A DNA stretch of 64,000 bases from Salipaludibacillus daqingensis (GTDB lineage: Bacteria > Bacillota > Bacilli > Bacillales > Salisediminibacteriaceae), in NCBI RefSeq assembly GCF_029891575.1, contig NZ_JARZHF010000012.1:1-64000 (forward strand), written 5' to 3'. Shown in pieces: positions 1-64,000 of this stretch. Below the pieces are notes generated by a model. It worked only from the letters and a program-made list of their open reading frames with translations, was not told the origin of the DNA and searched no databases. Each line of letters opens with the position of its first letter. Position 1 is the stretch's first letter. The position numbers and the translations under genes were made by a program.

Positions 1-168
1 CAACGATGTTCCAGTTGTGGCTATAAAAACAAAGACGTGAAAGATTTGAATTTGCGGGAGTGGACGTGTGTTTGTGGCGTGCATCACGACCGCGATAGGA
101 ACGCAGGATTAAATCTTAAAAATGAAGCTATCAGGCTTCTAACCGTCGGTGCGACGGGGATAGCCTAA
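1..168 (+). CDS. tnpB: TnpB, RNA-guided nuclease of IS200/IS605 (C-terminal 55 residues; 5' part outside window)
   Basis: Frame 1 is open from base 1 to a TAA at 166-168. The visible residues contain the zinc ribbon (CSSCG near the start, CVCG about 18 residues later) and the last RuvC block [11 protein letters not shown], whose Asp is the third catalytic acid of TnpB. TnpB is the omega-RNA-guided DNA endonuclease that helps IS200/IS605 elements persist; it is the ancestor-type relative of Cas12. The tail after RuvC ends in TVGATGIA, a common TnpB ending. Both the zinc cysteines and the catalytic Asp are intact, so this end shows no sign of decay. The N-terminal two thirds cannot be assessed. 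Confidence 0.88.
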
Positions 169-252
169 TCAAAACTTTCGGTTACGAAGGTGTTCTTAGG
201 AATCCCCCACTTCAAATAGCTCGTAAGAGCAATGAAGTGGCGGGTAGTTCAA
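1..252 (+). mobile_element. Right end of an IS200/IS605-family element (tnpB tail plus terminal hairpin)
   Basis: The window opens inside a TnpB reading frame and is followed by a subterminal imperfect hairpin typical of an IS200/IS605 right end. An outer stem (207-213 with 234-240, extended by 204-206 with 242-244) encloses an inner stem (219-222 with 227-230). The element appears to end at TTCAA (248-252), the kind of right boundary known for this family. The left end and any tnpA gene lie outside the window, so completeness cannot be judged. IS200/IS605 elements make no target duplication, and none is expected here. Confidence 0.8.
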
Positions 253-272
253 TAAGGTGAATAAAGAAGATT
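110..272 (+). ncRNA. Probable omega (reRNA) guide RNA of the TnpB element
   Basis: In characterised elements the omega-RNA overlaps the 3' end of tnpB, folds through the right-end hairpin and carries a guide copied from the DNA just past the element boundary. Here the scaffold would run through the hairpin at 204-244 to TTCAA at 252. The guide would begin at 253 (TAAGGTGAATAAAGAAGATT). The 5' limit is a guess; only the hairpin and boundary are seen directly. Confidence 0.4.
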
Positions 273-322
273 TAATAAAATCGTTGAAATCAGAAGAATT
301 GAGAAATGTATGTAAAAACTAA
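254..322 (+). pseudogene. Tail of a gene probably interrupted by the IS200/IS605 element
   Basis: Immediately after the predicted element boundary a frame stays open to TAA at 320-322, encoding KVNKEDLIKSLKSEELRNVC plus two residues. It is lysine/glutamate rich, has no ribosome binding site, and a strong terminator hairpin follows directly. That pattern fits the last 20 or so codons of a gene whose 5' part was separated by the insertion. The family is not recognisable from so short a tail. Confidence 0.35.
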
Positions 323-326
323 ATAA

Positions 327-369
327 AAACAAAGTGCTTCTCTTAAATTTCTAGAGAGACACTTTGTTT
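327..369. terminator. Bidirectional terminator
   Basis: A long stem (AAACAAAGTG at 327-336 with CACTTTGTTT at 360-369, extended by CTTCTCT/AGAGAG) lies between the interrupted tail and the convergent peroxiredoxin-like gene. It has A-rich flank on the left and T-rich flank on the right, so it can serve both. Confidence 0.75.
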
Positions 370-377
370 CTAACTTT

Positions 378-881
378 TTATTTTAAGTTCTTATCAATGT
401 ATTGAACAATTTTTCGAAGTTCCGTTGCATTAGGTCTTCCGAAAGGACTTGTTTGTTTTTGTTGATACAACAGGTTTCCAGATTGATCAATTAGAAAATA
501 TGCAGCTTCACCGTGACTCCCGTGATCTTCGTATGGTGCTGTATCATCATGATAGAAAACACCATATGATCGAAGTACATCCAAATTTTCATCCGATAAT
601 ATAGGAAAAGAAAAATCATGTTCATCAGATAATTTTCTTAAGTTTGATAAATCATCCGTGGAAATAGCTGTGAAACTTACATTTTTCCCTTGAAAGTAGG
701 AATGACTTTCTTCGATATCTTTGAGGTCTTGTATGCAAACTGGACACCAAGCTCCCCTGAAAAATACGATAAAATGCCATCCTTTACGTTCTTCTAAATC
801 TTTTTCAAGTGAATAGGTTTCGTTAGATGTTGTTTGTAAACTGAATTCAGGTACTTTTTGCCCTAATGTAAGGTTCGACAT
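378..881 (-). CDS. AhpC/TSA-type peroxiredoxin-like protein
   Basis: The 167-residue protein has a thioredoxin fold of the AhpC/TSA (redoxin) group. The active-site segment FRGAWCPVC near residues 42-50 carries a CxxC pair, more like a thiol reductase than a classic one-cysteine peroxiredoxin. The C-terminal part (AAYFLIDQSGNLLYQQ) matches the family's last strands. It would reduce peroxides or disulfides in the cytosol; no signal peptide is seen. AGGAG precedes the ATG. It lies 22 bases after the osmC-like gene on the same strand, so the two probably share a transcript driven from upstream of osmC. The exact substrate cannot be told from sequence. Confidence 0.85.
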   Translation of the reverse strand: MSNLTLGQKVPEFSLQTTSNETYSLEKDLEERKGWHFIVFFRGAWCPVCIQDLKDIEESHSYFQGKNVSFTAISTDDLSNLRKLSDEHDFSFPILSDENLDVLRSYGVFYHDDTAPYEDHGSHGEAAYFLIDQSGNLLYQQKQTSPFGRPNATELRKIVQYIDKNLK

Positions 882-903
882 TTAAAAAACTCCTATCTTT
901 AGA

Positions 904-1344
904 TTATGCTTTTACCCAATTAGCTTCTAGCTCCACACCTGCTGCTTTAAGTGTCGTAAATACAGGGCACCTGGCATCCGTTTTTTCTTTTAATTCATCA
1001 ATTCGGTCTTGAGATTCACTAGTAGAGACTTTAGCATCGACTTGAACTTTTTCGAAAAATGGTCGGACACTTGCATTTCCCATTAATCCTCGAGGATCTA
1101 ACTCACCGCGAATATCAAATTCTATTGATTCTAGATCAAATTTCATCTCTTTTGCTACCATATTTGCAATTACATTTTCACAACCTGCTAAGGATGCTAA
1201 CATGTTCGAGATCGGATCCGGTCCTTCATCAGAACCTCCCATATTTGGTGGTTCATCGATGATGATGGTATGTTGATTTGATTTTAGATTTGCTTTCATT
1301 TTTTCTGTTGTTCCTGTTACGTTAAATGTCATTTTTTCTGCCAT
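904..1344 (-). CDS. OsmC/Ohr-family protein
   Basis: This 146-residue OsmC-fold protein has the two cysteines typical of the family: one in LASLAGCENVIANMVAKEM (around residue 55) and one in DARCPVFTTLKAAG (around residue 126). OsmC/Ohr proteins reduce organic hydroperoxides with these cysteines. The sequence is of the YhfA/general OsmC branch rather than a clear Ohr. AAGGAGG precedes the ATG. The upstream region holds a perfect 14-nt inverted repeat that recurs upstream of the thioredoxin gene at 5326, which suggests shared redox control. Confidence 0.87.
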   Translation of the reverse strand: MAEKMTFNVTGTTEKMKANLKSNQHTIIIDEPPNMGGSDEGPDPISNMLASLAGCENVIANMVAKEMKFDLESIEFDIRGELDPRGLMGNASVRPFFEKVQVDAKVSTSESQDRIDELKEKTDARCPVFTTLKAAGVELEANWVKA

Positions 1345-1808
1345 TGTTATGACCTCCTTGAATTTTGGTACTTCTTTACTTTAACAATCATTTTCCTACA
1401 TCTCCGTAAGATAACTTACTTTTTGATAGAAAAATGGAAAGTATGAAAGCTGTTAATTAAAAAACTTGATCAAATTATCGTCGTATTCGTATCCTGCGTG
1501 CAAGGACCGAGCCTCCTCGAATAGCACTAAAATCAACAATAAGTTATATCAAGTTCTAATAAAAGGGACTGCGTAGGACTTAAAGTTATAGACAATATTA
1601 ATTAAAATCTCTATTCTATACGGCCTACAAGAGGCTTTTTCCTAAAAAAGCAGAGTTTAAACTTTTCCCTAAGGTGAGGTATCTTTTCAAACTACATCAT
1701 ACGAAAGATAACATCATATTTTTGTAAGCTTCCCTACAGAAAATGACTATGTAGTAAAGGTAAAATAGACTTAATCATTCGATAGACACAGGAAGTGAGG
1801 GGTGGAAG
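1345..1808. other. Intergenic region between divergent osmC-like and DUF3179 genes
   Basis: This 464-base gap holds the operator candidate at 1403-1421 and presumably two divergent promoters. On the minus strand around 1480-1540 there is a short open stretch ending RRIRIRR-stop that may be the tail of a lost gene. I see no other gene or RNA. Confidence 0.5.
1403..1421 (-). promoter_or_regulatory. Palindromic operator candidate, copy 1
   Basis: Read on the minus strand this is AAGTAAGTTATCTTACGGA, with perfect arms GTAAG and CTTAC around TTAT. It ends about 58 bases before the osmC-like start codon. An identical 19-nt string lies at 5183-5201 upstream of the thioredoxin gene in the same relative orientation. 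The binding protein is unknown; the Crp/Fnr-family gene at 3790-3110 is a candidate by position only. Confidence 0.5.
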
Positions 1809-3044
1809 ATGAAAAAACGAGCTCGGCTGACCTTATTAAGTGGTATTTTGATCCTGATAGTTATTCTGGTGATCAATCAATTTTCTGGACAATCAGATAA
1901 TTCAACTTTAGATGTTGTTCAAAATGAAGAGGAATCCATGGAAATGTCTGAGAGCACAGGTGAGGAAGAAAACTATAATTTATTCGATGATCAGACATTC
2001 ATGACGACAGAACATTTAGACAATCGTTTAGAAGCTTTATCTTCTAATATCGTTGATAGACTTCAAAAAGGAGGCCCTCCACCCGATGGAATTCCTTCGA
2101 TTGATCAACCTTCGTTTGTAGATCTAGCTGAAGCCGATCAATGGTTAGAGGAGAATGAGCCAGTCATATGGGTCGAAGTAAATGGAAAAGCAAGAGCTTA
2201 TCCATTACAAATTTTAATGTGGCATGAAATTGTCAATGATACGATTAATGATGTTCCCATTTCTATCACGTTTTGTCCACTCTGTAACTCATCTTTTTCG
2301 TTTAAAAGAGATGTTGGTGACCATTTATTAGATTTTGGTACAACTGGTTACTTATACGAAGGTGCTATGCTTATGTATGATCGACAAACTCAATCTCTCT
2401 GGGCACACTTTGGAGGAGAAGCTTTAGGAGGTCCTTTAAAGGGAGAAAGATTAGAGCTCGTCCCAAGTTCCATTGTCGCATGGAGGGAATTTAAAGAGAC
2501 ATATCCTGATGGACTCGTGTTATCGAAAGATACTTCTTTTGAAAGGAATTATGGTCAAAACCCTTATGTAGGTTATGACCAAGCTGATGAGCCTCCATTT
2601 TTGTTCTCTGGAGAAATTGACGGGTCTTTTGCACCAAAGGAAAGAATCGTTGCTGTAGAAGTAGCAGATCAAGCAAAATCATATTTAACGGAGACTCTAT
2701 CTGAAAAAGGAGTCATCAATGATTCCGAATTAGCAGAAGATATTGTATTATTTTTTAAAGAAGGCACAGCATCCGGTTTAGATGATGCATCGATAGCTTC
2801 TGGAAAAGAAGTAGGAAGTTCCAATGTATTCTTTAGTGAAGTAGATGGAGAAACATTAGAATTCTACAAAGACGGAGAATCATTTAAAGATTCTCAAACG
2901 GAATCGACTTGGAATTTCTTTGGAGAGGCAACTTCAGGACCTCTAGAGGGGGAGAAATTAACCCCCGTTCCTTTTAAATTAGATACGTTTTGGTTTGCAT
3001 GGGCCGCTTATGAACCTGATACACTTTTATATGTAGCTGAATGA
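1809..3044 (+). CDS. DUF3179 domain protein, membrane-anchored
   Basis: The 411-residue protein begins with KKR, then a hydrophobic segment (about residues 8-24, LTLLSGILILIVILVINQF), followed by an acidic linker. It is therefore probably anchored outside the membrane. The DUF3179 core includes AYPLQILMWHEIVNDTI, a conserved FCPLCNSS motif (CxxC at about residues 157-160), and repeated LWAHFGGEALGGPLKGERL / TWNFFGEATSGPLEGEKL motifs. The function of DUF3179 is not established; the CxxC and redox-rich surroundings suggest a thiol or metal role, but this is inference. GAGGGGTGG precedes the ATG. The gene is monocistronic and convergent with the Crp/Fnr gene. Confidence 0.85.
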   Translation: MKKRARLTLLSGILILIVILVINQFSGQSDNSTLDVVQNEEESMEMSESTGEEENYNLFDDQTFMTTEHLDNRLEALSSNIVDRLQKGGPPPDGIPSIDQPSFVDLAEADQWLEENEPVIWVEVNGKARAYPLQILMWHEIVNDTINDVPISITFCPLCNSSFSFKRDVGDHLLDFGTTGYLYEGAMLMYDRQTQSLWAHFGGEALGGPLKGERLELVPSSIVAWREFKETYPDGLVLSKDTSFERNYGQNPYVGYDQADEPPFLFSGEIDGSFAPKERIVAVEVADQAKSYLTETLSEKGVINDSELAEDIVLFFKEGTASGLDDASIASGKEVGSSNVFFSEVDGETLEFYKDGESFKDSQTESTWNFFGEATSGPLEGEKLTPVPFKLDTFWFAWAAYEPDTLLYVAE

Positions 3045-3068
3045 ATCTATTTTTTAAGAATATAATAA

Positions 3069-3096
3069 ACGCCAAGATTATCATCATTCTTGGCGT
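3069..3096. terminator. Terminator between convergent genes
   Basis: ACGCCAAGA (3069-3077) pairs with TCTTGGCGT (3088-3096). A T-rich run follows on the minus strand, so it best serves the Crp/Fnr gene but may also stop the DUF3179 transcript. Confidence 0.75.
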
Positions 3097-3109
3097 CAAG
3101 AGTTCACGG

Positions 3110-3790
3110 TTAATACTCGTCTAAAAATGATTGAACTTTATCTGCATTTACATGAAGAAGCAGTTTCTTCTTAATATAATTTTCTTTTTTCATTTGACTT
3201 AAAATGGCACTAGTCGTTTCTCTTGTAGAACCGATCATATTGGCCAAATCCTGATGAGTCAATTTCATATTAATGGACTGCCACTCATTTTTTCGCTTGC
3301 CTGTTTTCTCACTTAAGTGAAGCAACAAGTATAGAAGACGATATTTCACATCGCTAAGCGCTATTTTTTCACTTAAACTGTATAACTCCTTTAAACGAGA
3401 TGAAAGGATATTGATGAGCTTTAAAGCAATTTTAGGATTTTTCTCTATGAATGATTCAAATTCATGTTTACCAATGATACAAACATACGTATCTGTCATT
3501 GCTTCTGCATAAATTTGATCATCTGTTAACGTAAGGGAAGAAGTTTCGCCGAATATATTTCCATCAACGAGAACATCGACAGTAAATTGTTTTCCGTGTT
3601 GATTACTGCGAAACAGACGAACCTGTCCTTGCTTCAGGAAAAAAAGTGCTTCAATGGGCTGAGCTGGAGATACAATCATCGTTCCTTTTTTTATAGGTTT
3701 CATTTCACTTAATTCATCAATGACTTTTAAATCTTCCATTGGCAACTCATCTAATAGACTAATTTGAGATAATAATGTTAACTTATCCAT
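3110..3790 (-). CDS. Crp/Fnr-family transcription regulator
   Basis: The protein (226 residues from the chosen start) has an N-terminal cyclic-nucleotide-binding-like beta barrel (about residues 12-125, with GTMIVSPAQPIEALFFLKQG), a long dimerisation helix, and a C-terminal winged helix whose recognition helix reads GSTRETTSAILSQMKKENYI. The Arg-Glu pair of Crp/Fnr is present, but the later Arg of E. coli Crp is replaced. It lacks the cysteine cluster of Fnr, so it is not an Fe-S oxygen sensor by that route. I start at the second Met because GAAAGGAG lies 7 bases before it. It is divergent from the glutaredoxin-like gene and sits inside a thiol-redox cluster that it may regulate. Confidence 0.87.
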   Translation of the reverse strand: MDKLTLLSQISLLDELPMEDLKVIDELSEMKPIKKGTMIVSPAQPIEALFFLKQGQVRLFRSNQHGKQFTVDVLVDGNIFGETSSLTLTDDQIYAEAMTDTYVCIIGKHEFESFIEKNPKIALKLINILSSRLKELYSLSEKIALSDVKYRLLYLLLHLSEKTGKRKNEWQSINMKLTHQDLANMIGSTRETTSAILSQMKKENYIKKKLLLHVNADKVQSFLDEY

Positions 3791-3927
3791 ATATAATCTC
3801 CTTTCACACATTCTATTTGAACCAAGTATACTGAAACGTTCAAAGGAATGACAGCAAAGTGAGATAAAAATATAAGTAGATAACCGATAAATGCTTCATA
3901 TAAAGAAACGTAAGGAGGAGGTTTGTC

Positions 3928-4200
3928 ATGGTGAAATCAATTTTATATACAATGACTGGCTGCAGTAGATGCCATGAAGTGAAAAAACATTTAAAGAAGG
4001 TTAATATGACATATATTGAAAAAAATATTTTAGAGGATCCTGAAAGTATACAAGCATTAATGAAAATAACAGGGGAAGTTTTTACACCAGTTTTGATTGT
4101 TGATAATAAACATGTTCTCAATCAACAAGAAATTTTTTTACTTGAGAAAGATGAGCTTAAATTACATCCAAGAGAATGCACTAATAAGTCTAATCGTTAA
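3928..4200 (+). CDS. Glutaredoxin-like small thiol oxidoreductase
   Basis: This 90-residue protein starts ILYTMTGCSRCHEVKKHLKK, placing a CxxC (Cys-Ser-Arg-Cys) at the beginning of the first helix as in glutaredoxins and NrdH-type redoxins. The TPVLIVDNKHVL segment supplies the expected cis-proline region. It is cytosolic. AAGGAGGAGG precedes the ATG. The TlpA-like gene starts 55 bases downstream on the same strand, so co-transcription is likely. The physiological partner is unknown. Confidence 0.82.
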   Translation: MVKSILYTMTGCSRCHEVKKHLKKVNMTYIEKNILEDPESIQALMKITGEVFTPVLIVDNKHVLNQQEIFLLEKDELKLHPRECTNKSNR

Positions 4201-4255
4201 AGGGAGGGTAACGGATCAGAAATTCAATTAGAAAAGGATTGAGGAGGAATCATTT

Positions 4256-5002
4256 GTGTTATTAACTACATTACCAAATATAGAGTTACAAAGGTTAGAT
4301 GGCGGAACATTTTCTACAGATGAACTGCAAGGAAAGAAAACATTGATTTTCATGTGGGCATCTTGGTGACGCTGTCGTGAACAGCTGCCAGGTTGGCAGC
4401 AATTTTATGAAAAATATAAAGAACAAAATTTTGAGATTCTATCGGTTTCAGTTGACATTCAAGGGCCAAATGTTGTTAAACCTTATTTAGACGGAATTCC
4501 ATTTAGAACGGTCGTCGATACAGAGAATAAGTTATCTTCTTTATTTGGAATGAAACTCATTCCAAATGGAATATACGTTGATGAAAAAGGTACTATTCGT
4601 CTTATGAAACAAGGTTTCCAAGTGACGAACGAAGATCATGTGGAAGCCATAGAAGATCTTATCACTGAAAAAGTCGATAAAGTAATGTTAGACGATATTT
4701 ATTATGATCCAAAAAATGAGGATCATCCATTAGAAATAGAGCTTTCTATTACGAAATTTAAATTAGCAATGGAATTAATGAAGCAGAATAATAAAGATCA
4801 AGCTCTTAAACAGTTAGACGAGGCGTTACGATACGATCCTGATAATTTCGTCATTCGAAAACAAAGGTGGTATATACGTTATCCAGAAAAGTTTGAACCA
4901 ACCATTGATATTGACTGGCAAAATCAACAATTGAAAAAAGAAAAAGAAGTTGAAATGAATGATTGTGGACCTGAAGGTTGCAAGATACCAGGTTCAGATT
5001 AG
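4256..5002 (+). CDS. TlpA-like thiol:disulfide oxidoreductase with TPR tail and in-frame TGA at the active site (candidate selenoprotein, otherwise a pseudogene)
   Basis: A frame opens with GTG at 4256 (GAGGAGG at 4241-4247, 8 bases upstream) and would be 248 residues long, ending at 5002. The only interruption is TGA at 4367-4369, codon 38. It falls exactly after MWASW and before RCREQLPGWQQFY, where TlpA/ResA proteins have the first redox cysteine. The next Cys is two residues on, giving Sec-x-Cys rather than the usual CxxC. The rest of the thioredoxin fold (LSVSVDIQ, GMKLIPNGIYVDEKGTIRL) is intact for 210 codons. It is followed by a TPR-like helix pair (about residues 168-213) and a C-terminal Cys pair (DCGPEGC). 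A hairpin fitting a bacterial SECIS lies just after the TGA. No signal peptide is seen. Without Sec decoding the protein would stop at 37 residues. It sits with glutaredoxin-like and thioredoxin genes. Confidence 0.65.
4367..4400 (+). promoter_or_regulatory. Candidate SECIS element following the in-frame TGA
   Basis: TGA at 4367-4369 is followed by GCTGCCA (4384-4390), loop GGT (4391-4393) and TGGCAGC (4394-4400), a perfect 7-bp stem. The apical loop begins 21 nt after the TGA and starts with G. Known bacterial SECIS elements have a short G-containing loop at a similar distance; in E. coli fdhF the GGU loop is about 18 nt away. SelB binding is not shown. Confidence 0.55.
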
Positions 5003-5042
5003 TTTCATTTGGCATTTTTATACTAGCCCATAAATATAAAAG

Positions 5043-5112
5043 AACCTCCTCAATAAAAGGGACCTCCGGCTGTTTGACAGACGGAAACACCAAATTTCGA
5101 GGTGGTTTTTAT
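5043..5112 (+). terminator. Structured terminator after the TlpA-like gene
   Basis: AACCTCCTC (5043-5051) pairs with GAGGTGGTT (5099-5107) with one mismatch, followed by TTTTATT. A second hairpin (CCG-CTGT / ACAG-CGG, 5066-5084) is nested within. The layered structure is larger than an ordinary terminator. Confidence 0.55.
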
Positions 5113-5182
5113 TATGTTTCAAATAATTATATTATTGAAATGTTGTAAGAATTTATACAAACAATATACTGTTCTATTCACT

Positions 5183-5201
5183 AAGTAAGTTATCTTACGG
5201 A
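5183..5201 (+). promoter_or_regulatory. Palindromic operator candidate, copy 2
   Basis: AAGTAAGTTATCTTACGGA is identical over 19 nt to the minus-strand copy at 1421-1403. It lies about 125 bases upstream of the thioredoxin start and in the same orientation relative to its gene. Confidence 0.5.
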
Positions 5202-5325
5202 ATAATAAATGAATATAAGGTAAATTAACATAAAGGGTGTTGATAAATCTTGAACTGATTCACATCAGATTACATGTTAGCACTTTACTAGGATTCACAA
5301 CTATTTTAAGAAGAGGAAACTATAT

Positions 5326-5655
5326 ATGAATAAATTAATTGAAAGCAAGGAAGAGTTTGAAACAACAATCTCAAAGGATACCCCAGCACTACTTAAATTT
5401 TTTGCTGATTGGTGCCCTGATTGTACTCGAATGAACTTCTTTATTGGTGATGTTTTAGCGCAATATGAAGAATTTATTTTTTTAGATATTGATAAAGATC
5501 AATTTCCTGACATAACAGAAAAGTACGATGTTATGGGAATCCCTAGTCTGTTAGTTTTTCAAAACGGAAAGAAAATTGGTCATCTTCATAGCGCTAATGC
5601 AAAAACTTCTGATGAAGTGTCTGATTTTTTAGCAACATTTTTTCAAAAAAAGTAA
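5326..5655 (+). CDS. Thioredoxin-family protein
   Basis: This 109-residue single-domain thioredoxin has the active site FADWCPDCTRMN (CPDC, about residues 28-31), the central LDIDKDQFPDITEKYDVMGIPS block with the cis-Pro after Ile, and a C-terminal helix. CPDC differs from the CGPC of housekeeping TrxA, so it is a specialised thioredoxin-like reductase in the cytosol. AGAGGAAA precedes the ATG. It has its own upstream region containing the shared palindrome. The possible partner is the upstream TlpA-like protein. Confidence 0.87.
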   Translation: MNKLIESKEEFETTISKDTPALLKFFADWCPDCTRMNFFIGDVLAQYEEFIFLDIDKDQFPDITEKYDVMGIPSLLVFQNGKKIGHLHSANAKTSDEVSDFLATFFQKK

Positions 5656-6947
5656 TAAAGCATAATTGGGTAAAGGGAGGGTGATTAAGTGAAGAGACTA
5701 AATATAAAACCTTGGATTTGGTATGGACACTAAATCACAATCTTTCTTTTAAAAATAAGCGTGGTTCAGATCAACATAAATGAAGTATTTGTTAAAAAGA
5801 AGTACAAGGAATGAAATCACTTTGAAATTCGAAGAAGTTTACTTGATCACAGTAAACAGCAAAAGAACTGTGAAGTAACTATTAAATTCGAAACCTGTAT
5901 AAAGAGTAAATTGTTAACTACGCAATCATACAGACATAGAAGTCAAATCAATGACTGAAATTCTTTTTTCTTGCTGCTGAGATGGGGTCGAAAGGAACTA
6001 TGCGACGTCTGCGCCACGTTTTATTAAATTAGGTAGAATGGATTTACAATATAGTAGAGAAGTGTAGGCAGTTTAACAAAATAATGGAATTAAATAAAAT
6101 TAACTCTAGTTTACATAACACAAATTATAGGAACCGATTAAAATAATCATTATTGAGTCTCGTTATCTAAGTAAACTTAGTGTTTTGAGACAAAAGAAAA
6201 ATTATTGACCTTATTTTTCTTTTTCTAATGTTCCATGTTGACGAGTTTTATCTACATCAATATCAAGATGAACAAAAATTTATGAGTCAATCCAACCGTC
6301 CAGCCAAGTGTCTCAAAATATTGATAATCTGATGACCATATACGATGACCAAATAAAAAATGTACCGTATTAATCTCTTTCATTTTTTCGACCGTTTGTT
6401 TTATCGCTTTTTTACTCTTCGTTCCAATTCATCTTCCACTTTATGAACATTTTCAACGCTTGATTCTATTTTTCTTTCTGGAAACAGGATTTGTCTTTTC
6501 GTAGTCGAATTTCATCGTAAAGTCTGTACTAACTGATACCATTATTAATTATGTCTTTGAGTTCCTAGCTTAAATTGTCTTGACTTGAATCGTGGATCTT
6601 TGATGATTATTATTCGAATTAATGAAAGATTTGTTATAAAGTTTCTATAATACCTATTTTGCCTCCCAAATATTAGCTGCTCAGAGCTTGGTTTGCTTAA
6701 GCTTCTTTTTATATTTCGTTTAACTCCAAAATAAGTGAAGTTGAATCTAAAAGATATCATCTATTTTTAGATAATTCATTCATACTTGAAAGTCACGTTC
6801 CTCGCTCCTCCTTCTTAAAATATACTTAAAATATAGTTTCTAGATAAAAGGAATAATTATACATACTTGTTCTATATAGGTTTTAATTAATTTTTTCAAA
6901 TCTATAGTTCACATAATACAATTATAGTAAACTTATATGGACTAAAA
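5656..6947. other. Gene-free, decayed region of about 1.3 kb
   Basis: No intact gene is seen. At 5690-5733 a good ribosome binding site (AAAGGGAGGGTG) precedes a GTG-started frame KRLNIKPWIWYGH that ends after 14 codons, which looks like the start of a truncated membrane protein. Around 5970-6030 there is a short open remnant (LAAEMGSKGTMRRLRHVLLN). A frameshifted gene remnant lies at 6211-6515 on the minus strand. The rest is AT-rich with no recognisable signal. The region reads as debris from deletions next to an IS-bearing accessory segment. Confidence 0.6.
6211..6515 (-). pseudogene. Frameshifted remnant of an unrecognised protein
   Basis: Three frames must be joined to read a coherent sequence on the minus strand: KIESSVENVHKVEDELERRV, then KKAIKQTVEKMKEINTVHFL, FGHRIWSSDYQYFETLGWTV and GLTHK, then VHLDIDVDKTRQHGTLEKEK followed by a stop at 6211-6213. 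The breaks fall at short A or T runs. The protein-like composition over about 95 codons argues for a real lost gene rather than chance. I do not recognise the family. Confidence 0.5.
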
Positions 6948-6975
6948 AAACACGCTAAAAATGATTAGCGTGTTT
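6948..6975 (-). terminator. parC terminator
   Basis: AAACACGCTA (6948-6957) pairs with TAGCGTGTTT (6966-6975), followed on the minus strand by a T7 run. It lies 11 bases after the parC stop. Confidence 0.85.
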
Positions 6976-6985
6976 CCAAGTCTTA

Positions 6986-9430
6986 TTAAAGTAGAGTTTC
7001 ATCATTCTTATTGATTTTTTCTACCCATGAATCTCTTACATCTCCAGTGGTACTTGTATCAAATAAGAAAGATCCATTTGTATATCGATCATTTCCTCGA
7101 ATTGATGATACATCTACCGTACTATGTGTCCCATCTTTCGCTTCTACATGAACAATATCATGTGACTCGACTAAATGAACATATGCTACTCGATGTGGGT
7201 GCTTTTTTAATTCCTTCAGCATAACCACACCACGTTTTGCTCTTGACGTTTTTTCAAACGATTTTAAACTCATCTTTTTGAACGCTGCCCGCTGAGTTAA
7301 TAAGAAAATCCATGGACTATAACCAGAGTCAAACGTTTGACAACTCATTATTTCATCATTTTCCTTCAAGTTAATCGCTTTTACACCAGCTGTTCGTTGA
7401 CCAGTCGTACCTACTTCTTCTTCCCCGTACCATAACCCATAACCAAACTTACTGGCTAGAAAAATATCTTTATTGCCATTTGTTAACGAAACATGGACAA
7501 GTTCATCTTCCTTTTTACATTTCACAGCCATTAATGCTTTTGAATGTCTTTGAGCTTTGTAATCTTTTAAAGCTGATCTTTTAATCATGCCTTTCCTCGT
7601 CGCAAACAGCAAATATTTGTCTTCTTCAAAATCCCGAATGGGAATCGCGTGTATAATATCATCATCTTGATCCATAGAAACCAAATTTGCGACGTGCTGT
7701 CCATTATCTTTCCAACGTATTTCTGGCAAAAGGTGAACAGGAACATATAAGTAGGATCCTTTTTTTGTAAATAAGAGTAACGTATCTGTCGTATTTATTT
7801 CGACAGAGTGAAGCAGACGGTCGGAATCTTTCATTCCTGGAGCCTCACCGTTTGATGCTGAATAAGAACGAAGGCTAGATCGCTTCACGTAGCCATCTTT
7901 TGTTACGGTTACTCTCACATCTTCTGACGGTACGATAACTTCTAGGTTAATCTTCAAATCTTCAATTTCATCTTCAATTAACGTTTTGCGATCATTCTCA
8001 TACGTTTTTTTAATCTTTTTTAATTCTTTTTTTATTTCAGCTACAAGATTTTTATCACTAGCTATAATATTTTCTAGTTTTGCAATCAACTTCTTCAATT
8101 CATCTGCTTCTTCTTGCAATGTTGAAATGTCTGTATTTGTTAAACGATACAACTGTAAGTTCACAATCGCTTCTGATTGCGGTTCCGTGAAATGGAAAGC
8201 TTCTTGCAAACGATCTTTTGCATTTTTCTTATCACTTGACGAGCGAATCGTAGCGATCACTTCGTCTAAGATCGAAATAGCTTTAATCAATCCTTCAACT
8301 ATGTGTGCTCTTTCTTTTGCTTTCGTCAGGTCGAAATTCGTCCTTCTAGTAATAACTTCTTTCTGATGTATGATATAAGCATCAAGCATTTCTTTTAATC
8401 CTAATAAACGAGGCGTTTTTTTAGAAATCGCAACCATATTAAAGTTATAAGAAACTTGCAAGTCCGTGTTTTTATATAAAAAGTGAAGAATCCCTTTGCT
8501 ATTTGCTTCTTTCTTTAGTTCGATGATAATTCGTAACCCTGTTCGATCTGTATCATCCCTTACTTCTGCAATACCATCGACTTTTTTATCCAAACGGAGT
8601 TCGTCCATTTTTTTTACGAGATTAGCTTTATTAATTTCATAAGGGATTTCTGTGATGACAATTTGTTCTTTGCCTCCGCGAAGACTTTCTATCTCTGCTT
8701 TCCCTCGTAAAATGATTTTACCTTTTCCCGTTTCGTAAGCTTTACGTAAGCCTTCGACGCCTTGAATCGTTCCTCCAGTTGGAAAGTCTGGTCCTTTCAC
8801 ATACTTCATTAAATCGTCTAGCGTGCAGTCTGGATGCTCCATTTGATAAATGGCAGCCTGTATTACTTCTCCTAAATGATGAGGTGGAATATCTGTTGCA
8901 TAACCACTTGAAATACCTGTTGAACCATTCACAAGTAAGTTAGGATAGCTTGCCGGTAATACAACTGGTTCTTCTTGTGAATCATCAAAGTTAGGCATGA
9001 AGTCTACCGTGTTTTTCTCAATCGCATGAAGCATTTCTGAAGCGATTTTTGAAAGACGAGCTTCAGTATAACGCATAGCGGCAGGTGGATCCCCATCAAC
9101 GGAACCATTGTTACCGTGCATTTGCACAAGTTGGTGCCTCATTTTCCAATCTTGACTCTGACGAATCATAGCTTCGTAGACAGATGAGTCTCCGTGTGGG
9201 TGATAATTACCAATGACGTTACCAACTGTCTTTGCAGCTTTTCGAAATGGCTTATCGGCAGTATTACGATCCACATGCATCGCGTAAAGTATTCTTCGTT
9301 GCACGGGTTTCAAACCATCCCGAGCATCTGGTAAAGCTCTATCTTGTATTATATATTTACTGTATCGTCCGAACCTATCCCCTAGAACATCTTCAAGAGG
9401 AAGGTCCAAATAGCGTTCTTTATCTTCCAA
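6986..9430 (-). CDS. parC: DNA topoisomerase IV subunit A
   Basis: ParC is the breakage-reunion subunit of topoisomerase IV, which decatenates daughter chromosomes. The 814-residue length is normal. The catalytic Tyr lies in AAMRYTEARLS (about residue 120), and the quinolone-determining segment HPHGDSSVYEAM has the wild-type Ser and Glu. The C-terminal beta-pinwheel repeats are of the short ParC type rather than the GyrA type. Translation starts at TTG, with GGAGGAG overlapping the end of parE; the two genes are separated by 3 bases, as in other Bacillaceae. The yneT-parE-parC order also supports ParC over GyrA. Confidence 0.97.
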   Translation of the reverse strand: MEDKERYLDLPLEDVLGDRFGRYSKYIIQDRALPDARDGLKPVQRRILYAMHVDRNTADKPFRKAAKTVGNVIGNYHPHGDSSVYEAMIRQSQDWKMRHQLVQMHGNNGSVDGDPPAAMRYTEARLSKIASEMLHAIEKNTVDFMPNFDDSQEEPVVLPASYPNLLVNGSTGISSGYATDIPPHHLGEVIQAAIYQMEHPDCTLDDLMKYVKGPDFPTGGTIQGVEGLRKAYETGKGKIILRGKAEIESLRGGKEQIVITEIPYEINKANLVKKMDELRLDKKVDGIAEVRDDTDRTGLRIIIELKKEANSKGILHFLYKNTDLQVSYNFNMVAISKKTPRLLGLKEMLDAYIIHQKEVITRRTNFDLTKAKERAHIVEGLIKAISILDEVIATIRSSSDKKNAKDRLQEAFHFTEPQSEAIVNLQLYRLTNTDISTLQEEADELKKLIAKLENIIASDKNLVAEIKKELKKIKKTYENDRKTLIEDEIEDLKINLEVIVPSEDVRVTVTKDGYVKRSSLRSYSASNGEAPGMKDSDRLLHSVEINTTDTLLLFTKKGSYLYVPVHLLPEIRWKDNGQHVANLVSMDQDDDIIHAIPIRDFEEDKYLLFATRKGMIKRSALKDYKAQRHSKALMAVKCKKEDELVHVSLTNGNKDIFLASKFGYGLWYGEEEVGTTGQRTAGVKAINLKENDEIMSCQTFDSGYSPWIFLLTQRAAFKKMSLKSFEKTSRAKRGVVMLKELKKHPHRVAYVHLVESHDIVHVEAKDGTHSTVDVSSIRGNDRYTNGSFLFDTSTTGDVRDSWVEKINKNDETLL

Positions 9431-9433
9431 GGA

Positions 9434-11524
<2,091 letters not shown>

Positions 11525-11610
11525 TCATACTTAAAATAAAAGGAAAGAGTACTATTTGTCAAATTTTTCTCTGAAAAATAAAAAGATTTATTAGTTCTCA
11601 TAATTGAAAA

Positions 11611-11633
11611 AGGCAACCTTATACAGGTTACCT
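11611..11633 (-). terminator. yneT terminator
   Basis: AGGCAACCT (11611-11619) pairs with AGGTTACCT (11625-11633), with TTTTTCAATT following on the minus strand. It separates yneT from parE. Confidence 0.8.
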
Positions 11634-11643
11634 CTGCGAATTA

Positions 11644-12054
11644 TTATCTTATTAACACAGCATGTTCTACTTTGATACAACGATCCATTATGACTGTTTT
11701 ACCAGCATCTTTCGCTATTTTGTATGCCTCTTCATCTTCTAATCCGAGCTGTGCCCAAAAAACCGGAGCATCAATTTTCGCGACATTTTTAGCAATGTCA
11801 GCTAAATATTCATTTCGTCGAAAAATGTTCACAATATCAATGTGACCTTCTACTTTTGTCACATCATCAACCGCTTTAATCCCAAAAACTTCATCAATCG
11901 TTGGATTTACTGGAATAATTTCATACCCGGCGTGCAATAACGCTTCTGCAATTTGATAAGAAGTTCTATTAGGGTTATTTGATAACCCTACTATAGCAAT
12001 TCGCTTTGAATCTTCAAGAATTGTTTTAATTTCGTCTCTAGATGGATTTTCCAA
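11644..12054 (-). CDS. yneT: CoA-binding domain protein YneT
   Basis: This 136-residue protein is a stand-alone CoA-binding (Rossmann) domain. It shows IAIVGLSNNPNRTSYQIAEAL, the glycine-containing nucleotide loop, then GYEIIPVNP and a C-terminal GKTVIMDRCIKVEH. It closely follows the B. subtilis YneT pattern (start ENPSRDEI). The biochemical role is unknown. Translation starts at TTG with GGAGGG upstream. It lies just downstream of a UspA-type gene (18 bases), probably in the same transcript, and upstream of parE as in B. subtilis. Confidence 0.88.
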   Translation of the reverse strand: MENPSRDEIKTILEDSKRIAIVGLSNNPNRTSYQIAEALLHAGYEIIPVNPTIDEVFGIKAVDDVTKVEGHIDIVNIFRRNEYLADIAKNVAKIDAPVFWAQLGLEDEEAYKIAKDAGKTVIMDRCIKVEHAVLIR

Positions 12055-12072
12055 CCTGGATCCCTCCTTGAA

Positions 12073-12495
12073 TTACTTCACAATCATAACTGGACACTTA
12101 ACTCTTTTTGCAACCTTATGACTTACACTTCCTAAAACCATTTGTTGAAATTGATTTAATCCCCGACTACCGATAATAACTAAATCGTAATCACCATCAT
12201 TCGCTTCTCTTACAATGGTTGGACCAGGTTCACCGAACAAATGTTTAACTGTCAATGGAATTTGCTCCACTTCAATCTTGTTTACCATAGGAAAAACCCG
12301 TTGTTTTCGATGATCAGGTATATCTCGAGGTTTCATTTCTTCATCTACGACGTCGGATTGTGATGGAATATCATCCACAACGTGAACGAGTGTAATAGAA
12401 GTCTTTTCTGAATGTTTGGCTATATAGACCGCTTTCTCGCAAGCACGTAAGGAATGTTCTGAACCATCCCCTGCTAATAATATCTTTTTAAACAT
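12073..12495 (-). CDS. UspA-family universal stress protein
   Basis: The Usp fold is shown by the N-terminal KILLAGDGSEHSLRACEKAV and the C-terminal ATP-binding motif GSRGLNQFQQMVLGSVSHKVA with ending CPVMIVK. This is the G-2x-G-9x-G(S/T) signature of ATP-binding Usp proteins. I start at Met 12495 (MFKKILL), 9 bases after GGAGGGG, rather than the upstream ATG at 12516. The protein is about 140 residues and cytosolic. Its partner or signal is unknown. Confidence 0.9.
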   Translation of the reverse strand: MFKKILLAGDGSEHSLRACEKAVYIAKHSEKTSITLVHVVDDIPSQSDVVDEEMKPRDIPDHRKQRVFPMVNKIEVEQIPLTVKHLFGEPGPTIVREANDGDYDLVIIGSRGLNQFQQMVLGSVSHKVAKRVKCPVMIVK

Positions 12496-12559
12496 TATAT
12501 CACTGCCCCTCCCCATTATCCCTCTTGCATAACTCTATTATAACGGATAGAAGAAAAAA

Positions 12560-12590
12560 AAGGAAAAGAGGACTTACTTCTCTTTTCCTT
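12560..12590 (-). terminator. Terminator of the opuC-like operon
   Basis: AAGGAAAAGAG (12560-12570) pairs perfectly with CTCTTTTCCTT (12580-12590). The T run that would end a minus-strand transcript lies at the left side, past the UspA promoter region, so it could serve both strands. Confidence 0.5.
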
Positions 12591-12615
12591 TATCTAAAAA
12601 AGCTTCGTTTTATAA

Positions 12616-14172
12616 CTATTCTTGTATTAACCCTTCTTCTTCTAAATATTCTCTTGCAATATCGTTAGCATTTGCATCATTTTCATCTACTTGAAAATTC
12701 ATTTCTTGCATTTCTTCTTCTGTAATCATCCCTTCTAATTGATTAAGAATGTCTTCTAATTCAGGATAAGCAAGAATCGCTTCTTCTCTAAACAATGGGG
12801 CGCCATTAAACGGTGGAAATAAATTCTCGTCGTCTTCTAGTGCAACTAAGTCATATTCACGCATATATGAATCTGTCGAATACGCATCGATGACTTCAGC
12901 ATCTCCAGAAACTAATGCACCTAAACGTAATCCAGGATCCATTGTCTGTACGTTTGAAAATTCAATTCCATAAACTTCTTGAATTCCAGGATATCCATCA
13001 GGACGATCAGCAAATTCTACAGTGAATGCCGCTGATAAGTCTTCTTCATACGATTGTAGATCACCTATTGTTTCTAAATTTAAATCTGACGCCATCTCTT
13101 CTGTTACAGCAAGTGCGTAAGTGTTTTGATACCCTAAAGGTTCTAAGAACACTAAATTAAATTCGTCGTACATGCCTTCTTTTGCTTGTTCATATGCTTC
13201 TCGTTCATCATTACTAACTACTTCTTCTCCTAATAAGTCTGCAATGGCTGTTCCAGTAAATTCGAAATATCCATCTAAATCACCAGAGATCAATGCTTGG
13301 AAAGCGACATCGGTTGTACCAATACCTGGTTCTAATACAACTTCATAGTCCGTCTCTTGCTCGATCAATAATTTATACATATTAATAATAATTTCAGGTT
13401 CTGCACCTAATTTTCCAGCGATCACAATTTCTTCTTTTTCTTCTTCTCCAAAAGAACTTACGGTATTCAATACAGGAGGAGTAATCACTAATAATAAAGC
13501 GGCTCCAATCACTACTAAAATCGGCATAAGAGAGGATCCTTTTGCCTTTTTCTCAGTTAAACGTAAAACCGTATCAATTAATAATGCTAAAATTGCTGCG
13601 GGGATTGCTCCTAATAAAATATAATAATTGTTGCTTCGGTTAATCCCTAACATAATTAAATCCCCTAGACCTCCAGCCCCGATTAGCGCAGCTAAGGTCG
13701 CTGTCCCAACAATCAATACCATCCCCGTTCGAATACCTGCCATGATCATCGGCATAGCAAGTGGCAATTGTATTTTATGCAATTGTTGTATCGTCCCCAT
13801 CCCCATTCCACGGGAAGCCTCCATCAATGCAGGATCCACTTCTTTTAATCCAGTGTATGTATTCCTAAGAATAGGCATAAGAGCATACGCTGTTAAAGCA
13901 ACGATCGCTGGAGTTGTCCCAATACCTAAAAAGGGTATCAAGAAACCTAACAATGCTAAACTAGGGATCGTTTGCAAAACTGCGGTTGCCCCTATTACTG
14001 GTTCCGCTCCTTTTCGATAATGGCTAAGTAAGATTCCAAGCGGTACTGCAATAAATACGGCTATTAGTAAGGAAATCAACGACATTTGAATATGTTCCCA
14101 AAGGGCGGTAATGAGGAGATCTTGACGGGTATTCATCAGTTGAAAGAAGGTTTGTATCGAAAACACATTCAT
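12616..14172 (-). CDS. Fused permease and substrate-binding protein of an OpuC-type osmoprotectant ABC transporter
   Basis: Residues 1 to about 210 form a BPD_transp_1 permease with about six membrane segments and the EAA loop (MEASRGMGMGTIQQLHKIQLP). After a further membrane segment (about 218-236), residues 250-518 form an OpuAC-type binding domain (IVIAGKLGAEPEIIINMYKL). This places the binding domain outside the cell, tethered to the permease. Substrates of this group are betaine, carnitine, choline and related solutes. Fusions of this kind are known in Listeria BilEB and streptococcal OpuC relatives. The start overlaps the stop of the ATPase gene (ATGA), so translation is coupled. The C-terminal domain is very acidic, as expected for salt exposure. 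Confidence 0.9.
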   Translation of the reverse strand: MNVFSIQTFFQLMNTRQDLLITALWEHIQMSLISLLIAVFIAVPLGILLSHYRKGAEPVIGATAVLQTIPSLALLGFLIPFLGIGTTPAIVALTAYALMPILRNTYTGLKEVDPALMEASRGMGMGTIQQLHKIQLPLAMPMIMAGIRTGMVLIVGTATLAALIGAGGLGDLIMLGINRSNNYYILLGAIPAAILALLIDTVLRLTEKKAKGSSLMPILVVIGAALLLVITPPVLNTVSSFGEEEKEEIVIAGKLGAEPEIIINMYKLLIEQETDYEVVLEPGIGTTDVAFQALISGDLDGYFEFTGTAIADLLGEEVVSNDEREAYEQAKEGMYDEFNLVFLEPLGYQNTYALAVTEEMASDLNLETIGDLQSYEEDLSAAFTVEFADRPDGYPGIQEVYGIEFSNVQTMDPGLRLGALVSGDAEVIDAYSTDSYMREYDLVALEDDENLFPPFNGAPLFREEAILAYPELEDILNQLEGMITEEEMQEMNFQVDENDANANDIAREYLEEEGLIQE

Positions 14173-15143
14173 GATCTCGCACCTCCTTTTGTTTTAACCC
14201 GATTTTTTTCAAGGTAAAGGGTAATATCTCTATAGCTCAGATGCCCTCTATAGTCATTATTTTCAAAAATAGCAATAGAGTCGTCATCAACCTTCTTTAA
14301 TTTATCTAATGCTTCTTTGACAGTTGCAGAAGCGGATAAAGAGCTAGAGGCATCGTACGCAGGTGGGATCTCTTTTTCAGTCAGAGGAAAGAGTTCTGAC
14401 ACTAATTCAGACCAAGGATCTTTTCGATCGCCTAAAAACTCACGAACAAACTCATCAGTTGGATTTCGTAGTAACGTTGCAGGATCGTCAATTTGTACAA
14501 CTCCACCATCTTTCATGACACAAATACGATTACCTAACGCTAATGCTTCATCCATATCATGGGTAACAAAAACGATCGTTTTTTTAATTTCTTTTTGTAA
14601 TTTTACTATATCCCCCTGTAGTTGCTCTCGACTAATAGGGTCTAATGCGCTAAAAGGTTCATCCATTAAGATGATATCTGGATTACCAGCTAATGCTCGA
14701 ACAACACCAATTCGTTGCTGTTGTCCACCGGATAGTTCACTCGGTATTCGGTCACGATATGTATCTGGATCTAACCCTACCATGTTTAATAACTCATTCA
14801 CTCTTTTATGAGTTTCTTCTTTAGACCATTTCTTCAGTTCGGGTACGATCGAAATATTTTCTTCTATCGTCATATGCGGGAACAGAGCAATTTGTTGTAG
14901 GACATATCCAATATTCCAACGCAACTTTTTAATATTCATATCTAAAATATTTTTGTTTTCTATGAGTATTTTTCCCTCAGATGAATCGATCAGTCTATTT
15001 ATCATTTTCATCGTTGTTGTTTTGCCACAACCACTTGGACCTATAATGACAAACATCTCTCCTTCATTCACTTTAAAACTTACATTTTTAACTGCTTTTG
15101 TTCCATCGGGGAAATCTTTCGAAACATTCTTAAATTCAATCAT
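14169..15143 (-). CDS. OpuCA/OpuBA-type ABC transporter ATPase
   Basis: The ATPase shows Walker A GPSGCGKTT, signature LSGGQQQRIGVVRAL, Walker B DIILMDEPFSALDP, and the H-loop His in FVTHDMDEALALG. A C-terminal region after about residue 240 carries a single degenerate CBS-like segment (VKEALDKLKKVDDDSIAIFENNDY) where OpuCA normally has two CBS domains that sense ionic strength. I start at ATG 15143 (MIEFKNVSK). The in-frame TTG 12 bases upstream abuts the AAGGAG site too closely. It pairs with the overlapping permease/binding gene. Confidence 0.9.
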   Translation of the reverse strand: MIEFKNVSKDFPDGTKAVKNVSFKVNEGEMFVIIGPSGCGKTTTMKMINRLIDSSEGKILIENKNILDMNIKKLRWNIGYVLQQIALFPHMTIEENISIVPELKKWSKEETHKRVNELLNMVGLDPDTYRDRIPSELSGGQQQRIGVVRALAGNPDIILMDEPFSALDPISREQLQGDIVKLQKEIKKTIVFVTHDMDEALALGNRICVMKDGGVVQIDDPATLLRNPTDEFVREFLGDRKDPWSELVSELFPLTEKEIPPAYDASSSLSASATVKEALDKLKKVDDDSIAIFENNDYRGHLSYRDITLYLEKNRVKTKGGARS

Positions 15144-15290
15144 ACATACGTTCAACTCCTTGTTATACCAAATTAAGCGACATTTATTGCTACATTCTAA
15201 TACGAAGACAAGAATACTTCCTTTAATTCACTTTTTATGGATAAAGTAAACCTATTTATGACACGAATAAGCCCTTTTTTCAAATGAAAA

Positions 15291-15321
15291 GGAAGTCACG
15301 AATGAACCTTTCGCGACTTCC
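15291..15321 (-). terminator. ypwA terminator
   Basis: GGAAGTCaCG (from 15291) pairs with CGcGACTTCC (to 15321). The T-rich run on the minus strand lies just left of it. It follows the carboxypeptidase stop by about 8 bases. Confidence 0.75.
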
Positions 15322-15328
15322 TCGACCA

Positions 15329-16852
15329 CTACTGATCTACTTGATACACTTTGCGATATTTGTCTCGTAAATATTGGATGAGATGGTCTGGTGTTACCCC
15401 TTCACCTGTCGCATCTTTTAAAATTTCAAGTGGCTTTTTGCTCTTACCAAACTGATGCACATGCTTTGTAAACCAATCTTTAATAGGAGCTAATTCCCCT
15501 TGTTTTAACTTTTCATCGTAGTCAGGAATATCTCTTAACATTGCCTGCTTCAATTGTGCCGCATAAACATACCCTAGTGCATACGATGGGAAATATCCAA
15601 AAGCACCACTTGGCCAATGAACATCTTGAAGAACACCTTCGCTGTCATTTGAAGGGCGTACACCTAACATTTCTTCCATTTTATCATTCCAAGCTTTAGG
15701 TAAATCAGCAACTTCTAGCTCCTCATTAATCAAAGCTTTTTCTAACTCATATCGTACAATAATATGAAGAGAATATGTCATTTCATCCGCTTCAATTCGG
15801 ATAAGTGATGGCCCTGCAACATTAATTCCACGGTAAAATGTTTCTAAATCGATATCATCGAATTGTCCTGCTGAATATTTTTTCAAGAGATCGTAATACT
15901 TTTCCCAAAACGAATGGTGACGACCTACGAAATTTTCCCAAAAAAGCGATTGAGATTCATGGATCCCCATTGAGGTACCTGTACAAAGTGGTGTTCCTAC
16001 ATATTTTTCGTCAACATTTTGCTCATACAAAGCATGACCACCTTCATGAATCGTACCGAAAACCGCTGTTCGAAAATCAGCTTCATCATACTTTGTTGTA
16101 ACTCTCACATCCCCAGGATTTAACCCAATTGCAAACGGATGAACCGTTTTATCCAATCGACCTGCATCAAAATCATACTGCATATTTTCTAGAATTTCAC
16201 GGCTTAACGCTTCTTGTTTTTCTGCAGGAAAATGCTTAAACAAAAATCCCGTTTCAGGTTGATTTTTTGCTTCCGTTACTTCTTTCACAAGAGGCACAAG
16301 CGCATCCTTTAACTTTCCGAACACATCATCAATAATATCCACTGTCAGACCAGGTTCAAAGTCATCTAATAGCGCATTATATTTATTACCTTCGTACCCT
16401 TTCCACTCTACATATTTACGATTATATGCAACAATTTTTTCTAAATATGGCTGGAAAGAAGCGAAGTTGTCTTCATTTTTTGCTGTCTCCCAAGCAACTT
16501 CTGCTTTGGAAGTGAGTACGACATAATCCTTGAATTCTTCTGGTGGTATATTTTCATACTTTTCTAATTGTCTTTCACATTCTTCTACCGTCGCTTTTGT
16601 AATATCTGAAAGCTTATTCCACTCAGATTCTTGACGTAAACTCGTTAAATATGATTTCATTTCATCGGAAGTGGACATCCTGAAAATTTCAGAAGAAATA
16701 GATCCTAAAACTTCCGAACGTTGGGAAGCTCCTTTTCTCGGGGCGCCTGTTCGTAAATCCCACGCTATTAACCCTACAGCCTCATTGTAGTGACTAATTT
16801 TCTTCACGTAGTCGAGAAAGTCTTGTTCGATAGTCGTTACTTTTGTTGACAT
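15329..16852 (-). CDS. ypwA: M32-family metallocarboxypeptidase
   Basis: This 507-residue protein is a Taq-type (M32) carboxypeptidase, a cytosolic zinc or cobalt enzyme that removes C-terminal residues from peptides. The metal site HEGGH is in FGTIHEGGHALYEQN (about residue 270), with the downstream Glu in GIHESQSLFWENFVGR. Other signatures include RVTTKYDEADFR and the C-terminal GYFPSYALGYVYAAQ. Length and motifs are complete. AAAGGAG precedes the ATG. B. subtilis YpwA is the closest known relative by these motifs, and its gene also lies near ypsC there. Confidence 0.95.
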   Translation of the reverse strand: MSTKVTTIEQDFLDYVKKISHYNEAVGLIAWDLRTGAPRKGASQRSEVLGSISSEIFRMSTSDEMKSYLTSLRQESEWNKLSDITKATVEECERQLEKYENIPPEEFKDYVVLTSKAEVAWETAKNEDNFASFQPYLEKIVAYNRKYVEWKGYEGNKYNALLDDFEPGLTVDIIDDVFGKLKDALVPLVKEVTEAKNQPETGFLFKHFPAEKQEALSREILENMQYDFDAGRLDKTVHPFAIGLNPGDVRVTTKYDEADFRTAVFGTIHEGGHALYEQNVDEKYVGTPLCTGTSMGIHESQSLFWENFVGRHHSFWEKYYDLLKKYSAGQFDDIDLETFYRGINVAGPSLIRIEADEMTYSLHIIVRYELEKALINEELEVADLPKAWNDKMEEMLGVRPSNDSEGVLQDVHWPSGAFGYFPSYALGYVYAAQLKQAMLRDIPDYDEKLKQGELAPIKDWFTKHVHQFGKSKKPLEILKDATGEGVTPDHLIQYLRDKYRKVYQVDQ

Positions 16853-17032
16853 GTGTGTTACTCCTTTCGAATTGTAAACTATGTAATAATCAGGGTGAAA
16901 ACCCCTTCACTCTATCATACCTTTTTTCTGAAATAAATTCATTATCATTAACTTAGAAGCGTGACTTCTTTTCATTTGTTATACTACTTGTAGGATATAT
17001 CCATTGTGATAACGAAGGGAGAAGGGCTTTAA

Positions 17033-17332
17033 ATGAATCTAACGATTACGGATAAAGCGTCTAGTTTTTATAAACAAGAAATGAAATTATCGGAAGGAGA
17101 TACCGTTTCGTTTTTTGTTCGAGTTGGTGGTGTTGGTTCTGGTGGTTTCTCAGTTGGTATTTATCGTGGGACACCAGACATGGATTATAAAAGCACCGAG
17201 CAAGCTGGGGTTATTTTTTGCGTAACGGAGGAAGACCAGTGGTATTTCGACGGCATGGTCATCGATTATCATGAAGACTATGGTGAAGTGACCTTTAACA
17301 ATAAAAACATGGATGACGTATCGAATCCATAA
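17033..17332 (+). CDS. yneR: HesB/IscA-like protein YneR
   Basis: The 99-residue protein has the HesB-like fold (ITDKASSFYKQEM, then FFVRVGGVGSGGFSVGI). It resembles B. subtilis YneR. Unlike IscA/SufA it lacks the three conserved cysteines; only one Cys (FCVTEED) is visible. An Fe-S scaffold role is therefore doubtful. GAAGGGAGAAGGG lies before the ATG. It is monocistronic with its own terminator. Confidence 0.85.
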   Translation: MNLTITDKASSFYKQEMKLSEGDTVSFFVRVGGVGSGGFSVGIYRGTPDMDYKSTEQAGVIFCVTEEDQWYFDGMVIDYHEDYGEVTFNNKNMDDVSNP

Positions 17333-17349
17333 AAGACGAATGAATTTAA

Positions 17350-17382
17350 AAGCTGGACAGGGCCTATGACCCTATCCAGCTT
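17350..17382. terminator. Bidirectional terminator between yneR and moaA
   Basis: AAGCTGGA-AGGG (17350-17362) pairs with CCCT-TCCAGCTT (17370-17382), followed by CTTTT on the plus strand. It separates convergent genes. Confidence 0.85.
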
Positions 17383-17400
17383 CTTTTATCCAGGCTTTGG

Positions 17401-18420
17401 TTAACCACCAATATTGGACATTTCAATTTTTTGGATTTGCTTTTTATCTGTGTTTTTCAAGCGCTCTGCAGAATATTGATCATCTCTATTTTCCCAAATA
17501 TATTGGAGGTGCTTCGCAACTTCTTCATCCGATGCACCAGAGCGAAGAATGTCTCGAAGATCGTGGCCTTTTGAAGCAAATAAACACGTGACAAGCTTTC
17601 CATCAGCTGACAAACGAGCTCTGGAACATGTAGAACAAAAAGCATCGGTGACAGATGAAATAATCCCTATTTCATGGCCGTTTTCTTTGAACTTAAAGCG
17701 ATCTGCCACTTCTCCTGTATAATTTGGGTCCACTGGTTCTATAGGCATTTCTTTATTTATTATATTAAAAATTTCTTTTTTACTAACAACGTGATTTAAT
17801 TTCCACCCATTTGAATTCCCAACATCCATAAATTCAATATAACGAAGAATCACATCGGTATTTTTGAAGTAACGAGCCATCGGAAGAATGTCCTCTTCAT
17901 TCATCCCTCGCTTAACGACCATATTCATTTTCACAGCTAGTCCTACATCTTGAGCAGCTTCAATACCTTCTAAAATTTTATTCACACCAACGTCACGGCC
18001 GTTTATTTTACGAAACTTCTCATCGTCTAAAGAATCTAAACTAACCGTTACTCTTTTCAACCCAGCTTCTTTAAGCTTTTTCGCGTGCATCGGTAATAAA
18101 GCACCATTGGTTGTCATAGCTATATCTTCAATTCCTTTAATCTTGTCTAACATGCTGATAAGACGTGATACTTCGTGCCTCATTAACGGTTCTCCGCCAG
18201 TAATTCTTAACTTTTGTATCCCTGCTTTTTCAGCAAGAATCGTTGAAAGTCGTGTGACCTCTTCAAATGTTAAAATATCATTTTTCGGCAGAAACTTAAA
18301 ATTTTTATCAAAAATTTCCGGTGGCATACAATAGCTGCATCGAAAATTACATCGATCTGTTACTGAAATTCGTAAATCTCTTAAAGGTCTTCCTAATTTG
18401 TCTTTCATGGAATGGTCCAT
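17401..18420 (-). CDS. moaA: GTP 3',8-cyclase (molybdenum cofactor biosynthesis)
   Basis: MoaA is a radical-SAM enzyme that converts GTP to 3',8-cyclo-GTP, the first step of molybdopterin synthesis. The N-terminal cluster site CNFRCSYC, the GGEPL motif and the C-terminal cluster site [20 protein letters not shown] are all present. The protein ends in Gly-Gly, needed for activity in known MoaA proteins. At 339 residues it is full length. GGGGGTTGAATGT precedes the ATG. No other moa, moe or mob gene is in the window. Confidence 0.97.
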
Positions 18421-18538
18421 ACATTCAACCCCCTAATACATTCATTATACTTTGTTCTATTTTTGAAGTACAAGGGGTTACCATTAAGTTTCTTATTTTC
18501 GCAACAAAATGATAGTATTTATATTGAAAAAAGACAAA

Positions 18539-18781
18539 TTAAACAGTTTTTTCATCATTCTCATTGATAGGACGATGAACCTTTCCATTCGAAAATAACA
18601 TACTTTCGTGAGTGAACTGAAGTATCTTTGCTTGATTTAATTTCTCTTTAGCCTCTTCCATCGATTTTGTCGCGTTATATAGTTGAGTTTCATTCATCGT
18701 TGCTTTCGCTTGTGCGACCATGTCATCGGCCTGCCTTAATGCAGATTCAATTTGTTTTATAGTTACATATTCTTCCTTCAT
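18539..18781 (-). CDS. Small helical protein, DUF2564-like
   Basis: This 80-residue protein is mostly one helical hairpin (IKQIESALRQADDMVAQAKA ... ATKSMEEAKEKLNQAK), with a polar tail. The pattern resembles the Bacillus DUF2564 family, whose role is unknown. AAAGGTGTG precedes the ATG. Assignment rests on remembered similarity and could be wrong; that it is a real gene is fairly clear from the start signal and composition. Confidence 0.6.
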   Translation of the reverse strand: MKEEYVTIKQIESALRQADDMVAQAKATMNETQLYNATKSMEEAKEKLNQAKILQFTHESMLFSNGKVHRPINENDEKTV

Positions 18782-19458
18782 GAAATCACACCTTTTCGTT
18801 TAATGCAGTCATATGAAGTATATGAAAGGAAGGCTTCTTATATTCTAGAAGATTAAAAGATAGATGACATGACGTATTAGAAAAGTTTGGAAGGAAGAGG
18901 ATAAGAGGGATCGGGATTAGTGATTTCTCACTCCTCTGAAAACGAAACTTATAAGATTGGCGATAGTGGATCGCATTAGTGACCATTATTTGCTCTATTC
19001 GTCGATTATGGGGCACTAATCATGATGATTACTTACCCTTGTTCGCTCTATTCGTCGATTATGGGGCACTAATCATGATGACTACTGTCCCTTGTTCGCT
19101 CTATCCAACGATTATGGGGCACTAATCATGATGACTACTGTCCCTTGTTCGCTCTATCGGTCGATTATGGGGCACTAATCATGATGACTACTGTCCCTTG
19201 TTCGCTCTATCCGTCGATTATGGGGCGCTAATGATAGTGGCTACTGACCCTTAATCGCTCTATTCTTCGATAATGGGGCGCTAATGATGGTGACTAGTGA
19301 CCCTTAATTCCTCTATCCTTCGATAATGGGTCACTAATCAAGGTGACTAATTAGACATTCCAACCGACTCCGTCACCCAATGTCCAGTAGCTTGACTTCA
19401 TCAAACAAATCAATAAATATATCTAACTCTGCCATGTAAATAAAATAAAAGAAAAGAA
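18782..19458. other. Intergenic region carrying the 53-bp repeats
   Basis: Apart from the repeat block this stretch holds only the promoter region of the DUF2564-like gene and unremarkable AT-rich DNA. A minus-strand open frame at 18786-19016 is formed partly by repeat sequence and has no start signal. Confidence 0.6.
18961..19350. repeat. Tandem repeat, 53-bp period, seven copies plus one partial
   Basis: Copies begin at 19003, 19056, 19109, 19162, 19215, 19268 and 19321, exactly 53 bases apart, each starting CGATTATGG or CGATAATGG. A shorter diverged unit starts at 18961. The three central copies are nearly identical while the outer ones differ at many positions, the pattern expected when unequal exchange homogenises the middle. 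No spacers separate the units. No convincing frame runs through the block. Confidence 0.92.
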
Positions 19459-19483
19459 CGGACAAAGTTAGTAACTTTGTCCG
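19459..19483 (-). terminator. ypsC terminator
   Basis: CGGACAAAGTT (19459-19469) pairs perfectly with AACTTTGTCCG (19473-19483); the minus strand continues TTCTTTTCTTTTATT. It lies 12 bases past the stop. Confidence 0.85.
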
Positions 19484-19494
19484 CTCTTCACAAA

Positions 19495-20631
19495 CTATTT
19501 ATTTCGAGGTCGTTTACCCCAGAATTGATAAAAATCTGTTTTTATATTTCCATTATACAATTTTCGTTTTTTCGTTGCTTTGGCACCATATAATTTCTCG
19601 AAGTGAGGGTGAGACGTGATAATATAAACGGACCACGTTTCTAATGGTCGAATTACTCGTCCTAATTGACGATACAATTCCTCAACGTAGTCTTTTTCTT
19701 TCATTCGTTCGCCGTATGGAGGATTACCTATGACCACACCATTTTCATCTTCCGTCGAAAAATCACTGACTTGAATCTGCTTAAATCGAAGCGCGTCGGG
19801 AAAACCTGCTTCAGTCGCATTATTTTGTGCTAATTCAATCATAGTATGATCCACATCTCCACCGATAATATACAACGGTTGATCATACTTCGCGACATCT
19901 TCTGCTTCTTCATGTACCTCATCGATCCATTTTTGGTCATACCAATTCCAACCTTCGAAAGCAAATGAACGGTTGATACCGGGAGCGATATTTTGACCTA
20001 TCATTGCTGCTTCAATTGGAATTGTCCCTGAACCACAAAATGGATCATAAAGTGGTTTGTCAGCATTCCAATTTGTCAGTTGGATCATTGCTGCTGCTAA
20101 AGTTTCTTTGAGAGGAGCCTCATTGTGCAAATATCGGTAGCCTCGTTTATGTAATCCAGCACCACTAGTATCAATTGTAAGGCTAGCAACATCTTTATGA
20201 AGTGCCACTTCGATTCGCTGAAATGCCCCTTTTTCTTCAAACCAGTCAATGTGATAGTTTTTCTTTAAACTTTCAACAACAGCTTTTTTCACAATCGCTT
20301 GGCAGTCAGATACACTAAATAATTTTGATTTTACCGATCGACCAATAACTGGAAATTCGGCATCTTTTGAAATGAAATCCGCCCATGGTAAAGCTTTTGT
20401 TTGTTCAAATAATTCTTCAAAACTTTCTGCACGGAATTCGCCAACAAGAATTTTTACCCGATCTGCTGTTCGAAGCCATAAGTTCACTCTTGCTATGGCT
20501 TGAAAATCAGCCTTAAAAATGACTTTCCCATTTTCAACAGTAACGTCTTTATAACCTAAGTTTTTAACTTCATTTGCAACAATCGATTCTAACCCCATCG
20601 CTGCTGTAGCAATTAATGTTACTTTACTCAT
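19495..20631 (-). CDS. ypsC: THUMP-domain 23S rRNA-type N-methyltransferase YpsC
   Basis: The protein has an N-terminal ferredoxin-like/THUMP RNA-binding region (to about residue 155) and a class I SAM methyltransferase domain. Motif I is DPFCGSGTIPIEAAMI and motif IV is VIGNPPYGERM, as in RlmL-type rRNA guanine N2-methyltransferases. B. subtilis YpsC is the orthologue by motif and by its place beside rnpB. I start at the second Met (20631) because the first ATG touches the AAAGGA site. The choice changes only four residues. Confidence 0.93.
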   Translation of the reverse strand: MSKVTLIATAAMGLESIVANEVKNLGYKDVTVENGKVIFKADFQAIARVNLWLRTADRVKILVGEFRAESFEELFEQTKALPWADFISKDAEFPVIGRSVKSKLFSVSDCQAIVKKAVVESLKKNYHIDWFEEKGAFQRIEVALHKDVASLTIDTSGAGLHKRGYRYLHNEAPLKETLAAAMIQLTNWNADKPLYDPFCGSGTIPIEAAMIGQNIAPGINRSFAFEGWNWYDQKWIDEVHEEAEDVAKYDQPLYIIGGDVDHTMIELAQNNATEAGFPDALRFKQIQVSDFSTEDENGVVIGNPPYGERMKEKDYVEELYRQLGRVIRPLETWSVYIITSHPHFEKLYGAKATKKRKLYNGNIKTDFYQFWGKRPRNK

Positions 20632-20694
20632 TTTATTACTCATTCCTTTCTAAACCCATTCATAGTATACAATATGTACATTCTAAAAGTAAAA

Positions 20695-20720
20695 GCTCCA
20701 CGATAATTACATCGTGGAGC
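20695..20720 (-). terminator. rnpB terminator
   Basis: GCTCCACGAT (20695-20704) pairs with ATCGTGGAGC (20711-20720), with TTTT following on the minus strand. Confidence 0.85.
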
Positions 20721-20742
20721 CGAACAATTCTTCATTAAAATG

Positions 20743-21149
20743 ACGCCATTTGTGTTTTGTAAGCCATGTTCTGTACCTCTTGTACTGCAAACGGGAGTCA
20801 TCCCTCGTACGGAGGTGGTAATCATCTGTCTACAGAATCATCTGTCCCTTGATCCGTTAAATTCCTTCTCAAGGGTGCCCCTACCTAATTTTGGGTTTCT
20901 CGCTCGTGGGGTTTACCTCGTTCCACTCTGTTTGTTTCCAAACAGACTCCGTCACTGTGGCACTTTCAAGGTCGTCTTACCATATTCTTACGAACGTAGG
21001 TAAGTTACCTGCCGTTAGCCTGTTAAACAGACTACCCTGACTTATGACTTCGTCAGGCACGAACACTACAATCATCTCAGATTGTGCGAGCATGGACTTT
21101 CCTCTACACCATAAATGATGCAGCGATTACCCAAACACAAATAGATGTC
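20743..21149 (-). ncRNA. rnpB: RNase P RNA, type B
   Basis: Read on the minus strand, the segment contains hallmark RNase P conserved blocks: GTAGAGGAAAGTCCATGCTC near the 5' end, GTGCCACAGTGACG in the middle, CGAGCGAGAAACCCAAA, and AGTACAAGAGGTACAGAACA plus TGGCTTACA near the 3' end. The ends pair to form P1 (ATTTGTGTT with AACACAAAT). The architecture is the Bacillus type B. RNase P RNA is the ribozyme that trims 5' leaders from pre-tRNAs. Its place between ypsC and gpsB matches B. subtilis. Ends are estimated from P1. Confidence 0.97.
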
Positions 21150-21193
21150 GTCTAAACAACATAATTTATCATACCACAACAATCATTAAATAA

Positions 21194-21601
21194 TCAATCG
21201 AGAAATTTTTCCAGTGACAATTGAATCGCCCGTTTCGCTAGATTGTCGGCTTCTTTATTACTTTTACTTGGAATCCATTTGATAAATACATAATCGAAAT
21301 CCTCTTGAATAATTGATAAAATTTCTTGTAATAATGGTTTAAATGTTGGGTTTTTCACATATTCTTTCTCTACTGCCTGAACAAGTACTTTTGAATCCGA
21401 GCGAATCGAAACTGTCGAAAACTGATGCTCTTTACAGACAAGCAACCCTTTAATGCAAGCATGAAATTCTGCCTCATGATTGGACATTTTTTTAAGAGGG
21501 AACAACTGTCGAATGACAGGATCCGTTCCTTTAATAAACACGCCAGCTCCTGATGGTCCTGGGTCGCCGGCGCTTCCGCCATCAATATACAATTCAATCA
21601 A
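21194..21601 (-). CDS. Reverse-transcriptase-like RNase HI family protein
   Basis: About 135 residues show an RNase H fold with all expected acids: YIDGGSAG (Asp in strand 1), NHEAEFHA (Glu), IRSDSKVLVQ (Asp), and NKEADNLAK (last Asp). It belongs to the short RNase HI-like group of B. subtilis YpdQ/YpeP, which may cut RNA in RNA-DNA hybrids. I prefer TTG 21601, 8 bases after AGGTGG; the in-frame GTG at 21613 overlaps that site. It follows gpsB by 18 bases on the same strand and is probably co-transcribed with it. Confidence 0.83.
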   Translation of the reverse strand: MIELYIDGGSAGDPGPSGAGVFIKGTDPVIRQLFPLKKMSNHEAEFHACIKGLLVCKEHQFSTVSIRSDSKVLVQAVEKEYVKNPTFKPLLQEILSIIQEDFDYVFIKWIPSKSNKEADNLAKRAIQLSLEKFLD

Positions 21602-21619
21602 TAGATGATCCACCTATCA

Positions 21620-21934
21620 TCAGTCGTACAATTTACTTCCGAAAACGTGTTTTTCTAAATTCGAAAGTCTACGAAGAATATCGTAGTTTGTATTTCCTGT
21701 TGATGGCTGTGTAGGTTGTTTACGTGTTTGTTCATTTAACGTCGTTGTTTCTTTCTTTAATCGCTCAGTTTCTTTTTCTAACCATTGTATCCGATTTTCA
21801 AAAGCTTCATAGTCTTTAATAATATCATCTAGAAATTGATCAACTTCATCTTGATTATATCCTCGCATGCTTGTTTTAAAATCTTTCTCATAAATCTCAT
21901 TTTTAGAAAGTTTAGACACTTGTTTTTTATCCAC
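21620..21934 (-). CDS. gpsB: Cell division protein GpsB
   Basis: The 104-residue GpsB has the DivIVA-like N-terminal lipid-binding region ([20 protein letters not shown] followed by [16 protein letters not shown]), a coiled coil, a Gln/Thr/Pro linker and a C-terminal trimerisation helix ([14 protein letters not shown]). It coordinates penicillin-binding protein 1 between side wall and septum. Translation starts at GTG with GAGGTG upstream. Neighbours ypsA and rnpB match B. subtilis order. Confidence 0.96.
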
Positions 21935-21995
21935 TATTGTTCACCTCATATGTACATTCATTTATTCCTTATTTTTTCAGACAACTGCGTTCTTG

Positions 21996-22559
21996 TCAAT
22001 TCCATGTTTCGTCATCTAGCTGATCACGTATCATTTCTTCTAAGTCATCTGGTGTTAAATAAAAAATAGGGTAGGTCTTTTGATGTTGTTTTTTTAAAGC
22101 ATAATTTAGAAAAAACTTTGGAGTCCCTTCTGTTTCAGAATCATATAATACAAGGGAGGCGTCACTCTTTTCTACGATAAATTCATTTTTGGAACGTAAT
22201 TGAGCTGGATTATCGTATGGTCGTTTCGTTATGTAATCACGGTAATCACTGTGATCCCAAACAAATTCGTACAATGTTTTTACTGCTTCTTGAAATCGTT
22301 CATCTTGGTTATGAAATGGTGCTAAAGTAGCTACTTTTAAATCAGGATAACTTGACTTTAATTCAATTGCAGCTTCTGCAGCCCATAATTCAACTCCTGG
22401 TTGACCACTTGTGATAATCCACTTAATATCAAATTCTTCTTTTAATTGTGTTATTTTTTTCGATAAAGCTTTTTTTAAGAAAGGCAATTGGTCATGTTGT
22501 TCATTAAATATACCGATTTCATGTGGTTTATATCCAGTAATAGCAAGTACTTGATACAT
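21996..22559 (-). CDS. ypsA: YpsA family protein (DUF1273, SLOG fold)
   Basis: The 187-residue protein begins VLAITGYKPHEIGIF and contains WIITSGQPGVELWAAEAA, the glycine-containing nucleotide-binding loop of the DprA/LOG-like (SLOG) superfamily. SNEF-like RSKNEFIVEKSDASLVLYD and the EGTPKFFLNYA block are also typical. In B. subtilis and staphylococci YpsA influences cell division, in line with the linked gpsB. AAAGGAG precedes the ATG. Confidence 0.93.
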   Translation of the reverse strand: MYQVLAITGYKPHEIGIFNEQHDQLPFLKKALSKKITQLKEEFDIKWIITSGQPGVELWAAEAAIELKSSYPDLKVATLAPFHNQDERFQEAVKTLYEFVWDHSDYRDYITKRPYDNPAQLRSKNEFIVEKSDASLVLYDSETEGTPKFFLNYALKKQHQKTYPIFYLTPDDLEEMIRDQLDDETWN

Positions 22560-22658
22560 AAAATCATTGCTCCTTTCTTCATTATTTATATTAGCTTTCT
22601 TTTCATTTATGACAGCCTTGTCCTAATACTAACTTACTTTCATATTTATAAAGAAAGA

Positions 22659-22683
22659 GCGAATCAGCATCAAGCTGATTCGC
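22659..22683 (-). terminator. cotD terminator
   Basis: GCGAATCAGC (22659-22668) pairs perfectly with GCTGATTCGC (22674-22683); TCTTTCTTT follows on the minus strand. Confidence 0.8.
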
Positions 22684-22699
22684 TTCTACAGTCAAATTC

Positions 22700-23080
22700 C
22701 TAAAAAAATCCTCTTCTTGTACTTGCGCAAGGCTTATGATGGTGAGCTCCCATAACTTGACCTGGTCCTGGCTGGAATGCTCCTGCGACTTGACCTGGTG
22801 CTCCTGGTCCTGGTTGAAATGCTCCTGCGACCTGACCTGGTCCTCCTGGCCCTCGAAAATGTCGATTGAAAATACGATCTACTCTCGATTCCGTGTGTGG
22901 GTAACTGTGATGAAAGTCATATCGATGATTAATTACATTAGTCGTGTGACTTGGATGAACAACCGGTACTACATAATTACAATCTCTTTCACGCACAGCT
23001 TGCTGTGTCGGACATACTTGTGTTTGCAAAACTTGAGGTCTTGGTTTATGACAAGGACGTGGGTGGTGACAATTAAACAT
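22700..23080 (-). CDS. cotD: CotD-like spore coat protein with Gly-Pro-Gln repeats
   Basis: The 126-residue protein has the CotD N-terminus (CHHPRPCHKPRPQVLQTQVC), a central VVPVVHPSHTTNVINHRYDF block typical of CotD, and a C-terminal tandem repeat (GPGQVAGAFQPGPGAPGQVAGAF, truncated here to two units). High His, Cys and Pro content fits a crosslinked inner-coat protein. It lies just downstream of ypsA's locus as in B. subtilis. GAGGATATC precedes the ATG. Mother-cell expression (sigma K) is expected from the family; I cannot verify the promoter. Confidence 0.88.
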   Translation of the reverse strand: MFNCHHPRPCHKPRPQVLQTQVCPTQQAVRERDCNYVVPVVHPSHTTNVINHRYDFHHSYPHTESRVDRIFNRHFRGPGGPGQVAGAFQPGPGAPGQVAGAFQPGPGQVMGAHHHKPCASTRRGFF

Positions 23081-23159
23081 ATGATATCCTCCTTTTTTAT
23101 AGGTTCAATATCAACGTATGTTTCCACAGCCCGACATGTACTAGTGTAAAAACCTAATT

Positions 23160-23225
23160 TTACTGTAAAAGAACAAATGTACTACCAATTAGAACAAAAA
23201 ACATACAAACAAAAACTTTCGCCAT
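23160..23225 (-). CDS. Possible 21-residue hydrophobic miniprotein
   Basis: A 21-codon frame (MAKVFVCMFFVLIGSTFVLL plus Gln) starts at ATG 23225 with AAGGAGAGAGAG upstream and ends at TAA. It would be a single membrane helix. The start signal is good, but so short a frame can arise by chance. No function is proposed. Confidence 0.35.
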   Translation of the reverse strand: MAKVFVCMFFVLIGSTFVLLQ

Positions 23226-23535
23226 TTACTTTCTCTCTCTCCTTAAGCTTCTATAGCCATCTTTTTTTATCCCTACTAAAATTAATATAATGAATATTTA
23301 AGCAAATATCAATCATTTTTTTCCTAAATTCGTCATCATATGACATTAAATACTTTTTATCTCCAAGAAGTTGGTTAGAAAACAGGCGAAAAAGCTTGTA
23401 TCATGCGCTTCCCCGGGAAATATATGTACGTTTATTTCCATGATCTAAAGGGAAATAACTTAAAAATTATTCCAAGACTATTTTATTCAAACTAAATCAA
23501 ATATATAACCTTTCAACATCAAAAATCATCGTTCT
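23226..23535. other. Intergenic stretch upstream of the miniprotein frame
   Basis: About 310 bases of AT-rich DNA between the DnaQ-like gene end and the miniprotein. I see no gene, RNA or convincing hairpin. Confidence 0.5.
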
Positions 23536-24273
23536 TCATTTTTTAGCTGTTTTCTGCGCTTTCCAAAACTCATTCAAAGTGTATATGTTTCGGGATTCTA
23601 ACTCATGTATGAGGTTCTTAAAGATTTCTGCTGTCATAAACGCGTCATTGAGTGCGTGGTGCCGTGTCTTTTCTTCAATGCCAAAAAATTGAATTAACTC
23701 ATCTAAACTGTTTTTCTTTTTTGGATACAAGAAAGTAGCTATTTCATAAGAATCTACATAGGTAGGAGTATAATTAGGTAATCCCCATTTACGAGATATT
23801 TCCTTTAGAAAATTTACATCAAAACTTGCTGGGTGTGCCACTAATACCGTTCGCTTTGAAAATTCACAAAATTGAAGAAAACTATATGGAAATGGATTTC
23901 CTGACTTAATTTGAGAATGACTCAATCCTGTTAGGTCACACACAGTTGATGAAGGCATTTTCATAGGCGTAATCACTTCATAAAAACTTTCGGGAAATTG
24001 AATGTGTGTTTCATTGATTTTGATTGCCCCTATCGAAATGACTTCATCACCGACCTTCGGAAAGAACCCTGTCGTTTCCAAATCAAAAATAGTAAACGTC
24101 ACTTCACTCATTCGATTATTTCCTATGTCAAGGGGATCATTAGTACACTCGACCTGACGTTTAACTATGTCATACTGAGAGAAATTCTCTTTAATCCACA
24201 TGTTTTTATTATGATTAAACCGATGCCAATCATATAATAAGTATTTAAAAATTTGTAGTACGGATACTTGCAT
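23536..24273 (-). CDS. DnaQ-like 3'-5' exonuclease
   Basis: The C-terminal 190 residues form a DEDDh exonuclease: FTIFDLETTGFFPKVGDEVI (Asp and Glu of Exo I), VAHPASFDVNFLKE (Exo II Asp), and HHALNDAFMTAEIF (Exo III His and Asp). An extra N-terminal segment of about 55 residues (MWIKENFSQYDI) precedes it and is not recognised. The gene starts 2 bases after the DUF294 gene stop, so the two are co-translated. The same pairing of a cNMP/CBS/DUF294 protein with a PolC-epsilon-like exonuclease is known in many bacteria. The substrate is unknown. Confidence 0.9.
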   Translation of the reverse strand: MQVSVLQIFKYLLYDWHRFNHNKNMWIKENFSQYDIVKRQVECTNDPLDIGNNRMSEVTFTIFDLETTGFFPKVGDEVISIGAIKINETHIQFPESFYEVITPMKMPSSTVCDLTGLSHSQIKSGNPFPYSFLQFCEFSKRTVLVAHPASFDVNFLKEISRKWGLPNYTPTYVDSYEIATFLYPKKKNSLDELIQFFGIEEKTRHHALNDAFMTAEIFKNLIHELESRNIYTLNEFWKAQKTAKK

Positions 24274-24275
24274 CG

Positions 24276-26186
24276 TTATATTCCTCGATTCTTCGCAAAA
24301 CTCAGTTCACTCATTTGCTGAAGTCGTTTTGCTATAAATAGAGCTTCTTTTAACTGCTTTCTCTCTTCTTTTTCCAATGAAAGGGGCGCGATCATATTGG
24401 AAAGAGGTTCTTCATTTCTAAGTTGCGAAATATTTTCATTAATGCGGAAAAAATGTAAATAATCCATTGCCAGCTTCGCGTTTTTAACATCGCGGGGATG
24501 AAACACCTCAAGTTTTTCTAACTTATCAAGTCGAGCAAATGTACTCACTTCTTGGATCCCATACCGAATTGCAAATATTCTTACACCGTTGACGATTTGC
24601 ATTAATGCTGATTTTTTTATATCGATTTTTTTTTGTTTCCCTTTCACAGAAATACGCCCTAAAGGGTTAATCGGAACCCGAAAGCGAATCGTATCCTTCA
24701 TCAACATCGCATGGAGCATTTTTCCTTTTTTAACTGGGTCTGTAATCGAGTCACGGAGTTTCTCTGCTAACGTAAAGTCACCAAAAATCGGTCTGTAGTC
24801 AATGAAAATTGTGAAATCTCGGATCTCCTGGCTATCCGCTTGTTTGACCCACCTTTGAATTTCAACATTCCATTCATTGATTTCTCGGCACCACTTTCGC
24901 TCACGCGCCATGATTCCACCTGTGCATTCTGGAAATCCACAGTCCACAAGTCCTTCGTTCACTTTTGCAGCAAAACGATGAAAGAATTCTTCTACATCTA
25001 TTTTATTTGGAAGATGCTGATAGTTATCTAAAATTAGTCCATTATCTTGATCGGTACTAAACGCTTGTTCTTTTCGTCCTTGACTTCCCATCACAATAAA
25101 ACAGTAATTTACAGGTGGTTTTCCATAACCTTCTTTTTGCATATCTCTTAAGGCAAACTTAATTACTTTACGATGGATTTGATCATTGTAATTCGATATA
25201 AATTCACACACTTCAGATGGGTGAGTTCGTTCATTTAATAACGCTTCTGTAAATAAGAGAAAATCTCCGTTTTTTTTCGGGGCAAGTGCTGAAATTTGAG
25301 AGATATTTTTAGCATGCTGTAACCGATAAGACAGGTTTAAATATTTGGAATCCTGAAGTTGTAAAAAGGATTCTGCCATTAAAATCCCAACTACTTTTTC
25401 ACCCTTCATAACCGGAACTAAATCAATATAATCATCTTTAAAAAAGGTTAATACGTCATAACTAAATGCATGTTCTTGAATCGTTTGTGGTTCACTATCC
25501 ATCCATAATTGAACAGTTTTCTCTCCGTCTCCCTGAAGTAACCCACGAATAATATGTTGTTGCGTGATGACACCACGAAGTTCTTTATCACTATTAGTCA
25601 CTACAAGACCTGCTGTATTCCATTCTGTCATCATTCTGGCCGCATCTTCCAACGTCTTATTTTCATGAATTAGCCTTGCTCGTTCCATCATCGTATGAAC
25701 ACGAGTTCGAAACAATCCGATATTTTCACGGTCACTGACATTTCGCTCTTTTTTGATTTCATCGTAAAGCGATTTCATTCGTTCGCCTATACCTGTTAAA
25801 ATCACTTCTGAAAAAGCTTCATTTTCTGTCATAATTTTAAGGAATACACTTTTTTTAAATCTTACCGTTTCACAATTCTCCAAAGCTTGAACAGAAAAGT
25901 TCATCTGCCCCCCTGCAAGCAATATCATTAACCCAATTAAATCTCCAGGGTAATAAAACCTGACAGAAAATTGCTGACCATTATCTCTGTGAAGGACATT
26001 TTTGGCAAGTCCTTTTAACAGAAAAAAAACTTCTACTTCTTCATCTTCTTCATGAAAAACAAATTCATTCTCTTGAAAAGACTGTCGGTTTGAATCATTC
26101 ATCATCACATCAAATTGACTATCCGTCAACAAATCGAATGGGAATGATTTCCTTATGACAGCTTCATATGTTAATTGTTCAGACAT
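24276..26186 (-). CDS. cNMP-binding, CBS and DUF294 nucleotidyltransferase-like signalling protein
   Basis: The 636-residue protein has a cyclic-nucleotide-binding barrel (residues about 15-135, ENEFVFHEEDEEVEVFFLLKG), two CBS domains (about 165-280, WNTAGLVVTNSDKELRGVIT), a DUF294 nucleotidyltransferase core (about 340-480) with CFIVMGSQGRKEQAFSTDQD, and a C-terminal DUF294_C helical domain. The GS-x10-DxD pattern of the nucleotidyltransferase fold is intact (GSQGRKEQAFSTDQD). Members are called signal-transduction proteins related to GlnD, but the reaction is not known. GAGGAGGAATAG precedes the ATG. It forms an operon with the DnaQ-like exonuclease. Confidence 0.9.
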   Translation of the reverse strand: MSEQLTYEAVIRKSFPFDLLTDSQFDVMMNDSNRQSFQENEFVFHEEDEEVEVFFLLKGLAKNVLHRDNGQQFSVRFYYPGDLIGLMILLAGGQMNFSVQALENCETVRFKKSVFLKIMTENEAFSEVILTGIGERMKSLYDEIKKERNVSDRENIGLFRTRVHTMMERARLIHENKTLEDAARMMTEWNTAGLVVTNSDKELRGVITQQHIIRGLLQGDGEKTVQLWMDSEPQTIQEHAFSYDVLTFFKDDYIDLVPVMKGEKVVGILMAESFLQLQDSKYLNLSYRLQHAKNISQISALAPKKNGDFLLFTEALLNERTHPSEVCEFISNYNDQIHRKVIKFALRDMQKEGYGKPPVNYCFIVMGSQGRKEQAFSTDQDNGLILDNYQHLPNKIDVEEFFHRFAAKVNEGLVDCGFPECTGGIMARERKWCREINEWNVEIQRWVKQADSQEIRDFTIFIDYRPIFGDFTLAEKLRDSITDPVKKGKMLHAMLMKDTIRFRVPINPLGRISVKGKQKKIDIKKSALMQIVNGVRIFAIRYGIQEVSTFARLDKLEKLEVFHPRDVKNAKLAMDYLHFFRINENISQLRNEEPLSNMIAPLSLEKEERKQLKEALFIAKRLQQMSELSFAKNRGI

Positions 26187-26203
26187 CTATTCCTCCTCCT
26201 TTC

Positions 26204-27484
26204 TTATTTTCTAAATTTTTGTTCCAAACGATTTAAACGTTTGTTTAAATTTGCTTCTTGTCTTTTGCGAATAGTTTGTGTCATTCGTTTCGTTTTCTTT
26301 AACTGAGACGATGCTTCTTTCGCATAATAAATTGCCTTTTCCATATCTTTTTCGTAATGCTCAGCAAGTTTGGATAGTTCGATCCATGCTTCTAGTGGTG
26401 GAAATGTAGTTTGATGAAGAGAAGTTGATAATAGACGAATAGCTTCCTGTTTATTTCCTAATTTTTTATTCAATAGTCCAAGTCGGTAATAAGCTTGTGA
26501 AAAAGGCCGAGAAGATCGTTCTATAGATTGTTCATAATGATAAAAAGCCCATTCGTAGTTCCCAAGCTTTTCAAACCAATCTCCTATATAGTAATGTTCC
26601 ATTGACGTTGTGTTTCCATTACTAGAAAAAATGATTTTCATCGCTATTTGTTCATATAAATAAGCTAAAGAGCGGACATCTTGATCATTATGTTTAATAA
26701 TCCCGGCTAGATGATGAGGATCTTTTTCATGTAAATAATCAAAGTACAACAAAGGTGCTAAACTTCCTGGTGTATCATTCTCTCTTGATATGTGTAATTT
26801 TTCCTCTTCCACAATAGAAAGACGACATGATGGTAATTCATGTTTCCACAATCGCCTTGCACTATGTAGTAAATCAATATGCCCGAATTCAGGAAGTTTT
26901 GGTAATTCTTTACGAATGAATGCATGACGAGATTTCACTTGTGGCCAATCAAAAGATTTTCCGTTGTAAGTAACTAAATAATCATCTTCGGCAAAATCTT
27001 CTAGAAACCCTGAAAGAAAAGCAGCCTCGTTAGAAGGGCTCTCCAACAAGTGTTGGGTCACTTCTATTCCTTCCGCTTTTAGTCGGGCATATCCGATTAA
27101 AAAAATCACATTCCCAGCCCCAGTAGATAACCCGGTTGTTTCTGTATCAAAAAACAATAGCCTGTCGGTTGATTTTCCGTGAAAGGACAGGGGGTGTGTC
27201 GTTAAATCACTACTCCAAAAATCTTTTAATTTAGTCATAGAACGAAGGAGTGCCTTATCTCTTTTTTGATCATATGTATAGACGACTCTCTTACGGTAAG
27301 ATCGTTCGCCATCAAAATAAAACGGAACGAAACCTAGTTTTGAAAAGGAATCTTCAAGTGATAACGTTTCATGAGGAATCTCATCTGAAGAAGAATCTTT
27401 TTCTAACTCAGTAGATTCCTTTTTATCATTCGTTTCTGTTTGTAAATGCTTTTTCATGCGAATAAGCTTTGATTTGATACTCAT
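26204..27484 (-). CDS. mrfB: Exonuclease MrfB (YprB)
   Basis: MrfB is the 3'-5' exonuclease partner of MrfA in the mitomycin C repair pathway of B. subtilis. The RNase H-like fold shows FFDTETTGLSTGAGNVIFLI (Asp, Glu), LVTYNGKSFDWPQVKSRHAF (Asp) and IIKHNDQDVRSLAYL (late Asp). The C-terminal third carries TPR-like repeats (WAFYHYEQSIERSSRPFSQA). I start at Met 27484, 5 bases after AGGTGG. It lies 94 bases downstream of mrfA on the same strand. Confidence 0.93.
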   Translation of the reverse strand: MSIKSKLIRMKKHLQTETNDKKESTELEKDSSSDEIPHETLSLEDSFSKLGFVPFYFDGERSYRKRVVYTYDQKRDKALLRSMTKLKDFWSSDLTTHPLSFHGKSTDRLLFFDTETTGLSTGAGNVIFLIGYARLKAEGIEVTQHLLESPSNEAAFLSGFLEDFAEDDYLVTYNGKSFDWPQVKSRHAFIRKELPKLPEFGHIDLLHSARRLWKHELPSCRLSIVEEEKLHISRENDTPGSLAPLLYFDYLHEKDPHHLAGIIKHNDQDVRSLAYLYEQIAMKIIFSSNGNTTSMEHYYIGDWFEKLGNYEWAFYHYEQSIERSSRPFSQAYYRLGLLNKKLGNKQEAIRLLSTSLHQTTFPPLEAWIELSKLAEHYEKDMEKAIYYAKEASSQLKKTKRMTQTIRKRQEANLNKRLNRLEQKFRK

Positions 27485-27578
27485 TGTTACCACCTGCCTT
27501 CCTTCCCTTCTATTTTATCATAAAGGGTAAATCGTCTCACCGTAGTTGTCGTATTATTACCTTTTTAAGATGAAGGAT

Positions 27579-29849
27579 TTATTCATAAGTTGCTATTTGA
27601 CTTAATAATTTTAATACCCACTTTTTCACCTGGGTCTCAGGACCGGCTCCTGCTACACCTACACAGGAAGGGCAACCACCATCACAAGAACAGTTCCAAA
27701 CAAAGTCCAAGCATTCCCTGATAATCTCATTGATTTGAGTGTACACACTCTCACTTAGACCAATCCCTCCAGGATATCGATCGTATAAAAACACAGTTGG
27801 CTGTTGTGAATGAATCGCCTTTACTTCTGGGACGGCATGGAGGTCATTACGATCACACATCACATGGACACAGGATACATGTTGGATGACGTGGGCCATT
27901 CCCATTAATACTTGTTCAATGACATCATCTTTTTCATTTGCAAACGTCGATTCTGCAAACGTTAACGCTAACCCATTCGAATGAAGTTCTTGTTCTGGCA
28001 AATGGATTGGACCAGAACCAATATTTTCAAAGGTTTCAAGTTTAATTTTCTTGAAGATCGTCGCCATGGCAGTGACCATCACGTCACCATACTGAACGTT
28101 ATGCATTCCTGCTGCTTTATCTTTATCAATTTCCAATACTTTCAGCTTTACAGCTAGATTTGCATCCGTAAAGTATTCCACATCTACTTCTCGAACGAAC
28201 GCTTTTTTCTCATCCCAATCCAAGTATTCTACTTGATATTGTGTCCCTTCATGAAGATAAATAGCTTCATCATGAAGCAAGGTCATGGCACTAAACGTGT
28301 CCATTTCACCAATGACACGATGGTTTTCTACGGCAGACTGATCAATAATCACAACGTTTTCTTGGGCAGCGGACCTAAGACTAATGTTATGAGCAGGAAA
28401 CGCATCATTCATCCAAAACCACTTGTCGTTATTATCATGGAGAACGCGTTCCTCTGTTAAATATTCAAGAATTTCTTCCACATCTACCCCATCAAACGTA
28501 TCCCCCCGATGAAATGGTAATTCATACGCAGCGCATTTCAAATGGTCGACAAGAATAATTAAGTTATCTTTATTGATTCTTGCTGTTTCAGGTGATCCCT
28601 CAAAAAAAAATTCAGGATGTTGAAATAAATATTGATCCAACGGACTAGAATTTGCTACCATAATGACAAGCGATTCGTCCTTCCTTCGTCCAGCACGCCC
28701 TGCTTGCTGCCAACTTGACGCAATCGATCCAGGATAACCATTCATAACGCATACTTGTAATTGACCGATATCGACACCTAATTCAAGGGCATTTGTACTG
28801 ACGACCCCTATTGTTTCGCCACTTCGTAGACTTCGTTCAATTTCACGACGTTGTTTAGGTAAATAACCACCTCGGTAACCTCGGATTGACTGACGGTTGA
28901 TCTCATTTTTTACGAGTTCTTGCAAATGACTTAAAATGATTTCAACGCGAACGCGACTTCTTGCAAAGACAATCGTCTGAATTTTTTCTTTTAGAAATCG
29001 TGACGCTAATTCATTCACAACTTTTGTTCCATTTTTACGAATGTTCAACTGTTTATGAACAATTGGAGGATTATAAAAAACGAAATGTTTTTTTCCTTTA
29101 GGAGCACCGTTATTATCTATTAATCGAACGGGTTCTCCAATCAATTCCGATGACAGTTCTTCAGGGTTAGCTATCGTCGCTGACGTACAAATGAACGTCG
29201 GGTTACTCCCGTAATATGCGCAAATCCGCTTTAATCGGCGAATTACATTTGCAACGTGTGAACCAAAAACTCCACGATACGTATGAAGTTCATCTATAAC
29301 AATTGTTTCTAGGTTTTCAAATAAGGAGATCCATTTCGTATGATGAGGCAAAATTGCCGCATGTAGCATATCAGGGTTTGTAATCACCACATGCCCTGCT
29401 TTTCTGACCACTTGTCTAATGTTTGCAGGCGTATCTCCATCATACGTATAGCTATTTATATTCACTTCCATCTCATCGATGATTTCATTTAGTTCCGCTT
29501 TTTGGTCTTGCGCTAACGCTTTTGTTGGGAAAATATAAAGTGCCCTACCAGCAGGGTGATTCATATGCTTTTGCAATACAGGTAAGTTATAACACAAAGT
29601 TTTTCCAGAAGCGGTCGGAGTTACCGCAACGACATTTTCTCCTCTCATGACCGTATCATAAGCACTTTTTTGATGTGTATAGAGTTGTTTAATAGAACGC
29701 TTTTCCAACGCGCGTTTTATTCGATTATCTAATTCATGAGGCATCTCAACCGTTTTCGCTTCTTTCTCAGGGATTTCATGCCAATGTGTCACTTGTGAAT
29801 CTTTTTTTAATTCTTTGATTAATTCTGCTAACGTTTTTTTCCCGAACAT
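27579..29849 (-). CDS. mrfA: DNA helicase MrfA (YprA)
   Basis: The 756-residue superfamily 2 helicase has Walker A TPTASGKTLCYN, DEAD-box variant VIDELHTYRGVFG, motif III TSATIANP, motif VI QQAGRAGRRKDESL, and a C-terminal DUF1998 domain with a four-cysteine zinc site (CSCDGGCPSCVG, last 30 residues). MrfA unwinds DNA for repair of mitomycin-type lesions outside UvrABC. GAGGGGGAAGCC precedes the ATG. Length and motifs are complete. Confidence 0.95.
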   Translation of the reverse strand: MFGKKTLAELIKELKKDSQVTHWHEIPEKEAKTVEMPHELDNRIKRALEKRSIKQLYTHQKSAYDTVMRGENVVAVTPTASGKTLCYNLPVLQKHMNHPAGRALYIFPTKALAQDQKAELNEIIDEMEVNINSYTYDGDTPANIRQVVRKAGHVVITNPDMLHAAILPHHTKWISLFENLETIVIDELHTYRGVFGSHVANVIRRLKRICAYYGSNPTFICTSATIANPEELSSELIGEPVRLIDNNGAPKGKKHFVFYNPPIVHKQLNIRKNGTKVVNELASRFLKEKIQTIVFARSRVRVEIILSHLQELVKNEINRQSIRGYRGGYLPKQRREIERSLRSGETIGVVSTNALELGVDIGQLQVCVMNGYPGSIASSWQQAGRAGRRKDESLVIMVANSSPLDQYLFQHPEFFFEGSPETARINKDNLIILVDHLKCAAYELPFHRGDTFDGVDVEEILEYLTEERVLHDNNDKWFWMNDAFPAHNISLRSAAQENVVIIDQSAVENHRVIGEMDTFSAMTLLHDEAIYLHEGTQYQVEYLDWDEKKAFVREVDVEYFTDANLAVKLKVLEIDKDKAAGMHNVQYGDVMVTAMATIFKKIKLETFENIGSGPIHLPEQELHSNGLALTFAESTFANEKDDVIEQVLMGMAHVIQHVSCVHVMCDRNDLHAVPEVKAIHSQQPTVFLYDRYPGGIGLSESVYTQINEIIRECLDFVWNCSCDGGCPSCVGVAGAGPETQVKKWVLKLLSQIATYE

Positions 29850-29974
29850 GGCTTCCCCCTCCTACTCTTTCACCATTATAGCGAATATACGTTCTTGAAT
29901 CTAGTTTAAAAGAACGGATGGGGGATTATTTTTGGAAGATAGTAAAGTCAAGAAAATGATATAAGCGGCTGATT

Positions 29975-30832
29975 TCATCTCTGATAAGGTATATTCAACA
30001 AATTTGGGACGGTTACAAATTCATAACCTTGCTCCTGAAGTTCCGGGATCAATTGTTGCAGGGCCTCGATCGTTTCTGTTTGGTCCCCTTCTGCGTCCGT
30101 GCCATCATGCATGAGAACGATGGCACCAGGTTGCATTTGATCATAAATGTTGCTAATAATCTCGTCTGGAGAAATCTCTTGCCAATCGAGAGAATCCACA
30201 GACCATCCGATAATGGAATATTTAAGATTTATTAATTCATCTACTAATTCATCATATAAAAATCCATAAGGCGGTCGAAATAATGTCGTTTGATAACCAA
30301 TGATAGATTCTAGTGTAGCTTCCGTTGTTTCTACTTCTCTTACGAGGATGTCTATTTCCCCTTCTTCCACTAGGTCAGGGTGCCAGAACGTATGATTCCC
30401 TATGACATGACCTTCATTTAAGATTCGTGTCGTCAAATCAGGATAAGCTTCAGCTCTAGAACCTAATAAAAAAAAGGTGGCTGGAACATCGTACTCCTGT
30501 AAAACATCTAATACACTAGGCGTAAACCGCGGGTCTGGTCCATCATCAAAAGTGAGTGCCACCTTATTTTCTGTTGTTGGTCCTTGCAAAAAAACCGTAT
30601 CAGGATACTGAAGCTGTAATGTCGTTAGAGGGATAGGGTCTTCGTCTTGACGACGGGTTTTTTCCGGTCCACCTTTGATTGGAGGTACGTCTTTATCTAA
30701 ACTCTCTAACCTATGAACGAGATCTACTTCACTCGAATCTAAACCATATGCTTTTACATGAAATTCCACGACAACCAACATGCTCAAAGCGATCAATGAC
30801 ATTAAAAACATCCGTACTATTTTCCTAATCAT
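29975..30832 (-). CDS. Exported polysaccharide deacetylase
   Basis: The 285-residue protein starts with a signal peptide or anchor (KIVRMFLMSLIALSMLVVVE), followed by a NodB domain (about 85-270). The metal and catalytic motifs are ALTFDDGPDPRF (motif 1), GHVIGNHTFWHPDL (motif 2, HxxxH), FRPPYG (motif 3) and VLMHDG near the end (motif 5). It is a carbohydrate esterase 4 enzyme acting on N-acetylated sugars of the wall or capsule. The exact target cannot be told; PdaA/PdaB-type spore roles are possible. GGAGATGG precedes the ATG. Confidence 0.92.
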   Translation of the reverse strand: MIRKIVRMFLMSLIALSMLVVVEFHVKAYGLDSSEVDLVHRLESLDKDVPPIKGGPEKTRRQDEDPIPLTTLQLQYPDTVFLQGPTTENKVALTFDDGPDPRFTPSVLDVLQEYDVPATFFLLGSRAEAYPDLTTRILNEGHVIGNHTFWHPDLVEEGEIDILVREVETTEATLESIIGYQTTLFRPPYGFLYDELVDELINLKYSIIGWSVDSLDWQEISPDEIISNIYDQMQPGAIVLMHDGTDAEGDQTETIEALQQLIPELQEQGYEFVTVPNLLNIPYQR

Positions 30833-30936
30833 GTTTCCATCTCCTTCAACTATGTTTTACGTAGTATTTTTTTTATGAAGGTTGTTTTATACACGAATGG
30901 AAAAATCCTCTGAGTATTCGTTAAATAACACTATAA

Positions 30937-30970
30937 ATAACGACAACCACTTTGCAGTGATTGCCGTTAT
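30937..30970. terminator. Imperfect hairpin, possible terminator
   Basis: TAACG-CAA-CACT pairs with AGTG-TTG-CGTTA across mismatches between the deacetylase promoter and the 3' side of the PadR-like gene. A T-run is weak, so terminator function is uncertain. Confidence 0.4.
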
Positions 30971-31104
30971 CTATAAAATCTTATGACTACGAAAACATTA
31001 TCGCTTTATATGTTGAATAGCTTTTTTCTTATCTTGAAGTAGGTAATCGATAACTTTGATTTTCACAAAGAAGTATATTTAACGTTTTGCTTTACTTTAA
31101 AACT

Positions 31105-31833
31105 TTAGTATTTAATCTCCTCCATTAACTGCAAACACTCTCCTAAGTATTTTTTATGTTGAAGCGTCTGATCAAAAGTCGACTGTTCAATCTGTTTAAA
31201 GTGGTGAGCACCTTCATCTGTTAACTGGTAAAACCGTTTATTTCGCCTTACATCATTATCCCACCTACCGATGATTAGAGAGCCTTCTTCCATCTCGTGA
31301 GCGATGTCGTATAAGTAACCGATGGAAGGTGTCCAACCGAGTTCTTGTTCAAGTAACTCAGATATTTCAGCCATATAGAGCTTTCGTTGTATGAGAAGTC
31401 TTTTTAACGTATAGTAACGAATCACATCTTTAGCAGAAAATAATCGACTGAAAAATGGCCGATGCTCAGCATCAAGTATAGGCGCTATTTTCGGGTGAAG
31501 ATTTTCTTTTTTTAATACGTGTTCTAATCGACTTACAACGGTTTTAACTGCTTCCATGGATGGAGTAAACGACTTTGAATAAGATTTATATACTTCTCTT
31601 CCCTTCCCTGTCATACTATAAAAAATTAGTTTGTCTTGTTTTTCTACAATTTCAATCAACCCTTCATTTTTTGCTTTCGTAACAGCCGAATAAAACGAAC
31701 GCCGATTAATGGAACGATGACTAATGAGGTCATATGCTTTTTTCAAAATAGATGCTGGATAATCAGAGGTCTTTAAATTCAGAACTTTAAGAATCACAAG
31801 TTTATAAATATCTTCCTGGGTTAATTGTTTCAT
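31105..31833 (-). CDS. Double PadR-like winged-helix regulator
   Basis: This 242-residue protein has two winged-helix-like halves. The first (about 8-80: LVILKVLNLKTSDYPASILK, SFYSAVTKAKNEGLIEIVEK) resembles PadR. The second (about 130-225: IRYYTLKRLLIQRKLYMAEI, SIGYLYDIAHEMEEGSLIIG) has the PadR pattern more clearly, ending FYQLTDEGAHHF. It probably regulates transcription as a monomer or dimer with two DNA- or ligand-binding modules. Its target is unknown. GAGGAAGAAACCG precedes the ATG. Confidence 0.72.
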   Translation of the reverse strand: MKQLTQEDIYKLVILKVLNLKTSDYPASILKKAYDLISHRSINRRSFYSAVTKAKNEGLIEIVEKQDKLIFYSMTGKGREVYKSYSKSFTPSMEAVKTVVSRLEHVLKKENLHPKIAPILDAEHRPFFSRLFSAKDVIRYYTLKRLLIQRKLYMAEISELLEQELGWTPSIGYLYDIAHEMEEGSLIIGRWDNDVRRNKRFYQLTDEGAHHFKQIEQSTFDQTLQHKKYLGECLQLMEEIKY

Positions 31834-32176
31834 AACGGTTTCTTCCTCCCATTTAAATAATTATCATAACTAGATGTTCTCCATTTACCATTTTTATCTG
31901 CCTTGTACCTTGTTTTCTTAAACCTTTTAGCTACTTTATTTCCATAAACGTGATCATCGTTCGGTATATAGAGCATATGTGATGCGAGTGAATGATAGAT
32001 TTTTTTGAGCTCTATCGATGTATATTATTCTACATATTACAGGAAAAGTCCTTCTTTTTAGTAATCAATTGAACAAAATAGACTATTGTTTATTGCTTTT
32101 TCATTATACCAAACGAATGTTCGCAATTCAATAATACGCCTTTTATACTTTTCTATTCTCATTTTCAACATAAAAA
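31834..32176. other. Intergenic region, nothing recognised
   Basis: About 340 bases of AT-rich DNA upstream of the PadR-like gene. It must hold that gene's promoter. I see no RNA, operator or gene. Confidence 0.5.
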
Positions 32177-32206
32177 GACCATGTTCCCAACGTTGAGAAC
32201 ATGGTC
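32177..32206 (-). terminator. Terminator of the B12-sensor/STAS operon
   Basis: GACCATGTTC (32177-32186) pairs perfectly with GAACATGGTC (32197-32206), with TTTTTATG following on the minus strand. Confidence 0.85.
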
Positions 32207-32245
32207 AAATGTACACATATCAAATCATATTTTTAAATGAAAAAA

Positions 32246-33001
32246 TTATCGAAGTTCTTCTATCAACCATTTTTGAATCGCCACTTTTGCTGAGTGAACG
32301 AAATCGAGATGCAATTCATTGCGATACGGTTTTAACGCTTGGGCATGTTGTGGAGATAAGCCAATCATGACAACGTAGATCCCCATTTGCTCCATCACAA
32401 GAATCATGTCTTTTAATTCCCTTACTCCTTCACGTTCAATGTTTCCAACAGCTGTAAAATCGATTAATACTCTTTCTGGTTGATTACGATAGACACGTTT
32501 AAAGGCACTATCCTTAATTGCAAGAATTTTTCGTTCCGTTAAATCTCCAAATACAGGTAACAGAGCTAAGTCTTCACTTAATTGTATGTATGGTCCTGAT
32601 AATTCATTAAATTGATCAACAATGCGAGCATATTTTTCTTTTTTTTGAAACAATTCAAAATTTGTGTCATTTAATCGATCTTGAAGTTCCCCTAATTGCT
32701 TTTGAACAGCATCATATTGATCTCCCATCGGCACAAATACACAAGATATTTTGGTTCCATTAATAGTAGCGAACGCTCTAAACAGTTCTAAAGGAGAGTC
32801 ATTTGTTATTAGATTAATTTCAAATTCTATTTTTTTATTGGATGTAATGAAGCAATTTTTCATCTTGTCCACATTGTCTTGATCAACAATCTCAAGAAGA
32901 TTTTCCGTTAGCGGGAAAATCTCCTCTGCTTGCATGGATCTAGAAATAATATGGAAATCATCTGTTATATTAAACAACGGAAGAGGTAGTTGATGTTCCA
33001 T
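32246..33001 (-). CDS. RsbR-like STAS-domain protein
   Basis: From the chosen Met (33001) the protein is 251 residues. The N-terminal part (about 1-95) looks like a small PAS-like sensor (LPLFNITDDFHIISRSMQAE). A coiled coil follows (VQKQLGELQDRLNDTNFELF), then a STAS domain (about 135-250: LSEDLALLPVFGDLTERKIL, VLIDFTAVGNIEREGVRELK). STAS proteins of the RsbR type assemble stressosomes that control sigma B. Where RsbR has a phosphorylated Thr after the IDF strand, this protein has Glu, so phosphorylation there is unlikely. The start lies inside the end of the B12-binding gene (32-base overlap), so translation is coupled. Confidence 0.8.
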   Translation of the reverse strand: MEHQLPLPLFNITDDFHIISRSMQAEEIFPLTENLLEIVDQDNVDKMKNCFITSNKKIEFEINLITNDSPLELFRAFATINGTKISCVFVPMGDQYDAVQKQLGELQDRLNDTNFELFQKKEKYARIVDQFNELSGPYIQLSEDLALLPVFGDLTERKILAIKDSAFKRVYRNQPERVLIDFTAVGNIEREGVRELKDMILVMEQMGIYVVMIGLSPQHAQALKPYRNELHLDFVHSAKVAIQKWLIEELR

Positions 33002-33656
33002 CGAATTCATCCCGCCTAGTCTGTTTATCTTTATTAAACCAAATTTGTAGTTCATCTAAATCTTGAATAAATGTTGTTTGAGGTGGACCAATCGATGAAA
33101 AATCATAATTTTTAATTAAGCGACCACCAACTAATACTTCAGGTTTATCTTCCAATTTGCTGAACGCTTTTAAGTAGTCCGTTAACTCATCAATCCGATA
33201 AGCTAATGAAAAAGATAGACCTATGACATTCGGTTTCCATCGTTCTACTTCTTTAAGTACGTGATCAATCGGTAAATTTGATTGATAGTACTTTACATTC
33301 CAGTGTTTTTCTCGAAATAAAATCGACACCATTTTTAAACCTAAATAATGGTGTTCATCTTCTACAGTGAAAAACATTGCTTTAGGTGTTGCATATGGCG
33401 AAGCTGATTGTTGAAGTAGCTCAAACTCCGTCTGAGTTAGAACAAAATCACAAACAGCCGTTGCTAAATGTTCATCTGCCACTGTAATCTCGTTTTTTTG
33501 CCACATCACACCAATATCATACATCGCTGGCGTAATTAATTCGTTATATATTTCAAATCGGGAACAATTCCCTTGTCTTATCGTGACAATTTGTAAAGAT
33601 CTTGCATGATCCCCTGCAAGTAACGCTTCAACAAATGCACGGTTTGTTGTATCCAT
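32970..33656 (-). CDS. Stand-alone cobalamin-binding sensor (CarH-like B12 module, no DNA-binding domain)
   Basis: The protein (228 residues from Met 33656) has the B12-binding-2 four-helix cap (about 1-75) and a B12-binding Rossmann fold (about 85-205). The cap ends MYDIGVMWQKNEITVADEHL, which contains W-x9-EH, the signature of the AdoCbl photoreceptor CarH. The Rossmann domain has ExHxxG (EHHYLG) supplying the lower-axial His, then IGLSFSLAYR and VLVGGRLI. The His that follows the Trp in CarH and caps light-exposed cobalamin is Gln here. There is no MerR domain; instead the next gene encodes a STAS protein. AAGGGTGATG precedes the chosen ATG. Confidence 0.85.
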   Translation of the reverse strand: MDTTNRAFVEALLAGDHARSLQIVTIRQGNCSRFEIYNELITPAMYDIGVMWQKNEITVADEHLATAVCDFVLTQTEFELLQQSASPYATPKAMFFTVEDEHHYLGLKMVSILFREKHWNVKYYQSNLPIDHVLKEVERWKPNVIGLSFSLAYRIDELTDYLKAFSKLEDKPEVLVGGRLIKNYDFSSIGPPQTTFIQDLDELQIWFNKDKQTRRDEFDGTSTTSSVV

Positions 33657-33804
33657 TAATAACATCACCCTTTTATAAAAACTATCTTCGTTTTTATATA
33701 TGATCATACTATTTTAACATATTCCTTCCCTGATGTTACCCCTATTTCCTTTACTATAGAATTTCACTCATTGTATAGTAAGGTAAGAAAGTGAGGACGC
33801 AAAC

Positions 33805-34968
33805 ATGACAAAACTATTATACTTCATTATCATCGTAGCTTTTTTAGATACATTTATCCAACTGCCTATCATTACACCCTATGCAATGGAATTAGGCGCT
33901 TCAAATATATTAACCGGTAGCATCATTGCCATCTATTCTTTAGCAAATATGCTAGGTAATATTTTAGCTGGTCACTGGATAGATCGTTTTGGACGGAAAA
34001 GAATTTTACTGATCGGTATGTTAGCTGTTGCGTTCATTTTACTATTTTATCCACTTGCTCAAACAGGAGAACAGCTATTTTTAGTGAGGCTTTTTCATGG
34101 ACTTGCTGGTGGGGCATTGATACCAGCAGCTTTTGCATATATTGGTGATTACACAGTAAAGGGACAAAGAGGAAAAACGATGGCATATACTGGGGCTTGT
34201 ATTGGAACAGCTGCGATCATTGGACCTGCTATGGGTGGAATTATTGCAGCTACATCTTCCATCGAGTTTGTGTTTTTTCTCGTTGCTGTCTTATTCACAG
34301 TTACAGCTGGGTTGATCATAGTATTTTTAAAAGAATCATACGTCCGCGCGAATAGAGGAAATGTATCTCTTTCTCATTTTGTCACGCTTTTAAAGGAACC
34401 TTTACTCATTCAGGCTAGTCTAACTGCTTTCGCTTTAATGGTAAGTAATGGTACCCTCGCTTTTGCACTACCGGTTAAAGTAGAATTACTTGGGTTAAGC
34501 TCTTCCGTAACGGGGCTTTTATTGAGTACGTTTGGAATCGTTGCTCTTATTGTTTTTTTAACTCCGATCAACAGAATTTATGACCAGTATGAACCTATGC
34601 TCTTAGTTTTAACTGGCCTTTCATTCATTGGAGTTTCCCTTGTCGCTTTAAGTATATTTCAAACCTTATTCAGCATTTCCTTTGCCATGGTCCTTTACGG
34701 ACTTGGGTTCGCCTTGGTGTTTCCTTCTATGAATAGAATCGTCGCAGACGTTTCAACCCAAGTAGACAGAGGAAAAGCGTATGGGGTATTTTACGCTTCA
34801 TTTTCTTTAGGTGTTGTTTCTGGATCTTTTTTATCCGGAGCCATCGCCGAAATCATTGGTTTCCCATTTCTCGTTAGTGCAGCGATTATGATGTCTTTCG
34901 GAGTTATTTTATTTTTCATGGCTAGAAAACATCAAGTTTTGTCTAAAAAAGACGTCATCCGCTCATAA
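33805..34968 (+). CDS. MFS transporter (drug/efflux type)
   Basis: The 387-residue protein has about 12 hydrophobic segments. The MFS motif A lies after TM2 (GHWIDRFGRKRILLIG), and the motif C-like segment is in TM5 (GACIGTAAIIGPAMGGIIAA), which marks drug:proton antiporters of the 12-TM type. The substrate is unknown. GTGAGGACGC precedes the ATG. Its 3' end overlaps the convergent hydrolase gene by 37 bases. Confidence 0.88.
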   Translation: MTKLLYFIIIVAFLDTFIQLPIITPYAMELGASNILTGSIIAIYSLANMLGNILAGHWIDRFGRKRILLIGMLAVAFILLFYPLAQTGEQLFLVRLFHGLAGGALIPAAFAYIGDYTVKGQRGKTMAYTGACIGTAAIIGPAMGGIIAATSSIEFVFFLVAVLFTVTAGLIIVFLKESYVRANRGNVSLSHFVTLLKEPLLIQASLTAFALMVSNGTLAFALPVKVELLGLSSSVTGLLLSTFGIVALIVFLTPINRIYDQYEPMLLVLTGLSFIGVSLVALSIFQTLFSISFAMVLYGLGFALVFPSMNRIVADVSTQVDRGKAYGVFYASFSLGVVSGSFLSGAIAEIIGFPFLVSAAIMMSFGVILFFMARKHQVLSKKDVIRS

Positions 34969-35861
34969 ACAAGGTGACGAATCTCATCATGTTCATTTAA
35001 TAATTGATGACGACCGGCTGGAAAAAAAGCAATCTGAAGGTGATGGCATTTTTGTTTATAAAAAAGGACATTCTTTTTGTAATCAACCGTTGTGTCTTTC
35101 CCACCTTGAATAAAATACACAGGAGTTTTTAACGTGGAACAATAAATAATATGCTTATGCCATTCTTCCATAGCTCTCAACCAGTCGGTCTTTAACCATT
35201 TCACTTGCAAAGGATCTTGTTTAATAAACTTTTGATATGCTTGATCATGAGAGTTTTTCTTGAAACGTCTTTTTTGTTTTGGAATCACTTTTCCTACCAT
35301 TCTAATTGCGCCTTTTACTAAATTCCAACGAAAGGGAAAGTATAGAGGTGCAACTAGAACTAGCCGCTTCAATTCTACTTTTTCTTCCGACACAGCGTGG
35401 AATAAGATCGCGCCTCCTGTGCTATGCCCAACACCAAATAATTTTGTCGGCATGAACATATCACAAATGAATTGATAACCTATTTCAACCGCATCCACAT
35501 ATTTATCAAATGTAGCAACTGTTCCGGACTCCCCTTGGGAAAAACCATGTCCTGGTAAATCTAATGTAACGACATCATAACCATTAGCTAGCAATTCATT
35601 CACGGTTCGACTCAAGCCTCCAGAATGATCTAAATACCCATGAACGAACAAAACCATTCCTTTCGACTTTTCTTTTAAAAAAGCTTGAATAAAGATATTT
35701 TGATTATGAGACATCATTGTTCCACATCGATATTGATCAAACTCCGTCATATCAAACATATAATACGATAAATATTCTTTTAAATAAGGATGTTTTTCGT
35801 GGGGATTCTTTTCATCTAAATGAAACGTTGCTTCGTTCATCTTTTTGATCCATTGCTCCAT
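34932..35861 (-). CDS. Alpha/beta hydrolase, monoacylglycerol-lipase-like
   Basis: The 309-residue hydrolase has VLFVHGYLDHSGG (oxyanion region), the nucleophile elbow GVGHSTGGAILF (Ser about residue 147), the acid in FIQGGKDTTVD, and His in AGRHQLLNE. The sequence is close to the Serine aminopeptidase S33/Hydrolase_4 family, which includes monoacylglycerol lipases. It has no signal peptide. GGAAGATGAAC precedes the ATG. It is convergent with and overlaps the MFS gene. Confidence 0.87.
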   Translation of the reverse strand: MEQWIKKMNEATFHLDEKNPHEKHPYLKEYLSYYMFDMTEFDQYRCGTMMSHNQNIFIQAFLKEKSKGMVLFVHGYLDHSGGLSRTVNELLANGYDVVTLDLPGHGFSQGESGTVATFDKYVDAVEIGYQFICDMFMPTKLFGVGHSTGGAILFHAVSEEKVELKRLVLVAPLYFPFRWNLVKGAIRMVGKVIPKQKRRFKKNSHDQAYQKFIKQDPLQVKWLKTDWLRAMEEWHKHIIYCSTLKTPVYFIQGGKDTTVDYKKNVLFYKQKCHHLQIAFFPAGRHQLLNEHDEIRHLVYERMTSFLDKT

Positions 35862-35962
35862 ATGTTCATCTTCCTTTGCCTTTAGAAATCAATCACTATT
35901 CTTTTCTCTTATTCTGTATTTTACCCTATTAACGGGTATAGGAAAAGTCTACCATTATAATG

Positions 35963-35994
35963 AAAAGGAAGCGGCGATGATGCCGCTTCCTTTT
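35963..35994. terminator. Bidirectional terminator
   Basis: AAAAGGAAGCGGC (35963-35975) pairs perfectly with GCCGCTTCCTTTT (35982-35994). It follows the DJ-1 gene on the minus strand. Confidence 0.85.
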
Positions 35995-36005
35995 CATTTA
36001 CTATC

Positions 36006-36533
36006 CTATTTATTTTTTACCATCGCTTCAACTAACGCTCGACCGTAAGCGGGTAAATCTGGTGGCCTTCTACTTGATACGAGCGATCCATCCACAACGA
36101 CCTCTTCATTATGCCAAGAAGCTCCTGCATTCGTCATGTCATCTTTAATACCAGGCGTACTCGTAACATTTTTCCCTTTTAATATACCTGCAGATATTAA
36201 CACCCAACCAGCATGACAAATTTGCCCGATAACACGGTTTTCTTCATGCATATATGTCACCATGTTTATCACTTCATCGTAACGACGTAATTTATCTGGC
36301 GCCCATCCCCCTGGGACGAGGATAGCATCATATTCTTCAATATTAATTTGCTCAAATGAATAATCTGTCGTCACAGGAACACCATTTTTTCCTTTATAAA
36401 CGGCGTCTGCCTTCTTACCAACAATATGACAAATAGCTCCTTCTTCTTGCAAACGATAGTGTGGATAGATTAATTCTGAGTCTTCAAATTCATGTTCCAC
36501 AACTGTCAAAACTTTTTTATCTTTTAATTTCAT
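36006..36533 (-). CDS. DJ-1/PfpI-family protein
   Basis: From Met 36533 (MKLKDKKVLTVVEHEFED) the protein is 175 residues with the DJ-1/PfpI fold. The nucleophile Cys lies in VIGQICHAGWVLISAG (Cys-His-Ala), with VPGGWAPDKLR as the oxyanion region. It resembles the B. subtilis YfkM/YraA general stress group, which act as deglycase or chaperone-type proteins. AAGGGTG precedes the chosen ATG; the frame extends upstream but lacks a start signal. Confidence 0.88.
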   Translation of the reverse strand: MKLKDKKVLTVVEHEFEDSELIYPHYRLQEEGAICHIVGKKADAVYKGKNGVPVTTDYSFEQINIEEYDAILVPGGWAPDKLRRYDEVINMVTYMHEENRVIGQICHAGWVLISAGILKGKNVTSTPGIKDDMTNAGASWHNEEVVVDGSLVSSRRPPDLPAYGRALVEAMVKNK

Positions 36534-36707
36534 CTTAAACACCCTTTCCATATCATACTCATGTGTAAGATACCCTGAAAGATTATCATTCAATCATTTA
36601 CTAAATTATTCCTTTGTTTTACCTGCTTGGCTAATGTTCTAAGGTTAATTTACGGCCATATAATCATGTTAGGTTTCATAAGAAAGATTAGACGGGGAGG
36701 TATAAAG

Positions 36708-38132
36708 GTGAACAGTTTAACCAAACTGCAAAAAAACGTTATTTTTAGCTCTGCCGTTGCTACCACAGCTTTGGTTTTATCAGGAACAGAGTCGGAAACA
36801 AGATCACAGACAAACAACAATGAACCATCCGCCGAAAAAAAAACCATCCAGTCATCGACAATTAATTTTCAAAAATCTGAGTTGAAAATATCAAAAATCG
36901 ACCTTACACTTATAAAAACAGCAAGCACTAAACAAGAATTGGAAACAAACGAACCAGTATGGCCAAAAGATATGGTGCTGTCCATTGGTGACGAAGGTAA
37001 AAAAGTGAAAGAAGTGCAATCTGTTCTACACGATGGAGGTTATTATTTATCAACCATCGATGGGGTTTTTGGTCCAAAAACAAAAAAAGCCATTTACGAT
37101 TACCAAAAAAAACACGGGTTACAAATCGACGGTATCGTTGGAAAAGAGACGATTTCCACTTTGATCGGAACAAAAACAAAAGCAAAAAACGATTTGCATG
37201 TGATGTTAACATCACAACACGTCCTTCCACCTGTCTTTCAAACAGGCACCCATCTCTCGAATGATCTAACTTCTCCGTTTATGAAAGACCAATCCGATTC
37301 AAAAGAAGAGGCTGTCAATTATCTTCAGTACGGGGATCAAAATGAAGAAGTCAGTTTACTTCAACAAAAACTTAAAAAAGCCGGCTATTACGATGGCTCC
37401 ACGGATGGAATTTATGGTTCCTACACACAGCAAGCCGTTCGAACATTACAAAAACATCATTCCTTACAAGTTGACGGTTTAGCAGGGGAAGAAATTCATC
37501 GTTTCTTGACGTCGACAGACCTTTCAGAACTTGCCAGAAAAAAAGAACAGATTGTCGCCAGTAGTTCTCCATCGGAAACACAATCTTCTTCTGAAAATAA
37601 TCAGAGTGATAATCAATCATCAAGTTCTAGTTCTAATTCAAACCTATCCGATACTAGCACTACTTCTAATTCTAGTTCGAGCTCTAGTGATTCATCCTCT
37701 CATGCAGAAGATGAAAAGGAAGACGTTGAGGAAAAACCTGAACCTGAGTCTAAATCTCAAACTGTCACCGTTTCCTCCTCTAAAAATATGATTAGCGAAG
37801 GAAAAGACTTAATTGGCACCCCCTACCAATGGGGTGGCACGACACCATCTGGTTTTGATTGCAGTGGATTTTTAAATTACGTATTTGACAGATCTGGTGT
37901 TGATTTGCCTAGAACAGTTGCAGAAATTTGGAATGCAACTAATTCAGTCTCCTCGCCTAAAAAAGGGGATTTAGTCTTTTTTGAAACATATAAATCAGGA
38001 CCTTCTCACGCAGGGATTTATCTAGGTAATGGCACATTCCTTCATGCAGGATCATCGACGGGGGTTACTATTTCTGAGATGAATAGCACTTATTGGGGGG
38101 AACGCTATCTTGGTGGACGAAGTATAAAATAA
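36708..38132 (+). CDS. Exported NlpC/P60 peptidoglycan endopeptidase with two PG-binding domains
   Basis: From GTG 36708 (GGGGAGG at 36694-36700) the protein is 474 residues. It has a signal peptide (about 10-28), two PG_binding_1 domains (about 95-155, MVLSIGDEGKKVKEVQSVLH; and about 205-270, LQYGDQNEEVSLLQQKLKKA), a long Ser/Asn-rich then Glu-rich linker (about 285-350), and a C-terminal NlpC/P60 domain with the catalytic Cys in GFDCSGFLNYVF and His in GPSHAGIYLGNG. It cuts D-gamma-glutamyl-meso-DAP bonds in wall peptides. A spore or vegetative autolysin role is likely. Confidence 0.93.
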   Translation: MNSLTKLQKNVIFSSAVATTALVLSGTESETRSQTNNNEPSAEKKTIQSSTINFQKSELKISKIDLTLIKTASTKQELETNEPVWPKDMVLSIGDEGKKVKEVQSVLHDGGYYLSTIDGVFGPKTKKAIYDYQKKHGLQIDGIVGKETISTLIGTKTKAKNDLHVMLTSQHVLPPVFQTGTHLSNDLTSPFMKDQSDSKEEAVNYLQYGDQNEEVSLLQQKLKKAGYYDGSTDGIYGSYTQQAVRTLQKHHSLQVDGLAGEEIHRFLTSTDLSELARKKEQIVASSSPSETQSSSENNQSDNQSSSSSSNSNLSDTSTTSNSSSSSSDSSSHAEDEKEDVEEKPEPESKSQTVTVSSSKNMISEGKDLIGTPYQWGGTTPSGFDCSGFLNYVFDRSGVDLPRTVAEIWNATNSVSSPKKGDLVFFETYKSGPSHAGIYLGNGTFLHAGSSTGVTISEMNSTYWGERYLGGRSIK

Positions 38133-38304
38133 TAAGAGAGTAGGTGTCCCAAAAGGATGATTTTTGAAGTCTTTTATATCATTAGGTCGGACTCGTTTTC
38201 TTTGGAACAAGTACAACATTAGATTACCCTTTCCTACGGTTAATCTCCCTGCGTTTTCTTTGATATGCGGACAGCGCTTCAAAAAGCGACATCTCCAATA
38301 TAAA

Positions 38305-38335
38305 AAACGAGTTAGGAGTTAATCCTGACTCGTTT
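38305..38335. terminator. Terminator between nlpC/P60 and HD genes
   Basis: AAACGAGTTAGGA pairs with TCCTGACTCGTTT (one mismatch) with T-rich flank for the minus strand. Another GC-poor stretch of about 170 bases lies between it and the upstream stop. Confidence 0.75.
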
Positions 38336-38368
38336 CCCTTAATTAAGAATGACTTTTAAGAAAGTCAC

Positions 38369-39010
38369 TTATTTTTTTCCAGACCATTCTTCGTAAAATT
38401 GATCAAGAAATGTTTTTAAAAATGCATGCCTCTCTTCAGCCATTTTATAACCCGTTTTCGTTTTCATTGATGATGTGAGCGTTAATAATTTTTCATAAAA
38501 ATGGTTGATCGCTGTAGACTCACCGTTTCGATAATCTTCTTTCGTCATCTCTTCTCGGGGCTTTTTATCAGGTATATGCATAGCATCTCCTTTATTCCCC
38601 GCAAACATAAAACATCTGGCAACTCCAATCGCCCCTAATGCATCTAATCGATCTGCATCTTGGACTACCTTCCCTTCTATGTGTTCCGGTGGTCGATTAA
38701 ATCCTCCTTTAAATGAAACCGTGTCAATGGCTTCCATTACTTTTATTTTATCATCGCGAGTGATCGATTGTTTTTCTAGCCATTGCATAACAAACAACCT
38801 CCCTGCTTCCTCTGAGTTATGGAACTTATCATCTCCGGCATCATGAAGTAAAGCTGCTAATTCACATATGATTAAATCAGCATTTTCCTGCCTCGCAATT
38901 GTTAGTGCATTTTTTCTCACTCGGTCCGTATGATACCAATCGTGCCCCGTTGTATCACTTGCGAACAAGCTTTTTACCCATTTCTCTGCATTTATTATCA
39001 CTTCACTCAT
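38369..39010 (-). CDS. HD-domain phosphohydrolase (YedJ-like)
   Basis: The 213-residue protein has HDWYHTDRV (first His), ELAALLHDAGDDKF (HD pair), and VVQDADRLDALGAIGVAR (last Asp), the HD-domain metal site. It resembles the YedJ/YpgQ group, which hydrolyse nucleotides or pyrophosphate; B. subtilis YpgQ is a triphosphate pyrophosphohydrolase. The substrate here is inferred only at family level. AAGGAG precedes the ATG. It is divergent from the ferredoxin oxidoreductase operon. Confidence 0.88.
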   Translation of the reverse strand: MSEVIINAEKWVKSLFASDTTGHDWYHTDRVRKNALTIARQENADLIICELAALLHDAGDDKFHNSEEAGRLFVMQWLEKQSITRDDKIKVMEAIDTVSFKGGFNRPPEHIEGKVVQDADRLDALGAIGVARCFMFAGNKGDAMHIPDKKPREEMTKEDYRNGESTAINHFYEKLLTLTSSMKTKTGYKMAEERHAFLKTFLDQFYEEWSGKK

Positions 39011-39210
39011 CTGTGACCACTCCTTACCGACATGTATTTTTTCAAATAATAATGTATAAATATTAACAAGCTGTTAACTGTGTTAATCTGTATCTATTTA
39101 AAGTTCAAACTGTTATATAAACTATTTCATTGTGAAACCTATAACATTCAATGGTTTTATATGTATTTTAAAAAGTGTATTATTTTTTAAATTTAAACAT
39201 TTTGTGAACG

Positions 39211-39226
39211 TGTGACATATATCATA
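39211..39226 (+). promoter_or_regulatory. Fnr/Crp-like half-palindrome upstream of the oxidoreductase operon
   Basis: TGTGA-catata-TCATA matches the Bacillus Fnr-type box TGTGA-N6-TCACA in nine of ten positions. It lies about 70 bases before the start codon of the oxygen-sensitive oxidoreductase. Confidence 0.4.
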
Positions 39227-39297
39227 TCTTTTTATGCGAGTTTTTTCTATACTAATGCCAAGGGAGTTAGTCAATATTTTTGAAAGGGGATAATGTA

Positions 39298-40311
39298 ATG
39301 TCTATTTTACCAAAAAAGAACGAGCTTGGTTTCTTTGAAATTCGCCTCGAATCAATCGGAGGGCTTGGAGCTAATCTCGCGGGGAAAATGTTAGCCGAAG
39401 CTGGAGTGCTTGGCTTAGGCTTAAACGGATCCAACTTTTCATCTTATGGATCGGAGAAAAAGGGGTCTCCTGTAAAATCATTTGTTCGCTTTTGTGATGC
39501 TGATGTCGATATTCGTGATCACTCACCTATCGAGCAACCACATGTTATCGGTGTCTTTCATGAAGCGCTTTATAAAATGGTTGACGTTGTAAGCGGTTTA
39601 GACGCAGATGGGGTTGTGTTAGTAAATACGCAAAGTGATTTTGATGTCATTAAAGAAGATTTAAATTTAGAATCAGGTACGTTAGCTGCTGTCGATGCGT
39701 TGAAAATTGCCAATGAAGAAAAAACAAAGGTAAACACGGCAATGCTCGGTGCGCTTTACCGTATTTTAGATTTTTTAGATGCCGATCAAATGAGAGATGT
39801 CATTCGCAAAACATTTGAGAAAAAATATCCGCATTTCGTCGAACCTAATATTCGTACATTTAATCGTGGTTACGAAGAAGTTCAATTTAAAACATATGAC
39901 GTGCCTGCTAATGCTAAGAGTAAAGAGTTTACAAGAGTTCAGCCACGTTTAGGGTATGAAACGCAAGAAATTGGTGGGATCATTTCCGCGCAAGCTAACA
40001 GTATTCAAAAAGATTTAAGCGGATCACGTATTGGTTTCTTACCTGAATATAAAGCAGATAGCTGCATTCATTGTGCCGCCTGTGACACGGTTTGTCCGGA
40101 CTACTGTTTCGTTTGGGAGCAAGGGGAAGACAAACGAGGACGACCGCAAATGTTCCTTAAAGGTGTTGACTATCAATACTGTAAAGGTTGTTTGAAATGT
40201 GTTGACGCTTGTCCAACAGATGCCTTAGCCGATATGGCTGAAGTTAAAGGGTATGCAGAGGCGAATCGAGTTAGTCAGAAGTTTCCACTTGTAGCAGGAG
40301 GGGTTAAATAA
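39298..40311 (+). CDS. 2-oxoacid:ferredoxin oxidoreductase, gamma subunit fused to a 2x[4Fe-4S] domain
   Basis: Residues about 1-200 form the gamma (catalytic transferase-like) domain (FEIRLESIGGLGANLAGKML). Residues about 240-320 hold two ferredoxin-type clusters: CIHCAACDTVCPDYC and CKGCLKCVDACPTDAL. The complex converts a 2-oxoacid and CoA to acyl-CoA and CO2 while reducing ferredoxin. Pyruvate or 2-oxoglutarate is the likely substrate, but sequence does not decide. I start at Met 39298, after AAAGGGG. The stop overlaps the next start (TAATG). Confidence 0.9.
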   Translation: MSILPKKNELGFFEIRLESIGGLGANLAGKMLAEAGVLGLGLNGSNFSSYGSEKKGSPVKSFVRFCDADVDIRDHSPIEQPHVIGVFHEALYKMVDVVSGLDADGVVLVNTQSDFDVIKEDLNLESGTLAAVDALKIANEEKTKVNTAMLGALYRILDFLDADQMRDVIRKTFEKKYPHFVEPNIRTFNRGYEEVQFKTYDVPANAKSKEFTRVQPRLGYETQEIGGIISAQANSIQKDLSGSRIGFLPEYKADSCIHCAACDTVCPDYCFVWEQGEDKRGRPQMFLKGVDYQYCKGCLKCVDACPTDALADMAEVKGYAEANRVSQKFPLVAGGVK

Positions 40312-42605
40312 TGGCAATGACAGAAGAAAATATTCAAAAACAATCAAACGCTGTACAAATTTCAACCTTTGAATCTGGGAATGAAATGGCCGCAATGGCC
40401 GCAGCTCAAATAAATTATCATTTAATGGGATATTTCCCAATTACACCTTCTACGGAAGTTGCACAATATTTAGATATGATGAAATCAAAAGGGTTGCATG
40501 ACATTGAACTAGTTGCTGCTGATGGTGAACATGGATCAGCCGGTATTTGTTTCGGCGCCGCTACAACAGGAGCTCGTGTTTTCAACGCAACAAGTGCTAA
40601 CGGATTTCTTTATATGATCGAACAATTACCAGTTCAATCGGGTCTACGTTTTCCTATGGTAATGAATTTAGTAACGAGAGCAGTAAGTGGACCTTTAGAT
40701 ATTCGTGGAGATCATTCTGACTTGTATTATGGCCTAAACACTGGATGGGTTATTTTAACAGCCCGCACACCACAAGCTGTCTATGATATGAACATCATGG
40801 CTTTGAAACTTTCTGAACATAAAGACGTTCGCTTGCCAGTAATCGTTGCTTACGACGGTTTCTATACATCGCACCAGAAGCGTAAAGTAGACCTATTTAG
40901 AGATCGTGAAACCGTTCAAGGATTCGTCGGTGAATCACCTAAAGGCTATGCGACTTCCATTAATAAAGCAAAACCTGTCACAATCGGGGCTCATATGAAT
41001 GGCGATGACTTGATGAATAATCATTTCCAACAGTCAGAGGCTCTTTACAAAGCATATGACGTTTATAAAGACATTGCCTCCGAGTACGAAGAACTTTCCG
41101 GTCGTCGTTACGACATTTTAGATCAATACGGAATGGAAGATGCGGAAGTTGCTGTTTTCTTATTAAATTCGGCTGCCGAATCTTCAAAAGATGTGGTTGA
41201 TCGGTTACGTGCGAAAGGTATTAAAGCTGGAGTGGTTAGTCCGAATATTATTCGTCCTTTCCCTGCAGAAGACCTTCGTAATGCGTTGAAAAATGTGAAA
41301 GCTGTATTAGTTGGAGAACGCGCTGATTCATTCGGAGCAAAAGGAGCCAACTTAACACATGAATTAAAGTCCGCACTTCAAGAAGACCCTGACAACAACA
41401 CCCTCGTATTAAGCCGAGTATTCGGTATGGGTGGAAAAGACTTCTACGCAGACGATGCAGAAGCATTTTTCGACATGGCCATTGAAGCGGCGGAGTCTGG
41501 CATCATTAAGAAACCATTTGACTATTATGGCATTCAGCCAGGAGATCCAGCAAAAAAGTTAGAGCAAGTCGTTCAACCAATGACTGGCGAAACGTATAAA
41601 ACTGGTCTCATTAAAGTGACAGAAGATGAAGAAACGAATAAATTGAAAGTGAAAATTCCTCCACTTCGTCAGTTGACAACAAAACCAAAACGATTTGCTT
41701 CAGGTCACGGAGCTTGTCCTGGTTGCGGAATTTTCCCTGGTCTTGAATTATTTTTCAAAGGAATTGAAGGCGATGCAGTCATTCTTTTCCATACAGGTTG
41801 TGGATATGTTGTAACTTCCGCTTACCCTTATAGTTCTCATAAACAACCATTCATTCATAACTTGTTCCAAAATGGTCCAGCCACATTATCCGGAACCGTC
41901 GAAGCATTTTTTGAAATGAAAGAACGAGGTGAAATAGACATTGATGAAGACTTCACTTTCGTTATGGTTACTGGTGATGGTGGAATGGATATTGGGATGG
42001 GATCTGCTATTGGTACAGCATTAAGAAATCATAAAATGATTATTTTAGAATATGATAATGAAGGCTATATGAACACAGGGTCTCAAATGTCTTATTCTAC
42101 ACCGTTAGGTCATATGACTAGCACAACATCTGTAGGAAAAGAAGAACAAGGGAAAACGTTCCATCATAAGGATACTCCACAGATCATGGCATCAACGAAT
42201 ATTCCTTATGTCTTTACTGGTACAGAAGCGTATCCACAAGACCTTATTAAAAAAGCAGCGAAAGCACAATGGTACGCGCAAAACGAAGGCATGGTTTATG
42301 GTAAGTTATTAATTGCTTGTCCATTGAACTGGAAGTCTGCAGACCGGGATGGCGAATCAATCATCAAAGCAGCCGTTGATTCATGCTTCTTCCCTCTTTA
42401 TGAAGTGGAGCGTGGCGAAACGAATATTACCGTTAACCCAGAAGCGAAGAACAAGCGAATCGAACTACCAGAGTGGCTTAAGTATATGGGTAAATCAAAA
42501 CACCTTCTTAAAGAAGAAAATAAAGATATTCTCAAAAGCTTTGAAAATGAAGTTCAACGCCGTTGGGTAACATTAAAAGCAAAACACGAAACACCTTACG
42601 TATAA
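40311..42605 (+). CDS. 2-oxoacid:ferredoxin oxidoreductase, fused alpha-beta subunit
   Basis: The 764-residue protein joins the alpha domain (YFPITPSTEVAQYLDMMKSK, GDHSDLYYGLNTGW), domain II (about 250-380), and the beta, TPP-binding domain. The TPP motif begins TGDGGMDIGMGSAIGTALRN and ends NEGYMNTGSQ. The Cys residues for a beta-subunit cluster are in GHGACPGCGIFPG and FHTGCGYVVTSAY. It forms the active core with the upstream subunit. GGAGGGG precedes the ATG, and one base overlaps the upstream stop, so the genes are coupled. Two-gene gamma-delta/alpha-beta architecture differs from the KorAB arrangement of most bacilli. Confidence 0.92.
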   Translation: MAMTEENIQKQSNAVQISTFESGNEMAAMAAAQINYHLMGYFPITPSTEVAQYLDMMKSKGLHDIELVAADGEHGSAGICFGAATTGARVFNATSANGFLYMIEQLPVQSGLRFPMVMNLVTRAVSGPLDIRGDHSDLYYGLNTGWVILTARTPQAVYDMNIMALKLSEHKDVRLPVIVAYDGFYTSHQKRKVDLFRDRETVQGFVGESPKGYATSINKAKPVTIGAHMNGDDLMNNHFQQSEALYKAYDVYKDIASEYEELSGRRYDILDQYGMEDAEVAVFLLNSAAESSKDVVDRLRAKGIKAGVVSPNIIRPFPAEDLRNALKNVKAVLVGERADSFGAKGANLTHELKSALQEDPDNNTLVLSRVFGMGGKDFYADDAEAFFDMAIEAAESGIIKKPFDYYGIQPGDPAKKLEQVVQPMTGETYKTGLIKVTEDEETNKLKVKIPPLRQLTTKPKRFASGHGACPGCGIFPGLELFFKGIEGDAVILFHTGCGYVVTSAYPYSSHKQPFIHNLFQNGPATLSGTVEAFFEMKERGEIDIDEDFTFVMVTGDGGMDIGMGSAIGTALRNHKMIILEYDNEGYMNTGSQMSYSTPLGHMTSTTSVGKEEQGKTFHHKDTPQIMASTNIPYVFTGTEAYPQDLIKKAAKAQWYAQNEGMVYGKLLIACPLNWKSADRDGESIIKAAVDSCFFPLYEVERGETNITVNPEAKNKRIELPEWLKYMGKSKHLLKEENKDILKSFENEVQRRWVTLKAKHETPYV

Positions 42606-42628
42606 AACGATTTATCGTTTCCATTTTA

Positions 42629-42661
42629 AACTGCCCCTTGTCAAGTAGACAGGGGGCAGTT
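42629..42661. terminator. Terminator of the oxidoreductase operon
   Basis: AACTGCCCCttGT (42629-42641) pairs with ACagGGGGCAGTT (42649-42661), with T-rich flank on both sides. Confidence 0.85.
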
Positions 42662-42740
42662 TACTATTGATGATAAAAAAGCAATACGCCTACGGGATCA
42701 AAGTATGATTTTTGTGACAACATCAAAAAAGTTACAGAGC

Positions 42741-43514
42741 CTATTTTTTCAGCATGACAGGGTGATAGTCATAAGGCGTATTTCTATATGTTTCTTTTAA
42801 CGATACTTTTCCTATTTCTTTTTTTGCCAAACGCTTATAAGGAATCGATATGTGTAATTGATTGGATTCAAACGGAAACGGATCCAACTTTACAACTGTT
42901 TCTGATTCCCAACTTGAATAGAATTTTTTATTGTTAAGCGTGTTCAACTGTTGTGGAAATCCATCTTTAAACCACGATAATTCATTTTCTTTATCAACAC
43001 CCCAATGATTCATACATAAATAAAGGGAAAGATTATCACAAAGTTGAAGTAAATCAAAATGAAATTGTCTAGTCTCTGAAGTGAGAGCTTTATCTTGAGA
43101 AAACATCTGTTTTAAAAGACTTTCCTGTCTTTCTTCTTGTTGTTTTATAAATGAACTACTTTTTATATCATTTTTTTCATTAAAAAAACTCGCATAATGG
43201 CAGCTCAATAAAAAACCTGCATAAGCATCTTCTTTAACTAACTGCTCAATACCTATTTCATAAGCATCCATTTTCATTTTTAGAGGATAATCTGTAAATG
43301 AAGCAGGAATCGTTTCTTTTTCTAAAAAAAGAAATTTTCGGTCAAGCGGTATCCAACTTCGATCATGATTAGTAATAGCATACTCTACGGAAGTTCTCCA
43401 TTGACTTCCATTAAAAAAAGCGTCTTGCCATTTGTTAACGAGTTGCCCTGAAATCAGTGCGTGTTCATGTTGCTCAATGAATATAACAGTATCTTGATCT
43501 TCTTTAATAATCAT
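42741..43514 (-). CDS. DUF3891 family protein
   Basis: This 257-residue protein (from Met 43514) begins IIKEDQDTVIFIEQHEHALI with HALISG, then WRTSVEYAITNHDRSWIPLD and FLLSCHYASFF, the pattern of DUF3891 proteins in bacilli. Conserved His and Asp residues suggest a metal-dependent hydrolase (HD-like), but no function is proven. GGGGCGAGG precedes the chosen start; the 12 upstream codons in frame lack a site. It stands alone. Confidence 0.75.
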   Translation of the reverse strand: MIIKEDQDTVIFIEQHEHALISGQLVNKWQDAFFNGSQWRTSVEYAITNHDRSWIPLDRKFLFLEKETIPASFTDYPLKMKMDAYEIGIEQLVKEDAYAGFLLSCHYASFFNEKNDIKSSSFIKQQEERQESLLKQMFSQDKALTSETRQFHFDLLQLCDNLSLYLCMNHWGVDKENELSWFKDGFPQQLNTLNNKKFYSSWESETVVKLDPFPFESNQLHISIPYKRLAKKEIGKVSLKETYRNTPYDYHPVMLKK

Positions 43515-43700
43515 TGTCCTCGCCCCTTTTATATTCATTACCTTTCCCATTTTCTCTTTAAACTCATTCTTTTAGATTTTTTCATATTTTTCTATCACTT
43601 TTGAAGGATCACTAAAATAAATGAAAGCCAAAGGAATGAAAAAGTAAACAGAGTTAGAACCCTTCCTTTCTTACTATTAAAAAAGTGAAGACAAAAAAAA

Positions 43701-43721
43701 TCGCTTTCATAAAGAAAGCGA
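43701..43721 (-). terminator. yhfH terminator
   Basis: TCGCTTTC (43701-43708) pairs with GAAAGCGA (43714-43721); the minus strand continues with TTTTTTTT. Confidence 0.85.
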
Positions 43722-43732
43722 TAAAATTATTA

Positions 43733-43864
43733 TTATTTAATTTCAGATTCACAGTCAAGGCATTCATTTGAGTAACACTCATGCATCTCTTCTACTATTT
43801 CTCCGCATTTAGAGCATTCTTTCGGGGGTAAGTTACTGAAAAACTCTGTACTAGTCATCAACAT
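43733..43864 (-). CDS. yhfH: YhfH-like small zinc-ribbon protein
   Basis: From Met 43864 (GGAGGG 9 bases upstream) the protein has 43 residues, MLMTSTEFFSNLPPKECSKC followed by GEIVEEMHECYSNECLDCES. Two CxxC-type pairs plus His suggest zinc binding. The length and NLPPKEC/HECY pattern match the YhfH group of tiny Bacillus proteins. No function is known. Confidence 0.75.
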   Translation of the reverse strand: MLMTSTEFFSNLPPKECSKCGEIVEEMHECYSNECLDCESEIK

Positions 43865-44078
43865 TGTAATTTCCCTCCATCCTTTCATTTGACCTAATTG
43901 TACTATAACAAACATAGAAATACAATAAATTGTTTTAAAACAATTTAACCTATTTTCGAATCGATTATAGCTTTTACAAAACGATATAAGCGTATAACGG
44001 TAATTAAATCACTTTATTTAAAGTTTTACCAATTTGTGTTCCACTGTATAATAGTATTATAGAACAGATGGACGTTTA

Positions 44079-44111
44079 AAAAGGATCACCTAATTGTTAA
44101 GTAATCCTTTT
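44079..44111 (-). terminator. cheV terminator
   Basis: AAAAGGAT (44079-44086) pairs with ATCCTTTT (44104-44111), extended by AC/GT, and followed by TTTAAACG on the minus strand. Confidence 0.65.
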
Positions 44112-44123
44112 AGCAATATTCGT

Positions 44124-45017
44124 TTATACTTCAAGCAGTTGATCTAATTTTTGAACAAGTTTGTCTATCTCAGGTTTACTAATTTGAGAATCTGCTCCTA
44201 CACGCTCACCTTTATGAAACAGATCACCTGTAATAAGAGAAGAAAAAATGACGACGGGGAGTGCTTTAAAATCTGAAGACTCTTTGATTTTTTTCGTTAA
44301 ATGGTGTCCATCCATTAAAGGCATTTCAATATCTGTAATTAACAGATCGATATTTCTTTGCGATTGCTCTTGTAAATATTCCCATGCTTCTCTGCCATCC
44401 TCCGTAAACATTAATTGAGAATAACCAGACTCTTTTAAAATATCTTCTAACAACTTTCTCAAAATTGGTGAATCTTCTGCAATCAACAGTTTTTTCTGTG
44501 CTCGGCCTTTCTTTTCAATCCCATCTAATTTACGAGAAGACAAACCAGATTCGGGCATAATGTCATAAACTACTTTTTCATAATCCAGCAATAAAATCAT
44601 CTGTTCTTCCATTTTAATGACGCCAATAGTAAGGTCTTGTAACCCTTGACTTAACTTATTTGGTTTTTCAATTTGTTCCCAAGAGATGCGATGAATCCTA
44701 GATACGGAATGAACATGAAAAGCAACTTTGACCTGATTTAATTCCGAAACAACTAATTTATCATTGTTCGGATGTTCCGACTCTTCAAAACCAATTGCTT
44801 TAGCTAAATTAATGACTGGAATAATTTCATCTCTTAGTCGAATAACGCCTTCTACATTAGGATGGGAGTGGGGCATAATCGTTACATCTAACGGTTGAAT
44901 AATTTCTCTTACTTTCATCACATTGATACCAAAAGTCCCATTACCGACTTGAAAAACAATGACCTCTAGTTCATTCGTTCCACTCTCTAATAATATCCCT
45001 TTATTGTCTTCTCTCAT
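44124..45017 (-). CDS. cheV: Chemotaxis coupling protein CheV
   Basis: CheV links chemoreceptors to the CheA kinase and helps adaptation. The N-terminal CheW domain (about 15-150) has EVIVFQVGNGTFGINVMKVR and GVIRLRDEIIPVINL. The C-terminal receiver domain (about 170-295) has LLIAEDSPILRKLLEDIL and the phospho-acceptor DLLITDIEMPLMDGHHL, plus KPEID with the conserved Lys. Both domains are complete. AGGGGGATC precedes the ATG. It is monocistronic. Confidence 0.95.
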   Translation of the reverse strand: MREDNKGILLESGTNELEVIVFQVGNGTFGINVMKVREIIQPLDVTIMPHSHPNVEGVIRLRDEIIPVINLAKAIGFEESEHPNNDKLVVSELNQVKVAFHVHSVSRIHRISWEQIEKPNKLSQGLQDLTIGVIKMEEQMILLLDYEKVVYDIMPESGLSSRKLDGIEKKGRAQKKLLIAEDSPILRKLLEDILKESGYSQLMFTEDGREAWEYLQEQSQRNIDLLITDIEMPLMDGHHLTKKIKESSDFKALPVVIFSSLITGDLFHKGERVGADSQISKPEIDKLVQKLDQLLEV

Positions 45018-45241
45018 AGTAGATCCCCCTATAATTAACTACTCTATCAGTGTATTTTGCATTACTCATAATGATAGATTACCACTATTCTTTGATATAT
45101 TCCATGTTTTCCTTATAAATACATCAATAATAACTAGGTTTAAAGTCCTTAATACGTACAAAAAAGATTTCAATTGATTCCTTCCACTAATCCTTCTATA
45201 ATATAATGTGAGACTTGTTTGTTAGATTGGGGGTTATAAAC

Positions 45242-45418
45242 ATGTTAAAGCAATTATTTTCTTGGGGATTTTTAGCATTATTTTTGCTTTTCACTCCTGT
45301 TACTCAAGCGTTTGCAGAGGGCAACGGAGAAAATGGAGGTTCTTTGCTAGAGGGACCTTTTATCATTTTAGCTTTTGCTACACTAATCTTGATGATGTAT
45401 TACTCCATTAGAGATTAA
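45242..45418 (+). CDS. Small exported or membrane protein of unknown function
   Basis: The 58-residue protein has a signal-type N-terminus (LKQLFSWGFLALFLLFTPVT, then QAFAEG), a Gly/Glu/Asn linker, and a C-terminal membrane helix (GPFIILAFATLILMMYYSIR). It would be an outward-facing peptide anchored by one helix if the first segment is cleaved, or a two-helix hairpin if not. GGGGGTTATAAAC precedes the ATG. It is followed by its own terminator. The family is not recognised. Confidence 0.65.
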   Translation: MLKQLFSWGFLALFLLFTPVTQAFAEGNGENGGSLLEGPFIILAFATLILMMYYSIRD

Positions 45419-45450
45419 TAGTTTCAATCAATTATTTGAAGCTACATTAG

Positions 45451-45481
45451 AAAAAGAAAAGGGAAGTCCCTTTTTCTTTTT
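45451..45481 (+). terminator. Terminator of the small membrane protein gene
   Basis: AAAAAGAAAAGGGA pairs with TCCCTTTTTCTTTTT, followed by CTTTTTTG on the plus strand. Confidence 0.85.
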
Positions 45482-45600
45482 CTTTTTTGTTTTAAAATGT
45501 ATTATCGTTCATTTAGCTGATTATCCTCAATTTTTTATTATTTTGACTCTGTTTTCGTAAGATACTTATTTTGAAAATCATCACTCTTTTTTATATTTGT

Positions 45601-45680
45601 GCAATCGTTTGCTTAATTTGTTTTAAATCTATTGAAAAAATCGCTTTCATTAGCTAAAATGATAAAAGCAAACGTTTTCA
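45601..45680 (+). promoter_or_regulatory. Amylase promoter with two LacI-family/CcpA-type operators
   Basis: A sigma-A-type promoter is visible: TTGAAA (45632-45637), 17-base spacer, TAAAAT (45655-45660). GCAATCGTTTGC (45601-45612) lies upstream of it and AGCAAACGTTTTCA (45667-45680) straddles the start-point region. Both resemble cre or MalR-type LacI-family operators; the second fits the cre consensus except at its first base. They frame the promoter about 67 bases apart. Confidence 0.75.
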
Positions 45681-45696
45681 GAAAAGGATGATGTAT

Positions 45697-47316
45697 ATGA
45701 AGAAGTTTATTAGTTATGCAATGATTTGTTTCGTAATCCTATTTTTTACTGCGTGTAGTGATCCGAGTAATAACACGAACGAAGAAGGAGTAAATGGGAC
45801 ATCAAATGACGCTATTCAGTACTCTCCTAGTGATTTCCCTTCGGAATCTATGGAATTGATTGATCATTTTCCTGAAACGGTTTTTTATGAAATATTTGTC
45901 CGAGCTTTTCAAGATTCGTCCGGAGACGGAATCGGGGACATAGCCGGGATGACAGAAAGACTAGATTACTTAGAAGAACTTGGGATCGAAGCTTTATGGT
46001 TAATGCCTATTAATCCCTCTCCTACGTACCACGGCTACGACGTCACAGATTATTATGATATCAACCCTGATTACGGTTCTCTTGATGATTTTCGTGCGTT
46101 TATTGATCAAGCCCATGAAAGAGGTATCAAAGTGATCATGGACTTGGTTGTTAACCATGCTAGCTACGAACATGAATGGTTTCAAGAGGCATTAAATGAC
46201 AAAGATAGTCCTTACAGAGACTGGTTCATTTGGGCTGATGAAGATACAAATGTTGATGAACGAGGCGAATGGGGACAGAACCTTTGGCATGGTGAAGAAC
46301 CGAATCAATACATGAGTGTATTTTGGGAAGGAATGCCTGACCTGAATATGGATAATCAAGATGTTAGAGATAAAATTTATGATATTGGTGAATTTTGGTT
46401 AGATGACGTAGGTGTAGACGGGTTTCGTTTAGATGCTGCAAAACACATTTATCCTGGAGAAGCAGAAAAAAATCATCAATGGTGGGCTGAGTTCCGCTCT
46501 GAAATGGAAGCAGTGAATGAAGATGTCTTTTTAGTTGGAGAAGTATGGGATATTCCACAAGTCACTGGTCCTTATTTAGAGCGAGGGTTTCATTCCACAT
46601 TTAATTTTGATTTAGGGGAAAACATCATTCAAGCAGCTAGACAAGAACGCGGTCAACGTCTTGTTTCATCACTCGTAAATGTTCTAGATCGTTATGCAGA
46701 CTATTCCGATGACTATATTGATTCAACCTTTCTAACGAACCATGATATCGACCGGGTTATGAGTCAACTTCAAGGTAACGACGACCGAGCAAAAATAGCC
46801 GCTTCTCTTCTATTATCTTTGCCAGGTTCTCCTTTCATTTATTATGGAGAAGAAATAGGGATGGAAGGACAAAAACCGGACGAACATATCCGTGAACCGA
46901 TGCTTTGGTATGACGAACCTGAAGAAGCTGATGGTCAAACGACATGGATTAATCCTCGCCATAATAGATCTGATGATGCTCCCTCTGTAGAAAACATGAA
47001 AGATGATGAAAATTCTCTTTGGAGACATTACCAAACGTGGGTGCATTTACGTCGCTCTCATTCCGCTCTTCTTTATGGAGAAATCGAAGAATCCTCAACA
47101 GATGGTGAAGGCATTGTTTCCTTCATTCGTGAATCTGACGATGAGCGTCTTCTTGTTATTCATAATTTAAGCAAAGAGTCGTCTGAAATAGCTATTGCTG
47201 ACGAAGATGACGTTTCAACCCTCTACTTCAGCGAGTCTGATCAGACATCACTATCAGAAGACAATATACTTAATATTGATGCTTATTCTAGCGTTATTTT
47301 AAAAAAGAATAACTAA
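45697..47316 (+). CDS. GH13 alpha-amylase-family lipoprotein
   Basis: This 539-residue protein has a lipoprotein signal (lipobox LFFTAC, Cys about residue 19), so it works on the outer membrane face. The GH13 barrel shows DLVVNH (region I), GVDGFRLDAAKHI (catalytic Asp), FLVGEVW (acid Glu) and FLTNHDIDR (third acid). The family cleaves alpha-1,4 glucans or maltodextrins; it is closest to alpha-amylase/neopullulanase-like lipoproteins. I start at Met 45697 (AAAGGATG upstream). Cre-type operators suggest catabolite repression and sugar induction. The protein is very acidic. Confidence 0.92.
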   Translation: MKKFISYAMICFVILFFTACSDPSNNTNEEGVNGTSNDAIQYSPSDFPSESMELIDHFPETVFYEIFVRAFQDSSGDGIGDIAGMTERLDYLEELGIEALWLMPINPSPTYHGYDVTDYYDINPDYGSLDDFRAFIDQAHERGIKVIMDLVVNHASYEHEWFQEALNDKDSPYRDWFIWADEDTNVDERGEWGQNLWHGEEPNQYMSVFWEGMPDLNMDNQDVRDKIYDIGEFWLDDVGVDGFRLDAAKHIYPGEAEKNHQWWAEFRSEMEAVNEDVFLVGEVWDIPQVTGPYLERGFHSTFNFDLGENIIQAARQERGQRLVSSLVNVLDRYADYSDDYIDSTFLTNHDIDRVMSQLQGNDDRAKIAASLLLSLPGSPFIYYGEEIGMEGQKPDEHIREPMLWYDEPEEADGQTTWINPRHNRSDDAPSVENMKDDENSLWRHYQTWVHLRRSHSALLYGEIEESSTDGEGIVSFIRESDDERLLVIHNLSKESSEIAIADEDDVSTLYFSESDQTSLSEDNILNIDAYSSVILKKNN

Positions 47317-47327
47317 AACTTTCAATG

Positions 47328-47351
47328 GCATCGCAAAATAATTTGCGGTGC
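47328..47351 (+). terminator. Amylase terminator
   Basis: GCAtCGCAAA (47328-47337) pairs with TTTGCGgTGC, followed by TTCTTT on the plus strand. Confidence 0.75.
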
Positions 47352-47452
47352 TTCTTTGATAGTTCCATCTTTCTCAGATATCATATCGACTTTATTACCT
47401 GTTCCTCTCCTCATTTACGTTGCAACTTTACGATTATTCCTAACAAAAAAAA

Positions 47453-47484
47453 GACCGACAAATGAACGTCTTCATTTGTCGGTC
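47453..47484 (-). terminator. Cyclophilin-gene terminator
   Basis: GACCGACAAATGAA (47453-47466) pairs perfectly with TTCATTTGTCGGTC (47471-47484); TTTTTTTT follows on the minus strand. Confidence 0.85.
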
Positions 47485-47552
47485 TCCATATATTACATTT
47501 ATTCCGCTAGTTCTAGTTACTCAAATCAAAAGTCATCGCTCATTGCTTCTAA

Positions 47553-48335
47553 TTAGTTTATAACTTCTACTGTTTCAATAATAACTTCTTCTTCCGGTCG
47601 ATCTCCCGCTTCTGTATCAACTGATGAAATATCATCAACGACATCCATTCCATCAATCACGTGCCCAAATACGGTATGTGCTGGATCAAGATGAGGTGTT
47701 CCTCCTACTTCTAAATACCTCTCTTTAAATCCGTCTGAGAATTCCAGTCCTTGTTCTCCCATTTCATTTAATGATTCTTCATCGTTTAACTGTGGAGTAT
47801 TGGGCTCAGCATTAACAATAAAAAACTGACTTCCATTCGTATTTGGTCCACTATTAGCCATGGATAACGCACCTGTAAAATGACCTACGGATGAATCAAA
47901 TTCATCTTCAAACGGTTCACCAAAAGCACTTTGTCCACCCGTTCCCGTTCCGTCAGGGTCCCCACCTTGAATCATGAAGTTTTCTATGACCCTGTGGAAA
48001 ATCACACCATCATAATAACCTTCTTCACCTAAAGTAAGAAAGTTTTCCACTGCTAAAGGTGCCGCATCAGGAAATAGTTTAATGTGAATTTCGCCCATGT
48101 TTGTATGGATGATCGCCTCTCTTTCATTTTCGGCCACGTCATTTGTAAACTGTGGATAGTAATCATCAGCATCGTTACTTGCACTTTCGTTATTTTCAGT
48201 ATTATTTTCTTCCGTTTGTTCATTATTTTGATTTTCTTGTTCGTTTCCATTATTTTCTTCGTTGTCACCGCAAGCAGAAAGTGTGAGCACCCCCACTAAC
48301 GCTATACTTGTTAACCATTTGTTTGTTTTTTTCAT
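47553..48335 (-). CDS. Cyclophilin-type peptidyl-prolyl isomerase lipoprotein
   Basis: The 260-residue protein has a lipobox (LTLSAC, Cys about residue 22), a long Asn/Glu linker, and a cyclophilin domain (about 70-260) with FHRVIENFMIQGGDPDGTGTGG, the active-site Arg and Gln, and SMANSGPNTNGSQFFI. It catalyses cis-trans isomerisation of prolyl bonds outside the membrane, helping secreted protein folding. The C-terminal domain is Asp/Glu-rich. CTCAATCTCCC on the plus strand gives GGGAGATTGAG upstream of the ATG. Confidence 0.93.
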   Translation of the reverse strand: MKKTNKWLTSIALVGVLTLSACGDNEENNGNEQENQNNEQTEENNTENNESASNDADDYYPQFTNDVAENEREAIIHTNMGEIHIKLFPDAAPLAVENFLTLGEEGYYDGVIFHRVIENFMIQGGDPDGTGTGGQSAFGEPFEDEFDSSVGHFTGALSMANSGPNTNGSQFFIVNAEPNTPQLNDEESLNEMGEQGLEFSDGFKERYLEVGGTPHLDPAHTVFGHVIDGMDVVDDISSVDTEAGDRPEEEVIIETVEVIN

Positions 48336-48415
48336 GTCTCAATCTCCCTATCATGTGAATTTATTTAACGCATTGTAAATGCAATAACGCTTTTACTGAT
48401 ATTAATTTTCATTTT

Positions 48416-48431
48416 GGTGATTCATATCACC
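48416..48431 (+). promoter_or_regulatory. Perfect palindrome upstream of ric/scdA
   Basis: GGTGATTCATATCACC is a 16-nt perfect palindrome, centred 65 bases before the chosen start. It fits GGTGA-N6-TCACC, close to the Fnr/Crp-type box TGTGA-N6-TCACA. Confidence 0.5.
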
Positions 48432-48488
48432 GCTAACGACTCCTATCTCTATTACAATGAAGTCAGATCATATAAGGAGGAATTACTT

Positions 48489-49211
48489 ATGAATACAACG
48501 ATTAATAGAGAAGCTATGGTAAAAGATTTGGTCATTGAAATCCCTCATTCAGATGAACTATTTAAACACTATCGAATCGACTTTTGTTGCGGTGGAAAGC
48601 GTCCGCTTCATGAGGTGATTGCAGAGAAAAATTTAGATGAACAGTCGATTCTTCAAGCACTTGAGACATTGTCTCAAAATGCAAAAGATCGAACGGACCA
48701 AGATCAAAAAGATTGGACTGCTGCAACTTATGGTGAATTGATGAATCATGTTGTACAGCGTCATCACGGTTTTTTGTTGAAAGAACTACCTGACCTTAGT
48801 TTTTATGTAACAAAAATATTTCGTGTTCATGGTGGTGCTCACCCAGAGTTAGCAGATCTTCATAAACAGTTCCACAATCTGAAAATGGAACTAGAGCAAC
48901 ATATGGTAAAAGAAGAGCAAATGGTTTTCCCTGCTATTCATCGTTATGAACAAACGCTAGACACGAACGATTATGCACAAGCCGTTCAACGCATTGATGA
49001 ATTGGAAGAAGAACATGAAGCTGCTGGTGACTTATTAAAGAGTATTCGTAGTATCACCAATGATTTTACCCTACCTGCTGGGGCTTGCACAACCTATAAT
49101 TTAACTTTTTCACGGTTAGAAGCGCTAGAGTCCGATATGTTCCAACATATTCACCTTGAAAATAACATTCTGTTCCCTAGTTTAAAAGCGGACATTACTC
49201 AAAAGGCTTAA
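48489..49211 (+). CDS. scdA: Iron-sulfur cluster repair protein RIC (ScdA/YtfE)
   Basis: RIC repairs Fe-S clusters damaged by nitric oxide or peroxide, using a di-iron site. The N-terminal ScdA domain has HYRIDFCCGGKRPLHE with the CCGG motif. The C-terminal hemerythrin-like domain supplies iron ligands: MNHVVQRHH, RVHGGAHPEL, EEQMVFPAIH, EEEHEAAG and HIHLENNILFPSL. I start at Met 48489, 8 bases after AAGGAGGAA. The 241-residue length is normal. An Fnr/Crp-like palindrome lies just upstream. Confidence 0.95.
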   Translation: MNTTINREAMVKDLVIEIPHSDELFKHYRIDFCCGGKRPLHEVIAEKNLDEQSILQALETLSQNAKDRTDQDQKDWTAATYGELMNHVVQRHHGFLLKELPDLSFYVTKIFRVHGGAHPELADLHKQFHNLKMELEQHMVKEEQMVFPAIHRYEQTLDTNDYAQAVQRIDELEEEHEAAGDLLKSIRSITNDFTLPAGACTTYNLTFSRLEALESDMFQHIHLENNILFPSLKADITQKA

Positions 49212-49237
49212 CAGAGAACACAAATCAATAAGGTTAT

Positions 49238-49262
49238 GAGAAGAAAATTCCCTTTTCTTCTC
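49238..49262 (+). terminator. RIC terminator
   Basis: GAGAAGAAAA (49238-49247) pairs perfectly with TTTTCTTCTC (49253-49262), followed by T7. Confidence 0.85.
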
Positions 49263-49395
49263 TTTTTTTGTTTTTTCATTTTGGCTCTTAGGAGACATTT
49301 ACCAAACAAACGTTCTTGACTAATCTATAGAATAAAGTAAACTATAAATAAGAACTAATGTTCGTATATCGTTATAATGAGAAAGGGGTATCACA

Positions 49396-49764
49396 ATGGC
49401 CAAACTCACAGCAGAAGAAGAACAGTTAACGGAATCATACATCTTACTTGAGATGGCTCGCAAAGTACTGGAAATCGACTTAGCTAGATTAGATCAAGCA
49501 CCTCTAAAATTAAAGGATCCATACATTCGTCTCTTGGAGGTGACACTGCACCGTTTGAGTCGACAACTCTACACCACAAGGTTTTCGATGAAACAGCTAG
49601 GTATTAAAGTTCAGCTAAATGAATACGACGAAACGTTCTCTGAGTACTCCATTTTCTTCCGAGGTTATGTAGTGACAGCAAAATATCTAAATGCACATTT
49701 AAAAAACCAAGTTAGTCGCCAAATTGAAGACTTATTTACTTATGGAAAAAAAGAAGTACATTAA
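49396..49764 (+). CDS. YhjD-like protein of unknown function
   Basis: The 122-residue cytosolic protein is mostly helical (EEEQLTESYILLEMARKVLE). The order of LKLKDPYIRLLEVTLHRLSR, TRFSMKQLGIKV and EYSIFFRGY resembles the Bacillus YhjD group. No catalytic motif is visible. AAAGGGG precedes the ATG. The assignment rests on recalled similarity. Confidence 0.6.
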   Translation: MAKLTAEEEQLTESYILLEMARKVLEIDLARLDQAPLKLKDPYIRLLEVTLHRLSRQLYTTRFSMKQLGIKVQLNEYDETFSEYSIFFRGYVVTAKYLNAHLKNQVSRQIEDLFTYGKKEVH

Positions 49765-49797
49765 GCTTTAGCTCATGTAATACAATGCTTCGTTTCA

Positions 49798-50652
49798 CTA
49801 TGTAGCTTTTATTAATGGGAACACTTCTTTCGCCGTATGATAAAATACATCCTCCCAAGAAGATGATGGAATATGAGACTGAATAAATTCTATATACGGT
49901 TTTATTTTTACTAACGGCCAGTCCGTACCGAACATAAATTTATCGTAATGATCACAGTAAGCCAATGCATGCTTCATATGATTAAAATAATGTGGTGTTC
50001 GTGTGATCCGATTTACTTCTTTTTCATCACCAATAATTAAGCCAGATAAATCAGCAAACACATTCCGATTTTTATATACCACTTCTGCAGCATCGAGCAT
50101 CCAAGGATCTCCAAAATGAGCAATGACAAAGCTGACATCTCTATGTTTGACAGCTACTTCATCAATCGTTAGTGGATGAGAGTATTTCAGTAACCCACGC
50201 TCTGAATACGTATCTCCTGCATGAAAAACAACCGGTAACTTATAATCTTTTGCAAGAGCGTACACTGGTTCATAAATGGGATCAAAAGCATAAAAAGGAT
50301 AATACCCTAAGTAAATTTTTATCCCCACTAATTTAGGTTGTAGTAATTCCCTCTCTAAATGATAGAGATCTTGCCGACTGAGCCGATAAGGATTGATTCC
50401 TGCACAATACAAGACAGAATCACTCGATATAGGTAGCATGTCTAATCCCATCGGTGTCGAAGCAGCAGAGCAAGGAAATCCTCCGCCTCCTTCAAGCTCT
50501 CGGAGTCCCATACCAATGGCTAAAGAAATGTTATTTTCCCTCATCTCTTTTTTTAGGCCGTGATAAGAGTAATCAACATGCGACAAGTTTATTGCTGTAT
50601 GGCGAAAAGAATGTATATGCGATAAATGAACGTGTGCATCAATGATTTTCAA
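49798..50652 (-). CDS. Amidohydrolase-family TIM-barrel protein
   Basis: The protein begins LKIIDAHVHLSHIHSF, with the HxH metal motif of amidohydrolases (first barrel strand). The VVFHAGDTYSERG and VIAHFGDPWM blocks supply further His ligands, and FGTDWPLVK the final Asp. It belongs to the amidohydrolase-2 (ACMS-decarboxylase-like) group. The substrate is unknown. I start at TTG 50652 (RBS GGAGGG, 10 bases away), because the family begins here. The frame extends upstream to an ATG within the ywpF-like gene. Confidence 0.83.
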   Translation of the reverse strand: MKIIDAHVHLSHIHSFRHTAINLSHVDYSYHGLKKEMRENNISLAIGMGLRELEGGGGFPCSAASTPMGLDMLPISSDSVLYCAGINPYRLSRQDLYHLERELLQPKLVGIKIYLGYYPFYAFDPIYEPVYALAKDYKLPVVFHAGDTYSERGLLKYSHPLTIDEVAVKHRDVSFVIAHFGDPWMLDAAEVVYKNRNVFADLSGLIIGDEKEVNRITRTPHYFNHMKHALAYCDHYDKFMFGTDWPLVKIKPYIEFIQSHIPSSSWEDVFYHTAKEVFPLIKAT

Positions 50653-50722
50653 TGCAAGTACTCCCTCCTCATCATCACTGTAGAAAACGCCCCTTAATCT
50701 AATAGGAAGGCGCTTGATATAA

Positions 50723-51238
50723 TTATTTATTTTCTCCTTCAGCTTCATAATATCCTTGTTCTTTCACTTGTTCGTAGGCATTTGTTAAAATTCCTTGGAT
50801 AGCTCTTCCCCTATCTTTCTTACGACGACGGTATTCATCATACAATTCTTCTCCTGCATATCCTTCATCGATAAGGTTTTTAATCAACATATCTGACAAG
50901 TCGTCTTTTTTTACAACAATAATCCCTTCTAAATGAACAACAATATGATCTTCTAATTGATTGACAGATCTAACTTTACATACGAACGTAGCCGGATCAT
51001 TTGTCCTCTTAGTAATCGTCACTTCCGTCATAAACGACTGCTCTGTTTCTAGATAATTTTGGAAGAAATCATTCCATTCCTTATCGAGTACCGCTTCTAA
51101 TAACCAATTTTTTTCCGCTTCTTCTTTATTTATAATTAATCCCTCTGCTAACGGGATTTGTTTCCCCTTCATTTCTTCATTCGTTTCTTTGTCTTCATCA
51201 AACAAAACCATTAACGAACATAACTTAAATGTTTTCAT
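50723..51238 (-). CDS. YwpF-like family protein
   Basis: The 171-residue protein begins MKTFKLCSLMVLFDEDKETN and continues IPLAEGLIINKEEAEKNWLL, matching the YwpF-like pattern. It has a beta-rich middle (TFVCKVRSVNQLEDHIVVHL) and a charged C-terminal helix (YDEYRRRKKDRGRAIQGILT). No catalytic motif is seen; function unknown. GGAGGAG precedes the ATG. Confidence 0.65.
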   Translation of the reverse strand: MKTFKLCSLMVLFDEDKETNEEMKGKQIPLAEGLIINKEEAEKNWLLEAVLDKEWNDFFQNYLETEQSFMTEVTITKRTNDPATFVCKVRSVNQLEDHIVVHLEGIIVVKKDDLSDMLIKNLIDEGYAGEELYDEYRRRKKDRGRAIQGILTNAYEQVKEQGYYEAEGENK

Positions 51239-51541
51239 ATATACTCCTCCAATAACGTAAAATCTTCTTCCCTATATCATACTACCTATTCTTCAATAGA
51301 ACATCATTTTCCTCTGTTTTCTTTGGAAAAAATACGTTCATTCTATTTTCAAGAAAAGAATTGTTGAGCGAAGCTTTGCGGATGCGTAGCTTGTAAAGCG
51401 CTAACGAAAAAGCGCTGAAGTAACGATGAACAGAACATAACGAAGATCGCATCCCACTTAACAAGGGTGTAAATAAAGTGGGATTCTAATCTGCTTTAAC
51501 TAACAAAAAGTATTCATATTAAATATTTATACAGAAAAAAA
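51239..51541. other. Gene-free segment with repeat-like hairpins
   Basis: The stretch contains AGCGCT twice around AACGAAAA (about 51397-51416), and an ATCCCACTT/AAGTGGGAT inverted repeat with a 20-base loop (about 51451-51485). GC content is locally higher than in neighbours. The minus-strand frame here has no start signal. It looks like a decayed mobile palindromic element or remnant, not a gene. Confidence 0.45.
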
Positions 51542-51574
51542 GAAACCCTCAGCATAGATGCAACAGAGGATTTC
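51542..51574 (-). terminator. Terminator of the DUF2207-like gene
   Basis: GAAACCCTC pairs with GAGGATTTC across one mismatch, and the minus strand continues TTTTTTTCTG. Confidence 0.8.
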
Positions 51575-51625
51575 CCGACAATCTGTAAGCCTTGTTTAGA
51601 AGCTTTTCAGAAGAAAATCAATGAA

Positions 51626-52642
51626 CTATTCCGAAAAATCGTTAAACTCGTTTTCGATATCGTTTTCACTATGAGCAATTGGAGAAATCACTTTATCCAA
51701 AGATGCTTCGAGATCGTCAACCATGTTTTTTCCTTCCAATGAAATTGCCGTCGCACCAGGTGCCATCGCAAAGTACAGAGGAAAACGTTCGTCTTGTAAA
51801 GACACTTGAGATGCTTCACGAATAGGGAAATGACTTAAATAATCTTCTTTTAACCCGAAGGCAATCGCATAAACAAAACTAGCTGTTAACCATTGTTCGT
51901 CTTTTTTCTCAGGCGAAGTAGTTAGCTCCTCAATAAATGGTTGCCACTTCTGATATTCCAATTGCCCCGCAAACGTCTTAGAAGAAACAGATAACATAGT
52001 AATGAATGTAGCGATTCCAGCTACTAGGTAAAGGATACTTAAGAGCGGTGAGGCAATGATAAATCCACTCCCTAATAAAATCATTACTACGGACAACATA
52101 AGTAACACTCGTTTATAACTTGGAAACATATTTAAAAGTCCTTTAGTCTTTAACTCAAGCTTCATCGTTTCTTCCCATTCATAGAGACGTTGGATAAATA
52201 TATCTCGCTGATGTTTACCTTCTGTATAAACGAAAAGATCGTCGACATAAAACACACCATTTTGCCCGACTTCAAACAATATCCAATCGATTAAATACTG
52301 TTCACTTTTGGAAGTTGTTTTTTCTTCTACCCCTTCCACAGAAAAGTAATAAGAAGGCCCTCGCTCATCTTCCTTTAACGTTAACATTCGTTTTCTTACT
52401 AAATTTAATAACCCTGCAGTAATATGTCGAGTATACGCCCCTCGCCCATAGATTAATTGAGCAATCATTGGTGGTGAAAAAGACTTAAAATCCTTTTCTG
52501 TTAAATCACGACTACTACTCGCCATCGAAACAATATGCTTTCGTTTCCATTTTTCCCGACCTATGACACTAAACACCGTAATCATCAAAACGAGAAAAAT
52601 AACTAAAAATCCTATTTCCAAAGAGGAAAACATTCCTGTCAT
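51626..52642 (-). CDS. DUF2207-like membrane protein
   Basis: The 338-residue protein has an N-terminal membrane helix (SSLEIGFLVIFLVLMITVFS), a cytosolic domain (about 45-175) with FSPPMIAQLIYGRGAYTRHI, a hydrophobic hairpin (about 182-222), and a C-terminal region with WLTASFVYAIAFGLKEDYLS. This pattern matches the C-terminal half of DUF2207 proteins, which often neighbour LemA. The usual N-terminal extracellular DUF2207 domain is absent. Function unknown. GGAGGTG precedes the ATG. Confidence 0.7.
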   Translation of the reverse strand: MTGMFSSLEIGFLVIFLVLMITVFSVIGREKWKRKHIVSMASSSRDLTEKDFKSFSPPMIAQLIYGRGAYTRHITAGLLNLVRKRMLTLKEDERGPSYYFSVEGVEEKTTSKSEQYLIDWILFEVGQNGVFYVDDLFVYTEGKHQRDIFIQRLYEWEETMKLELKTKGLLNMFPSYKRVLLMLSVVMILLGSGFIIASPLLSILYLVAGIATFITMLSVSSKTFAGQLEYQKWQPFIEELTTSPEKKDEQWLTASFVYAIAFGLKEDYLSHFPIREASQVSLQDERFPLYFAMAPGATAISLEGKNMVDDLEASLDKVISPIAHSENDIENEFNDFSE

Positions 52643-52677
52643 GAAGCTTCACCTCCAAAAGAAGTTTTTCCTATCGA

Positions 52678-53340
52678 TTACTGAACATTCTTTCGAAAAA
52701 ATTTCATGAAGTAAAACAATAAAACGAAAAGTGAAAATATGACATAACCGACTAAATAACCGAAGTATTGGTTCTCATTAATCCAAAGTGGACCTGATAA
52801 AAGACTTAGCAACCAAACCATTGAAATGTTGCCTAAGAGCGTGGACCAGGCATACGCCCGATCATTTATTGGACTAACCCCAGCAGCAATTGAAATTAAA
52901 TTACTCGGCATAATCGGAATACTTCGTAAAAAAACAATCATAAATACTCCATAGGATGACAACAAATCTAAAATGTAGGAGAGTTTCTCTTCTTTTCTTT
53001 TCCAATATTTTTGTATCGTTTTTTCACTAACTGTTCTCGTTATCCAAAAGCATAGGAGAGCCCCTAAACTCGTTCCGATCAAGCTAAATAAAAAACCAAA
53101 AATCATACCGAACGAAATAAAGTGAACCATAATTAATATGATAATAGGAAAAATTGTAATGACATTTTGTATCATCATAAGAGGAATGGTTATTAACAAA
53201 ATACGATAACCTAATTCTGGAAATAACTCATCTGTAAAATAACTTAAATTTTCTTCACGAAGCTGCATCACCCATTCCCAATTGAATATTACGAGAAGTA
53301 AACTGGTACTTATAAGCAGAATCATTGCTGTTTTTTTCAT
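52678..53340 (-). CDS. TVP38/TMEM64 (SNARE-associated/DedA-like) membrane protein
   Basis: The 220-residue protein has about five hydrophobic segments. The VTT domain is seen in MIQNVITIFPIIILIMVHFI and FGFLFSLIGTSLGALLCFWI, followed by FLRSIPIMPSNLISIAAGVS (the family's conserved R-x-IP-x4-N block). Such proteins are thought to scramble or move lipids. I start at Met 53340, because AGGTGTG lies upstream. Confidence 0.88.
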   Translation of the reverse strand: MKKTAMILLISTSLLLVIFNWEWVMQLREENLSYFTDELFPELGYRILLITIPLMMIQNVITIFPIIILIMVHFISFGMIFGFLFSLIGTSLGALLCFWITRTVSEKTIQKYWKRKEEKLSYILDLLSSYGVFMIVFLRSIPIMPSNLISIAAGVSPINDRAYAWSTLLGNISMVWLLSLLSGPLWINENQYFGYLVGYVIFSLFVLLFYFMKFFRKNVQ

Positions 53341-53436
53341 CACATCACACCTATATGAAATTGGAAAATGGTTTGTTCTTTCATTATAACGAACTTCCTG
53401 CAAAAAAGAAAAAGAAACAGGCTAAGCTGCTTCTTT

Positions 53437-55125
53437 TTATGAAACTTTGAATCTCTTTACTTCCTGTTTTAATTCTTTTGCAAGTATATCTAATTCTTCT
53501 GCTGATGATGTGATCTCTTCTATCGATATTCGTTGATTATCTGTCCCGTTTTTGACATCTAAAAATCTATCTGACGTATGGTCTGCCATTTTTGCCATTT
53601 CATCCACCGAAGCACTGACTTGCTCTGTACTCGCTGACATTTCTTCAGATATTGCGGAAACTTCTTGAATTTGAGTAGATACATTTAATATCGATTGATT
53701 CACTCGTTCAAAAGCATCACCAGCTTTGTGAACTCTTTCAATCCCTCGATTCACTTCCTCCGTGTCCGTTCTCATTTTTGCTAATGCTTGTTCTGTATCA
53801 CGTTGTATTTGAACAATAACATTGCCGATTTCTTCCGCTGATTTTCGAGACTCTTCTGCGAGTTTCCTTACTTCATCTGCTACGACAGCAAATCCTTTGC
53901 CATGTTCGCCTGCTCTAGCTGCTTCAATCGCGGCATTAAGAGCTAACAAGTTCGTTTGTTCTGATATATCTGTAATCATTTCAACAATCGATCCAATTTG
54001 ATTTGTTCTTTGACCAAGATCATTCATAACCGAAGACGTTTCATCAACGGAACTTGATATTAAGCCCATCTGTTTCACCGCTTCGTTGATATCTCGATTC
54101 CCTTCATCTGACTCATTCGTTGCTGTCGATGCAGATTCCGTCACAACCATAGAGGAAGAGGCGATTCGCTGAATTCCAAGTGCCATTTCTTCCATCGCAC
54201 GAGCACTCTCGTTTGAGCTTTCTACTGTATTAGCTGCTCCTTTGGCAACATCATTTATTGTTGATGAGATGACATTCGTTGCTTCCGAAGACTTTTCTGA
54301 TGCTGTTGTTAACTTTTCTGATGCAACAGCTACCTTTTCACTCGTCTCCATCGTTCTCGTTAATAGATGACGCAGATTGATGACCATATCATTAACCGCT
54401 ATCGTTAATTGTCCTATTTCATCTTTGGAATTCGTTTTAATGTTATCGCCAGAGAAATCACCGTCTGCCACTTGTTTAATTTTTGTTACAACAGTTAAAA
54501 TTGGATTCACAATCCGATTAGCTACAAACAATGCTACGGCGACTGCAATAGCAACACCGGTTATAGTTGCAATAATATTAAATATCCTGACCATGGTTCC
54601 CTGCTCCATCATCGAACTTCCAAGTGAAACAATACTTTCTCTCTCTTCTATCGCTAAGCCACGAAAACCATCTTGCACTTCTTCTGCGATAGGATCTAAT
54701 TCATACCTTACTGTGATAAAAGCAGTATCTAAACCGTGTTCTTCAAACATAGGGAAAACACGATCTATCGTTAGCCTATTCCAACGATCACTCTGCTCAA
54801 TTAAGTGAGCTACATCGACATCTCGATTAGAATAATTTAGTAACAAGTCCCCTAATTCTTCACTTTCAGCTGCCATATCAATAAAGTGTTCGCGATATTC
54901 TTCCTCACCACTCAATATGTAGGCTCGAATCGTTGCCATACGGTCAGCCATGTTATAAGCCATTTCATCGCTCGTTGCAACGCGCGGTAAATTATCAGAT
55001 ACGATATCATCAACGTGATTATTTACTGTGTACAAGTTGTATAGCGAATATCCAGACATTGCTACAATTATAACTAGTACAACACCAAAACCTAATAGAA
55101 TCTTTGCTCTTATACTATTTTTCAT
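53437..55125 (-). CDS. Methyl-accepting chemotaxis protein
   Basis: The 562-residue chemoreceptor has an N-terminal membrane helix (about 8-28), a periplasm-facing four-helix bundle (about 30-180) of the 4HB type, a second helix (about 185-205), a HAMP domain (about 207-260, [20 protein letters not shown]) and a signalling domain with the conserved tip [20 protein letters not shown] followed by [28 protein letters not shown] precedes the ATG. Ligand unknown. Terminated by the hairpin near 55234 only on the opposite side; it is monocistronic. CheV, encoded 8 kb away, is a likely partner. Confidence 0.94.
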
Positions 55126-55233
55126 CTTCTACCCCCACGAAGTAACAATTTTTTATGTATTCTATATTTTCAAATCTCGTTAAATATACCATATATCACA
55201 AGACTTTTGATTCACTTATTAACAAAAAATAAA

Positions 55234-55260
55234 AAAGACCTATGGATATTCATAGATCTT
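55234..55260 (-). terminator. htpX terminator
   Basis: AAAGACCTATG pairs with CATAGATCTTT across one mismatch, followed by TTATTTTTTG on the minus strand. Confidence 0.75.
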
Positions 55261-55284
55261 TCGTAAGTAAACGCAGCAAAATAT

Positions 55285-56163
55285 TTACATATTTTTCAGA
55301 CGTCGAATTCTTTCTTTTGGATCAGGATGAGTTGAAAACAGCCCTTTGACACCTTTTTTCAGTGGATCAGAAAAATAAAGTGGCGCGGAAGAATTTGATG
55401 CTTCTTTCACAGGGGTTTTTACTCCCGTTATATTTTCCAATGCAGAAGCTAGTGCCCAAGGATTTCTCGTTAATTCTGCTGCACTCGCATCTGCCAAATA
55501 CTCTCGATTCCTTGATATTGCCAAGTTTGTCATCATCGCAATGATAGGTGCAACAATTAACAAAACGATCGCGATGATCATAACAACTGGACTTTGCTTT
55601 TGATTTCTTCCACCTCTAGAAAAAAACAACATTCTTGAACCAATATCACTAATAATGGCGATAACCGAAACCAGTGCAAGGGCAATGGTCGACAACCGAA
55701 CATCATAGTTTTTTATATGAGCTATTTCGTGGGCAATGACACCTTCCACTTCTTCCCGATTTAACGTATCCATCAGACCAGACGTGACAGCAACCGCTCC
55801 ACTTTTAGGTGATAGTCCAGTCGCAAATGCATTAGGAGAAGAATCTTTTACGATAAATACACGAGGCATTGGTATTTGGGCTACCATTGCCATGTTTTCA
55901 ACCGTATGCCATAAAAAACGATGATCTTCCACTGATTTAATTTCTCTTGCATGATTCATCTTCATGACAACATTTGTGCTTGAAGCTAATATAATCGACA
56001 CGTAAACAATCGATATTAGCGTAGCAAGGATCATTCCTATAATAAAGTCTCCATACATGGCATACGAAAAAGCTGCTCCTACTGCTAAAACAAACGCAAC
56101 AAAAAATGTAACGATAAACACGGTTTTTGTTTTGTTTCTTTGAATTTGTTCATAAAGTAACAT
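55285..56163 (-). CDS. htpX: Membrane zinc protease HtpX
   Basis: HtpX is an M48 metalloprotease that degrades damaged membrane proteins. The zinc site is VIAHEIAHIKNYD (HEIAH), with the third ligand in NREYLADASAAEL. Two N-terminal helices (about 13-55) and two after the active site (about 145-200) place the protease domain on the cytosolic side. The C-terminal FSTHPDPKERIRRL is typical. I start at Met 56163 (AGGTG upstream). It follows lemA by 15 bases and is co-transcribed, a common pairing. Confidence 0.95.
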   Translation of the reverse strand: MLLYEQIQRNKTKTVFIVTFFVAFVLAVGAAFSYAMYGDFIIGMILATLISIVYVSIILASSTNVVMKMNHAREIKSVEDHRFLWHTVENMAMVAQIPMPRVFIVKDSSPNAFATGLSPKSGAVAVTSGLMDTLNREEVEGVIAHEIAHIKNYDVRLSTIALALVSVIAIISDIGSRMLFFSRGGRNQKQSPVVMIIAIVLLIVAPIIAMMTNLAISRNREYLADASAAELTRNPWALASALENITGVKTPVKEASNSSAPLYFSDPLKKGVKGLFSTHPDPKERIRRLKNM

Positions 56164-56178
56164 CGTGTGCACCTACAA

Positions 56179-56730
56179 TCAAAATTTCACTTCTACGTTT
56201 TTTCGTTCTTCTTTGTTTGCTTCTAACATGTCTCTTTTTCCAAAACCGTGAATAGACGCTAGAATATTCGTAGGGATACTCTGAATTTTTGTGTTGTATT
56301 TCATAACAGTATTGTTATATAGCTGCCTTGAATAGGCAATTTTATTTTCTGTCTGAGTTAATTCTTCTTGTAACATAGCAAAATTCTGATTCGCTTTTAA
56401 ATCTGGATAAGCCTCTCGCAATGCGAAGAGGTTTTTCAGAGCACCACTCAATTGATCATTGACTTCCATTTGGTCTTGACGATTCATATTCGAATCTCCC
56501 ATTTGATTACGTAACTCGACCACTTTTGTTAATGTTTCTTTTTCATGTGAAGCATAACCTTTCACCGTTTCAACTAAATTTGGTATTAGATCATAACGAC
56601 GCTTTAACTGAACATCAATTTGTGCCCACGATTCTTCTACCCAGTTTCTAAATTTAATCAATTTGTTATAACCAGCCACCCATAAAATAACGAGTAAAAC
56701 AAGAACACCAATAGCAATAAAACCGAACAT
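56179..56730 (-). CDS. lemA: LemA family protein
   Basis: LemA proteins have an N-terminal membrane helix and a helical bundle. The helix is FGFIAIGVLVLLVILWVAGY, and the motif NWVEESWAQIDVQLKRRYDL, IPNLVETVKGYASHEKETLT is the family signature. The C-terminal part has FPTNILASIHGFGKRD-like IPTNILASIHGFGKRD. Function is unknown, but it is often paired with HtpX, as here. I start at the third codon Met (56730), 8 bases after GGAGG. Confidence 0.94.
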   Translation of the reverse strand: MFGFIAIGVLVLLVILWVAGYNKLIKFRNWVEESWAQIDVQLKRRYDLIPNLVETVKGYASHEKETLTKVVELRNQMGDSNMNRQDQMEVNDQLSGALKNLFALREAYPDLKANQNFAMLQEELTQTENKIAYSRQLYNNTVMKYNTKIQSIPTNILASIHGFGKRDMLEANKEERKNVEVKF

Positions 56731-56749
56731 ATACATGTCCTCCTTTAAT

Positions 56750-57916
56750 TTAGTTTGAAGCGATTGCTTGCTTTTTTTCTCTTTGAATATAAAAATATCG
56801 GTATATCAATGAACTTAATAAACCAATGAGAGAGATGCCTAACATTAGAATATAAAGACTGCGAACATCAAAGGTATTAATGATCATTCCGCCAAGAATG
56901 GAACCAATGACACCTGATACACCAAAAAAGACAGAAATAAATAGTAAATGCCCCGTTGACTCTAATTCCTCGGGCACTAGTTTTGAGACAAATTGGAATG
57001 CGTTTAAATAAAATGTCGCAAACGCCAAACCATGAAGAACTTGAACAATTAACACATAATTGGCATCAGGAACAACTGACATAAACGACCATCTTAATAC
57101 ATAAATGGCTGCAGCGATAGTAATATACGTTAAAGGGTGAAACTTTCTAAATAAATACACGCTAAATGCGAAAACTGTCGCTTCAGTGAAAACGCCGATA
57201 AACCAAGCTATTCCAATAATCGATTCGTCTCCACCTAATTCAACGATGTATAACCCAAGAAACGAGTCGTTCATACGGTGAGTCAGACTAATCGATAAAA
57301 TTAATACGAAGAAAATTAATAATCGTTTATCTTTTAGCAACCTAAAGGCATTAATTAATTTCACAGGCTTTTTCGAAGGTTCACTATCAGGGGCCATGTA
57401 TGTAAAAACAAGAGCTATCACCAAAAAAAATGCAAATACATAGTAAATATGTACGATTCCAATAGCGCTTAAAATATATCCACCGATCAAGGAAGCGGAT
57501 GCAAAACCTAACGATCCCCACATTCGAATACTACCAAAGGAAACTTTTCTTTGTACCGAAACTTTTTGAGCGAGGCTATCCCCTAAACCACCTGCCGGAG
57601 ACATAAAAGAGAAAAATAAATAGAGTAGCGGTAATAACAAAATAAATTCATTAATTTGAAAGACGATAAAACCAATTGCTAAAGCACTCGATAAACAAAG
57701 TAATAAAATGCGTTTAACGGTTTTCCAACGATCACTCATATAACCCCAAAAAGGTTGTGCAATAATTGCCGCTGCTGGTCCTACAGCAAGAAGTAGTCCA
57801 ATTTCTGATCCAGATAAACCTAAAAATTGAAAATAAACTGGTAAATAACTAATCATAATGGTCATGGAGGAATGAAAAAAGAATAACATCCCTTTAAGTT
57901 TCCAAACAGATTTCAT
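56750..57916 (-). CDS. MFS transporter, nucleoside/phenylpropionate-permease-like
   Basis: The 388-residue protein has about 12 membrane segments, with a MFS motif between TM2 and TM3 (PFWGYMSDRWKTVKRILLLC) and the start SVWKLKGMLFFFHSSMTIMI typical of the MFS_1_like (YwbF/LacY-related) group. The substrate is unknown. AAAGGATATC precedes the ATG. It lies upstream of lemA-htpX by 13 bases and may be transcribed with them. Confidence 0.85.
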   Translation of the reverse strand: MKSVWKLKGMLFFFHSSMTIMISYLPVYFQFLGLSGSEIGLLLAVGPAAAIIAQPFWGYMSDRWKTVKRILLLCLSSALAIGFIVFQINEFILLLPLLYLFFSFMSPAGGLGDSLAQKVSVQRKVSFGSIRMWGSLGFASASLIGGYILSAIGIVHIYYVFAFFLVIALVFTYMAPDSEPSKKPVKLINAFRLLKDKRLLIFFVLILSISLTHRMNDSFLGLYIVELGGDESIIGIAWFIGVFTEATVFAFSVYLFRKFHPLTYITIAAAIYVLRWSFMSVVPDANYVLIVQVLHGLAFATFYLNAFQFVSKLVPEELESTGHLLFISVFFGVSGVIGSILGGMIINTFDVRSLYILMLGISLIGLLSSLIYRYFYIQREKKQAIASN

Positions 57917-58002
57917 AATAGATATCCTTTCATAAGTAAAACAGCACTTTAACTTTAAACATTATTGTTAATAAACATGATTATTAGTATTCGAGATAAA
58001 TT

Positions 58003-59217
58003 TTAGAGTAACCAGTCGTTTTCAAACAAATAGGATGGATCCAAGTCAATAAAGACATAATGTTCATCATCAACTGGATACGAATACGTTCGAATAACAT
58101 CATTGGTTTCAATGTCACGATATTTATCAGACAGCATTCCAATTTTTCGATATTTCATTTGCATGATTTGGGCTAAAAAGTATGTACGCCAACTCCAATT
58201 TTTCCCAATAGCTACCTCATCCGAAATCCATTTTTTTTCATTTGTTTTTACCCAGTTAGGCGTTTTTTGATACCCGTACATATCACAAATGTACACACGA
58301 AACGAAACATTTTCTGTTTCTTTTGAGATAACTTCCGCTAACGTTTCTGTCGTTAGTTGTCTTCCTCTTATTATTATATTAATGTTTTGATCCATCGATT
58401 GAATAAACGTAATTTGCTTTTCTAGTTTTCGATGAGCCATTTCAATAAATGAATGGATTTCTTTAACTAAAATAGCTCTTACTTCCTTTGAAGCGATAAA
58501 TCCATCAACAGCCTCTGATAAGTATTCCCCTTGTAAATATCGACCACCATGCTTCCAGCCTGTGTGCAAATGATGAGAATTTTCAATCCCTTTAAAGTGA
58601 AGCGTAGCACCAATTTTTCTCGCAAACGTGGCCAATCCATTAAGAATATCTTTATACGTGGAGTGATTCGTTCCTTCTTTTAAATCCGATAAATCCACTT
58701 TAATAACATTAGGTTCTAACTTTGAGAAATGATCTAGATTTGTATCGTTTGTACGAATATCATCTAATGATACATGGTAGCCACTCGCTTTCATATAAAG
58801 TAGCATATGACTTAAATCATTAATATTGCCGGCATAATCATTCATACGAAATTCAAATACAACACGATCTCGCAGTAATCCCTCTTGCTGATAGCGTTCG
58901 AAACTCTCCATTAATTCTTCAAGGCAATCTAGGTGAACCAATGTATCTGGATCAATATTAAAAAATAATCGAGGGTGATTTGAATAAGTGCAAGCATACT
59001 TCACCGCTTTTCGATGAATTTCTTTATCCACTTCCCACTTATAATCAACAGGTACAGTTGGATCTAAAAAAAACGGAGCTAACGAATGAACTTCTCCGTT
59101 TAAATCAATCCGACCGACAACTTCATAACCTATAATTTTATACTCTTCAGAGTTCATTATTGGCTGATATTGTGGAAACACTCGCGAGATATTTTCTATT
59201 ACATCTAACGGGTCCAT
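58003..59217 (-). CDS. ykuI: YkuI-type EAL-domain protein, probably catalytically inactive
   Basis: The 404-residue protein has an EAL domain (about 15-245) and a PAS-like YkuI C-terminal domain (about 250-404, EKNWSWRTYFLAQ variant of GKNWSWRTYFLAQIM). The motifs are YEVVGR (EAL position), FFNIDP (Asn), VFEFRM (Glu), SLDDIRTND and VIKVDL (Lys). The catalytic Glu in the canonical EGVE motif is replaced: the sequence reads FKGIEN. B. subtilis YkuI binds c-di-GMP with little or no hydrolysis; loss of this base suggests the same here. AAAGGGGGGC precedes the ATG. Confidence 0.92.
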   Translation of the reverse strand: MDPLDVIENISRVFPQYQPIMNSEEYKIIGYEVVGRIDLNGEVHSLAPFFLDPTVPVDYKWEVDKEIHRKAVKYACTYSNHPRLFFNIDPDTLVHLDCLEELMESFERYQQEGLLRDRVVFEFRMNDYAGNINDLSHMLLYMKASGYHVSLDDIRTNDTNLDHFSKLEPNVIKVDLSDLKEGTNHSTYKDILNGLATFARKIGATLHFKGIENSHHLHTGWKHGGRYLQGEYLSEAVDGFIASKEVRAILVKEIHSFIEMAHRKLEKQITFIQSMDQNINIIIRGRQLTTETLAEVISKETENVSFRVYICDMYGYQKTPNWVKTNEKKWISDEVAIGKNWSWRTYFLAQIMQMKYRKIGMLSDKYRDIETNDVIRTYSYPVDDEHYVFIDLDPSYLFENDWLL

Positions 59218-59475
59218 TAACAGCCCCCCTTTTTAACAACTTTTCAATTTCATTTATGATTATTATAACACGCCTAATCCAATTAGATGCTTTTCTTTTC
59301 TTAGGTCCACTAGAGTATGTTGAATCATTAAGCCAATTTCTTCTGACGGTTATCCACGTTTATAAAACAACGATTAAAATCCATATCCATCTGCTCTATG
59401 CAAGAAAGATAGCGTCCCCGAATGAATCGAGAACGCTGACGTTCGTATTGCGAGATAAAGAAATACAATGTTGTT

Positions 59476-60345
59476 CTATATTTTATTTTTTTGTAAAACA
59501 AAATCAGAAAGACGTTCGGCTTCATGATATGGAAGTTTGGTGATACCTAACTCTTCACCAACTCTTCCAAATGACTCATGATGAAAATCTGAGCCTCCTG
59601 TTTTAAAAATGTTTTCCTTTCGATCATTCTCAACTTTTTGTGCTAGCTTCCTAAAACGCTCTACATGAGTAGGATGATGATCACGGTGATAAACTTCGAT
59701 TCCATCTAATCCGTACTGCTCAAACCAAGAATAAATGTGATCATCTAAGTTATAAAAGACAGGATGTGCAACAATTGCTACTCCACCAGCTTGATGAATT
59801 AATGAAATGGCCTCTTGTGGCTTCATTTCTTCCTCTTTCAATACGTAACAAGGTTTACCATAGCCAATAAACTTATCAAAAGCTTCACTTACTGTCTCCA
59901 CATACCCTTTGCTTATAAGTGCTTTAGCAAGATGGGGACGAGAGTAGGTTTCCCCTGTCACTTGTTTTTTTACGTCGTCAATTGTAACGTGTAGATCATA
60001 TTCCTGACACTTCCCTATCATTTCATCCATGCGAGCTTTTCGTTTATCCCGATGAAATGCTAACGTTTTTTGTAATGATTGATCGTCAATATTAAACCCG
60101 TATCCTAAAATATCGACGCTTACTCCTTCTGTTCGTGTGGAAAGCTCGATACCGTTGATAAATGTCATCTCGTGCTTTTCGGCGATTTTGCTAGCCTGCT
60201 CCAAACCAGCAGTTGTGTCATGATCTGTAAGTGACACAATAGACAATCCTGCTTTTGCACACTTTCCCATCAATTGTTCAGGAGTATATCCACCGTCTGA
60301 GCAAGTGGAATGCATATGGATATCTGCTTTTAAATGATCCCCCAT
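59476..60345 (-). CDS. PHP-domain metal-dependent phosphoesterase
   Basis: The protein begins GDHLKADIHMHSTCSDGGYT with the PHP HxH motif and continues SLTDHDTTAGLEQA, THEMTF-like EMTFINGIELS, VAIVAHPVFY and KTGGSDFHHES, giving all four PHP motifs. It resembles the YciV/TrpH group that removes 3'-phosphates or degrades RNA ends; E. coli YciV (RnaAM) is a 5'-3' exoribonuclease. The target here is inferred at family level. I start at Met 60345, which overlaps the nadE stop (TAATG), so the genes are coupled. Confidence 0.88.
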   Translation of the reverse strand: MGDHLKADIHMHSTCSDGGYTPEQLMGKCAKAGLSIVSLTDHDTTAGLEQASKIAEKHEMTFINGIELSTRTEGVSVDILGYGFNIDDQSLQKTLAFHRDKRKARMDEMIGKCQEYDLHVTIDDVKKQVTGETYSRPHLAKALISKGYVETVSEAFDKFIGYGKPCYVLKEEEMKPQEAISLIHQAGGVAIVAHPVFYNLDDHIYSWFEQYGLDGIEVYHRDHHPTHVERFRKLAQKVENDRKENIFKTGGSDFHHESFGRVGEELGITKLPYHEAERLSDFVLQKNKI

Positions 60346-61175
60346 TATGATTGCCACCAATGATCATAACGTGTGACTGGAAGCTGGCGTTTATGTTCTG
60401 TCGCCTTGTATCGTCTTTCTAAATTTTCTTTTATATCATTCGGAATGTCTTTTCCTTCTAAATAGTCGTCAATTTGATCATACGTCATCCCTAGAGACTC
60501 TTCATCAGACAATAAAGGTTGGTCATCTTCAAGATCTGCCGTCGGAACTTTTTCATATAATTTAGCTGGCGCTTGCAGTTCTTTTAATATTGCTTTTCCT
60601 TGACGTTTGTTTAAGCCAAATAATGGTGCAATGTCACATGCTCCGTCTCCATGTTTTGTAAAAAACCCAGTGACAGCTTCTGCAGCGTGGTCTGTTCCTA
60701 CGACTAAGCATTCAGAATGAGCACCAAGGTCATATTGAGCTTTCATTCTTTCCCTTGCTTTTGTGTTCCCCTTGACGAAGTCACTCATTGTTTCTCCTAC
60801 CGCTTCATTAAACTGCTCAAACGAAGCATCCACCGCTGGTTTTATATTGATTGTCACCTGTTTGTATGGACGAATAAAATCCAACGCTGTTTGCGCATCA
60901 TCTTCATCAGCTTGCACACCATGTGGTAAACGGACGGCTATAAATGTATAGTGATCGGTCTTTTCTTCTTCGTTTAATTCTTCCATTGCTTGTTGGATCA
61001 ATTTCCCAGCTAACGAGGAATCCTGTCCTCCAGAGATTCCAAGAACATATCCTTTCATACCTGATTTTTTCAAGTAAGCTTTCAAAAAATCAACTCTAGC
61101 TTTTATTTCTTCTTTTGGATCTATTGTTGGTTTCACTTTTAACGTCGCAATAATATCTTGTTGCATTTGTAACAT
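60345..61175 (-). CDS. nadE: Ammonia-dependent NAD+ synthetase
   Basis: NadE converts deamido-NAD to NAD+ using ATP and ammonia. The PP-loop is [20 protein letters not shown], and further blocks are [14 protein letters not shown] and [20 protein letters not shown] with [15 protein letters not shown]. Length (276 residues) is that of the NH3-dependent form; no glutaminase domain is present. AAAGGAATGATC precedes the ATG. It is co-transcribed with the PHP gene. Confidence 0.97.
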
Positions 61176-61270
61176 ACGATCATTCCTTTCAAATGATTAA
61201 AAATCTAGAAATACGACACATTCGATGTATTTGCTAAACTGATTACCGTGTCTAACTGGAAAGTAAACGT

Positions 61271-61597
61271 CTATTCCTTTTTAGCGCTAGAGAGTGCTTT
61301 TTCTTGTAAATGGAGTAGTTTTTCTTCGTAGCCTTCTTTTACTAATATTTGTTTCTCGATGTCTCCAATGAGATCAAAATGTGGAAATTCTTCTCTTTCA
61401 TGAATCCACTTCTCTTTTAACCCGTGTTTTTCTCCCCACAAAACTAGCGTTTCCCGATTAACACATGCTGCTTTCGTTACCGTTTTATATTGAGGAAAAC
61501 GAGTGTCGTACCAAAAGTGTGTCAAAAACGACACTTTACCTTGCCTCGCTTTTTCTTTCCAACGGAATAATTCTGATTTTGTCACACCAAAAGCCAT
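61271..61597 (-). CDS. yneQ: YneQ-like protein of unknown function
   Basis: From Met 61597 (GGGAGAG upstream) the protein is 108 residues: AFGVTKSELFRWKEKARQGK, VSFLTHFWYDTRFPQYKTVT, and WIHEREEFPHFDLIGDIEKQ. This matches my recollection of B. subtilis YneQ, whose gene lies near tlp and yneP there. No motif for activity is seen. A terminator lies between tlp and this gene, so it has its own promoter. Confidence 0.7.
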   Translation of the reverse strand: MAFGVTKSELFRWKEKARQGKVSFLTHFWYDTRFPQYKTVTKAACVNRETLVLWGEKHGLKEKWIHEREEFPHFDLIGDIEKQILVKEGYEEKLLHLQEKALSSAKKE

Positions 61598-61757
61598 AAT
61601 AACTCGCTCTCCCTTCACAATTCTATTAAATAATAGATTTTAAGTGGATTCAAGGGATAACCATTAGATTGAGAGGTTATATTACACACTTTCCCCTATC
61701 ATAATTTTTTACACATGAATAAACGTCTATTAAGATTTCTTCACAAAACAATCAAAA

Positions 61758-61788
61758 GCCCAAATGTGTCGTGTTTTTACATTTGGGC
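61758..61788 (-). terminator. Terminator after tlp
   Basis: GCCCAAATGT (61758-61767) pairs perfectly with ACATTTGGGC (61779-61788); the minus strand continues TTTTGATTG. Confidence 0.8.
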
Positions 61789-61799
61789 CCAATCTATTG

Positions 61800-62027
61800 C
61801 TAATACCTTCCGTTTTCCCGATCGCCTTTTTCATCGGCGATTTCATTCTTAAATGCTTCAATGCTTTCTTCTCTACGATCATTTTTTTGTCTAATCGCTT
61901 GTTTTTCAGCATCCGCTAACCCATCATCGTCTAGTGTTAACTTTGCCTCTGCAATATTTTCCTCTGTATTAGCAACCATCGTTTGCAACCGTTCCACGTT
62001 ATTAGAACGCTTATCTTTTTTCGCCAT
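61800..62027 (-). CDS. tlp: Small acid-soluble spore protein Tlp
   Basis: The 75-residue, highly charged helical protein reads SNNVERLQTMVANTEENIAE then AKLTLDDDGLADAEKQAIRQ and KNDRREESIEAFKNEIADEK, the Tlp SASP signature (thioredoxin-like protein in name only). It is made in the forespore and degraded at germination. GGAGGCG precedes the ATG. It lies downstream of yneP, as in B. subtilis. It is a firm marker for a spore former. Confidence 0.93.
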   Translation of the reverse strand: MAKKDKRSNNVERLQTMVANTEENIAEAKLTLDDDGLADAEKQAIRQKNDRREESIEAFKNEIADEKGDRENGRY

Positions 62028-62096
62028 GAGAGAAAACGCCTCCTTTAGGTATTATCTCTCTTAGTTTGTTCCTTAGCTAAAAAAACATTCGTACAT

Positions 62097-62525
62097 CTAC
62101 GCTTCAGGTTGTTTTTTGTACTTTTCATATGCTTCGTGCCATGCTGGGAAATGTTTTTTAATTTTCATCGGACGAAATGTTTTGGCATCCACACAAACAT
62201 GTTCACTCGTTCCAGTTAAACATCGTTTCCCCTCATCATTCTTTATTTCATATCCATAGGTAATACGTATACCATTATAGTCTTCAATCCACGTATGAAT
62301 CGTTACTGATTGTCCGTATTTAGCAGGAAAATGATAATTCATTTGTACATTAGTGACTGGCGATAATGTACCTGTTTTTTCCATATCCGCATAACTAAAT
62401 CCAATTTCTTCAATCATTTTCGTTCGACCAATTTCGCACCAAACTAAATAATTAGCATGATAAACAACGCCCATTTGGTCCGTTTCTGCATACCTTACAT
62501 CCACATTAGTTGTTGCAACTAGCAT
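62097..62525 (-). CDS. yneP: Hotdog-fold acyl-CoA thioesterase YneP
   Basis: The 142-residue 4HBT-type thioesterase has RYAETDQMGVVYHANYLVWC with the catalytic Asp, then EIGRTKMIEEIG and ATSEHVCVDA-like GTSEHVCVDAKTFRP. It hydrolyses acyl-CoA thioesters; the natural acyl group is unknown. The start follows directly on the SpoVK-like stop, with GAGGAACG as ribosome site, so the two are co-translated. Confidence 0.93.
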   Translation of the reverse strand: MLVATTNVDVRYAETDQMGVVYHANYLVWCEIGRTKMIEEIGFSYADMEKTGTLSPVTNVQMNYHFPAKYGQSVTIHTWIEDYNGIRITYGYEIKNDEGKRCLTGTSEHVCVDAKTFRPMKIKKHFPAWHEAYEKYKKQPEA

Positions 62526-64000
62526 TTATCGTTCCTCCTCAAAAATCGAAAAGTCCTCTTTCGTTAAAATAGAAAGGTCGTCTTGGTTTTGTTCATATAC
62601 TAATCGATATGCTTGCCTTTGAATCGCTTCTTCTACCATATCTTTCATGGAACGAGCATTTCCAGCTGGTGGATCGTTTGTAATCTTTTCAAACAAAGCG
62701 TTCGTCACGTCTGATTCCATTTCGTAACCAAATTCATTCACGTAAAGGTTGATAATTTCCATGAGCTCAGAAACGGAATAATGCGGAAATACAATCGATT
62801 TTTTAAACCTAGAAGATAACCCAGGATTACTTTCAAGCAACGAATTTATTAAGTCGGAGTATCCGGCTAAAATCACGACCAGATTCTCTTCATGTTTTGT
62901 CATCTCTTCTACTAACGTATCAATTGCTTCACGGCCAAAATCTTGTTCTCCTTTACTTAACAAAGAATACGCTTCGTCAATAAACAAAACTCCACCTAAA
63001 GCTTCACGGATTTTCTGCTTTGTTTTGATCGCCGTTTGCCCTACATACCCTGCCACCAGGTCACTTCTCCCTGTAATAACAACGTGACCTCGTTTAAGTA
63101 AATCAAGTTCATATAAAATTTGACTATAAATGTGGGCGACCGTTGTTTTACCAGTCCCAGGTGGTCCTGAAAACACTGCATGAAGCTGAATTGGAATAGA
63201 AGGCAAACCATTCTTCTCTCGTTGTTTTTGAATTTTGACAAAGGAAGAGAGTTGTCTAACTTCTTCTTTTACGTTTTTAAGTCCAATTAAGTGATTAAGC
63301 TTTTCTTCGCCCGCTTGACTTTCGTCTTCACTTTTCTGATCATTCATCATAAATGCGTTTTCATCCAACACGGTTAAGCTATTTTTTGAGTAGTCTTTCT
63401 CTTGGGCGGCTTTCGCTCCTTTTTGAAAGATCGCTTCTAGAACGAGATTTTTTACTGTACGAGCATTTCCAAAACTTTCGTCGATCCTTTCTTTATGTAT
63501 TTTCTTTCTCAGTTGTTTTATGGCTTCATCCGTTAAAGAATAATCGTTATCTAACGCTACATGTTCAGCTATTTCCACTAGTTCATCCATCGAAAAATCA
63601 GGTAAATGAATATGGTTTGTCTCAGGGAACCGACTCCTTAGACCAGGATTACTCCATAAAAAAGTCCTCATTTCTTCTGTGTATCCAGCCAAAACAACAG
63701 AAAATTTTCCGGCATACTCTCCGCTTGTCATCGCAGATACTAATGTATCAATAGCTGTCTGCCCATAATCTGAACCACTCGCTCCTTCTCGTCTCAAGCT
63801 ATACGCTTCATCAATAAATAAAACTCCACCAACTGCTTCTTGAATAACATTCATTGTTTTTTCTTCTGTTTGTCCAACATACGCTCCAACAAGGTGAGAG
63901 CGATCTACTTCTACAACATTTTCTCGAGGTAGAGCCCCTAATTGATGGTATATTCTCGCAAGTAAGCGAACAATCGTTGTTTTTCCTGTTCCAGGGTTCC
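62526..64000 (-). CDS. SpoVK-like protein with tandem CbbX-type AAA domains (5' part outside window)
   Basis: The open frame runs past the window end; residues before NPGTGKTTIVRLLARIYHQL are missing. Two AAA modules are visible. The first has Walker A NPGTGKTT (near 63975), Walker B GGVLFIDEAYSLRREGASG and sensor SVVLAGYTEEM. The second has FSGPPGTGKTTVAHIYSQIL (near 63150), GGVLFIDEAYSLLSKGEQDF and LVVILAGYSDLINSLLESNP, followed by the arginine-finger segment NPGLSSRFKKSI. B. subtilis SpoVK has one such module and is needed for spore maturation; tandem forms occur in other bacilli. The gene is upstream of yneP. Confidence 0.9.
   Translation of the reverse strand, partial: NPGTGKTTIVRLLARIYHQLGALPRENVVEVDRSHLVGAYVGQTEEKTMNVIQEAVGGVLFIDEAYSLRREGASGSDYGQTAIDTLVSAMTSGEYAGKFSVVLAGYTEEMRTFLWSNPGLRSRFPETNHIHLPDFSMDELVEIAEHVALDNDYSLTDEAIKQLRKKIHKERIDESFGNARTVKNLVLEAIFQKGAKAAQEKDYSKNSLTVLDENAFMMNDQKSEDESQAGEEKLNHLIGLKNVKEEVRQLSSFVKIQKQREKNGLPSIPIQLHAVFSGPPGTGKTTVAHIYSQILYELDLLKRGHVVITGRSDLVAGYVGQTAIKTKQKIREALGGVLFIDEAYSLLSKGEQDFGREAIDTLVEEMTKHEENLVVILAGYSDLINSLLESNPGLSSRFKKSIVFPHYSVSELMEIINLYVNEFGYEMESDVTNALFEKITNDPPAGNARSMKDMVEEAIQRQAYRLVYEQNQDDLSILTKEDFSIFEEER

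Follow-up and report, generated by a model that had tools for sequence, protein, structure and literature searches.

A conserved in-frame TGA and a short SECIS-like hairpin point to a Sec-x-Cys selenoprotein of the thioredoxin fold in Salipaludibacillus daqingensis

Results

The locus and its interrupted reading frame

The window analysed here is a 64,000-nucleotide stretch of Salipaludibacillus daqingensis DNA (contig NZ_JARZHF010000012.1, positions 1 to 64,000), from a genome assembly of 4.58 Mb in 27 contigs that is 99.99% complete. On its forward strand, at 4256-5002, a frame runs from a GTG start codon, preceded by the Shine-Dalgarno sequence AGGAGG (score 6/6), to a TAG stop codon, and its sole internal stop is a TGA at 4367-4369. 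This codon separates the residues WASW from RCREQLPGW, with a cysteine codon two codons after the TGA. Read through, the frame would give a protein of 248 residues with selenocysteine (Sec) at position 38, composed of a ResA/TlpA-like thioredoxin fold, a TPR-like domain and a CGPEGC tail, as judged from profiles, relatives and a structural model. The first-pass annotation of this DNA had described an intact frame interrupted by one TGA, located after WASW where the fold has its redox cysteine; the frame was found as described, and both the sequence and the model place the TGA at that position. On the same strand, a SECIS-like hairpin of the sequence GCUGCCA-GGU-UGGCAGC lies behind the TGA, at 4384-4400.

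Profile searches identify a glutaredoxin-like gene upstream (3928-4200, forward strand), which carries a cysteine-form TGCSRC motif and may be co-transcribed, and a thioredoxin-like gene downstream (5326-5655, forward strand), whose WCPDC motif makes it a candidate electron donor. ORFs similar to the former are found within 6 kb of the relatives at three other loci (L067, L091 and L104). A divergent Crp/Fnr-family regulator lies at 3110-3811 on the reverse strand, and it groups with ORFs no more than 6 kb from the relatives in four other loci, one of these ORFs being only 102 amino acids long. The window's left end carries a peroxiredoxin-like gene with weak profile matches, all under cut-off. 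Two neighbours without an in-frame TGA resemble selenoprotein-related profiles at scores below their cut-offs: the OsmC-like gene at 907-1344 (reverse strand) matches NF041052, 'OsmC-related (seleno)protein', with 79.8 bits (cut-off 95), and the glutaredoxin-like gene at 3928-4200 matches NF041212, 'Uxx-star', with 42.7 bits (cut-off 66). Over the 49 loci compared, the neighbourhood is mostly variable between genera, and for this reason it was dropped as a guide to function.

In one relative, L023, a peroxidase-related, AhpD-like CxxU gene (L023:957-1484; motif GCHYUMTHHG; TIGR01926, 150 bits, cut-off 81.8) ends 13 nt before the TGA gene, so that two UGA genes stand in succession. The genome concerned (G003) is apparently the S. 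keqinensis genome that holds L067. A search of the source genome for an AhpD-like CxxU gene of this kind, run without a positive control, gave no match.

Architecture of the encoded protein

Both Pfam AhpC-TSA and Redoxin match the protein, and the NCBIfam matches to ResA, StoA and TlpA, all of them under cut-off, are of the same kinds as those returned by a profile search of the PDB. In the structural model (pLDDT 89.4, pTM 0.85), a thioredoxin-fold domain spanning about residues 1-140 is followed by separate TPR-like helices at about residues 158-235, and residue 38 is located just ahead of helix 39-57, the first helix of the thioredoxin fold. The Pfam TPR matches, at 25.3 and 20.9 bits, stay under their gathering scores of 27 and 27.8. 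The best Foldseek matches are the DsbE-like structure 3gl3 and ResA structures, which align over about 135-143 columns and cover the thioredoxin domain only.

Near the C-terminus, a CGPxGC-like cysteine pair is present in 52 of 81 aligned family members and in 43 of the 45 that form the Bacillota set; the two members of this set that lack the tail are a prematurely stopped frame and one that ends with the stored sequence. The N-terminus, MLLTTLPNIELQRLDGG, enters the fold directly and reading it reveals neither a leader nor an anchor, and the protein is therefore probably cytosolic.

Thiol-disulfide oxidoreductases of the ResA/StoA/TlpA/DsbE kind have a CxxC active site in an exported domain. 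Sequence profiles and the model alike give the window protein their fold, but it differs from ResA and TlpA in having a UxC site, no visible leader, and the added TPR-like domain and tail.

Conservation of the TGA codon among relatives

Species genomes were scanned with search patterns that omit the Sec codon; 88 loci were found and the best 80 were kept. Every one of these best 80 of 88 relatives carries TGA at the Sec codon and none has a cysteine form there. Behind the TGA, 77 of the 80 stay open over 190 codons or more. Of the shorter ones, L085 is stopped early by a TAA, and both L112 and L145 end with the stored sequence. The first-pass annotation had left the case to the codon that relatives carry at this site and to signs of decay behind it, and on both counts the relatives agree with a decoded UGA, L085 being the one with an early stop. 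Three loci looked TGA-free at first: L155 (G046) in fact carries the TGA, ahead of a run of N, and L065 (G031) and L033 (G004) are the truncated and the decayed copy described below.

The Sec-x-Cys arrangement is common to all 81 aligned members, including the window protein, and hence is not a one-off, even though it had been flagged as unusual when the gene was first described. The intervening residue is Arg in 47 members, Gly in 22, Ala in 5, Thr in 3, and Lys, Gln, Ser or Asp in one each; Gly is found in 0 of the 45 members of the Bacillota set. Going by the names of their records, the relatives come from many genera of Bacillaceae and from Planomicrobium, Paenisporosarcina, Alicyclobacillus, Paenibacillus and Paludifilum, and also from Rubrobacter, Thermomicrobiales and Chloroflexota, Poribacteria, Acidobacteria, Armatimonadota and others. 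A tree was built from 76 rows, L073, L110, L085, L112 and L145 being left out of it but retained in the codon and hairpin counts; in this tree a branch with support 100/98 separates the 42 rows of the Bacillota set from all others. This set includes a record labelled Pseudomonas sp. ISL-84, taken as mislabelled because it nests inside the Bacillaceae. Two distant members, one a Bacillus and the other a Rubrobacter MAG, are interrupted a second time, at a Trp codon four positions ahead of Sec (TGA in L073 and TAG in L110). One genome of the family (G010) has two copies, L064 and L066, the second of which is diverged (193 versus 332 bits) and likewise has one internal TGA.

Within the genus, represented by eight genomes, the gene is intact with its TGA in three, namely the source and two congeners at 80% and 60% identity. 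Given that the same TGA recurs in other genomes of the genus, a sequencing error, which the first-pass annotation had named as a possible origin of the codon, is very unlikely. SelB genes score over cut-off in five of the eight genomes, including all three with the intact TGA gene, and the three congeners without selB over cut-off yielded only ResA-type matches that lack the TGA. Of the congeners, G004 has selB and only a decayed relic of the gene (L033:1501-1758), and in G005 selB is present and the gene is absent; a further genome in which SelB is retained, G031, holds a 5'-truncated copy (L065:1498-1887). From these cases it follows that the gene is dispensable and can be lost while SelB stays. 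No plasmid homologues were found at E 1e-20.

Purifying selection acts on the frame beyond the TGA, and constraint is observed on both sides of it. In comparison with the S. keqinensis gene at L067 (79-80% identity), the 210 codons 3' of the TGA gave dN 0.090 and dS 0.694 (dN/dS about 0.13), and the 36 codons 5' of it gave dN 0.114 and dS 0.472 (dN/dS about 0.24). The before-and-after comparison of substitution rates suggested earlier shows constraint on the codons that follow the TGA.

A short hairpin under selection at the RNA level

The hairpin consists of a perfect 7-bp stem closed by a GGU loop, with 14 nt between the TGA and the stem and 21 nt between the TGA and the loop. The first-pass annotation had the stem and loop right, but its figure of 21 nt, given for the start of the stem, is the distance to the loop. 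Folding of the first 45 nt after the TGA gave a minimum free energy of -15.9 kcal/mol, against a mean of -7.5 for synonymous recodings drawn with the codon usage of the gene itself, of which 0 of 200 fold as well; among dinucleotide shuffles of a 49-nt stretch, 5 of 200 did so (z -2.49). Across the family, the fold energy is modestly low relative to synonymous recodings (median z -0.99, with 72 of 84 sequences negative, 79 of the 84 being distinct).

The alignment of the hairpin region (A2) holds 77 distinct sequences of 81, and GU was counted as a pair. The five-pair stem CUGCC/GGCAG is kept in all 77. At its outer end the first base of a Leu codon pairs with the third base of a Gln codon. 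Either base can change silently, and the pair is CG in 69 sequences, UA in 6 and UG in 2, with CA never seen. The Leu codon in the stem is xTG in 77 of 77 sequences, compared with 37% of the Leu codons in background ORFs (at least 150 amino acids, both strands, same loci, some false ORFs included). Further inside, the third bases of a Pro and a Gly codon covary: all 17 Pro codons ending in T are matched by a Gly codon ending in A, all 15 ending in C by one ending in G, and 9 of the 10 ending in G by one ending in C or T, the corresponding background frequencies for Pro-Gly pairs being 29%, 12% and about 53%. Where the Pro codon ends in A, the Gly codon ends in T (15), C (15), G (3) or A (2). 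In a few sequences the Pro is Ser, and in 3 of 77 the Gly is another residue. The covariation score was 0.208 versus 0.076, and 0 of 500 column shuffles, a control that ignores the relatedness of the sequences, reached either the score or the number of double changes; slid controls scored no higher than 0.083. By two other measures, which count pairs or types, the alignment was unexceptional, with 242 and 477 of 500 shuffles as high.

Between the covarying bases lies a conserved GG, and an invariant U follows. The innermost geometry is less uniform, as an inner pair between columns 24 and 27, which would leave a 2-nt loop, is neither Watson-Crick nor GU in 21 of 77 sequences, and the alternative pair between columns 24 and 28 is unpaired in 32 of 77; RNAalifold alone predicts the five-pair stem only. 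The stem is retained and its partners change in concert at silent positions of their codons, which indicates selection on the RNA and not only on the protein. The idea of a chance TGA beside a chance hairpin was rejected on the synonymous recodings and the covariation. Bacterial SECIS elements of the fdhF type are hairpins in the coding region, right behind the UGA, with a GGU loop. The window hairpin resembles the E. coli fdhF SECIS in all these respects, but it is shorter and is distinguished by its conserved GG, covarying flanks and invariant U.

Selenocysteine machinery and co-occurrence with SelB

All four components of the selenocysteine machinery, whose presence in the genome the first-pass annotation had left to be established, were found on the contig of the window above their family cut-offs: tRNA-Sec (selC) with 61.2 bits (cut-off 47), selB with 364.4 (242.25), selA with 525.2 (267.9) and selD with 406.3 (125). 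They lie together at contig position 72.4-79.2 kb, 8-15 kb past the right end of the window, and in its own genome the gene at 4256-5002 is thus outside the sel cluster, about 67 kb away. In 5 of the 49 loci examined (L096, L097, L098, L099 and L102) the order is selB, selA and then the gene, which follows selA at a distance of about 53-118 nt; the five linked selA (553-578 bits) and five selB (367-382 bits) are all over the NCBIfam cut-offs.

In a class-level sample of 398 genomes, drawn evenly with a completeness of 95 or more asked, the gene was detected in 8 (E 1e-35) and SelB in 82 (E 1e-75), and all 8 carriers have SelB. The hypergeometric probability of this co-occurrence is 2.4e-6, or 1.2e-5 excluding the source genome, related genomes not being independent. 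Seven of the eight carriers have one TGA, and the eighth is broken by a run of N, with the TGA also present in its front part. At the family level, 8 of 35 genomes gave a gene match (E 1e-30), seven with the TGA and one truncated, and all eight have SelB; this set discriminates little, since SelB is present in 29 of the 35.

Relation to described families

Among the NCBIfam profiles, NF041054 (WAxxUGC_long, ResA-like WAxxUGC motif-containing protein) matches the window protein best, with 130.2 bits, and it also matches all 28 members of alignment A3 with an E-value of 0.001 or better. The cut-off of this family is 300, the best alignment covers profile positions 83-224 of 354, and the window protein has WASWURC in place of the WAxxUGC motif. 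On account of the 130 bits against a cut-off of 300, we file it as a variant and not as a member.

In a 2022 review (PMC9312934), one of the families given as predicted and not verified experimentally is a 'UGC-containing Prx-like protein'; the source cited there, reference 64, is presumably the marine survey of 2008, PMC2398784. A table in that survey gives 46 Sec sequences and 855 Cys homologues for 'Prx-like (UGC-containing)'. The list in a 2026 review (PMC13188914) has a 'UGC-containing TlpA disulfide reductase family protein'; in this review the words 'bacillus' and 'bacillota' are both absent, 'Firmicutes' not being among the words checked. As far as they are described there, the UGC-containing TlpA/Prx-like selenoproteins share with the window protein a thioredoxin/AhpC-TSA fold and a Sec one residue before a Cys (UxC), and from descriptions, not sequences, we infer that the published UGC-containing TlpA belongs to the same family. 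The available descriptions also differ from the window protein: x is Gly there and Arg (URC) here, the 855 Cys homologues in the marine data contrast with none among the best 80 relatives, and the passages on UGC-containing TlpA name neither a TPR domain nor a CGPxGC tail, both of which the window protein has. No description of the Bacillota form with URC, TPR and CGPxGC was found in the literature searched, whose scope left out most subscription journals.

Discussion

The gene at 4256-5002 almost certainly encodes a genuine selenoprotein, in which UGA would specify Sec38 of a UxC thioredoxin-fold enzyme with a TPR-like domain and a CGPEGC tail. The features by which bacterial selenoproteins are recognized, a conserved UGA at the redox site, a stem-loop 3' of it and selA, selB, selC and selD in the genome, are all present here. 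The candidate selenoprotein reading of the first-pass annotation is accordingly upheld by the TGA in the relatives, the hairpin acting at the RNA level, the sel genes and the constraint on the frame. Selenoprotein genes in general are often annotated as truncated or are missed. PMC5330540 states the same of the Brachyspira genes that it reports.

The anatomy of the locus, together with the sel genes, suggests that SelB carrying Sec-tRNA-Sec would bind the hairpin behind the UGA at 4367-4369, and that the ribosome would then insert selenocysteine at residue 38 instead of terminating. Sec38 would most likely attack a disulfide or peroxide substrate, and Cys40, the last residue of the Sec38-Arg39-Cys40 site, could resolve the intermediate as a selenenylsulfide. 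Electrons for re-reduction might come from the protein's own C-terminal cysteine pair, or from the thioredoxin (5326-5655) or glutaredoxin (3928-4200) encoded next to it. The redox partners are uncertain because the neighbourhood differs between genera, and our proposals for the partners and for the substrate are guesses.

That the locus is instead a pseudogene, an ordinary Cys-type TlpA gene struck by a recent nonsense mutation or misread in sequencing, we consider scarcely credible. A TGA stop does break the frame, and the family has decayed or truncated members in G004 and G031, but the conservation of the TGA across phyla, in all of the best 80 of 88 relatives and with no Cys form, is decisive against it, and the constraint behind the TGA, the hairpin with its compensating synonymous changes and the full Sec machinery argue in the same direction. 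With the codon shared by the congeners, this explanation was discarded. A suppressor tRNA or leaky decoding that reads the UGA as Trp or Cys is also very improbable, if slightly less so: the sequence by itself reveals just a conserved codon and a hairpin, yet the UGA falls where the fold has its redox cysteine, and the gene tracks SelB and stands behind selB-selA in five loci.

A different question is what kind of enzyme the selenoprotein would be. It may act mainly as a peroxidase or another selenol enzyme and not as a disulfide reductase, with the TPR-like domain picking a protein partner, although we think this somewhat less probable than its opposite. The matches to both AhpC-TSA and Redoxin speak for such a role, as do the peroxiredoxin-like (weak, under cut-off) and OsmC-like genes at the left end of the window and the AhpD-like CxxU gene directly upstream in L023; against it, the closest solved folds are ResA and DsbE reductases, and the gene neighbourhood is not constant from genus to genus.

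Coming back to the selenoprotein as such, we tentatively propose, while giving it rather less than an even chance, that it represents a Sec-only thioredoxin-fold/TPR family which is unable to swap Sec for Cys and is recycled by its CGPxGC pair, and whose short SECIS, CUGCC-N-GG-N'-U-GGCAG with covarying N and N', would be a minimal SelB recognition element. If this is true, SelB would read a short SECIS across Bacillota, Chloroflexota, Actinomycetota and Poribacteria. The gene is part of a selenoprotein lineage found in many Bacillaceae genera and their relatives. Since no Cys form occurs among the best 80 relatives, the family is well suited to studying why Cys does not take the place of Sec, and the synonymous covariation in the hairpin provides a testable definition of what SelB reads.

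Two further features of the contig may be recorded. The selD gene (L147:10849-11958, contig 74.8-76.0 kb), close to selA, selB and tRNA-Sec, has an in-frame TGA of its own, in the context KKAGUGCK, and is thus probably a second selenoprotein gene. The sole Rfam match above gathering score in the window is a class B RNase P RNA at 20755-21138 on the reverse strand.
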